Below, piece by piece: positions 1-32,978 of a stretch of DNA of 32,978 nt. The position numbers were made by a program, and so were the translations under genes. How positions within the stretch are numbered: position 1 is the first letter of the stretch; the number at the start of each line of letters is the position of its first letter. The stretch is from a virus. The notes beneath the pieces are model-generated. The model was not told the origin of the DNA. It saw only the letters and a list, made by a program, of their open reading frames with translations, and did not search any database. The stretch is taken from positions 1-32,978 of IMG/VR virus record IMGVR_UViG_3300027734_000205; one strand, written 5' to 3'.

Positions 1-696
1 CTCGACAACATGGCACGGCGGCAACGTATTGGCGTATTCGCCAGCTTCTAAAACAAATGTAGCAGGTTTGATCTTTTCCATAACTTTTCCTAATGAGCCT
101 ACCCGAGGCTCCCACTCGCCAAAGTCTTTATTGACCAAGACAAAATACTGTTGCATAAACGCGCCTTTGGCACGTCCTAATAGATTCTGATCAACAATCT
201 TGCATTGACCAAAAACATCCTCTAAGCCATTGCTAGTAAAGCTACCAGTCAAACCCCAACGTATCTTGAATGGGTCTAACACTTTGGATAACGCTTTAAA
301 TCGTGCGCCTGATGGGTTCTTTAGCCTAGTTAGCTCGTCAAATACAATCCCATCAAAATCTAGGAATTGTTCTGATAACCATTGCAAGCTGTCATAGTTA
401 ACTACCACCACGTTAGATTTACTACGCAACGCTTTAAGACGCTGGGCAGGCGTACCTACCGCAACACTTAGGGTTAACCCTGTAGCCCATTTAACTTGCT
501 CTACAGGCCATACATCCGTACAGACGCGCTTAGGGGCAAGAACTAACCAACGCTTGACTAACCCTTGCTTGATGGCGTCTTGCATCGCTGTGAGCGTTAT
601 AGCCGTCTTGCCAGCGCCTACTGGCGCTAAGATCATGGCTCTGTCTTTCTCAAACAAAAAGTCAGCAGCCGTGTCTTGGTAATGGCGCAACTTCAT
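1..696 (-). CDS. Superfamily II (SNF2-like) helicase, 3' part cut by window edge
   Basis: Reading from the ATG at 696, the frame stays open for 232 codons to the left edge, so only the N-terminal ATPase lobe is present. Visible motifs are Walker A APVGAGKT near residues 24-31, VLAPK (motif Ia) near 52, a DExx box as FDELTRLKN near 120, and LTGS (motif III) near 150. This is the pattern of SNF2/SSL2-type phage helicases that remodel or unwind DNA during replication or recombination. The start codon overlaps the methyltransferase stop (ATGA), so it is the last visible gene of a three-gene minus-strand operon with the methyltransferase and the VRR-NUC nuclease; SNF2 helicases and VRR-NUC proteins often sit together in phage replication modules. 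Motifs IV-VI should lie outside the window. The family call is firm, the exact role is inferred. Confidence 0.88.
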   Translation of the reverse strand, partial: MKLRHYQDTAADFLFEKDRAMILAPVGAGKTAITLTAMQDAIKQGLVKRWLVLAPKRVCTDVWPVEQVKWATGLTLSVAVGTPAQRLKALRSKSNVVVVNYDSLQWLSEQFLDFDGIVFDELTRLKNPSGARFKALSKVLDPFKIRWGLTGSFTSNGLEDVFGQCKIVDQNLLGRAKGAFMQQYFVLVNKDFGEWEPRVGSLGKVMEKIKPATFVLEAGEYANTLPPCHVVE

Positions 697-2042
697 AGCA
701 ACTCATTCACTAAATCAATGCCATCGCCAATCCATTGCATACACGGCACCGCCATTGAGTTGCCAAGGGCTTTGTAACGTAAGCCGTCCGGTGCGGTGTC
801 TTTTTTACGCCACGGAATATCAGTAAAGCTATCAGGGAAGCCTTGCAACCGTTCACATTCAGTTGGGGTAAGCCTACGGACAGCCATTGAAGCGGCATAA
901 ATAGCCGCAACTTGGTTTGTTACTTCTGTTGATTGAGGGCTACGACTAGGGTCATTACTAGCGGTTAATGTTGGGGCTACAATATTTTGTGCAATAAATG
1001 TTTGAGCATGATGTGATTGAACCGATGGACGCAACGCTTGTAAAGCAGGCGTAACAGTTAACGGCGTAGCGCTAAACGTATTGGCTTTAGCATCTTCACG
1101 TATTGAATATGCAACAGCAACTTGGTTGTTCCCCATTTCAGCACGTAAAGTTGGGGACATTTCTTCACTAAATCTAGATGAATTTCCTTCTCGTTTAGCT
1201 ATACCTGGCTCAAAACCATAAGCTACATTTTGAACAAAAGGTATATTGCCACCGCCTGTACCCCAACTGCTTGTTACTGTTTGGCATACATCACCCATTA
1301 ATTTTACTCTGCTATCTGATGGATGGTTTTCGTAAACAGTAGGTATTAATCTTCCTGTGTAAGCGTCTTGTCCGCTATAAGATCCGGGGTGGGTATCGGC
1401 ACAGAGGGTTCCGACTGTTGTTTGTAAACCGTTGCTATCAAAGCCTTCTTCAATAATGGCGGGAGTTCTTTCCCCCTCGTTTCTGCTCGGCGCAAGATCC
1501 CGGCGCAAGCTAGAGCGCTCAAATAATACTGCGGCGGCAGGTCGCCAATCTCCAAGGTACCCGACAACAAAGACACGACGCCTGCGCTGTGCCACTCCAC
1601 AGAATTGAGCGTCCAAAACTCGGTAGCTGAACCCATACCCGAGTTGAGCCACCGCCCCGAGGAAGGAACCAAAGTCCCGTCCGCCTGAGCTTGACAAGAC
1701 ACCTGGGACATTTTCCCAGACAAACCAGTTCGGTCTAAAGTAGTCAAGCATTCCGCAATAGACGAGGGCCAAGTTACCACGCGGGTCATCCATTCCTTTC
1801 CGCAGTCCTGCAACTGAGAAGGATTGACAAGGGGTTCCGCCAACGAGGAGGTCGATTTTTCCATCTAAATTCCAATCTTTATATTTGGTCATATCACCAA
1901 AATTGGTGACATCGGGATAGTGATGCGCTAATACGGCTGATGGAAATGGCTCAATCTCAGAAAAACCCGCAGGCTTCCAACCTAAATCGTGCCAAGCCAT
2001 CGTAGCAGCTTCGATACCGCTACAAACTGATAAATATCTCAT
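693..2042 (-). CDS. DNA (cytosine-5) methyltransferase
   Basis: This 449-residue protein transfers a methyl group from S-adenosylmethionine to C5 of cytosine. Motif I is the phage variant CSGIEAA at residues 7-13. Motif IV is GGTPCQSFS with catalytic Cys72, motif VI is ENVPG at 110-114, motif VIII is QRRRR at 152-156, and the C-terminal motifs include ERLQGFP and ALGNSM. Residues about 180-385 form the target-recognition insert and hold loosely repeated T-L-x-A units spaced by Asn/Gln-rich links. It starts in an ATGA overlap with the VRR-NUC gene and ends in one with the helicase. Its likely role is protecting phage DNA from host restriction; target sequence unknown. A second frame of 172 codons runs inside it on the same strand. 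Confidence 0.95.
   Translation of the reverse strand: MRYLSVCSGIEAATMAWHDLGWKPAGFSEIEPFPSAVLAHHYPDVTNFGDMTKYKDWNLDGKIDLLVGGTPCQSFSVAGLRKGMDDPRGNLALVYCGMLDYFRPNWFVWENVPGVLSSSGGRDFGSFLGAVAQLGYGFSYRVLDAQFCGVAQRRRRVFVVGYLGDWRPAAAVLFERSSLRRDLAPSRNEGERTPAIIEEGFDSNGLQTTVGTLCADTHPGSYSGQDAYTGRLIPTVYENHPSDSRVKLMGDVCQTVTSSWGTGGGNIPFVQNVAYGFEPGIAKREGNSSRFSEEMSPTLRAEMGNNQVAVAYSIREDAKANTFSATPLTVTPALQALRPSVQSHHAQTFIAQNIVAPTLTASNDPSRSPQSTEVTNQVAAIYAASMAVRRLTPTECERLQGFPDSFTDIPWRKKDTAPDGLRYKALGNSMAVPCMQWIGDGIDLVNELL
1346..1864 (-). CDS. Possible overlapping gene inside the methyltransferase (alternate frame)
   Basis: A 172-codon open frame runs on the same strand as the methyltransferase, shifted by one base, from an ATG at 1864 inside motif IV to a stop at 1346. 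Its middle (about residues 102-142) reads GTLEIGDLPPQYYLS followed by ACAGILRRAETRGKELPPLL. From memory, this closely resembles a recurrent short phage protein annotated as hypothetical, with the pattern LSxILETGDxPxxYfLS...GILRRAxxRGKxLP. The same nucleotides encode the conserved methyltransferase stretch after QRRRRVF, so the alternate-frame similarity could be a by-product of that conservation. No good Shine-Dalgarno sequence precedes the ATG. I list it as a candidate only. Confidence 0.3.
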   Translation of the reverse strand: MEKSTSSLAEPLVNPSQLQDCGKEWMTRVVTWPSSIAECLTTLDRTGLSGKMSQVSCQAQADGTLVPSSGRWLNSGMGSATEFWTLNSVEWHSAGVVSLLSGTLEIGDLPPQYYLSALACAGILRRAETRGKELPPLLKKALIATVYKQQSEPSVPIPTPDLIADKTLTQED

Positions 2043-2314
2043 ACGTTAGCCATCCAAGTGTCGATATGCTCTTTAGTCCATAAGCAAGCATAGTTTTGAT
2101 TGAGTTGTTTAAGGTTACGGGCGTGGATGCCTTGTAGGGCAGACAGCTTGCCACCTGTAGTCTTTAGCTCAACAAACCATGTCTGCCCACTAGGTAAGCA
2201 AGCGATGCGGTCAGCTACTCCGCGTTGATTGGGGGATCTGAACTTGTAGGTAATGCCCCCAAGGGACATTACAGCCCAGACGAAGTATTTTTCAATTTCG
2301 GTTTCTTTTGTCAT
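2039..2314 (-). CDS. VRR-NUC domain nuclease
   Basis: This 91-residue protein consists only of a VRR-NUC fold, a PD-(D/E)XK-like nuclease of the Holliday-junction-resolvase type. The catalytic pattern is visible as RGVADRIA (Asp35) followed by WFVELK (Glu49 and Lys51), with a downstream helix containing Gln61. The length is typical for stand-alone phage members. Such proteins are thought to cut branched or flapped DNA during replication and recombination, and many phages encode one beside a SNF2-like helicase, as here. Its stop overlaps the methyltransferase start (ATGA). No Shine-Dalgarno sequence precedes the ATG, and a sigma70-like promoter would place the transcript start almost at the ATG, so it may be leaderless. 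Confidence 0.88.
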   Translation of the reverse strand: MTKETEIEKYFVWAVMSLGGITYKFRSPNQRGVADRIACLPSGQTWFVELKTTGGKLSALQGIHARNLKQLNQNYACLWTKEHIDTWMANV

Positions 2315-2320
2315 GTGGCA

Positions 2321-2350
2321 AATATATCACAGTAAAAAAGTTTTGCACAA
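2321..2350 (-). promoter_or_regulatory. Predicted sigma70-like promoter for the leftward operon
   Basis: On the minus strand, TTGTGC (2350-2345) is followed by an 18-nt spacer and TATATT (2326-2321). The expected start of transcription is about 2314, which is the A of the VRR-NUC ATG. Its -35 overlaps that of the rightward promoter, so the two units may compete for polymerase. Prediction from hexamer match only. Confidence 0.4.
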
Positions 2351-2371
2351 CATTTATTTTTCATGTATAGT
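2343..2371 (+). promoter_or_regulatory. Predicted sigma70-like promoter for the replication operon
   Basis: TTGCAC (2343-2348), a 17-nt spacer and TATAGT (2366-2371) lie upstream of the DUF2800 gene. The -10 matches five of six consensus bases; the -35 keeps only TTG in register. Transcription would start near 2378 and give a leader of about 27 nt carrying AACTAAAGTAAAGG, which includes the Shine-Dalgarno site. It is the only clear candidate promoter for the plus-strand replication genes. Confidence 0.5.
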
Positions 2372-2404
2372 GGAATCTCAATCAACTAAAGTAAAGGAAA
2401 CAAA

Positions 2405-3544
2405 ATGAACGCTCCCGTCTTACATTCCCGTGTTGTTGGTGGTTCTACAGCCAAGCGGGTTATCGCTTGTCCTGGTTCAGTAGCCCTATGCGCTGCTATG
2501 CCACCTAAGCCTTCTAGCAAATACGCTGACGAAGGCACCTTACTTCATAACGTCATGGACGTCATTCTTTCTACAGGTCAAACGCCTGAAGCCTGTATTG
2601 GCATGAAGTATGGCGATATCAAACTAACCGATGAACTCATCAATGAGAAGGTTTACCCAGCACTGCGGGCATTAGATGAAATTGACCCTAATAAGGAGAT
2701 GGAATATGCAACAGAAACCCGTGTTGGCTTCGGTGATTTTCTTCCTAATGTGTTTGGCAGCACCGATTTGCTTGGCCGTGTTGGTAGACGAGCTATCATC
2801 CTTGACTGGAAATTTGGTTCAGGAGTTGCAGTTGACGCCGAAGAAAACGATCAACTTATGTTCTACGCAGCCGCAGCTATGCGAACCCCCGAAGTCCAAT
2901 GGATATTTGATGATTGTGACGAAATCGAGTGCATCATTGTCCAACCACCATCTGTAAAGCGTTGGGTTACAACAACCAAGCGTATTAAAGCGTTTGAGCA
3001 AGAGTTAGCAACCGCAGTCAAGATCAGTTCTATGCCTGACGCACCGCTTAAAGTAGGTGAGCATTGCCGTTGGTGTGCAGCCAAGCCTACTTGTCCTTTG
3101 ATGACCGGTGCAGTAGAACGTACCTTACACGCTCAGATTGACATTCTTAACGTAACACAGATAGCTGACTATCTTAAGAAAGCTGATACCCTAGAACAAT
3201 GGATTGCTGATCTGCGTGGATTAGCGCATCAAGTCTTAGAAGTTGGTAAACCTATCCCTGGCTACAAATTAGTAGCTAAACGGGCTACTCGCCAATGGGT
3301 TGATGAAGATCAAGCTTTGGTAGCTATGATGAACGAGGGCTTACCCGAAGATGAATTACTTGTTAGTAAAATAGTATCCCCTGCACAAGCAGAGAAAATA
3401 TTGAAAAAGCATGGCAAGCAATTGCCTGCCAATCAAGTAGTAGCAGTAAGCAGTGGCAGTACGATGGTTGAGGATTCTGATCCAAGGCCAACGGTTTTAC
3501 AAATCGGGCAGCAATTAACAAGCGCCCTTTCTAAACTTCAATAA
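2405..3544 (+). CDS. DUF2800-type PD-(D/E)XK nuclease with Cas4-like Fe-S cysteines
   Basis: This 379-residue protein has the full RecB/Cas4-like nuclease signature. GTLLHN places the motif I His at 48; GSTD gives Asp121; ILDWKFG gives Asp134 and Lys136; QLMFY gives Gln150 and Tyr154. Cys22 together with Cys221, Cys224 and Cys230 (CRWCAAKPTC) form the four-cysteine pattern that holds a 4Fe-4S cluster in Cas4/AddB-type enzymes. The roughly 150 C-terminal residues are helical and not recognised. It is the first gene of the plus-strand replication operon, with a good AAAGGAAA ribosome site, followed after 11 nt by the probable ssDNA-binding gene. It is likely an exonuclease for phage recombination or host DNA degradation. 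The nuclease call is strong, the biological role inferred. Confidence 0.88.
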   Translation: MNAPVLHSRVVGGSTAKRVIACPGSVALCAAMPPKPSSKYADEGTLLHNVMDVILSTGQTPEACIGMKYGDIKLTDELINEKVYPALRALDEIDPNKEMEYATETRVGFGDFLPNVFGSTDLLGRVGRRAIILDWKFGSGVAVDAEENDQLMFYAAAAMRTPEVQWIFDDCDEIECIIVQPPSVKRWVTTTKRIKAFEQELATAVKISSMPDAPLKVGEHCRWCAAKPTCPLMTGAVERTLHAQIDILNVTQIADYLKKADTLEQWIADLRGLAHQVLEVGKPIPGYKLVAKRATRQWVDEDQALVAMMNEGLPEDELLVSKIVSPAQAEKILKKHGKQLPANQVVAVSSGSTMVEDSDPRPTVLQIGQQLTSALSKLQ

Positions 3545-3555
3545 GGAATCAAATT

Positions 3556-4215
3556 ATGTCAAATTTAACAACATTCTCAGGTGCAAACCTACCTTCAGTA
3601 AAGTCTTTAGCAACAGCATTGCGTACCATTGAAACCGATGTAGGCGCAGCAGGCACCGTCATTATCAAGATGGACAAAACAGGTCATTGGGTATTCGGCG
3701 CAGATCAAACCGAAATCGAAGATACCTCTACTTGGGCAGTTAATCCTTTCTCATTTGTTCATGGCTATATTGCATGGGGTGATGGCGAAGTATTGGCTGA
3801 GAAGATGGTCAGCGTTAGCCAACCATTGCCTGAACTCGATGCAGCGCCTCCTGGTGCTAAGAAGGGTTGGGAAACTCAAGTTGGTATGTCTATCAAATGT
3901 CTTGATGGCGAAGATAAAGGCATGGAAGCCCGTTACACTACCACGTCAGTTGGCGGTAAAAAAGGCGTTCAAGCTTTAGCTGTTGCCATTGCTACGCAAG
4001 TAGAGAAAGATCAAGACAAGCCTGTACCGGTAGTTGAGCTTGGTAAAGAGCATTACACCCACAAGTCGTATGGCCGTATCTATACTCCTGTTTTTAAAGT
4101 ATTGGAATGGGTTGGTATGGATGGTGAAGCTCCAGCAGAAGAAACGCCTAAAGAAATTGAAGCGCCTGTAGCTGTGGAAGCTGAAGCGGCGCCAGTGCGC
4201 CGTCGTCGCGGGTAA
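3556..4215 (+). CDS. Probable ssDNA-binding protein of the replication module (DUF2815-like)
   Basis: This 219-residue protein sits between the DUF2800 nuclease and the family-A polymerase, where phages of this type usually carry a DUF2815-type or other OB-fold ssDNA-binding protein. The body alternates short beta-like segments (VIIKMDKTGHWVFG, FVHGYIAWGDGEVL, GMEARYTTTSVGGKKG), and the tail after residue 195 is rich in Glu, Ala and Pro, like single-strand-binding protein tails, but ends in a basic VRRRRG. I do not recognise a diagnostic motif, so the assignment rests on position, composition and size. Translation is favoured by AAGGAATC upstream of the ATG. It would coat single strands during replication if the inference is right. 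Confidence 0.5.
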   Translation: MSNLTTFSGANLPSVKSLATALRTIETDVGAAGTVIIKMDKTGHWVFGADQTEIEDTSTWAVNPFSFVHGYIAWGDGEVLAEKMVSVSQPLPELDAAPPGAKKGWETQVGMSIKCLDGEDKGMEARYTTTSVGGKKGVQALAVAIATQVEKDQDKPVPVVELGKEHYTHKSYGRIYTPVFKVLEWVGMDGEAPAEETPKEIEAPVAVEAEAAPVRRRRG

Positions 4216-4221
4216 TTTATA

Positions 4222-4289
4222 GGGGCTAGTCTGACACTATTCAGCTCAAGTAATCGTGGACGAACGACTAAAAAGACTGATTAGCCCCA
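4222..4289 (+). ncRNA. Cloverleaf-like RNA structure before the DNA polymerase gene
   Basis: The 80-nt gap before the polymerase can fold into a closed multibranch structure. GGGGCTA (4222-4228) pairs exactly with TAGCCCC (4282-4288). Inside, CTGA/TCAG (4231-4234 with 4241-4244) makes one arm. AGT..CGT with ACG.ACT (about 4249-4270) makes a second arm with a bulge. The outer helix closes 7 nt before the ATG, and no Shine-Dalgarno sequence is present there, so the structure probably influences translation of the polymerase. It resembles a tRNA in its 7-bp end helix followed by ACC, but there is no T-arm, so I do not call it a tRNA. It may be a cis-regulatory element. Confidence 0.4.
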
Positions 4290-4295
4290 CCCTAT

Positions 4296-6266
4296 ATGAC
4301 AATACTTTATTTAGATTATGAAACGCGTAGTCGTTGCGATTTACGCAATCGTGGTGCGTATAACTACGCCCAAGACCCAAGCACCGAAGTCATTTGTATG
4401 GCGTACGCCTTTGATGATAAAGAAGTAGCCTTATGGGAACCTTTTGCAACCTTTCCGCAGAGAATTATTGACCATATTCTTTCTGGTGGTCAGATCAGGG
4501 CGCACAACGCAGGCTTTGACCGCCTAATCACCGAATACGTTTTATGCCAAGATTTCAAAGTACCTACACCTAAGCTAGATCAGTGGTATTGCACGGCTGC
4601 ACAAGCACGGGCTAACTGCGCTCCAGGCTCACTTGAGGACGTTGGACGCTTTGCTAGTAGCAGTATGCGTAAAGACCACCGAGGCAATCAATTAATCCGT
4701 TTATTGTGTATTCCAAGGGCAGATGGTACATTTAATACAGACCCTACCTTGTTAGCAGAAATGGGTAACTACGCCCTACAAGATGTGCGAACCATGCGGG
4801 CGATCTCACAAGCCATGAGGGAATTATCTTCTGATGAGCTTATGGACTATCATGTCAATGAGCGCATCAATGATCGCGGCGTGTTATTAGACAAGCCATT
4901 AGCTGAGTCTGCGATCCGTTACGCAAGTCACGAGCTTGCTGAAATCGAGAATCTTGTATCTGAAATAACCCAAGGCGAAATCTCATCGGTGCGCTCACCT
5001 CGCATGAAAGAATGGGTGCTTGCCCGTGTTGGCGATGACGCCAAAAAACTCATGGAAAACTATAAAGATGGCGATAAGAAATATTCGATCGACAAGTCAG
5101 TTCGAGCTAACCTACTTATTCTTGCTGAAGAAAACCCCGACCAAATACCGGCGGAAGTTGCAGATGTTATCCAATGTGCGGACGACCTATGGGCGTCTAG
5201 TGTTGCGAAATTTAACCGATTAAAGGAATTAGCAGATGAAGAAGATCACAGAGTCCGAGGTGCGTTTGTCTTTGCAGGCGGAAGCGCTACAGGCCGCGCT
5301 TCGTCCTACGGCGCCCAAGTCCACAACTTTACCCGCAGATGCGCCGTTGACCCCGACGCCGTTAGACAAGCGATGGTTAGAGGCCACGCAATTGTCCCTG
5401 CCTTTGGACGTAGAGTTACCGACGTTCTTAAAGGAATGCTTAGACCAGCGCTTATACCAAGACGAGGAGCTTGCCTGGTTGTGGCAGACTGGTCAGGCAT
5501 TGAAGCTAGAGTCAATCCTTGGCTTTCCAATTGTGATGCCGGTATTCAAAAACTATCGCTTTTTGAATTAGGGGAAGATGTTTACAAGGTAAATGCTTCT
5601 GCAACTTTTCACGTTCCTGTTGCTGACGTTAGCAATGAACAACGTCAGATCGGCAAAATTCAAGAGTTAGCCTGTGGCTTTGCAGGGGGCATAGGCGCGT
5701 TTGCTGCAATGGGTAGGGCTTATGGTATTCTCTTGCCCGAACCACAAGCCAAGCGCATGGTAGCGGGTTGGAGATTAGCTAACCCGTGGGCTGTTCCTTA
5801 TTGGCAAGATTTAGAAGAAGCGTACACCAGAGCGATGCGTAATCCTAAGCATGAGTTTAGTGCGGGTAGGGTTACCTATATGTTCGATGGCTTACATCTT
5901 TGGTATGCTCTACCTTCTGGGCGCGTTCTTTGTTATCCATTTGCAAGAATAGAAGCGGACGGAATAACGTACGCCAAGTCAGCATGGAAGCCTGCTGCGG
6001 ATGCTAAAGAATGGCCTAGAGCAAGATTATGGAAAGGATTGGCGTGTGAGAATATTACCCAAGCTGTTGCTAATGATTTACTGCGTCATTCTTTACGCCA
6101 GTTGGATGATGTTGTTCTCCATGTCCACGATGAAATTGTTGTAGAAACAAATCAACCCGAAGCGATGATGAAACGAATGGAAGAAGTAATGTGTACACCA
6201 CCCGATTGGGCTAAGGGAATACCCCTAGGTGTAGAAATCCATTCCATGCAGCGTTACGGCAAATAA
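4296..6266 (+). CDS. Family-A DNA polymerase with 3'-5' exonuclease
   Basis: This 656-residue replicative polymerase resembles T7 gp5 and polA. The exonuclease domain has LDYET (Asp7, Glu9) as ExoI, AHNAGFD (Asn71, Asp75) as ExoII and YALQD (Tyr159, Asp163) as ExoIII, so proofreading should be active. The polymerase domain has a TGR motif (332-334), motif A VVADWSGIEAR (Asp398, Glu403), motif B RQIGKIQELACGF (Arg450, Lys454) and motif C VHDEIVVE (His611, Asp612, Glu613). Size and order fit phage members without a 5' nuclease domain. The start lacks a Shine-Dalgarno sequence and lies directly after a predicted RNA fold. A hairpin follows the stop. Confidence 0.97.
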   Translation: MTILYLDYETRSRCDLRNRGAYNYAQDPSTEVICMAYAFDDKEVALWEPFATFPQRIIDHILSGGQIRAHNAGFDRLITEYVLCQDFKVPTPKLDQWYCTAAQARANCAPGSLEDVGRFASSSMRKDHRGNQLIRLLCIPRADGTFNTDPTLLAEMGNYALQDVRTMRAISQAMRELSSDELMDYHVNERINDRGVLLDKPLAESAIRYASHELAEIENLVSEITQGEISSVRSPRMKEWVLARVGDDAKKLMENYKDGDKKYSIDKSVRANLLILAEENPDQIPAEVADVIQCADDLWASSVAKFNRLKELADEEDHRVRGAFVFAGGSATGRASSYGAQVHNFTRRCAVDPDAVRQAMVRGHAIVPAFGRRVTDVLKGMLRPALIPRRGACLVVADWSGIEARVNPWLSNCDAGIQKLSLFELGEDVYKVNASATFHVPVADVSNEQRQIGKIQELACGFAGGIGAFAAMGRAYGILLPEPQAKRMVAGWRLANPWAVPYWQDLEEAYTRAMRNPKHEFSAGRVTYMFDGLHLWYALPSGRVLCYPFARIEADGITYAKSAWKPAADAKEWPRARLWKGLACENITQAVANDLLRHSLRQLDDVVLHVHDEIVVETNQPEAMMKRMEEVMCTPPDWAKGIPLGVEIHSMQRYGK

Positions 6267-6293
6267 AAAACCCCCTAGGGATTAGCTAGGGGG
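6265..6293 (-). terminator. Hairpin with T-run only on the minus strand
   Basis: CCCCCTAG (6271-6278) and CTAGGGGG (6286-6293) form an 8-bp stem with a 7-nt loop. On the plus strand it is preceded by six A and followed by GCAAAC, so it is not a classic plus-strand terminator. Read on the minus strand it is followed by six T, the intrinsic-terminator pattern. It would stop antisense transcripts, while on the sense transcript it could act as a processing or stability hairpin between polymerase and primase-helicase. Confidence 0.45.
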
Positions 6294-6317
6294 CAAACCT
6301 CACGAAAGGTATTACAA

Positions 6318-8618
6318 ATGAACTTCTTAGAATATATCACAGGATTAGCCCCTGAAGGTGAAACCGCTTTAGTTGTTAGGCAAAAACCACAATTGTCTAA
6401 TAACGGCGAAATGCAAACCCATGCTGATGGCACGATCAAATGCACTTGGCCTGCGTTCTTGCCAACGGCTAAGATCAAGAAAGATTGGGCAATCTACGGC
6501 AATACAGGCTCATTCATCCTTGACCGCTTTGCCGATGGCAAGGTGTCTGCGTCTGCCGCAAACTGTGAATACGTCCTTGTGATGATGTTAGATGACATTG
6601 GCACCAAGTCTAACGAGCCACCGCTTGCGCCTACATGGATCATGGAAACCTCAGAGGGTTCGTATCAATGGGGCTACGCATTTAAAGAGCAACCGACCAA
6701 AGGTGACTTTACCGCAGCCATCAAAGCGATTGCTAAGGCAGGCTACACCGATCCGGGCGCGACCAATGCAGTGCGTAACTTCCGCTTGCCCGGCTCAGTT
6801 AACCTCAAGCCAGGGCGTAATAACTTTGTATCAACATTGGTAGAGTTTCACCCTGAGCGTGAATACAACCTTGAAGATATTTGCACCGCCCTTGATGTTG
6901 TGCCAGATGTTGCTGATACGGCTACAAATGTTGCCATAAGATTAGCTGATACAGGCAAGGATTCAGTTGTTACATGGCTTAACGATCAAGGACTAATCAT
7001 GTCTGGCGTTAATGGTGAGGGTTGGATGGGCATCGTTTGCCCTAATAACGCAGAGCATACCGATGGCAACATTGAAGGTAGGTATAAACCCCTAGATAGA
7101 TCATTCTGTTGTTTGCATGGTCATTGCGTAGACTTTAGCTCACAAATGTTTTTAGATTGGGTAGCGGGTAATGGTGGCCCTGAAGTTGATCACGGCTTGC
7201 GTGATGAGTTACTAGCAGAAAAGATGAATATGGCTTTGTCAAAATTAACCCCAAATGAAGTTTATCGTGATACCGCATCCGAACTGATTGCAGAGGTCGA
7301 GCGTAAAGAATTAGGACGGATCGAGAAAGCTGATTGGTATAAGCGGTTCGCTTACATCCAAGACGATGAGTCCTACTTTGATATGCAAGATAGACGTGAA
7401 GTTAGCCGTCAGACATTTAATGCGTTGTTCCGTCATATCCCTTGCAAGTCTATTCACACCGGGCGCAAGGTGGAGGCATCAATCTGTTTTGATGAGAATA
7501 GGCAAGCCAATGGTGCTAAGGCGCTAGTTGGTGTGACTTACGCCGCCGGTGACGATGTTATCGTGGCTCGTGATGGTGATTTGTTTGGCAATCGTTGGCG
7601 TGACGCAAGACCTGAGCTATCTGGTGCAAAAAATGAGAGCGTTTCCCTGTGGATAGATCACTGTCGGGAGCTTGTACCTGAACAAGCCGAACTAGATCAT
7701 ATTTTTGATGTGATGGCGTTCAAAGTACAAAACCCTAAGATCAAAGTAAACCATGCTGTTCTACACGCGGGTGACGAGGGGTCAGGTAAGGATACATTTT
7801 GGGCGCCATTCATTTGGGCGGTCTGTGGCGATCACCTTAAAAACAGAGGCATCATGGATAACAATTCCGTGAATAGCCAATGGGGTTATCAGCTTGAATC
7901 CGAGATTCTAATTATTAACGAATTAAAAGAGCCTGACGCAGCCACACGCAGACAATTGGCAAACCAACTCAAGCCGATCATTGCCGCCCCGCCTGAGATG
8001 CTTCCAATCAACCGCAAGGGTCTGCACCCATATATGATGGCTAACCGCCTGTTCGTGTTGGCTTTCAGTAATGACCCTGTACCGATTTCATTGGCTAGTC
8101 AGGACAGAAGGTGGTTTTGCGTGTGGAGTACGGCTGAACGCATGGATTCTAAAAAAGCTAAAAAGATTTGGGATTGGTATAGATCGGGAGGGTTTGCCTG
8201 TATAGCAAAATGGCTTATGGATCGGGATGTTAGTCAGTTCAATCCAAGTGCGCCGCCGATGTGGACAGAGTTCAAAGCGAACCTAGTCGAGCATGGCATG
8301 AGTATGGCGGAATCTTACTTAGTTGATATGCTTAAGAATAGAACCGGTGAGTTTTCCAAAGGGGTCATTGGTTCACCTTTCCATAGTCTGTGCGATCGTC
8401 TGGCGGGCCAGGCCCCAAGCGGTGTAAAAGTGCCACAGGCCGCATTGCTACACGCTTTAAAAGAGGCGGGTTGGATTGACTGCGGGCGTATTAAATCGCG
8501 GGAGTTTGATACTAAAAAGCACGTATTTGCTTGCCCTGATATGGCGGATTTAGGTAAATCTGAATTGCGGAGAATGATAGAGGAGAACCCTTTACCCAAG
8601 ATGGTATTAGTTAAGTAA
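6318..8618 (+). CDS. Primase-helicase (prim-pol domain plus SF3-like ATPase, DUF5906 type)
   Basis: This 766-residue protein fuses a primase and a replicative helicase. Residues 1-200 look like an archaeo-eukaryotic primase/RepB-type domain: VLVMMLDD with metal-binding Asp91-Asp93 region, SYQWGYAF, and NFRLPGSVNLKPG near 154-166. Residues 241-270 carry a Cys/His cluster (Cys241, His247, Cys264, Cys265, His267, Cys270) that probably binds zinc. The helicase has Walker A GDEGSGKDT (485-493), Walker B ILIINE (530-535), sensor-like AFSND with Asn585, and DRRW (596-599) as arginine finger. It starts after GAAAGG and ends the replication operon at a two-way terminator. It would unwind DNA and prime synthesis for the polymerase just upstream. 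Confidence 0.9.
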   Translation: MNFLEYITGLAPEGETALVVRQKPQLSNNGEMQTHADGTIKCTWPAFLPTAKIKKDWAIYGNTGSFILDRFADGKVSASAANCEYVLVMMLDDIGTKSNEPPLAPTWIMETSEGSYQWGYAFKEQPTKGDFTAAIKAIAKAGYTDPGATNAVRNFRLPGSVNLKPGRNNFVSTLVEFHPEREYNLEDICTALDVVPDVADTATNVAIRLADTGKDSVVTWLNDQGLIMSGVNGEGWMGIVCPNNAEHTDGNIEGRYKPLDRSFCCLHGHCVDFSSQMFLDWVAGNGGPEVDHGLRDELLAEKMNMALSKLTPNEVYRDTASELIAEVERKELGRIEKADWYKRFAYIQDDESYFDMQDRREVSRQTFNALFRHIPCKSIHTGRKVEASICFDENRQANGAKALVGVTYAAGDDVIVARDGDLFGNRWRDARPELSGAKNESVSLWIDHCRELVPEQAELDHIFDVMAFKVQNPKIKVNHAVLHAGDEGSGKDTFWAPFIWAVCGDHLKNRGIMDNNSVNSQWGYQLESEILIINELKEPDAATRRQLANQLKPIIAAPPEMLPINRKGLHPYMMANRLFVLAFSNDPVPISLASQDRRWFCVWSTAERMDSKKAKKIWDWYRSGGFACIAKWLMDRDVSQFNPSAPPMWTEFKANLVEHGMSMAESYLVDMLKNRTGEFSKGVIGSPFHSLCDRLAGQAPSGVKVPQAALLHALKEAGWIDCGRIKSREFDTKKHVFACPDMADLGKSELRRMIEENPLPKMVLVK

Positions 8619-8621
8619 AAG

Positions 8622-8647
8622 AAAAGCCCCTTATTTAGGGGCTTTTT
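8622..8647. terminator. Bidirectional intrinsic terminator between converging operons
   Basis: AAAAGCCCCT (8622-8631) pairs with AGGGGCTTTT (8637-8646) around a TATTT loop. T-runs follow on both strands (TTTTT at 8643-8647 on plus, and T on minus opposite 8622-8625). It ends the plus-strand replication operon and the minus-strand small-gene cluster, which meet here. Confidence 0.85.
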
Positions 8648-8649
8648 AA

Positions 8650-8712
8650 TTAGAGGTCTAAGATTTCGGCAATAAGTAAAGCAACAATTAACCCGCAAAT
8701 AATAGGAATCAT
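8650..8712 (-). CDS. Very small hydrophobic peptide (20 aa)
   Basis: This is a 20-codon frame starting MIPIICGLIVALL and ending with an acidic EILDL. It overlaps the preceding gene's stop by ATGA, the same coupling used by its neighbours, and ends right at the terminator. Almost the whole peptide could be a membrane helix. No own Shine-Dalgarno site is evident, so expression would depend on coupling. It may be a chance frame. Confidence 0.35.
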   Translation of the reverse strand: MIPIICGLIVALLIAEILDL

Positions 8713-8849
8713 TGTATAAGTTCGCTTACGACATAGGTTGGAAATCTATGCTCATGTTGGTAGATCAGGGCTTGTTTAATCGCCTCTGATGGGCTTGTAT
8801 GGGTACTTAGCAAACGATTAGTTTGGCTATAGACATGATAGACAGTCAT
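8709..8849 (-). CDS. Small hypothetical protein (46 aa)
   Basis: The 46-residue product starts MTVYHVYSQTNRLLSTHTS and continues with EAIKQALIYQHEHRFP. The layout, a beta hairpin and then a helix, resembles the short phage proteins that begin with a host-interaction strand pair, but I recognise no family. It overlaps both neighbours by ATGA (8846-8849 and 8709-8712), which supports real translation. Function unknown; the early minus-strand cluster context suggests host interference. Confidence 0.6.
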   Translation of the reverse strand: MTVYHVYSQTNRLLSTHTSPSEAIKQALIYQHEHRFPTYVVSELIQ

Positions 8850-9052
8850 ATCAAGCCCCTTTCAACTAAATAAGCGTTGATAATTTCATCTATATCTTCG
8901 CTATTATTGTCAATAATGTTTTTATTAATAATATCTTGCGCTATTTCTACTACGCTCCAACGATATTCGGCACGGGGCATATCACTATGATTTATGTCGG
9001 GTAGTTGATGCGCTACTTCAACGGCTATTTCTAGCATAAGAAAAGTTTTCAT
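8846..9052 (-). CDS. Small acidic hypothetical protein (68 aa)
   Basis: This 68-residue product has an N-terminal helix (MKTFLMLEIAVEVAHQL) and an Asn/Asp/Ile-rich second half (IAQDIINKNIIDNNSEDID). An AAAAAAGGAT leader precedes the ATG, and its start overlaps the upstream stop by ATGA. The second half suggests a helical acidic surface, as in small protein-binding phage proteins. I recognise no family. Confidence 0.65.
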   Translation of the reverse strand: MKTFLMLEIAVEVAHQLPDINHSDMPRAEYRWSVVEIAQDIINKNIIDNNSEDIDEIINAYLVERGLI

Positions 9053-9183
9053 TTAAATATCCTTTTTTCAATGGTTCCGCCCACTTTCCGGGCAAATGTG
9101 GCCGCATTGGCTTTGGTGGTAAATCTGCGACAGGCTTGGGATTCAATGCCGCCCAAATAGGTTATATAAGTTACTGAATACAT
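9049..9183 (-). CDS. Small basic hypothetical protein (44 aa)
   Basis: The 44-residue product reads MYSVTYITYLGGIESQACRR and then a basic helix ending KVGGTIEKRIFK. A strong GGAGG ribosome site lies 7 nt before the ATG, and the start overlaps the upstream stop as TAATG. Its stop overlaps the next start as ATGA. The strand-strand-helix layout with a basic end resembles small phage proteins of unknown function. No family recognised. Confidence 0.65.
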   Translation of the reverse strand: MYSVTYITYLGGIESQACRRFTTKANAATFARKVGGTIEKRIFK

Positions 9184-9350
9184 TATTTAACCTCCAATAA
9201 TTTTTGAATCAACGCGTAAAGCTCTACAGTATTTTCGGCTAAATAACCTGTATACCGCATAACATCACCTCTCAAAAAAGGATCTAAGTCGCGTTCTATA
9301 GCGGATAATAATTCTTTAATTTCTAATACTGTTTCGGCTTTAGTTTGCAT
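9183..9350 (-). CDS. Small helical hypothetical protein (55 aa)
   Basis: This 55-residue, mostly helical product begins MQTKAETVLEIKELLSAIE and ends LYALIQKLLEVK. It overlaps the upstream gene by 11 nt and the downstream gene by TAATG. Heptad-like Leu/Ile spacing suggests a coiled-coil or dimerising helix pair. No family recognised. Confidence 0.6.
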   Translation of the reverse strand: MQTKAETVLEIKELLSAIERDLDPFLRGDVMRYTGYLAENTVELYALIQKLLEVK

Positions 9351-9633
9351 CCTGATCTCCATCGGTTAGATCGCCACACGCAAGCCATAGGATGCGTTGC
9401 AGATTGTTTTGATGTACTGATAGCTCCGCATCATCCCAAGCCCCGCATTCTTTCAATTCGCTTGCTAGAGTAGCGGGGGCAATCTTATTAAGCTGATTTT
9501 TAATTGAATCAAGGGTCAATAAATAGTCAATATCCTCTTGACACTGCCCGGAGTGGTAGCCAATTGCAACCAAGCGCGTAGGAATTTCTAGCCCAATGCG
9601 GCCACTAGATGATGTCCAATGTAATGTTTTCAT
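9340..9633 (-). CDS. Hypothetical protein (97 aa)
   Basis: This 97-residue protein begins MKTLHWTSSSGRIGLEIPTR with a strand-rich N-terminus and continues with helices (ECGAWDDAELSVHQNNLQRILWLACG). It has an AAAGGTAAA ribosome site. The closing motif NLQRILWLACGDLTD is well formed and resembles conserved small phage proteins, but I cannot name a family. It overlaps the next gene by 11 nt. Role unknown; the early cluster suggests host takeover or counter-defence. Confidence 0.65.
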   Translation of the reverse strand: MKTLHWTSSSGRIGLEIPTRLVAIGYHSGQCQEDIDYLLTLDSIKNQLNKIAPATLASELKECGAWDDAELSVHQNNLQRILWLACGDLTDGDQDAN

Positions 9634-9647
9634 TTGCGTTTACCTTT

Positions 9648-9809
9648 TTAAATTTGCTCTAGCATTTGCGCTAGTTCGGTTTGTGATTTACCTGACACTG
9701 TAGATAAATCGTGGAAAATTAACTCTGCGGTTTCGGGGTCTATTTGGCTATTTAAATCCGCCAACACAAATAACAGACGATTAAATAAGATTTGTTCAGA
9801 TTTGCTCAT
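9648..9809 (-). CDS. Small hypothetical protein (53 aa)
   Basis: The 53-residue product begins MSKSEQILFNRLLFVLADL and ends SQTELAQMLEQI. It is strongly helical and amphipathic. Its start overlaps the upstream stop by ATGA. The GAGCGAATT stretch before the ATG is a weak ribosome site, so coupling may drive it. No family recognised. Confidence 0.6.
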   Translation of the reverse strand: MSKSEQILFNRLLFVLADLNSQIDPETAELIFHDLSTVSGKSQTELAQMLEQI

Positions 9810-10027
9810 AATTCGCTCCCATCGCGATAGCCTACGTTTAGCTTAATTTCCTCAACATAAATATCTATGAGGGTTTCATCTTTCCACCAACGCAAACCAA
9901 TTTGATACTGTTTGCCGTGTTTAGTTAGTGTTTTATGTAATGCGGCCAACGCCTTTTCTTCGGTTTCGGCTAATGCCTGAAAGCTAAAGTTGCGTGATTC
10001 GCCTTTAGCTAGATATAGTGCTTTCAT
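9806..10027 (-). CDS. Hypothetical protein (73 aa)
   Basis: This 73-residue protein (MKALYLAKGESRNFSFQALA...) looks like a beta-alpha-beta-beta fold: a strand, a helix rich in Ala/Glu (TEEKALAALHKTLTKHG), then strands IGLRWWKDETLIDIYVEEI. The pattern MxAyLAKGxSR and the Trp-Trp pair look conserved among phage small proteins from memory, without a known function. Start and stop are in ATGA overlaps with both neighbours. Confidence 0.68.
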   Translation of the reverse strand: MKALYLAKGESRNFSFQALAETEEKALAALHKTLTKHGKQYQIGLRWWKDETLIDIYVEEIKLNVGYRDGSEL

Positions 10028-10221
10028 AATCCCACCTCGTTTAATTGGTCTAATGCTTTGGTTAATGCGGTTGCCTTAGTAAAAGGCTCAAAGCCCTCCG
10101 CCAGGCGTTGGCTATCGGTGTAGCATCCATCCTTGTCAAACTTAACTAGCCAAGCAATGATTTGATCCCGATTGCATTTGCCCAAGTAATTAGCGGTTAA
10201 GATATTTTCAGATTTAATCAC
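10024..10221 (-). CDS. Small hypothetical protein with GTG start (65 aa)
   Basis: I place the start at the GTG at 10221, because AGGAGG lies 9 nt upstream and the longer frame to 10302 would overlap the neighbouring membrane-peptide gene and read a low-quality N-terminus. The product reads VIKSENILTANYLGKCNRDQ and then IIAWLVKFDKDGCYTDSQRL, helical overall with two cysteines. Its stop overlaps the next start by ATGA. No family recognised. Confidence 0.6.
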   Translation of the reverse strand: MIKSENILTANYLGKCNRDQIIAWLVKFDKDGCYTDSQRLAEGFEPFTKATALTKALDQLNEVGL

Positions 10222-10223
10222 GA

Positions 10224-10322
10224 TTAAAACCCTCCTAATAAACCAAAGGCAAGAAAGCCGCCAAGAATTGCGCCCATGATGCAAGCGCCCAAGATGTCCC
10301 AAAATGTAGGTTGTTTTTTCAT
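10224..10322 (-). CDS. Tiny single-span membrane protein (32 aa)
   Basis: The 32-residue product is MKKQPTFWDILGACIMGAIL followed by GGFLAFGLLGGF. It has a basic N-terminus and one Gly-rich transmembrane helix with small-xxx-small packing. AGGGGG lies upstream of the ATG at 10322. Longer frames extend to 10406 but have no ribosome site and overlap the neighbouring gene. The stop lies just before the GTG start of the next gene. It could be a membrane-active early protein; a holin role is not supported because no lysis gene is adjacent. Confidence 0.55.
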   Translation of the reverse strand: MKKQPTFWDILGACIMGAILGGFLAFGLLGGF

Positions 10323-10332
10323 TTGTAGCCCC

Positions 10333-10464
10333 CTAAAAGTTAAATGGAAATTCATTAGAAATCGGGTTGAACTTTGCGGCCACAAGTGAATTAAATGATT
10401 TCTCACTTAAAGGCTGAAAGCCCTTAGATTTAGCATAGGCTAAATATTCGGTATAAGTTGGCAT
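10333..10464 (-). CDS. Small hypothetical protein (43 aa)
   Basis: The 43-residue product begins MPTYTEYLAYAKSKGFQPLS and ends FNPISNEFPFNF. TTAAGGTG lies upstream of the ATG. Small, aromatic-rich, no family recognised. It is the third gene downstream of the cluster promoter. Confidence 0.55.
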   Translation of the reverse strand: MPTYTEYLAYAKSKGFQPLSEKSFNSLVAAKFNPISNEFPFNF

Positions 10465-10474
10465 AATTGGCACC

Positions 10475-10813
10475 TTAAAATTGTTGATAAACAATAGTAT
10501 TGTCAGAAGTCACGCCTAAGACTGTAGTCTTATCGGCTAACTTTTCAGCTATCAATTGGGCGGTTTTATCCTCATTCAAGCCCTCACACTCTTGGGCTAA
10601 TTCGGTTTCATCATCGTCCAATTCATTAGCGACCTCTTGGAAATTGCCCTCAGTAAAGTCGCAACAGATGGCAATAACGTCCAAATCAAAATCGGGGTCG
10701 CACTCTTCAAAATGATTAAAAATAAGTTCTAACGCCTCATATGAGAATTGCTCGCCTCTGCCCATATTGTGAAAGGCTTGACGGAAATCATGCAGATTAA
10801 TAGTTTGGATCAT
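10475..10813 (-). CDS. Strongly acidic hypothetical phage protein (112 aa)
   Basis: This 112-residue protein has 26 Asp/Glu against 5 Arg/Lys. The core FSYEALELIFNHFEE...FDLDVIAICCDFTE matches, from memory, a family of small acidic phage and plasmid proteins with the motif LDVxAICCxxxE and no established function. The acidic load would fit a DNA mimic or a protein that blocks a host DNA-binding factor, but that is inference. Its leader carries AACTAAAGTAAAGG, shared with the DUF2800 gene. A weak hairpin (10843-10860) lies between it and the first gene of the cluster. Confidence 0.75.
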   Translation of the reverse strand: MIQTINLHDFRQAFHNMGRGEQFSYEALELIFNHFEECDPDFDLDVIAICCDFTEGNFQEVANELDDDETELAQECEGLNEDKTAQLIAEKLADKTTVLGVTSDNTIVYQQF

Positions 10814-10842
10814 GGTTTTTTGCCTTTACTTTAGTTTATGAA

Positions 10843-10860
10843 AAGGGCATTTCTGCCCTT
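10843..10860 (-). terminator. Weak hairpin / attenuator in early cluster
   Basis: AAGGGCA and TGCCCTT pair around a 4-nt loop. On the minus strand only a short T-run follows (TTTTC), so it may partly terminate transcription between the first and second genes of the cluster, or just shape the leader. Confidence 0.35.
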
Positions 10861-10870
10861 AGTGTTGCTA

Positions 10871-11056
10871 TTAAATGATGAAATCAGGATGGCTTTGAAT
10901 GTTGTTTTCAGTTGCAAACGCTAGTAACGCGTTGCGTGATTTTGCACTCATAGCGGAGCGAATCAGAGCCGAAACACTGCGGGCGGCGCAATCGGCCATG
11001 CCGTTTTGAATGTAAGCGCGAGCCATTTCAATCTGTTTTTTCTGTTGCTTTGTCAT
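10871..11056 (-). CDS. First gene of the early cluster, conserved small basic phage protein (61 aa)
   Basis: I choose the ATG at 11056 over the GTG at 11065, because AAGG then sits about 9 nt upstream instead of 3. The 61-residue product is MTKQQKKQIEMARAYIQNGM and then ADCAARSVSALIRSAMSAKSR and NALLAFATENN, ending SHPDFII. The pattern AARxxSALIRxA...SRNALLAxA...HPxFI is one I remember from many phage hypothetical proteins. It is helical and basic. It is first behind the TTGACA promoter, so probably expressed early and strongly. Confidence 0.75.
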   Translation of the reverse strand: MTKQQKKQIEMARAYIQNGMADCAARSVSALIRSAMSAKSRNALLAFATENNIQSHPDFII

Positions 11057-11109
11057 GTTTTTCACCTTAATTTAGTTTATTAAAGGGGTTTATTACGTCC
11101 CATATAAGT

Positions 11110-11138
11110 AATGTAAAGGAATGTTTTACGCTTGTCAA
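11110..11138 (-). promoter_or_regulatory. Promoter for the early minus-strand cluster
   Basis: On the minus strand, a perfect TTGACA (11138-11133) is followed by a 17-nt spacer and TACATT (11115-11110). The start of transcription would be near 11103, leaving a leader of about 45 nt. It lies just left of the TGTGGACA repeat hub, so proteins bound there could control it. Confidence 0.6.
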
Positions 11139-11181
11139 CACTTATCTGCAAAAAAGACACAAATATTTTTGTGGGTCATTT

Positions 11182-11518
11182 TGTGGACATTGTGGATAGC
11201 GTGTGGACAACGTTGTGGACAATGTGAAATGAGGTTAGCGCCCATATAAAATCAGCTTGTGGACAATGTGGACAATTATTAATTACCTATTTAATGAATA
11301 CCACATATTTATATAGACCTCTGCGCCAATGTTATAAGTCAGCAACTAAATAGGGGTTGTCCACATTGTCCACCTTGTCCACAATTTTCGCGCCCGCCCC
11401 CGCGTTATTTGCCAAATGTTTTTAAGTTTGTGGACAATGTGGACAATTTGATTTTAGGTTGTCCACAATGTCCACAATTGCATAGCCTCTCGATTGTGGA
11501 TAGTCCACATTGTCCACA
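11182..11518. repeat. Iteron array: TGTGGACA words in both orientations
   Basis: Exact TGTGGACA starts at 11182, 11202, 11214, 11258, 11267, 11429 and 11438; exact TGTCCACA starts at 11358, 11376, 11460, 11469 and 11511. One-base variants lie at 11191 and 11495 (TGTGGATA), 11367 (TGTCCACC) and 11502 (AGTCCACA). Within blocks the step is mostly 9 bp. Copies at 11429-11446 and 11459-11476 face each other as a near-perfect inverted repeat around a 12-nt spacer. TGTGGATA resembles the core of the DnaA box. The pattern fits an origin or cooperative operator. Confidence 0.8.
11275..11330. other. AT-rich core within the iteron array (candidate unwinding element)
   Basis: Between the second and third iteron blocks, about 55 nt are almost entirely A and T (TTATTAATTACC, TTTAATGAATA, CATATTTATATAG). 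Easily melted DNA beside iterons is the usual layout of a theta-type origin. Prediction from composition only. Confidence 0.4.
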
Positions 11519-11739
11519 CGCCCGGCGGCCACAATTGACCGGCAATGTGACCCATGCCAGGCGCCCGGCTGCCACGCGCCCGCCACTAAAAGGGAAAAAG
11601 GAAAACACCCAACCGCGCCCGTATTCTACCCGCCCGCAAACCCTTATTCTATATAGCTCTATGCTTTTTATCGCCCGCTACGCCTTATAAAATCAAGGCT
11701 CTTAGGGTTTACCCACCCCCCCCTAGGGCCTTGCGCCCG
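11391..11739 (+). repeat. CGCCCG repeats, eight copies on one strand
   Basis: CGCCCG begins at 11391, 11519, 11562, 11577, 11616, 11631, 11672 and 11734, all in the same orientation, several preceded by G or GC. They lie in a GC-rich patch unlike the surrounding genome. They could be protein-binding sites or a recombination or packaging signal; nothing in the sequence decides this. Confidence 0.5.
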
Positions 11740-11828
11740 ACTGTTGTGGCTGGGGAGGTATCACAAACAATTTTTATTTTTACAGCCATAAGCCCATTCC
11801 TTTTTATTTTTTATTTTTTATTAAAAAG

Positions 11829-11837
11829 TGATAACAT
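11829..11837 (+). promoter_or_regulatory. Possible extended -10 promoter of the late operon
   Basis: TGATAACAT reads as an extended -10 (TGn then TAACAT at 11832-11837) after a long T-rich tract. No good -35 is present. The start point would be near 11844, which is the terminase ATG at 11845. No Shine-Dalgarno sequence precedes that ATG, so a leaderless start is possible. Confidence 0.3.
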
Positions 11838-11844
11838 CACGCGT

Positions 11845-12291
11845 ATGTTCCAAAGCTTCCCCTACGAACCTCGCAAGCTCGAAGCCACCGAAGCGCGGCT
11901 TGAAGCTATCATGCAAGCCTCTAAACTTGGCTTGAAAGGTGACGCTTTAGCTTTAGCGGCTGGCATGACGCCTACCGAGTACCGCCAGTTAGTGTTGTTT
12001 GACCCCATTGCTGAATACGCTGAACTCAAAGGGAGAGCCGAAGGTGAACGTGAAATGGCCGAAGTCTTGCATACTGCTGCAAAAGAAGGCGACACCAAGT
12101 CAGCCCTCGCCATCTTGCAAAACGTCCACGGCTGGGTCGCCAAACAACAACTCTCTATCGATGTTGATCAGCGCATCTCAATCACTGCTGCTCTCGAACA
12201 AGCGCAAGCTAGGGTCATCGACGCTCTCACAAACCAAGAAGCGCAAGTCGTAGAATACAAACCAACCAAAGAGAAACTCAAAGCAGCCTAA
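11845..12291 (+). CDS. Terminase small subunit (putative)
   Basis: I take the ATG at 11845 (148 residues), because the frame further upstream reads only a T-rich non-coding tract as false hydrophobic sequence. The product has an N-terminal helical, helix-turn-helix-like part (ASKLGLKGDALALAAGMTPTEYRQL), the usual DNA-recognising region of small terminases, then a central helix (ELKGRAEGEREMAEVLHTAAK) and an acidic/basic tail. Its TAA is followed at once by the large terminase ATG. It would recognise phage DNA and load the motor. The family match is by position and layout, and the start is uncertain. Confidence 0.75.
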   Translation: MFQSFPYEPRKLEATEARLEAIMQASKLGLKGDALALAAGMTPTEYRQLVLFDPIAEYAELKGRAEGEREMAEVLHTAAKEGDTKSALAILQNVHGWVAKQQLSIDVDQRISITAALEQAQARVIDALTNQEAQVVEYKPTKEKLKAA

Positions 12292-13821
12292 ATGCAGACT
12301 ACCCGCTACTCCGCGCAAGATGAACAAGAACTCATGGCGCGGCTTTGGTCGCCAGCCATCAAAGACAATCCACTAGCGTTCGTGATGTTTGCGTTCCCTT
12401 GGGGGCAACAAGGTACGCCCTTGGAGCATTTCACTGGGCCACGCAAATGGCAACGCCAGGTACTGAATGACCTAGGCGATCACATCAAAAAGAACAATGG
12501 GCAAGTGGACTTTGATGTTCTGCGCTTGGCTATTGCATCTGGGCGTGGTATTGGCAAGTCGGCGCTAGTCAGTTGGCTAGTCCTTTGGATGATGACAACA
12601 AGGATTGGCTCGACTGTGATAGTGTCCGCTAACTCAGAAAGTCAGCTTAGGTCAGTGACTTGGGCTGAGATTACTAAATGGTCGTCCATGTCGATCAATA
12701 GCTACTGGTGGGAGATTAGCGCTACAAGAGTCATGCCTGCCAAGTGGCTCACTGAACTAGTCGAACGTGACCTTAAGAAAGGCACCCGCTACTGGAACTT
12801 GGAAGGCAGACTGTGGTCGGCTGAGAATCCTGATGCGTTCGCTGGAGTCCATAACTACGATGGTGTGATGGTCGTGTTTGATGAGGCATCGGGTATTGAC
12901 GACTCCATCTGGGCGGTGACCAGTGGCTTCTTTACAGAGAACACGCCTAACCGCTTTTGGTGTTGCTTCTCTAACCCACGGCGCAATACGGGCTACTTCT
13001 ATGAAGCCATCGAGGGTAGCAAGCGTGACTTTTGGCAATCTAGGCAAGTGGACGCTAGGGATGTAGAAGGTACTGATAAGAACGTCTATAACCAGATTAT
13101 TGAGGAATACGGCGCTGATTCGTACCAGGCGCACGTTGAAGTGTATGGTTCATTCCCGTCAGAAGGGGACGATCAGTTCATCTCATCGACTTTGGTAGAT
13201 GAAGCCATGAAACGGGAAAAGCACAAAGATGACTCCGCGCCCATCGTGATTGGGGTAGACCCTGCGCGGTTTGGCTCTGACTCAACTGTTATTGCAGTGC
13301 GTCAAGGACGCGACATTGTAGAGATACGCCGATTCAAAGGCGACGATACGATGACTGTGGTTGGCTATGTAATTGAAGCCATCGACCAGTACAACCCCGC
13401 TGTAGTTGCAATTGACGAAGGTGGGCTAGGCGCAGGCGTGGTGGATCGGCTCAAGGAGCAACGCTACAAGATTAGGGGTGTGAACTTTGCAAACAAGAGC
13501 AGAAACCCGATGATGTATGGCAACATGAGAGCGCAGATTTGGGGGCAAATGAAGGAATGGCTCAAATTGGCGTCCATCCCTAAAGAAAAGATGCTCAAGA
13601 CCGACCTCATCTCACCGCTGATGAAACCTGACTCTAAAGGTGCCATCTATTTGGAATCTAAAAAAGACATGAAAGCGCGGGGCTTGGCGTCACCAGACAG
13701 CGCCGATGCCATAGCGCTAACTTTTGCGTTTCCTGTTGCACATCGGGAAAGTAAAGGTACAATGCGAAAACAAACGTATCAATCTCAAAGCGCAGCTTTG
13801 AACTCATGGATGGGATCATAA
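12292..13821 (+). CDS. Terminase large subunit (packaging ATPase-nuclease)
   Basis: This 509-residue protein pumps DNA into proheads and cuts concatemers. The ATPase has Walker A SGRGIGKS (83-90), Walker B VMVVFDE with Asp197-Glu198, and a coupling-like FSNP near 226-229. The RNase H-like nuclease has VIGVDPARFG (Asp323), VAIDEGG (Asp375) and DSADAIAL (Asp472), the three metal-binding acids. It follows the small terminase without a gap and its stop overlaps the next ATG (TAATG). The domain layout is complete, so it should be active. Packaging strategy cannot be read from the sequence. Confidence 0.96.
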   Translation: MQTTRYSAQDEQELMARLWSPAIKDNPLAFVMFAFPWGQQGTPLEHFTGPRKWQRQVLNDLGDHIKKNNGQVDFDVLRLAIASGRGIGKSALVSWLVLWMMTTRIGSTVIVSANSESQLRSVTWAEITKWSSMSINSYWWEISATRVMPAKWLTELVERDLKKGTRYWNLEGRLWSAENPDAFAGVHNYDGVMVVFDEASGIDDSIWAVTSGFFTENTPNRFWCCFSNPRRNTGYFYEAIEGSKRDFWQSRQVDARDVEGTDKNVYNQIIEEYGADSYQAHVEVYGSFPSEGDDQFISSTLVDEAMKREKHKDDSAPIVIGVDPARFGSDSTVIAVRQGRDIVEIRRFKGDDTMTVVGYVIEAIDQYNPAVVAIDEGGLGAGVVDRLKEQRYKIRGVNFANKSRNPMMYGNMRAQIWGQMKEWLKLASIPKEKMLKTDLISPLMKPDSKGAIYLESKKDMKARGLASPDSADAIALTFAFPVAHRESKGTMRKQTYQSQSAALNSWMGS

Positions 13822-13976
13822 TGGCAACTAAACCAGGACTGTACGCAAACATTCACGCCAAGCAAGCGCGTATCAAAGCAGGTAGCGGCGAAAAAATGAG
13901 AAAGCCGGGAGCCGCAGGCGCGCCCACAGCTAAAGACTTTAAGCAATCAGCTAAGACAGCCAAAAAAGGTAAATGA
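13821..13976 (+). CDS. Small basic conserved phage protein (51 aa)
   Basis: The 51-residue product reads MATKPGLYANIHAKQARIKA and then GSGEKMRKPGAAGAPTAKDF, ending in a lysine-rich tail. From memory, LYANIxAKxxRIxxGSGExMRxPGxxGAPT is a motif of small conserved proteins found near terminase or portal genes in many phages; function unknown. It overlaps the large terminase stop by TAATG. Confidence 0.85.
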   Translation: MATKPGLYANIHAKQARIKAGSGEKMRKPGAAGAPTAKDFKQSAKTAKKGK

Positions 13977-13977
13977 T

Positions 13978-14205
13978 ATGCTTGAAACAATCTTAGAACT
14001 TTTTAGATTTGGCCGTAAACAACCTAAACTACAGGAGCAACCATGCCTCTTAAAAAAAGCGGTAGTAAAGAAGCCTTCCGTCAAAACGTCAAAGCCGAAG
14101 TCAAAAGTGGCCGTCCGGTCAAGCAAAGCGTCGCCATTGCGTACGCTGTTAAAAGAGAAGCCAGTAAAGGCAAAACCAAAAAATGAGTCTAAAACCTCTA
14201 AGTAA
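13978..14205 (+). CDS. Possible overlapping lysine-rich protein (75 aa)
   Basis: This frame starts 2 nt after the previous stop, with AAAGGT 8 nt upstream, and codes for MLETILELFRFGRKQPKLQE followed by a Lys/Ser/Pro-rich basic tail. From residue 22 on it is read in a different frame across the whole of the next gene (14043-14186). The first 21 codons fill an otherwise empty gap and make an amphipathic helix. The tail composition could simply mirror the lysine-rich neighbour. Not proven. Confidence 0.3.
   Translation: MLETILELFRFGRKQPKLQEQPCLLKKAVVKKPSVKTSKPKSKVAVRSSKASPLRTLLKEKPVKAKPKNESKTSK
14043..14186 (+). CDS. Small basic conserved phage protein (47 aa)
   Basis: The product begins MPLKKSGSKEAFRQNVKAEV and continues KSGRPVKQSVAIAYAVKREA. 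I recognise the pattern MPLKKGxSxxxxxxNIxxExxxGxPxxQAVAIAlxxxR, a very common small phage protein of unknown function, usually near the portal. An AGGAG ribosome site lies 6 nt before the ATG. Its stop overlaps the GroES start (ATGA). Confidence 0.9.
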   Translation: MPLKKSGSKEAFRQNVKAEVKSGRPVKQSVAIAYAVKREASKGKTKK

Positions 14206-14458
14206 TTGTGTTTTAATACGTCAAGACACAGAAAAATTATCTGAGTTAATAGTTTTACCCCAAAATAAATTATTTAGCGGTATCATAGTGGCAATTGGTG
14301 AAGGTAAAAAAAATCCAAAAGGATTTATTGAGCCTATGAACGTCAAAGAAGGCGACCATGTGCTATTCGGTGAGTTTTCCGGGCAAAAGGTCACTGTTGA
14401 TGGCGAAGAATTGTTGATGATGAAAGAGCCAGACGTCATAGGAATATTGGATGCTTAG
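14183..14458 (+). CDS. GroES-like co-chaperonin (Cpn10)
   Basis: This 91-residue protein has the Cpn10 signature: PLSNCVLIR at the N-terminus, a mobile-loop region (KLSELIVLPQ, residues 18-27), GIIVAIGEGK, VKEGDHVLFGEFSG and the C-terminal DVIGIL. It would cap the host GroEL ring and help fold phage proteins, most likely the coat or portal just downstream. No GroEL is encoded here, so the host chaperonin must serve. The mobile loop ends with a hydrophobic IVL, the GroEL-contact feature. It starts in an ATGA overlap and overlaps the HNH gene by 8 nt. Confidence 0.92.
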   Translation: MSLKPLSNCVLIRQDTEKLSELIVLPQNKLFSGIIVAIGEGKKNPKGFIEPMNVKEGDHVLFGEFSGQKVTVDGEELLMMKEPDVIGILDA

Positions 14459-15005
14459 TAGAAAAGAAGCCAAAGCACAAGGATTAAGCAAATACTTTAC
14501 AGAAATACCCTGTAAGTATGGGCATACTTCTGAACGTTTTGTTTCTACTAAAGCTTGCGCCGAATGTAATAAAATAAAAACAACAGCTTGGCGAAGCAAA
14601 AACGCGGTAAAACATAAGCAATTAAGAGCCGAGTATTACCAAAGAAACGCAGATAAATTAAGGCAAATAAAGATTACAAATTACTGGAAAAAGCCTGAAG
14701 AAAATAGAGCTTATTCAGCTAAATATTTGCGTGAAAATCCAGCTAAAGCTATTGCTTACAACGCCAAACGCTATGCAAGTAAAAAGCAACGCACACCCGC
14801 TTGGTTAACTTTGGTTGATTTTGAGCGTATGGAAAATGAATATAGACTTGCAGCATTGCAAACTAAAATAACGGGGACAATATGGCACGTTGACCATATA
14901 ATTCCGTTACAAGGCAAGAATGTATGTGGGCTGCACGTCCCTACTAATTTGAAAGCTATTCCTGGTATGGACAATCTAAGAAAGAGTAATCATTATGGCC
15001 TATGA
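14451..15005 (+). CDS. HNH endonuclease
   Basis: This 184-residue protein has an N-terminal zinc-binding pattern (Cys21, His25, Cys36, Cys39 in CKYGHTSERFVSTKACAEC) and a C-terminal HNH motif: WHVDHIIPLQG (His146-Asp148-His149), VCGLHVPTN (Asn166) and LRKSNH. The middle is lysine-rich and helical. AGGAA lies 8 nt upstream of the start. It overlaps GroES and the portal by 8 and 11 nt, so it is neatly fitted in the operon rather than freely inserted. It may be a homing-type nuclease or an accessory to packaging, as known for HNH proteins beside terminases. The family is clear, the role inferred. Confidence 0.88.
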   Translation: MLSRKEAKAQGLSKYFTEIPCKYGHTSERFVSTKACAECNKIKTTAWRSKNAVKHKQLRAEYYQRNADKLRQIKITNYWKKPEENRAYSAKYLRENPAKAIAYNAKRYASKKQRTPAWLTLVDFERMENEYRLAALQTKITGTIWHVDHIIPLQGKNVCGLHVPTNLKAIPGMDNLRKSNHYGL

Positions 15006-17238
15006 TCAGTCATCCATGAATATTGTCGGCAAAGTAGCCAACGTAGGTAGTAACCCTACTACTACTCCAAATGAGCAGTCCGATACGCTTGCCACCATGC
15101 GCCATCGCTTTCAAATGGCAATGTCTGCGTACTCTGAATCAAGAGAAGATGAGCTTGATGACCTTCGGTTTATGGCTGGTTCGCCAGACAATCAATGGCA
15201 ATGGCCTGCTGACGTATTGGCAACGCGTGGCTCTGTTCAAGGACAAACTATCAACGCAAGGCCTTGTCTTACAATTAACAAACTGCCACAGCACGTTCGT
15301 CAAGTTACAAACGAACAACGTCAAAATCGACCCTCTGGAAAAGTCATTCCAGCCGACGATAAAGGCGACATTGAAGTAGCTGAAGTGTTTGAAGGCATGG
15401 TTCGTCACATTGAATATATGTCAGATGCTGATGTTGTCTATGACACTGCTTGCGAAAACCAAGTGACTTATGGTGAAGGCTATTTCCGCATATTGACTGA
15501 GTTTTGTTACGATGATTCATTTGACCAGGACATTCGTTTAGGTCGTATTCGTAACGCATTTAGCGTTTACATGGATCCAATGATCCAAGACCCTGCGGGT
15601 TGCGACGCTGAATGGTGTTTTATCAGTCAAGACCTAGAAAAGCAAGAATATGAACGGCTATTTCCTAATGCCGCGCCCATTACTTCCATTATGTCCCAAG
15701 GTGTAGGCGATGAATCCCTTTCCCAATGGATAAATGAAAACACTATTCGTATTGTTGAGTATTTTTATTACACTCATACCCCAACTAAGCTTAATTTGTA
15801 CCCAGGCAATCAATCATTTTATGATGGCAGCCCTGAAGATAAAAATATGAAAGTAATGGGCTTAAAACCCATTAAAACTCGCACCGTCGATGTTAAAAAA
15901 GTTATGTGGATGAAAACCAATGGCTACGAAGTTCTTGAAGAACAAGAATGGGCAGGCAAATGGATCCCTGTAATTCGCGTTGTAGGTAATGAATTTGAAG
16001 TAGATGGACGTATTTTTGTATCTGGTTTAGTTAGAAACGCTAAAGATGCACAACGTATGTACAACTATTGGGTATCACAAGAAGCAGAAATGCTTGCATT
16101 GGCTCCAAAAGCACCATTTATCGGTTATGGCGGTCAATTTGAAGGCTATGAAACTCAATGGAAAACGGCCAATACAACTAACTGGCCGTATTTAGAAGTT
16201 AATCCTGATGTAACTGATGGAATGGGCGCAACATTGCCCCTACCGCAGCGCGCCCCACCTCCATTAGCTCAAACAGGTCTAATTCAAGCCAAAATGGGTG
16301 CTAGTGACGATATTAAGTCCACAACAGGGCAATATGACTCTAGTTTAGGTGCTACAAGCAATGAGCGTTCAGGTAAAGCCATTCTTGCGCGTGAGCGTCA
16401 AGGTGATGTTGGTACATTCCACTACGGCGATAACCTTACCAAAGCAATTCGTTTTGCAACACGTCAATTAATTGATTTGATTCCTAAAATTTACGATACC
16501 GAGCGTATTGCTCGTATAGTAGGTGTTGATGGCGAAGTGTCTATGGTTAAAATTAATCCTGAACAACCTGAGCCAGTTAAAAAAATTACCGGCCAAACTG
16601 GAATTGTGATTGAAAAAATTTATAACCCTAGCGTGGGTGTGTATGATGTGGTCGCTACAACTGGCCCAGGCTACATGACTAAACGCCAAGAAGCTCTTGA
16701 AGCTATGGCGCAAATTTTGCAAGGCAACCCTGAGCTATGGAAAGTGGCTGGCGATCTATTTGTTAAAAATATGGATTGGCCTGGCGCGCAAGAGATGGCT
16801 AAACGCCTTGAAAAGACGATTGATCCTAAATTGATTGCTGATACTGACGAAGATCCAGCATTGCAAGCTGCACAACAACAAATGCAAGCAATGGGGCAAG
16901 AAATGGAACAAATGCACCAAATGTTGCAAAACGTGGGTAAATCCATTGAAATGCAAGAGTTAGAACGCAAAGACTTTGAAGCGCAAATCAAACTATTTGA
17001 TGCTGAAACTAAGCGTCTTACCGCTGTTCAAGCTTCTATGTCACCTGAACAAATCCAAGATATTGTTATGGGAACAGTGCATGGAATGATGGTAAACGGC
17101 GATCTTGTAACTGAAATGCAACGTGATAACGCCATGGATATGCAAGAGGAAGATCAAAAAGAACAACAGATGGCGCAGCCAATGCAGCCTCAAGGCGCTA
17201 TGCCCCCACAAATGCCACCACAAGGGATGCCACAATGA
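14995..17238 (+). CDS. P22-like portal protein
   Basis: This 747-residue protein is close in length to the P22 portal (about 725). The N-terminus reads ESREDELDDLRFMAGSPDNQ and then a conserved INKLPQHVRQVTNEQRQNRP, the signature of the P22-type portal family. After residue about 618 a long Gln/Met-rich coiled coil appears, as in the P22 portal barrel, followed by a Pro/Gln/Met tail ending PPQMPPQGMPQ. It forms the dodecameric DNA gate at the capsid vertex and docks the terminase. It overlaps the HNH gene and the next gene (ATGA). The family assignment is confident. Confidence 0.93.
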   Translation: MAYDQSSMNIVGKVANVGSNPTTTPNEQSDTLATMRHRFQMAMSAYSESREDELDDLRFMAGSPDNQWQWPADVLATRGSVQGQTINARPCLTINKLPQHVRQVTNEQRQNRPSGKVIPADDKGDIEVAEVFEGMVRHIEYMSDADVVYDTACENQVTYGEGYFRILTEFCYDDSFDQDIRLGRIRNAFSVYMDPMIQDPAGCDAEWCFISQDLEKQEYERLFPNAAPITSIMSQGVGDESLSQWINENTIRIVEYFYYTHTPTKLNLYPGNQSFYDGSPEDKNMKVMGLKPIKTRTVDVKKVMWMKTNGYEVLEEQEWAGKWIPVIRVVGNEFEVDGRIFVSGLVRNAKDAQRMYNYWVSQEAEMLALAPKAPFIGYGGQFEGYETQWKTANTTNWPYLEVNPDVTDGMGATLPLPQRAPPPLAQTGLIQAKMGASDDIKSTTGQYDSSLGATSNERSGKAILARERQGDVGTFHYGDNLTKAIRFATRQLIDLIPKIYDTERIARIVGVDGEVSMVKINPEQPEPVKKITGQTGIVIEKIYNPSVGVYDVVATTGPGYMTKRQEALEAMAQILQGNPELWKVAGDLFVKNMDWPGAQEMAKRLEKTIDPKLIADTDEDPALQAAQQQMQAMGQEMEQMHQMLQNVGKSIEMQELERKDFEAQIKLFDAETKRLTAVQASMSPEQIQDIVMGTVHGMMVNGDLVTEMQRDNAMDMQEEDQKEQQMAQPMQPQGAMPPQMPPQGMPQ

Positions 17239-17597
17239 AAGCCGCTGATTTTGTAGGAATTTTATTCTTAGCCCGTGATGTAACCCATTCGGTTCATCTA
17301 AACACGCGTAGTTATGCTAAACATAAGGCTTTGCAAAAATTTTACGAAAGTATTATTGACCTTGCAGACTCATTTGCCGAGGCATATCAGGGACGGCACG
17401 GTTTGATTGGCCCAGTTAGTTTAATGTCTGCCAAAAAGACTAGCAATGTCATTGAATTTTTAGAATCACAACTTGCTGAAATTGAATCTGTCAGATATGA
17501 TGTCTGTGATAAGACAGATGCGCCTTTACAGAATTTAATAGACGGTATCATTGAGCTATACCTATCAACTCTGTATAAGCTCAGGTTCTTAGCATAA
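17235..17597 (+). CDS. DUF5856-like hypothetical protein (120 aa)
   Basis: This 120-residue helical protein contains LARDVTHSVHLNTRSYAKHK, ALQKFYESIIDLADSFAEAY and QGRHGLIGP. From memory this matches DUF5856, a group of helical phage proteins that look ferritin-like in layout (H..HW.T.SYA.H.AL..FY). The His and Glu spacing could bind a metal, but the residues are not proven. It overlaps the portal stop by ATGA and sits in the head-gene block. Function unknown. Confidence 0.65.
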   Translation: MKAADFVGILFLARDVTHSVHLNTRSYAKHKALQKFYESIIDLADSFAEAYQGRHGLIGPVSLMSAKKTSNVIEFLESQLAEIESVRYDVCDKTDAPLQNLIDGIIELYLSTLYKLRFLA

Positions 17598-17606
17598 GGA
17601 ATCAAT

Positions 17607-17660
17607 ATGTCAATTAACTTATTGCCAGGCATGGAGAGCCATTTAAATGTTAAGAAATAA
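17607..17660 (+). CDS. Possible 17-aa leader peptide
   Basis: A short frame MSINLLPGMESHLNVKK with a good AAGGAATCA ribosome site ends 14 nt inside the next gene. Its translation could open the start of the large surface-protein gene by coupling. The shortness makes this uncertain. Confidence 0.25.
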   Translation: MSINLLPGMESHLNVKK

Positions 17661-19416
17661 CGGCTTTCACAATCGACATTCGCCATTTAATCGGGCTTTC
17701 AATCCCGCATCCCTGTTCACCAACGGCGAACAAGGCTGGGTCTACGATCCAAGTAACTTCGCTACCCTATTCCAAGATAGCGCAGGCACAACGCCTGTAA
17801 CAGCGGTGGAGCAACCAGTTGGTTTGCAATTGGACTTGTCGCAGAATTTAACGCTTGGGCCTGAGCTTGTTACGAATGGAAACTTTACTGCTGGCACAAC
17901 GGGGTGGACAGCCGATAATACAGCGGTTATTTCTAGTGTAAGCGGCGGGTTACAGGTTGTTTCAACTGCTGCAAATCAAGGAACTTCCCAAATTGTAGCA
18001 CTGACGAATGGTGTTCGCTACAAGGTAGTTATAACTGTTGTGTCAGCTACAGCTAACTATAACATTGGCTACGGGAATGTATTTGGACAAGGCCAAGTGT
18101 ATGACAGTGGCGCTCTATCAGGCGCGCGAACTTTTACTGCATATATTGTCGGCAATGGAACGGCCACTACGTTCTGGTTTTATGCGGCTGCGGCTGGTAC
18201 TTATTTAATTGACGACGTATCAATTAAAGTAATTTCTGGCAACCACCGCTTCCAAGCCACTAGCGCCAACCGCCCTGTGGTATCTGCGCGGGTGAATTTG
18301 CTGACAAAAACGCAGGAATTTAACGATACGGCTATTTGGACTACAAACTCCACTACCACTGTTTTAGCAAACCAAACAATTGCACCAGATGGCACAAATA
18401 CTGCTGATTTAACTACAGAAGTAGCAACAATCCAACCACATGGTATTGATGGGCCGTCAGTAAGTTTTACTAGCGGCGTTTCATATACCTTTACATTAAG
18501 AGTAAAAGCTGGTTCTGTTGGGGTAATTCAACTTTTATTTGGCACTACCGCATTTGGTGTTAACGCTTTTGCAAACTTTAACGTTTCAACTGGACAGGTT
18601 GGCACTATCGGTTCTGCTGCAACAGCAACAATACTCGCAGATGCCAACGGATTTTACATATGTACTTTGACAGCTACGGCGACATTAACAATATCTTCTG
18701 TCGTTGCAATTTACTTAACAGATAACAACGCATCTTCAGCGCGTTTACCTACATACCTTGGCAGTACTGCAAACAATATCTTTATTTGGGGCGCAGACCT
18801 CCGTGTTACCAACCAAGGTGTAGGCTTACCTGCATACCAGCGCGTCAACACTAGCACAGACTACACTAGCACAGGCTTTCCAATTTACATCAAGCCCAAC
18901 GGCAGCAATCAGTCCTTAGCGACTAACAGCATCAACTTCACGGCTACGGACAAGATGACTGTGTGGCAGGGGGTGCGGAAGTTGAGTGATGCTTCGGGGG
19001 TACTTCTGGTTGAGCTGAGTACATCGGGAAGTAATCCGGGGGCTTTCTACATTTCAGCGCCAGAAACCGGGAATAATTATGGTGTGCGTGTATCTGGCAA
19101 CAATGGTTACAACCACTCAACTTTTACGGCCCCTATCACTAATGTTATTTCTGGAAGCTGGAATCTTGCTGCTGCAACTATTGCTGCCGGAGTAATTGAC
19201 AGGTTTAACGGCACTCTTAACACCGCAGGCGTTCTTGGAACCACTATGCCGGGTGGCAACTTTGGCAACTTTCCCGCTTACTTTTATGCCCGCGCAGGCA
19301 CAAGCCTGTTCTTCAGTGGCAACGATTACGCTTCAATTGCCCGCGGCGCAGCATCCACTACAACTCAAATCACAGATGGTGAAACTTGGGTCAACTCAAA
19401 AACGAAAGCTTATTAA
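17647..19416 (+). CDS. Multidomain surface protein with carbohydrate-binding-like modules
   Basis: This 589-residue protein begins with a linker motif seen in phage structural proteins: GWVYDPSNFATLFQDSAGTT and PVTAVEQPVG. Residues about 72-195 (ELVTNGNF...GWTA...YLIDDVSIKV) look like a CBM4/9-type jelly roll. Residues about 215-390 are a second, similar beta-sandwich (LLTKTQEFNDTAIWTTN...FYICTLTATATLT). Residues about 430-589 look LamG/concanavalin-like. It lies between portal and scaffold, not in the tail module, so it may decorate the capsid and bind sugars. GGAGAG precedes the ATG. Domain calls are by pattern, not search. Confidence 0.7.
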   Translation: MLRNNGFHNRHSPFNRAFNPASLFTNGEQGWVYDPSNFATLFQDSAGTTPVTAVEQPVGLQLDLSQNLTLGPELVTNGNFTAGTTGWTADNTAVISSVSGGLQVVSTAANQGTSQIVALTNGVRYKVVITVVSATANYNIGYGNVFGQGQVYDSGALSGARTFTAYIVGNGTATTFWFYAAAAGTYLIDDVSIKVISGNHRFQATSANRPVVSARVNLLTKTQEFNDTAIWTTNSTTTVLANQTIAPDGTNTADLTTEVATIQPHGIDGPSVSFTSGVSYTFTLRVKAGSVGVIQLLFGTTAFGVNAFANFNVSTGQVGTIGSAATATILADANGFYICTLTATATLTISSVVAIYLTDNNASSARLPTYLGSTANNIFIWGADLRVTNQGVGLPAYQRVNTSTDYTSTGFPIYIKPNGSNQSLATNSINFTATDKMTVWQGVRKLSDASGVLLVELSTSGSNPGAFYISAPETGNNYGVRVSGNNGYNHSTFTAPITNVISGSWNLAAATIAAGVIDRFNGTLNTAGVLGTTMPGGNFGNFPAYFYARAGTSLFFSGNDYASIARGAASTTTQITDGETWVNSKTKAY

Positions 19417-19689
19417 ATGGACTCTACACTCGCAACCGTCATTGTTTTAGCCGCAGATCAAGCAGCCGCGCAAGCCGACTTTCCTGACTACTTTAACGCC
19501 CCAGCGTCGCCTGATGGTCAATTGCCAATTACTAACTACCTCACCAATGGGTATTTTAATGACAACGAACTAGACACTATTTGCAACGATGTCACATGGC
19601 CGCGCAAGGTGTACTTTGGAACGCTTGAAATTGCCCTGCAAAAAGCAGGCTTGATGCTAGTGTTTCTTGACGAACCATTGGCTGAATGA
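19417..19689 (+). CDS. Hypothetical protein (90 aa)
   Basis: The gene starts directly after the surface-protein stop with no gap. The 90-residue acidic product reads MDSTLATVIVLAADQAAAQA and then DFPDYFNAPASPDGQLPITN. I do not recognise a family. The context (head genes, no gap) suggests it partners the surface protein, for example as chaperone or attachment. Confidence 0.6.
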   Translation: MDSTLATVIVLAADQAAAQADFPDYFNAPASPDGQLPITNYLTNGYFNDNELDTICNDVTWPRKVYFGTLEIALQKAGLMLVFLDEPLAE

Positions 19690-19721
19690 TATAAACCTAC
19701 TAACGCCACCAAGGAACCATC

Positions 19722-20066
19722 ATGTCTGAAACCACATCATTTTTGCAAAACGGCACTACCCGTGCCATAACTGCCGACACCACCGCACCTACTGCGGTTC
19801 AAGTTCTGCCAACATTTACTGCCGCCCTTACCCCCCGCAATCAATTTCGCGTAGCCAATGCAGGCACCGTGGTTGCGTTTTTAGGTACTGGCCCAACCGC
19901 TGCTATTGCGGCTACAAACGCCGCGCCCGTAACTACTACTGGCGATGCGATTCCTTTATTACCTGGCGCTATTGAGGTTTTCTCTTTGGTTCCAACTTGG
20001 TTTTTTACCGCCCGCACATCATCGGGAACGTGTCAGATTTACATTACGCCTGGTGAAGGTATATAA
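19722..20066 (+). CDS. Small structural protein (114 aa)
   Basis: This 114-residue, Thr/Ala-rich beta protein (FRVANAGTVVAFLGTGPTAA, SLVPTWFFTARTSSGTCQIYI) resembles small phage virion proteins. No own family recognised. A good CAAGGAACC ribosome site precedes it. Its last codons contain the predicted promoter for the scaffold/coat genes. Possibly a head decoration or cement protein. Confidence 0.55.
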   Translation: MSETTSFLQNGTTRAITADTTAPTAVQVLPTFTAALTPRNQFRVANAGTVVAFLGTGPTAAIAATNAAPVTTTGDAIPLLPGAIEVFSLVPTWFFTARTSSGTCQIYITPGEGI

Positions 20067-20067
20067 T
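20038..20067 (+). promoter_or_regulatory. Predicted sigma70-like promoter before scaffold and coat
   Basis: TTTACA (20038-20043), an 18-nt spacer and a perfect TATAAT (20062-20067) lie at the end of the preceding gene. The start point would be near 20074, followed by a small hairpin (GGTGA/TCATC, 20083-20095) and the scaffold ribosome site. It would boost the most abundant proteins. The overlap with coding sequence lowers confidence. Confidence 0.5.
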
Positions 20068-20118
20068 TTCTTTAACCTTACCGGTGAGGATCATCGGGGT
20101 TTCTAAGGAAACATCGAA

Positions 20119-20907
20119 ATGGACGAAAGTCAACAAGAAGTAGTACCAGCGGTTTTATCCGCGCCAGAACAGGTGGCAACGGCTGCACCTGAAGCTGAAG
20201 AAGTAGCGCCGGAAGCAGTAGAACCAGCAGCAGAAGCAACTAAGACCTTCTCACAAGAAGAATTAGATGCCGCTATTGGTAAACGACTTGCTAGAGAACA
20301 ACGTAAGTGGGAAAGAGAACAGGTTGCTAAAGCCGCTGAAAAGCAGCTTAAAACCCCAGTCGAAATCCCGCCAATTGAGCAGTTTGCTTCACCAGACGAA
20401 TATGCCGATGCTTTGGCAGAACGTAAGGCAGAAGAATTGCTTGCTAGGCGTGAACAAGCTAGGATGCAGTCTGAGATCATTGAGTCCTATCACGACAAAG
20501 AAGAAGAAGCGCGGGTTAAATATGACGACTTTGAACAAGTTGCCTACAATCCCAAACTTCCAATTACTGACGCGATGGCTCAAACGATTCAATCTTCAGA
20601 TGTTGGCCCCGATATGGCTTATTACCTTGGGTCTAATCCGAAAGAAGCGGAGCGTATTTCTCGTTTAACGCCACTCCAGCAGGCCAAAGAATTAGGGAAA
20701 ATTGAGGCTAAATTAGCTGATAATCCCGTTGTAAAAAAGACTTCGAGCGCCCCAGCACCAATTGCTCCGATTACGGCAAGATCCTCTGGATCGCCTGCAA
20801 CAGACACAACGGATCCTCGTGCCATTAAAAGCATGACGACTTCAGAGTGGATTGAAGCAGACCGCCAACGTCAGATCAAGAAGTGGGAAGCGCAGAGAAA
20901 CCGCTAA
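20119..20907 (+). CDS. Scaffolding protein
   Basis: This 262-residue, highly charged protein has an Ala/Glu/Pro-rich N-terminus, a long helical middle (GKRLAREQRKWEREQVAKAA, DALAERKAEELLARREQARM), and a C-terminal tail ending MTTSEWIEADRQRQIKKWEA. The tail type, with S-T-x-E-W and basic helices, is common in phage scaffolds that dock the coat. It lies directly before the coat gene, as in P22 (gene 8 then gene 5). AAGGAAACATCGA precedes the ATG. It guides coat assembly into proheads and is then released or cleaved. Confidence 0.85.
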   Translation: MDESQQEVVPAVLSAPEQVATAAPEAEEVAPEAVEPAAEATKTFSQEELDAAIGKRLAREQRKWEREQVAKAAEKQLKTPVEIPPIEQFASPDEYADALAERKAEELLARREQARMQSEIIESYHDKEEEARVKYDDFEQVAYNPKLPITDAMAQTIQSSDVGPDMAYYLGSNPKEAERISRLTPLQQAKELGKIEAKLADNPVVKKTSSAPAPIAPITARSSGSPATDTTDPRAIKSMTTSEWIEADRQRQIKKWEAQRNR

Positions 20908-20931
20908 CTATTTTTTAATTAGGACTTTATT

Positions 20932-22134
20932 ATGTCAAATTCGATCTTAACCATCGACATGATCACAAGAAAAGCTCTCGAGATCCTTGAGAACAACCTT
21001 GTGCTTACTCGTAACGTAAATCGCCAGTATGACGATTCTTTCGCTGTTGAAGGCGCAAAAATTGGTTCTACTCTCCGTATTCGTCTACCAGACCGCGCTT
21101 TGGTAACTGACGGTGCCGCCTTGCAAGTTCAAGACGACAACGAACAGTACACAACTTTGTCTGTTGCTAGTCAAAAGCACATTGGTGTTAACTTCACCTC
21201 TGCTGAATTGACAATGCAGTTAGATGACTTTGCAGAACGTGTTTTAAAACCGCGTATCTCTCAGTTGGCTTCTTCTATTGATGCTGACGTAGCTAACAGC
21301 TACAAAGCTATCTATAGCTCAGTTGGTACGCCTGGTACAACTCCAGCTACTTCTTTGGTTCTGTTGCAAGCTCAACAAAAACTGAACGAAAACGCTGCTG
21401 TTATGTCCCCACGTTACGCTACTGTTAACCCAGCAGCTAACGCAGGTTTGGTTGAAGGCATGAAAGGTCTGTTTAATCCTACAGACACAATCAGCCGTCA
21501 GTTCAAGAATGGCATGATGGGTATGGGTGTATTGGGCTTTGAAGAAATCAACATGAGCCAATCTATTAAGCAACATACAACTGGTTCTTGGGGTACAACT
21601 ATCACTGTAACTTCAACAGTTGCTACTGAAGGTCAAGCTACTTTAGGTATTAGCTTTACTGGTTCTAGCAAGACTTGGAACGTAGGTGATGTATTCACTA
21701 TTGCTAGTGTTTACGCAGTTAACCCACAAACCCGTGAGTCAACAGGTAGCCTGCAACAGTTCACCGTAACTGCTGCTGCAACTGGTTCTTCTACAGCTAC
21801 ATTGTCTATTAGCCCAGCTATCTACACATCTGCTAACGCTCTTGCAACTGTGGATTCATTCCCAGTAGCTACTGCTGTAGTAACAATGGTAGGTTCAGCT
21901 TCTAGCCAGTACGCTCAAAACTTGGTTTACCACAAAGATGCGATCACTTTTGCGACCGCTGACTTGTTGTTACCACAAGGTGTTGACATGGCTTCCCGCC
22001 AAGTTCACAACGGTATCTCTATGCGTGTTGTACGTCAGTATGACATCAATAATGACCGTTTACCTTGCCGTATTGACGTATTGTATGGCTTTAGCACGAT
22101 TCGTCCAGCAATGGCTTGCCGTATCTGGGGCTAA
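20932..22134 (+). CDS. Major capsid (coat) protein, P22 gp5-like
   Basis: This 400-residue HK97-fold coat starts with MITRKALEILENNLVLTRNV and NRQYDDSFAVEGAKIGSTLR, typical of the P22 coat family. Residues about 218-323 form a beta-rich insert rich in Thr/Ser/Ala, in the place of the P22 I-domain (telokin-like). The C-terminus returns to the coat core (DMASRQVHNGISMRVVRQYD, RIDVLYGFSTIRPAMACRIWG shortened). TAGGACTTT precedes the ATG, and a strong terminator follows. A GroES-like helper upstream and scaffold just before fit its folding needs. Confidence 0.93.
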   Translation: MSNSILTIDMITRKALEILENNLVLTRNVNRQYDDSFAVEGAKIGSTLRIRLPDRALVTDGAALQVQDDNEQYTTLSVASQKHIGVNFTSAELTMQLDDFAERVLKPRISQLASSIDADVANSYKAIYSSVGTPGTTPATSLVLLQAQQKLNENAAVMSPRYATVNPAANAGLVEGMKGLFNPTDTISRQFKNGMMGMGVLGFEEINMSQSIKQHTTGSWGTTITVTSTVATEGQATLGISFTGSSKTWNVGDVFTIASVYAVNPQTRESTGSLQQFTVTAAATGSSTATLSISPAIYTSANALATVDSFPVATAVVTMVGSASSQYAQNLVYHKDAITFATADLLLPQGVDMASRQVHNGISMRVVRQYDINNDRLPCRIDVLYGFSTIRPAMACRIWG

Positions 22135-22142
22135 ACCTAAAT

Positions 22143-22167
22143 GCTCCCGCGCAAGCGGGGGCTTTTT
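22143..22167 (+). terminator. Intrinsic terminator after the coat gene
   Basis: GCTCCCGC (22143-22150), a GCAA tetraloop and GCGGGGGC (22155-22162) form an 8-bp stem followed by TTTTT (22163-22167). It would end most coat messages, with some read-through to the next genes. Confidence 0.88.
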
Positions 22168-22193
22168 AAACTTATTTTTTAAGGAAACATATC

Positions 22194-22604
22194 ATGGCAC
22201 TACCTAATGGCGCTGGCGGTTACCAACTTGGTGACGGCAATTTATCCGAAGTAGATTTACTGATTCAACCTGCTCCTGTGTCTTTGACTACTGGTGTAAC
22301 CTTGACTGCTGCTCAAGTATCAAATGGCATCATTCTTGGTAACCCAGGAACAAGCGCAGTTTCTTATCAACTTCCTACTTGTGCTGATTTGGATGCGTTA
22401 ATTTCTAGCGCAAAACCAAATAGCTCGTTTGATTTTAACGTAATTAACGTAGATGGAAGTTCATCTGGCGTTGTTACTTTAACAACAAACACTGGTTGGA
22501 CTTTGGTTGGTCTGATGACTGTTGTTGCTACTGCTGGTACAGCACAAGCTTTCCGCGCCCGTAAAACAGGCGACGCAGCTTGGACTCTTTACCGTATAGC
22601 TTAA
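22194..22604 (+). CDS. Decoration-like structural protein (136 aa)
   Basis: This 136-residue protein is beta-rich and begins MALPNGAGGYQLGDGNLSEV. The Val/Thr-rich core (VSLTTGVTLTAAQVSNGIIL) and closing AGTAQAFRARKTGDAAWTLY suggest a compact head surface protein; similar proteins follow coat genes in other phages. It is bracketed by two strong terminators, so its message level may be set separately. TTAAGGAAACATATC precedes the ATG. Role inferred. Confidence 0.65.
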   Translation: MALPNGAGGYQLGDGNLSEVDLLIQPAPVSLTTGVTLTAAQVSNGIILGNPGTSAVSYQLPTCADLDALISSAKPNSSFDFNVINVDGSSSGVVTLTTNTGWTLVGLMTVVATAGTAQAFRARKTGDAAWTLYRIA

Positions 22605-22612
22605 TGTAATAT

Positions 22613-22636
22613 CCCACCCTTCGGGGTGGGTTTTTT
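22613..22636 (+). terminator. Intrinsic terminator
   Basis: CCCACCC (22613-22619), a TTCG tetraloop and GGGTGGG (22624-22630) are followed by six T. This is a textbook terminator between two decoration-like genes. Confidence 0.92.
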
Positions 22637-22647
22637 AAGGAAAAATT

Positions 22648-23064
22648 ATGCCAAATACACAAGCAAGCGGCGTCGCATATAGCGACCCCGAATTTACTAT
22701 TTGCTACGCAAGCCAAGAACTTGGTTATAGCACAGCCGCTCAAGGCACTGTGACACAAGCAACAGATAAATCTACAGGGGTAACTCTAAACAAATCTGCT
22801 GGTCGTATCACAATGAACAACGCCGCTTTAGCTGGGGCTACCGCAGTATCTTTTACGTTAACCAATAGCTTGATCTCCGCAAATGACACAATCATTGTGT
22901 GCGTTTCTAGTAATACTACTGGTAGCGCTGCTGGGGCTTACACTACTTACGTTTCTTATTTAGCTGCGGGTTCTGCTTTGATTACTTTGCGAAATTTAAC
23001 TGCTTCTACTTCATATTCTGAAGCCGTTATTATCAATTTTGCTATTATTCACGGCGCATCGTAA
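22648..23064 (+). CDS. Decoration-like / minor structural protein (138 aa)
   Basis: This 138-residue beta protein contains GTVTQATDKSTGVTLNKSAG, RITMNNAALAGATAVSFTLT and AVIINFAII, a pattern I remember from many environmental phages as a structural protein near the coat gene. The ATG follows TTAAGGAAAAATT. It is separated from neighbours by hairpins on both sides. Probably a head or neck surface protein; function not proven. Confidence 0.7.
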   Translation: MPNTQASGVAYSDPEFTICYASQELGYSTAAQGTVTQATDKSTGVTLNKSAGRITMNNAALAGATAVSFTLTNSLISANDTIIVCVSSNTTGSAAGAYTTYVSYLAAGSALITLRNLTASTSYSEAVIINFAIIHGAS

Positions 23065-23067
23065 TAA

Positions 23068-23091
23068 ATAGGGGGTTTAATTACCCCCTAT
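23068..23091 (+). terminator. Hairpin without T-run
   Basis: ATAGGGGG (23068-23075) and CCCCCTAT (23084-23091) pair around an 8-nt loop. No T-run follows, so this may protect the 3' end or slow polymerase rather than terminate. Confidence 0.45.
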
Positions 23092-23106
23092 CTAATTGAA
23101 AAAATC

Positions 23107-23310
23107 ATGCCTATAATTTATTTGAAGCATCCTGACCACGGAACTAAAGTGGCAACAATGGAATTAGAAGCAGAATTTGATGAAAAAAATGGTTGGGAAC
23201 GCTATACTTTAGGTACGCAACCTGAAGTTTTAGTTGAAGTAATAGAAAAAATTATTGCGGCTCCTGTTAACACACTGGAAGTAAAAAGACGTCGTAAAAC
23301 CGCACAGTAA
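23107..23310 (+). CDS. Small conserved phage protein (67 aa)
   Basis: The 67-residue product MPIIYLKHPDHGTKVATMEL...WERY, with a basic VKRRRKTAQ tail, matches a small phage protein type (HPxHGTKxATMxxEA...GWxRY...RRRR) that I recall beside coat and tail genes. The start lacks a clear Shine-Dalgarno site. Function unknown. Confidence 0.7.
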   Translation: MPIIYLKHPDHGTKVATMELEAEFDEKNGWERYTLGTQPEVLVEVIEKIIAAPVNTLEVKRRRKTAQ

Positions 23311-23320
23311 GGAGTAGGCT

Positions 23321-24034
23321 ATGGCGACAACCGCCGGTGATCAAATTAATGCAGCATTACGTTTAATCGGTATGCTTGCCGAGGGTGAAACGCCTTCTGC
23401 CAATACTTCACAAGATGCTTTGAACGCTTTGAATCAAATGATTGATTCATGGAATACTGAACGTCTATCAGTTTTTTCTACCCAAGATCAAGTATTTACT
23501 TGGACTCCTAATCAGATTCATAGAACATTAGGCCCAACAGGTGACTTTGCGGGTAATCGCCCTATTTTGCTTGATGATTCCACTTATTTTAAAGATCCTA
23601 CTAATGGGATTTCGTTTGGTATTAAGATTATTAACCAACAACAATACGATGGCATTGCGGTTAAAACAGTAACTTCCACCTATCCACAAGTGATGTGGAT
23701 TAATATGGATTACCCTAATATTGATATGTATGTATACCCAGTGCCTACAAAAGCATTGGAATGGCATTTTATTTCGGTTACTGAATTAGACCAACCCGCT
23801 AATCTTTCAACTAATTTGACTTTCCCGCCTGGCTATTTAAGATGTTTTAAATACAATTTGGCTTGTGAAATAGCTACCGAATTTGGCATTGAGCCACCTT
23901 CAAACGTAGCTCGTATTGCCATGACTTCTAAGCGCAATTTAAAACGCATTAATAATCCTGACGATATTATGTCGTTGCCTTATAGCATTGTAGCTACGCG
24001 TCAACGCTTTAACATCTTTGCTGGTAATTATTAA
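23321..24034 (+). CDS. P22 gp4-like tail accessory factor
   Basis: This 237-residue protein carries the P22 gp4-type features: an N-terminal helical TAGDQINAALRLIGMLAEGE followed by ALNALNQMIDSWNTERLSVF, and later PQVMWINMDYPNIDMYVYPV. The family binds the portal ring after packaging and forms the first tail layer; P22 gp4 is 166 residues, so this one is longer, as in related phages. AAGGAGTAGG precedes the ATG and its stop overlaps the next start (TAATG). Confidence 0.85.
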   Translation: MATTAGDQINAALRLIGMLAEGETPSANTSQDALNALNQMIDSWNTERLSVFSTQDQVFTWTPNQIHRTLGPTGDFAGNRPILLDDSTYFKDPTNGISFGIKIINQQQYDGIAVKTVTSTYPQVMWINMDYPNIDMYVYPVPTKALEWHFISVTELDQPANLSTNLTFPPGYLRCFKYNLACEIATEFGIEPPSNVARIAMTSKRNLKRINNPDDIMSLPYSIVATRQRFNIFAGNY

Positions 24035-25473
24035 TGAAATCGCATATTTTGGGGCAATCTTATGTTGCCCGCAGCGTCAACGCGGCGGACGATGTAATGA
24101 TGAACTTGTTTCCAGAAGCTACGCCAAATGAAGGCAAAGAAAACGGTTTTTTAAATAGAGCGCCAGGGATGCGTAAACTTGCCACAATTGGCAAAGGCCC
24201 AATCCGCGCTCTATGGGCGCATCAGACTAACGGTGCCGACGCTTACGTTGTATCAGGCAATGAAGTTTTTAAAATTGACAACGGGTATTACCCTACTAAA
24301 TTAGGCAATATTGCTGGATCAGGCCCAGTGTCCATTGCTGACAATGGTACACAACTGTTTTTTGCTGCTAATCCTCAAGGCTATATCTATGATGAAGTAG
24401 CTAACACTTTTACCCAAATTACTGACCCCGACTTCCCCGGCGCAGTAACTGTAGGCTACCTAGATGGCTATTTTGTATTTAACGAGCCAGATAGCCAAAG
24501 AATTTGGGTTACTGAGATATTTGACGGTACTTTAATTGACCCTTTAGCGTTTGCTAGTGCTGAAGGCTCACCAGACTTAGTTCAAGCCATTAACGTAGAT
24601 CAACGTGAGCTTTGGGTATTTGGTACAGACACCATTGAGGTGTGGTACAACGCAGGTACGGCTAATTTCCCTTTTGCGCGCATTCAGGGCGCTTTTAATG
24701 AGTTAGGGTGCCTAGCCCCTTACTCCGTAGCAAAACTTGATAACACGTTGTTTTGGCTTGGTAATGACCCGCGTGGTTATGGCATCATTTATCGTGGTGA
24801 AGGCTATCGTGGCAAACGCGTATCAACACACGCTATTGAGTACGCCATCCAAAGCTACGGCGATGTATCAAACGCTATTGCCTACACTTATCAACAAGAA
24901 GGTCATGCTTTTTATGTATTAATATTCCCTACAGTTAATAAGACTTGGGTTTACGATGTGTCCACAGGCGCATGGCATGAACGTGCAGGCTTTGAAAACG
25001 GCTACTTTACGCGTCATCGTTCCAACTGCCAAATGAATTATCAAAGCCAAACCATTGTTGGCGACTATTTAAACGGCAATTTATATGCTTTTGACTTAGA
25101 TGTTTATGACGATAATGGTGCAATGCAAAAATGGGTTCGTTCTTGGAGAGCGCTTCCTACAGGAACTAACAACTTAAAACGTACTGCTCAACACACATTA
25201 CAGCTTGATTGCGAAGCAGGCGTAGGTACAAATACAGGGCAAGCGCAAGATCCACAAGTCATGCTTCGTTGGTCAGATGATGGCGGCCATACTTGGTCAA
25301 ATGAACATTGGGTATCGGTTGGCAAGATTGGTGAATATTATCGCCGTGCTATTTGGCGTCGACTTGGCATGACAATTAAGCTTCGTGACCGCGTGTATGA
25401 AATTTCAGGCACAGACCCATCCAAAATGGTAATTATGGGCGCTGAATTAATATTGAGCGGTACAAATGCCTAG
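24034..25473 (+). CDS. P22 gp10-like tail hub / packaged DNA stabilisation protein
   Basis: This 479-residue protein is close to P22 gp10 (472). It begins MKSHILGQSYVARSVNAADD and then VMMNLFPEATPNEGKENGFL, with a repeated beta-propeller-like body (VSGNEVFKIDNGYYPTKLGN, LFWLGNDPRGYGIIYRGEGY) and the closing WRRLGMTIKLRDR. The protein plugs the portal channel below gp4 and holds the packaged DNA. It overlaps gp4-like by TAATG and the next small gene by 8 nt. Confidence 0.87.
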   Translation: MKSHILGQSYVARSVNAADDVMMNLFPEATPNEGKENGFLNRAPGMRKLATIGKGPIRALWAHQTNGADAYVVSGNEVFKIDNGYYPTKLGNIAGSGPVSIADNGTQLFFAANPQGYIYDEVANTFTQITDPDFPGAVTVGYLDGYFVFNEPDSQRIWVTEIFDGTLIDPLAFASAEGSPDLVQAINVDQRELWVFGTDTIEVWYNAGTANFPFARIQGAFNELGCLAPYSVAKLDNTLFWLGNDPRGYGIIYRGEGYRGKRVSTHAIEYAIQSYGDVSNAIAYTYQQEGHAFYVLIFPTVNKTWVYDVSTGAWHERAGFENGYFTRHRSNCQMNYQSQTIVGDYLNGNLYAFDLDVYDDNGAMQKWVRSWRALPTGTNNLKRTAQHTLQLDCEAGVGTNTGQAQDPQVMLRWSDDGGHTWSNEHWVSVGKIGEYYRRAIWRRLGMTIKLRDRVYEISGTDPSKMVIMGAELILSGTNA

Positions 25474-25642
25474 TAACTTAACCACTATTCCTGCACCTAG
25501 AGTTCCATTAATAGATCCTACTACAGGATTAATTTCTAACGAATGGTATCGTTTTTTCTTTAATTTATACACGTTAACTGGGGCAGGTGGAAATTCTATT
25601 TCTTTGTCAGATTTGCAACTTAATCCGCCATCTATAGATTAA
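25466..25642 (+). CDS. Small tail-region protein (58 aa)
   Basis: The 58-residue product MPSNLTTIPAPRVPLIDPTT...ISNEWYRFFFNLYTLTGA has a conserved phage motif (I-S-x-E-W-Y-R-F-F-x-N-L) that I recall from small genes next to tail proteins. It overlaps the gp10-like stop by 8 nt. Function unknown. Confidence 0.8.
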   Translation: MPSNLTTIPAPRVPLIDPTTGLISNEWYRFFFNLYTLTGAGGNSISLSDLQLNPPSID

Positions 25643-25667
25643 GTATGTTTTTTTATGCCTACCCTTC

Positions 25668-25676
25668 TGATACACT
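25668..25676 (+). promoter_or_regulatory. Possible extended -10 promoter before fibre genes
   Basis: TGATACACT (TGn plus TACACT) lies 25 nt upstream of the first fibre gene's ATG, after the preceding stop. The -35 region is only a T-run. Weak call. Confidence 0.3.
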
Positions 25677-25700
25677 AGCACGAAAGCTACGAGGTAATTT

Positions 25701-26639
25701 ATGTCAACATTTTTAACCCCATCCCCTAAGCAACAATTTTTTACCGATGCCGGTGTTCCTTTGGTAGGTGGTAAAGTCTATACCTATGCGGCTGGGACTT
25801 CTACACCGTTAGCAACATATCAAGATTCAACAGGCGTAACTTCAAACACTAACCCTGTTATTTTAAACTCCCGCGGCGAAGCTAATATTTGGCTTGCGCC
25901 TAGTTTGTCGTATAAATTTATTCTTAAAGATTCAGCCGACGCAATTATTTGGACTGTAGATAATATCAATATTGGTATTAACTTTGGTAACGTCATTATT
26001 ACTGGCGGGTCAATTAATAGCACCGTTATTGGCAATATTAGCCCCGCCGCAGGTTCATTTACCGATCTTTCCGCAAGTGGCACCGTTACCTTTAATTCCA
26101 CAAGTCAAATGCAAATCCCTTCTGGTTTGACTTCAGAACGCACAACAACGCCTGTAGATGGAATGTTGCGGTTTAATACTACCGTAGGTGAATATGAGGG
26201 TAATATTTCAGTTGCAGGGCAAAGTATTTCATCCATAGTTAACTCAGGATCACCTGCTACTACAGCAACCTTAACTACTTCATCTCCGCATGGCCTGTCA
26301 AATGGCGCTTACATTACAGTAAGTGGAGCTATTCCTACTAACTATAACGGTTCGTATAACATTACCTACATTAGCACTACCTCATTTAGTTATGTTATGG
26401 CGTCAAGCCCAGGCGGCAGTGCTTCAACGGTTGGTAGCTATGTAGCGCATCTATGGGCGCAAATTGGTGGTGGCGCTACAGGTAGCAATAATGATCAAAT
26501 TTTTGTAGAAAATGGTCAGAACGTAACCGCTAGTTATTCAATCCCTGTAGGCAAAAATGCTTCTAGTGTTGGCCCAATTACTATCAATTCAGGCGTATCT
26601 GTAACAGTTCCTAGCGCTAGTCGCTGGGTAATTCTTTAA
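25701..26639 (+). CDS. Tail fibre protein, virion-binding module
   Basis: This 312-residue protein begins with a virion-binding domain: SPKQQFFTDAGVPLVGGKVY, TYAAGTSTPLATYQDSTGVT and VILNSRGEANIWL (residues about 8-65), the pattern of podophage tail-fibre N-termini. Residues 95-150 hold repeats such as GNISPAAGSFTDLSASG. The C-terminus (ASYSIPVGKNASSVGPITIN then SGVSVTVPSASRWVIL) is a common fibre end. ACGAGGTAATTT precedes the ATG. It is the only fibre gene here with a virion-binding N-terminus, so the shorter following genes probably attach through it. Confidence 0.85.
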   Translation: MSTFLTPSPKQQFFTDAGVPLVGGKVYTYAAGTSTPLATYQDSTGVTSNTNPVILNSRGEANIWLAPSLSYKFILKDSADAIIWTVDNINIGINFGNVIITGGSINSTVIGNISPAAGSFTDLSASGTVTFNSTSQMQIPSGLTSERTTTPVDGMLRFNTTVGEYEGNISVAGQSISSIVNSGSPATTATLTTSSPHGLSNGAYITVSGAIPTNYNGSYNITYISTTSFSYVMASSPGGSASTVGSYVAHLWAQIGGGATGSNNDQIFVENGQNVTASYSIPVGKNASSVGPITINSGVSVTVPSASRWVIL

Positions 26640-26648
26640 GGAAACATT

Positions 26649-26867
26649 ATGTCATCAGTCATAATTTCAGGGGATACAAGCGGTACAATTACCGTAGCGG
26701 CTCCTGCCACCGCTGGTTCAAATACAATTACGCTTCCTGCGGTAACAGGTAATGCACTTGTTTCTACTGCGGTATCGGCATCAACTACAAACACAGTAAC
26801 CAATAAAATTGCTATTAATATTGGTGGCACCGTTTATTATTTATTAGCTTCTACTTCAGGAACTTAA
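26649..26867 (+). CDS. Short tail-fibre segment protein (72 aa)
   Basis: This 72-residue Thr/Ala/Val-rich protein (MSSVIISGDTSGTITVAAPA TAG, shortened) resembles fibre shaft segments that begin MSxVxISGDTSGxIT in other phages. It has the TTTAAGGAAACATT leader shared with several late genes. It lacks a virion-binding domain and may be a trimmed copy or a separate shaft piece. Confidence 0.6.
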   Translation: MSSVIISGDTSGTITVAAPATAGSNTITLPAVTGNALVSTAVSASTTNTVTNKIAINIGGTVYYLLASTSGT

Positions 26868-26869
26868 TT

Positions 26870-27418
26870 ATGACCGCGACAATTAACGCATCTACAAGTT
26901 CGGGCATTATACAAACGGCTGATACTAGCGGTGATTTAGCCTTGCAAAGCAATGGCACGACTAAATTGACCGTAAGCTCTACTGGTGCAACTATTACTGC
27001 CTTAACCGTATCAGGCGCTACTACTGTATCAAGCAGCGGGATAACTTTTTCAAATGCAAGTACACAAACTGTAGCTAGCCCGTTTTCTAAAAGTTTTGTT
27101 TCATCTAATCAATCTATTCCAACTGCGTCAGGGCAAACATTTACTGTTGCACATGGTCTTGGTGTAGTTCCTAAAATTTTACGATTGGTAGCTGTTTGTT
27201 TAACAGCACAATATGGATGGACTGTTGGCGCAGAAGGTGAAATTACAATGAATGGAACAACCAACGGCAATCTTCAAAATATTGGAGTGCTGGCAGATGT
27301 TACAAATGTTTATTACGCTGCTGGAAGCGGAATAAACATAATAAATAATTCCAGCGGTGATAATGTAAGCATTTTAAACAATTCAAATTTTGCATTAAAA
27401 ATTTACGCTTACGCATAA
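26870..27418 (+). CDS. Tail fibre protein (182 aa)
   Basis: This 182-residue protein has a Thr/Ser-rich N-terminus typical of fibre shafts (SGIIQTADTSGDLALQSNGT, TKLTVSSTGATITALTV). From residue about 85 a beta domain begins with FTVAHGLGVVPKILRLVAVC, the kind found at fibre tips, ending NNSNFALKIYAYA. It follows the 72-residue gene after 2 nt. Likely a receptor-facing fibre component. Confidence 0.75.
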   Translation: MTATINASTSSGIIQTADTSGDLALQSNGTTKLTVSSTGATITALTVSGATTVSSSGITFSNASTQTVASPFSKSFVSSNQSIPTASGQTFTVAHGLGVVPKILRLVAVCLTAQYGWTVGAEGEITMNGTTNGNLQNIGVLADVTNVYYAAGSGINIINNSSGDNVSILNNSNFALKIYAYA

Positions 27419-27427
27419 GGATAGAAA

Positions 27428-27580
27428 ATGACACACAGAATTGTAGTAGATTTACAGACTAGCACAATTACTCAAGTGGAATATACAGCAGAAGAACAAG
27501 CTGTTTATGATGCAGCCGTAGCCGCACAAGTTGTTGAAACGCCTGTTAAAACATTAGCAGAACCAATTAAAGAGGTTTAA
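27428..27580 (+). CDS. Small tail-fibre-associated protein (50 aa)
   Basis: The 50-residue product MTHRIVVDLQTSTITQVEYT and AEEQAVYDAAVAAQ looks like short phage proteins (x-VVDLxTG-x-x-x-x-x-x-LTxxE) found next to fibre genes, sometimes linked to fibre assembly. ATAAGGATAG precedes the ATG. Role inferred from context. Confidence 0.65.
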   Translation: MTHRIVVDLQTSTITQVEYTAEEQAVYDAAVAAQVVETPVKTLAEPIKEV

Positions 27581-27582
27581 TT

Positions 27583-28209
27583 ATGTCATTAGTTCTTAGT
27601 GGTGATTCACCCAATTTAACAAGCGCTACGTTAACTACGCCTACAATAACTACGCCTACAATAACTGGCGGAACATTATCAAGCCCAACAATAACCACGC
27701 CAACACTTAATAGTCCTACAATTAACACCCCAACAATGGGTGGTAGCGTGATTACTAATGGAACTGCCGTAGCTTCTACAAGTGGTACAAGCATTGACTT
27801 TACTGGTATTCCTAGTTGGGTAAAGAGTATTACTGTGATATTTAATGGTGTAAGTTTAAACGCTAGTAGCGCGCCTTTAATTCAATTAGGAACTTCAGGG
27901 GGAATTATATCTACTGGATATTCTTCTTCAAGCTATCAAAATGTTGGTAATGCTTCAATTTCTTCGACAGCAGGATTTTGTATTTACGAAAATACAAGTG
28001 GGCAAGAATGTAGTGGAAGTTATGTTATAAATTTGTTAAGTTCAGGAATTTGGGCTGGCGGCGGGAATCATTGCAGAGAAACTTCGCCAGCTATGAAAGT
28101 GTCTGCTGGCAGACTTACTGGTGCTGGAACAATAGACCGTGTTCGCATCACCACAGTAAACGGTACAGATACCTTTGATGCTGGTTCTATTAATATCCAA
28201 TACGGGTAA
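27583..28209 (+). CDS. Tail fibre tip protein with T-P-T-I repeat neck
   Basis: This 208-residue protein has residues about 10-55 made of short repeats (TTPTI, TTPTI, TGGTLSSPTI, NSPTINTPT). The tip domain starts at TSIDFTGIPSWVKSITVIFN and ends NIQYG, a fibre head common in bacteriophages. Pentapeptide-like T-P-T-I repeats probably form a beta-helical or extended neck. AGAGGTTTAATT precedes the ATG. It is a candidate receptor-binding protein. Confidence 0.8.
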   Translation: MSLVLSGDSPNLTSATLTTPTITTPTITGGTLSSPTITTPTLNSPTINTPTMGGSVITNGTAVASTSGTSIDFTGIPSWVKSITVIFNGVSLNASSAPLIQLGTSGGIISTGYSSSSYQNVGNASISSTAGFCIYENTSGQECSGSYVINLLSSGIWAGGGNHCRETSPAMKVSAGRLTGAGTIDRVRITTVNGTDTFDAGSINIQYG

Positions 28210-28212
28210 GTT

Positions 28213-28554
28213 ATGACTGTTTACGTCAAAGTTCTCATTCCTGCCAAGATTGCTGAAAATGCTCAAACCACGCAATACACTGCGGGGAACAACATTACCA
28301 CTATTATTGACAAGTTTACGGCTACTAACTTTAGCGGCTCTAGCGCTACTATTAGCGTTAATATTGTTACTGAGGCTGATACAGCAGGCAATCAGAATTT
28401 AATTATTAAGACTAAGAGCTTGACCGCAGGCGAAACGTACACGTTTCCAGAGATTGTTGGGCAAGCACTAGAGCCAGCAGGGTTTATATCTACTATTGCT
28501 AGTGCAGCTAGTGCTATCAATATTCGGTCTAACGGACGTGAGATTTCAAACTAA
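28213..28554 (+). CDS. Tail-region structural protein (113 aa)
   Basis: This 113-residue protein contains LIPAKIAENAQTTQYTAGNN, IDKFTATNFSGSSATISVNI and TLTAGETYTFPEIVGQ-like text (here LTAGETYTFPEIVGQALEPA). From memory this beta-sandwich protein recurs in phage tail clusters. It could be a fibre or tail-tip component. It overlaps the next small frame by TAATG. Confidence 0.7.
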   Translation: MTVYVKVLIPAKIAENAQTTQYTAGNNITTIIDKFTATNFSGSSATISVNIVTEADTAGNQNLIIKTKSLTAGETYTFPEIVGQALEPAGFISTIASAASAINIRSNGREISN

Positions 28555-28649
28555 TGGAACATATTTTACATAGCTATGCTAATAATACGAATGAAAATGC
28601 TATTATGCTCATAATTACTATTCAATCAAACAAAGTGCGAGGCGCGTAA
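28554..28649 (+). CDS. Possible small protein (31 aa) coupled on both sides
   Basis: A 31-codon frame (MEHILHSYANNTNENAIMLI and onward) overlaps both neighbours as TAATG, the same coupling used elsewhere in the operon. The AT-rich DNA also holds an extended -10 (TGCTATTAT at 28598-28606), so the stretch may instead be a promoter leader. Not proven. Confidence 0.3.
   Translation: MEHILHSYANNTNENAIMLIITIQSNKVRGA
28598..28606 (+). promoter_or_regulatory. Possible extended -10 promoter before the cupin gene
   Basis: TGC followed by TATTAT is a good extended -10 (five of six bases), with no clear -35. Transcription would start near 28613 and read the cupin, hydroxylase and ejection genes. Prediction from sequence only. 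Confidence 0.4.
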
Positions 28650-28999
28650 TGCAGTGTATTAGCGAACTACATAAGATAATGGAAGGCACTTTTGAGATTG
28701 ATCTTGGTGTTATACATAACTTTTCTGACGGTTTATACGCCAAACAGATAGTTATTCCTAAAGGGTATGTAGTTGGTCAACACGCTCATAAATACAGTCA
28801 TTTAAGCATTTTGGCTAAAGGTAAAGTAATTGTAAAAACAGACTTGGGCGAAAAAGAATATACGGCTCCCGCTTGTTTAGAGATAAAAAAAGGCGTCCAT
28901 CACGCTGTTGAAGCGTTAGAAGACACCGTTTGGTTTTGTATTCACGCTACAGACGAAACAGACCCTGACAAAATAGACAACGTATTGATTGAGGATTGA
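28649..28999 (+). CDS. Cupin-fold protein
   Basis: This 116-residue single-domain cupin has motif 1 as GYVVGQHAHKYSHLSILAKG (His45, His47, His51) and motif 2 around EIKKGVHHAVEALED (His84/His85). The closing WFCIHATDETDPDKID recurs in phage cupins from memory. Its metal-binding residues look intact. It lies 3 nt before an oxygenase-like gene in the tail block. It could bind a metal and a small molecule or sugar; function unknown. CGAGG precedes the ATG. Confidence 0.85.
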   Translation: MQCISELHKIMEGTFEIDLGVIHNFSDGLYAKQIVIPKGYVVGQHAHKYSHLSILAKGKVIVKTDLGEKEYTAPACLEIKKGVHHAVEALEDTVWFCIHATDETDPDKIDNVLIED

Positions 29000-29002
29000 G
29001 AA

Positions 29003-29668
29003 ATGAATTTTGATTTTAACAACGGAAGATTAGTACCAAAAAAAGACTTTACGTTAGTTGGTATAAATTTCGATGTGCGCCCCTATATGGCGCAATTAAA
29101 CGCGCATCCTGAGCTATGGGATCAAGGACGTGATTTCCGTAAGATCCCGCGATACAACGGCCAATTGTCCCCTCATCGTGAGTCACAGGACATTTGGGTA
29201 CGCCATCAGCCATACGATTCTTTTGGTAACTATGATGCTAATGAAAAAGAACAAGCTAAGATGATGGTGCCTACTGTTTCTGAATGGTACCCTGAGTCTT
29301 TAAAGTTACCCGCAGCGATGGATTTGGCGCAAACTGTTTGCCAGCATCTTGGAGCTATTCAGTTGGGCGGTCACTATGTAATCAAAATACCCGCAGGTAA
29401 AAAAGTTTACCCGCACAGCGATTTTTCATGGCACAGCACTTACTATAACAAATACCTAGTAGTTTTAAAAACACAGCCAGGCGTTGTTTTTGGCTGGGAA
29501 CGTAGTGGAAACATGATTCCAATTACAGGGGATTTGTGGAATTTTGAGAATGATACGCAACACTGGGTTTACAACGATTCTGATGAAGATGTACTGATTG
29601 CTACTTTTAGCGTTCGTACATTCGACATGGATCGCCGTGAAACCTTAAATAACGCAAAAGGAGCATAA
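29003..29668 (+). CDS. Fe(II)/2-oxoglutarate oxygenase-like protein (aspartyl/asparaginyl hydroxylase type)
   Basis: This 221-residue protein carries a double-stranded beta-helix pattern with PHSDFSWH (His138, Asp140) as the HxD metal motif, NDTQHWVYND (His187) as the distal His, and FSVR (Arg205) as the 2-oxoglutarate-binding Arg. The HxD...H...R set is complete. The Trp/Tyr-rich region before it could bind a peptide substrate. It sits after a cupin and before the ejection genes. Its role may be to hydroxylate a virion or host protein; substrate not visible. Start chosen for GAGGATTGAGAA. Confidence 0.78.
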   Translation: MNFDFNNGRLVPKKDFTLVGINFDVRPYMAQLNAHPELWDQGRDFRKIPRYNGQLSPHRESQDIWVRHQPYDSFGNYDANEKEQAKMMVPTVSEWYPESLKLPAAMDLAQTVCQHLGAIQLGGHYVIKIPAGKKVYPHSDFSWHSTYYNKYLVVLKTQPGVVFGWERSGNMIPITGDLWNFENDTQHWVYNDSDEDVLIATFSVRTFDMDRRETLNNAKGA

Positions 29669-29669
29669 T

Positions 29670-30428
29670 ATGCCAGCAGGATGGGCCGCCGCCGCCGTAG
29701 CAGGAGCCACTGTAGTAAGTGGATATATGGGTTCACAAGCCGCAAAAAGCGCGGCTCAAACACAAGCCGACGCCGCTAATAATGCTACCGCAGCTAATAA
29801 CGCTGCGTTAGCTCAACAAGCGGAAATGAACGCGCCTTGGCGCACGGCGGGTACAACCGCCGTAAATCAGTTATCTGAAATGACGCAACCTGGCGGTGAA
29901 GCTACTAAAGCATTTTCTTATGATCCTTTTAATTATCAAGCTGACCCTGGCTACGCTTTTAGGCTTAAAGAAGGCATGAAAGCCATGAACGCTACCGCAG
30001 CGGCTAGGGGTGGTTTGATCTCTGGTAATGCTATCAAAGCTGGTCAAGCTTATGGTCAAGAAATGGGTTCACAAGAGTATGGCAACGCGTTTGACCGTTA
30101 TTTAAAGAACTATGCTAACGCTCAAAACACTTTTCAATTAAATCGTAATAACCTATTACAACCGTTGCAATTCTTAAGTGGCCAAGGACAAGCCGCCGCC
30201 GCAGGGCAAGCGTCTAATATTGGCGCTAACGCAGCCAATAACACTGCGTTGTCTACGGGCGCCGCTAATGCCACCGCAGCCGGTCAAGTCGGTTCTGCTA
30301 ATGCCTATACCAACGCTATTGGTCAGGGTGTCAGTATGTACCAAACCAATGCGTTATTAAATAGATTTGCGCCACAAACGCCGACACCAACGCCTAATTA
30401 TTATGATCCTGGTGGTCAAACTACTTAA
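29670..30428 (+). CDS. Ejection / DNA transfer protein (P22 gp7-like)
   Basis: This 252-residue protein has an N-terminal Gly/Ala-rich hydrophobic segment (WAAAAVAGATVVSGYMGSQA), a long Ala/Asn/Gln-rich body, and the conserved core DPGYAFRLKEGMKAMNATAA, ARGGLISGNAIKAGQ and EYGNAFDRYLKNYANAQNTF, typical of phage DNA-transfer/internal virion proteins such as P22 gp7. It is released into the host envelope to help DNA enter. AAAAGGAGCATAAT precedes the ATG. Confidence 0.85.
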   Translation: MPAGWAAAAVAGATVVSGYMGSQAAKSAAQTQADAANNATAANNAALAQQAEMNAPWRTAGTTAVNQLSEMTQPGGEATKAFSYDPFNYQADPGYAFRLKEGMKAMNATAAARGGLISGNAIKAGQAYGQEMGSQEYGNAFDRYLKNYANAQNTFQLNRNNLLQPLQFLSGQGQAAAAGQASNIGANAANNTALSTGAANATAAGQVGSANAYTNAIGQGVSMYQTNALLNRFAPQTPTPTPNYYDPGGQTT

Positions 30429-30440
30429 CAAGGTTTAATT

Positions 30441-31616
30441 ATGCCAATAGATCCAAGTATTCCCCTTCAAGTTCAGCCATTAAAGCTTGAATCGCCAATG
30501 AACCAGTTGGCTATGATGGGCGACGCCATGAAAATTGGCGAAATGCAACGTAGCATGGGTGTTCAAAATGAACTACGCAACTTATATTCGCAAGGTGTAG
30601 ATGTTAGTACGCCTGAAGGTTTTAATAAATTAGCGTCTATTGACCCTAAAACAGCAATGGCGTTGAGAAATGACGCTTTGCAAGGGCAAAAACTTCAAGG
30701 CGAAATTAAAAAAACAGGCTTTGAAATAGATGACAAAAAATTGGGTATTATCCGCGAACGTAGCAAAGATCTGCTTCAAAATTTATCACCTGAAAATTTT
30801 ATTGCTCATACGCAAGAAAATGTACGAGATGGTTTAGTTACCCCCGAACAAGGGAAACGCGCAATACAAAATTATATTGCAACACCGCCTGATAAACGTG
30901 CGGCGCTTATTAATCAAAATTTAGCTAGGGCTGAAAAAGTTTACGAAATGAACACGGTTAGCGCAGCGCAACAACAAACTGCTGATATTACTAAGCGTGG
31001 GCAAGACATTCAAGCAGGCACAACCCGCCGTGGTCAAGATTTGCAATATGCGCCTGATGTTGTGGCTAATACTCAAGTTGATTCTAAAGGCAATATTACT
31101 CAATTTAACCGTTTTGGTAAAGTAATTGGGCAACTTGAAGGTGTCGGCAAACCAAGCGCTACGTATGAAAAAACCGCCGCATTGCAAAAACAAATGGGTA
31201 AAGACATTGATTTGGCAATTAGCGAAATTAAAAATGCTATTAAACCCGGTGGCACTCTTGATAAATCTACAGCTAGTGGAGCAGGTAAAATGCTTGATGC
31301 TGCGGGTAACTTTATTGGCTATGCTACATCTGGTTCTATTGCGGCTGCTGAACTTAAACCTGTTGGCGATCTTGCACTTAAAATGGTACCGCGCTTTGAA
31401 GGCCCACAATCTGACAAAGATACGGCGTCTTATACACTTGCGGCTGGTCAATTGGCTAATGAGAACTTACCTATTAAAACAAGACGCGCTGCTGCCGAAA
31501 CGGTTGTACGCATAATGGAAAGACGTAAAGGTCAATTTGTTAATCAAGCAATGGCAAGCGAAGGTATTAACGCAGGTGGCCCTGCATTGCCTCCTGGCTT
31601 TACTCCAGATAAATAA
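30441..31616 (+). CDS. Internal virion / ejection protein (391 aa)
   Basis: This 391-residue helical protein begins LQVQPLKLESPMNQLAMMGD and AMKIGEMQRSMGVQNELRNL, a layout seen in podophage ejection proteins. Residues about 60-190 are rich in charged helices (GEIKKTGFEIDDKKLGIIRE); the second half has KSTASGAGKMLDAAGNFIGY and TSGSIAAAELKPVGDLALKM. The protein lies between the gp7-like and the last ejection gene, in the place of P22 gp20. Function inferred from place and composition. CAAGGTTTAATT precedes the ATG. Confidence 0.75.
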   Translation: MPIDPSIPLQVQPLKLESPMNQLAMMGDAMKIGEMQRSMGVQNELRNLYSQGVDVSTPEGFNKLASIDPKTAMALRNDALQGQKLQGEIKKTGFEIDDKKLGIIRERSKDLLQNLSPENFIAHTQENVRDGLVTPEQGKRAIQNYIATPPDKRAALINQNLARAEKVYEMNTVSAAQQQTADITKRGQDIQAGTTRRGQDLQYAPDVVANTQVDSKGNITQFNRFGKVIGQLEGVGKPSATYEKTAALQKQMGKDIDLAISEIKNAIKPGGTLDKSTASGAGKMLDAAGNFIGYATSGSIAAAELKPVGDLALKMVPRFEGPQSDKDTASYTLAAGQLANENLPIKTRRAAAETVVRIMERRKGQFVNQAMASEGINAGGPALPPGFTPDK

Positions 31617-31624
31617 GGGTCAAT

Positions 31625-32978
31625 ATGGCACTTCAAACCGCTACTAATCCTCAAACTGGGGAACGCCTTGCTTTAGTTGGCGATGCTTGGCAACCTATTA
31701 TGCAGTCAGCCACCAACAAAGAAGGCGTTAAAGCCTATTTGATTGGCGACAAATGGCTAACTGATACGCCTGCTAATGAACCTGAAGCCCGTGCTAACGT
31801 CGGTGCTGAAGTACCAAGCTGGGGCAAAGAAAATCCTAATTTGTATGCTGGTTTAGTAAAAACGCGTCAAATGCTTGGCCCAACTGCCGAAATGCTTGGC
31901 GGCGTTGCTGGTGGTGTGCTTGGTGCTGGTGCTGGTACTATTGCCTCACCAACAGTTGTAATTAACCCGGTAACGGGCGGCGTAGCTGGTTCAGCCCTTG
32001 GATACGCTACCGCTAAAGAATTGCTTAACAAAGCTGACGTAGCCCTTGGATTAGCACCTGCCGAAACAGGCGGTCAAGCTGCTGGCCGTGCAGCAGGCAA
32101 CGTGGCTGAAGGCGCTGCTTTTGAAGTTGGCGGTCAAGTTGCGGGTAAAGCGATTAATAAACTAGTAGACGCAGGTACATTTTTGGCTGGTAAAGTTGCA
32201 GATATTAATCAGTTGCCTAAACAATTGGCAGCTAAGATTGCTCGTAAATCATTTGAAACACCTGAGAACGTCGCTGCTGGCCGTAATGCGTTACAAGAAG
32301 CCGTCAAAGCTGGTGATAACGTAACGGCTCAACAAGCTCTTGCACAAGGTAAAGTTGTAGCCCCTGGCACTCAAGCCGTGCTTCAAAAAACTATTTCTAG
32401 AACATCGCCCGCTGTACAAGAAACTAAAGCCTTAGCTGATGAAGCCGCACGGATGTCTACTATTAAAGACGTTACACCTGATCTTAATGCAGCTATTGTT
32501 GCGCGTAGAGATGCATCTAAACCTTTTTATGAAGCGGCTGATAAAGCAATTGTACCGTTGGATAAAGATGTAGCTGCTGTATTAGCGCGTATGCCTTCAG
32601 GCACTTTGGCTGCGGCGGCTGAAATTGCCAAAATGGAAGGACGTCCTTTTGTTATGGGTAAAGCAGTTGCAGAACAAAAAGTACCTAATGCGCTTGGTAC
32701 TATAGACATCATCCCCGCTAAAGTACCTGAGTTAACTGGCGAGTCTATGCACTACATTAGACGCGCCTTATCTGATGTTGCCTATGGCCCTACTGCGTCT
32801 ACAGGCGCTGGCCGTGATACGCAGATGGCTGCTCGTACATTGTTAGATGACTATATCAAGGTGTTTGAGTCTAAAGTACCTAGCTATAAAGAAGCTAGAA
32901 CTATATTCTCTGATTTATCTGCGCCAGTTAATCAAGCGCAAGTGCTTAAAGAAATGGCATCTGTATTAGAGAAACCAG
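31625..32978 (+). CDS. Large internal virion / ejection protein, cut by right edge
   Basis: The frame opens at the ATG at 31625 with AAGGGTCAAT upstream and stays open for 451 codons to the edge, so it lacks its end. A short N-terminal globular part (ALVGDAWQPIMQSATNKEGV, KAYLIGDKW) is followed at residues about 88-130 by a Gly/Ala-rich, membrane-like stretch (MLGGVAGGVLGAGAGTIASP, GGVAGSALGYA). The rest is helical and Ala/Lys/Glu-rich. This resembles the large ejection proteins of P22-like and related podophages, such as gp16, that help DNA cross the inner membrane. Confidence 0.75.
   Translation, partial: MALQTATNPQTGERLALVGDAWQPIMQSATNKEGVKAYLIGDKWLTDTPANEPEARANVGAEVPSWGKENPNLYAGLVKTRQMLGPTAEMLGGVAGGVLGAGAGTIASPTVVINPVTGGVAGSALGYATAKELLNKADVALGLAPAETGGQAAGRAAGNVAEGAAFEVGGQVAGKAINKLVDAGTFLAGKVADINQLPKQLAAKIARKSFETPENVAAGRNALQEAVKAGDNVTAQQALAQGKVVAPGTQAVLQKTISRTSPAVQETKALADEAARMSTIKDVTPDLNAAIVARRDASKPFYEAADKAIVPLDKDVAAVLARMPSGTLAAAAEIAKMEGRPFVMGKAVAEQKVPNALGTIDIIPAKVPELTGESMHYIRRALSDVAYGPTASTGAGRDTQMAARTLLDDYIKVFESKVPSYKEARTIFSDLSAPVNQAQVLKEMASVLEKP

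Follow-up and report, generated by a model that had tools for sequence, protein, structure and literature searches.

The iteron array located at positions 11182–11518 of the window, which is an entire IMG/VR contig of 32,978 nt, is very probably the replication origin of the phage. We infer that it is a self-loading origin, that it is bound by the C-terminal domain of the phage's own primase-helicase and that replication fires there. The best explanation of the covariation found among relatives is that residues 726, 728 and 731 of the primase-helicase are the likely specificity determinants for the word of the array.

The iteron array and its genomic position

The window contains a phage with a P22-like portal (PF16510, Pfam). 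Its replication block encodes a DUF2800 nuclease-like protein, a protein which from its position we take to be DUF2815-like (Pfam gave no match), PolA and then the primase-helicase (6318–8618, + strand). This last gene is followed by small leftward genes, the array, the terminase small subunit gene terS (11845–12291, + strand; named from its position and the neighbouring TerL), terL and the head genes. A megablast search with the right part of the contig found no close DNA relative among named phages. By protein, the two nearest named records were MW202483.1 (primase-helicase 55%, TerL 72%) and OR003940.1 (TerL 65%).

The 8-bp word TGTGGACA was present in 12 exact and four one-mismatch copies within 11182–11518, and only two copies, at 8260 and 24959, were found in the other 32.6 kb of the contig. 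Dinucleotide shuffling gave an expected count of 0.94 per whole window, and no shuffle reached 14 copies. The near copies were located at 11191 and 11495 (TGTGGATA), 11367 (GGTGGACA) and 11502 (TGTGGACT), and the steps from word to word were mostly 9 bp. The left iteron set (11182–11274, + strand) consisted of TGTGGACA at 11182, 11202, 11214, 11258 and 11267 together with the variant at 11191, all in a single orientation. An AT-rich gap (11275–11357; 70% AT versus 56% in the window), a candidate unwinding element, separated it from the mirrored right set (11358–11383, − strand), with words at 11358, 11367 (variant) and 11376 in 9-bp steps. Further to the right, we found an inverted pair of doublets (11428–11477), in which the words at 11429 and 11438 face those at 11460 and 11469 and the arms (11428–11446 and 11459–11477) showed 95% complementarity, and a last block (11495–11518) with variants at 11495 (+) and 11502 (−) and an exact word at 11511 (−). 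The orientation of the words was thus ordered: the six on the left side of the gap shared one direction and the first three beyond it had the opposite one, followed by the inverted pair and the mixed block. A first-pass annotation of this DNA had described 12 exact and four near copies in about 340 nt, mostly 9-bp steps and an almost palindromic facing pair, and our counts, the shuffle test and the arm complementarity agree with that description. The AT-rich stretch that it had noticed between the blocks (11275–11330) lies within the gap at 11275–11357.

The array lies ahead of terS and just behind a leftward promoter-like site (TTGACA-17-TACATT, 11110–11138, − strand), which adjoins it and was identified as a sigma70-like consensus match only. 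GC skew, proposed earlier as a check of the origin, followed gene direction in this contig, gave no origin signal and was uninformative.

Array words differ between close relatives

Relatives were viral contigs retrieved with TerL, with the word and with three primase-helicases. These contigs are metagenomic, duplicates were dropped by identical array only, and some word classes were refined after a first look. An array was present at the matching position in the relatives, mostly 300–800 bp before terS. Conservation of word and spacing in related phages had been suggested as a check of the array; its position was indeed kept, but the words differed between relatives, even at 93–95% TerL identity. 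Arrays of close relatives were built of TGACAATT, TGACTAAC, TGACCCAA, TGACTCACA, TGGCAATA and others, with the common shape TGNC followed by variable bases. In relatives with the window's word, the 9-bp step was again dominant (204 same-strand neighbours, with 10 cases of the next commonest step). In 186 arrays of relatives, most words left of the AT-rich gap shared one orientation (620/783), and most of those to its right had the opposite one (1009/1270). Because we took the most AT-rich gap of each array, selection biases the AT content of the gap but not the orientation of the words.

The earlier suggestion that host DnaA initiates replication here was based on an eight-of-nine-base match to the DnaA box complement. 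The likeness itself holds, since the two TGTGGATA copies match 8/9 bases of TGTGGATAA and TGTGGACAA is one base off that complement; some relatives with the window's word also carry TTATCCACA (0.6 per array). However, TTWTNCACA is absent from the window array and from 84 of 91 arrays built of other words. Moreover, host DnaA cannot account for the arrays because words unlike the DnaA box are used by close relatives. Word switching and the lack of boxes rule out host DnaA as a general explanation, and as the initiator at the window array it has almost no chance of being right.

Three residues of the primase-helicase track the word

We tested each alignment column of each protein against the word class. 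The top two columns of all proteins were located in the C-terminus of the primase-helicase (normalised mutual information of 0.69 and 0.54), and TerS, TerL, PolA, the DUF2815-like protein, the portal and the SitrR-named gene all showed 0.28 or less. A label-free screen compared 10 phage proteins with the 6-mer spectra of the arrays, with correction for overall identity. The top residues of the primase-helicase were D731 (r = 0.60), K726 (0.45) and R728 (0.38); the other 138 columns of the tail reached at most 0.25, with a median of 0.02 for all 141. Outside this triple, a single column, in the portal, reached 0.38, and a cluster comparable to K726/R728/D731 was absent from terminase, polymerase, SSB-like and the other proteins screened. 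The codons of K726-S-R-E-F-D731 occupy 8493–8510 (+ strand).

The K-R-D triple was present in 45/45 genomes with the window's word, and arrays of genomes encoding K-R-D contained TGTCCACA in 85 of 86 cases. Other triples were associated with other words: A-G-Q with TGACCCAA (12/12 arrays), A-H-P with TGACAATT (8/8), A-A-M with TGGCAATA (6/6) and M-R-T with TGACTAAC. The covariation, which extends across about 120 relatives, supports two suggestions of the first-pass annotation, namely that the array is a candidate origin and that the primase-helicase is a candidate binder.

These screens also bear on whether the words form a packaging site bound by TerS. The terS gene starts about 330 bp right of the array, and TerS varies more than TerL among relatives, both of which favour this reading. 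No column of TerS, however, followed the word: the highest mutual information was 0.16 and the highest label-free r 0.13. A pac site read by TerS was rejected for the lack of word-tracking residues, and we consider it very unlikely.

Close pairs, trees and predictions

As a control, we compared close pairs of genomes, which shared 85% identity or more in the first ∼640 residues of the primase-helicase. When the words of a pair were different, the triple differed in 396 of 397 cases, including pairs 99% identical over these residues; when the words were equal, the triple was equal in 555 of 583. On the tree of the first ∼640 residues the word had switched at least 24 times, and tree-independent pairs for the window's word agreed in 14/14 cases (p = 0.00012). 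Independent pairs from the TerL tree agreed for two other word classes as well (8/8 and 10/10).

Word predictions were recorded before new loci were fetched. An array that reached the threshold was present at 31 of the 45 predictable loci, and the predicted word was right in 29 of these arrays. The strict blind score is 29/45, because the remaining 14 loci had no array reaching the threshold for the words then defined; most of them carry a TGACTCAC/TGACCCAC variant that was recognised only after the predictions. The two blind-test misses (L403 and L408), and also L388, contained a degenerate mix of words akin to the predicted one. The word of a Rhodoferax MAG contig fetched later (L417) also fits its triple.

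Exchange of the primase-helicase tail and the array as a cassette

In switched pairs, the 5′ half of the primase-helicase gene had high DNA identity (97–99% in the closest pairs). Divergence extended from the 3′ third of this gene across the early genes to the array, which it included, and identity was high again at terS, the right border of the exchanged cassette. The 3′ part of the primase-helicase gene thus moves with the early genes and the array as one cassette, and some correlation between triple and word is expected from linkage alone. Under linkage alone, however, tracking of the word would be expected throughout the tail and in some early gene. It was confined to three of the 141 C-terminal columns, and none of the early ORF families was universal. 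Such a sharp signal, and the fact that identical triple–word pairs recur in distant backgrounds, argue against an account based on linkage only.

The exchange of the entire interval as a single block would also fit a reader encoded by one of the small early genes that separate the primase gene from the array, with the primase tail merely hitch-hiking, and a protein of the early cluster had been named earlier as a candidate binder. Against this, no ORF family of the interval was found in all genomes, the largest being present in 114 of 178 and missing from several word classes, and it is three wing residues of the primase tail, not the tail as a whole, that track the word. An early protein as the reader is thus highly improbable.

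Predicted structure of the primase-helicase

The primase-helicase, which we propose as the initiator reading the iterons, consists of an AEP-type primase domain followed by an AAA+ helicase (Pfam RepB_primase and DUF5906; Foldseek). With the full protein, Foldseek matched the C-terminal region of NrS-1 PrimPol (E 4.9e-15) and also the SaPI5 primase-helicase 7ola; further matches were pox and ASFV primase-helicases (ASFV PrimPol) and S-2L PrimPol. NCBIfam has no model for this protein. The C-terminal part (residues 600–766; 8115–8615, + strand) is predicted to form a winged-helix origin-reading domain. In the tail model, of moderate confidence (pLDDT 75), residues 726, 728 and 731 are located in the loop of a beta-hairpin that forms the tip of the predicted wing. 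The structural matches of this model were generic winged helices (best Z 6.3), the P4 origin-binding domain not being among them, although the tail may still have that fold, and a sequence profile of the tail gave no credible match against PDB sequences.

DISCUSSION

A self-loading origin would be the simplest account of these observations, and we infer for it physical binding, melting, loading and a start of replication at the array. The C-terminal winged-helix domain of the primase-helicase would bind the 9-bp words, with specificity set by the wing-tip residues K726, R728 and D731, other residues in relatives corresponding to other words. The mirrored word sets would position two helicase rings at the flanks of the AT-rich stretch, which would melt and allow the rings to load themselves, and the attached primase could then start synthesis.

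The principle is already known from P4 alpha, SaPI/PICI, PLE RepA and geminivirus Rep. PICI origins always have an AT-rich region with an iteron set on each side (PMC6092414), and SaPI Rep helicases recognise iterons by their C-terminal domain and are apparently bound as two hexamers (PMC7581432). The window and most of the 186 arrays share the short iterons in two sets around an AT-rich gap, and the fold match to SaPI5 7ola adds to the likeness. SaPI origins, however, adjoin the initiator gene, whereas here the array lies 2.6 kb away (gene end 8618, array start 11182) with early genes between. For this reason we describe the window array as probably working like a PICI origin and do not file it as one. 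Also unlike SaPI/PICI, the present system is located in a phage with a P22-type portal, its own PolA and structural genes, and it shows many word specificities governed by a code of few residues.

Alternatively, the main effect of binding by the primase-helicase, or by another factor, might be to regulate the late operon and the leftward early promoter next to the array. The promoter-like site at 11138–11110 directly adjoins the array, which is situated between divergent gene blocks. Nevertheless, the proposed reader is a replication enzyme, the mirrored two-set layout around the gap matches PICI origins, and 12–16 words are many for an operator, so we regard control of transcription as an unlikely main function. 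It could be an additional role of the array, a side effect that is conceivable because the array adjoins the early promoter, although no observation points to it in particular.

Other known systems resemble the proposed origin in part. P4 alpha is a primase-helicase whose C-terminal winged-helix domain binds origin repeats (PMC4234260, PMC10516667), as the predicted winged helix would do here. The P4 primase is, however, of the Toprim type (PMC4234260), whereas the window protein has a RepB_primase/AEP-like N-terminus (Pfam), and unlike the P4 satellite phage this phage has one array only. In the PLE satellites of Vibrio cholerae, the DNA-binding domain of RepA_N covaries with the iterons of the origin and is swapped together with them as a module, replication needs a cognate RepA_N–origin pair, and an origin-directed nuclease has been proposed to drive origin swapping (PMC8263062). 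RepA_N differs in that it is not a helicase, its iterons are semi-palindromes of about 30 bp, and two specificity groups are reported versus about ten here. Geminivirus Rep likewise combines a fixed array position, diverse words among close relatives and a matching initiator (PMC12548392), but geminiviruses are ssDNA viruses with a rolling-circle Rep that is unrelated to the window protein. NrS-1 PrimPol is the best structural match to the helicase half; the available text on its Tail domain describes a novel fold and does not report origin reading (PMC7102993).

Our literature search found no paper describing this array family. As far as the literature searched goes, the three-residue code, the number of specificities in one phage group and the exchange of a cassette together with early genes appear to be new. 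Tentatively, the wing triple may constitute a residue-to-base code that can be read off the protein and that a widespread group of freshwater phages uses for orthogonal (private) origins; co-infecting relatives, satellites or origin-cutting nucleases might then select repeated exchange of the initiator tail and the array, as in plasmid incompatibility groups. The results suggest a likely function for the C-terminal part of the uncharacterised PrimPol/DUF5906 helicase family and would make origins of uncultured phages predictable from protein sequence. The about ten natural initiator–origin pairs, with some proteins 99% identical elsewhere, could be used to study the evolution of origin specificity and to test for mutual exclusion of replication between close relatives.

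Additional observations

Some relatives (L019, L022, L060, L078, L086 and L104) carry a second repeat family between the array and terS, absent from the window, which consists of AAGTTAGT...CACTAACTT imperfect palindromes with about 7 copies of AAGTTAGT. In L257, TGACCGGC is repeated 13 times in about 105 bp, 160–270 bp before terS. Both named phages have word arrays: MW202483.1 (L411) has a TGTAAACAT/TGTTTACAT array at the matching place (7740–8010) and yet another recognition loop, CFAPEL, in its primase-helicase, and OR003940.1 (L412, phage DSL-LC05), annotated with a bifunctional DNA primase/polymerase, has an array of TGACCCACTGGGT-type words before terS (3600–4120).

The window further encodes a C5 cytosine DNA methylase (PF00145, 693–2042), which a minority of relatives have. 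An HNH-like ORF (14451–15005), named by the look of its sequence without a family match, is flanked by two conserved genes and occurs in few relatives, a rarity that suggests a mobile insertion. A homologue of phrog_858, 'starvation-inducible transcriptional regulator', is encoded within the head operon (17235–17597) and is conserved in relatives.
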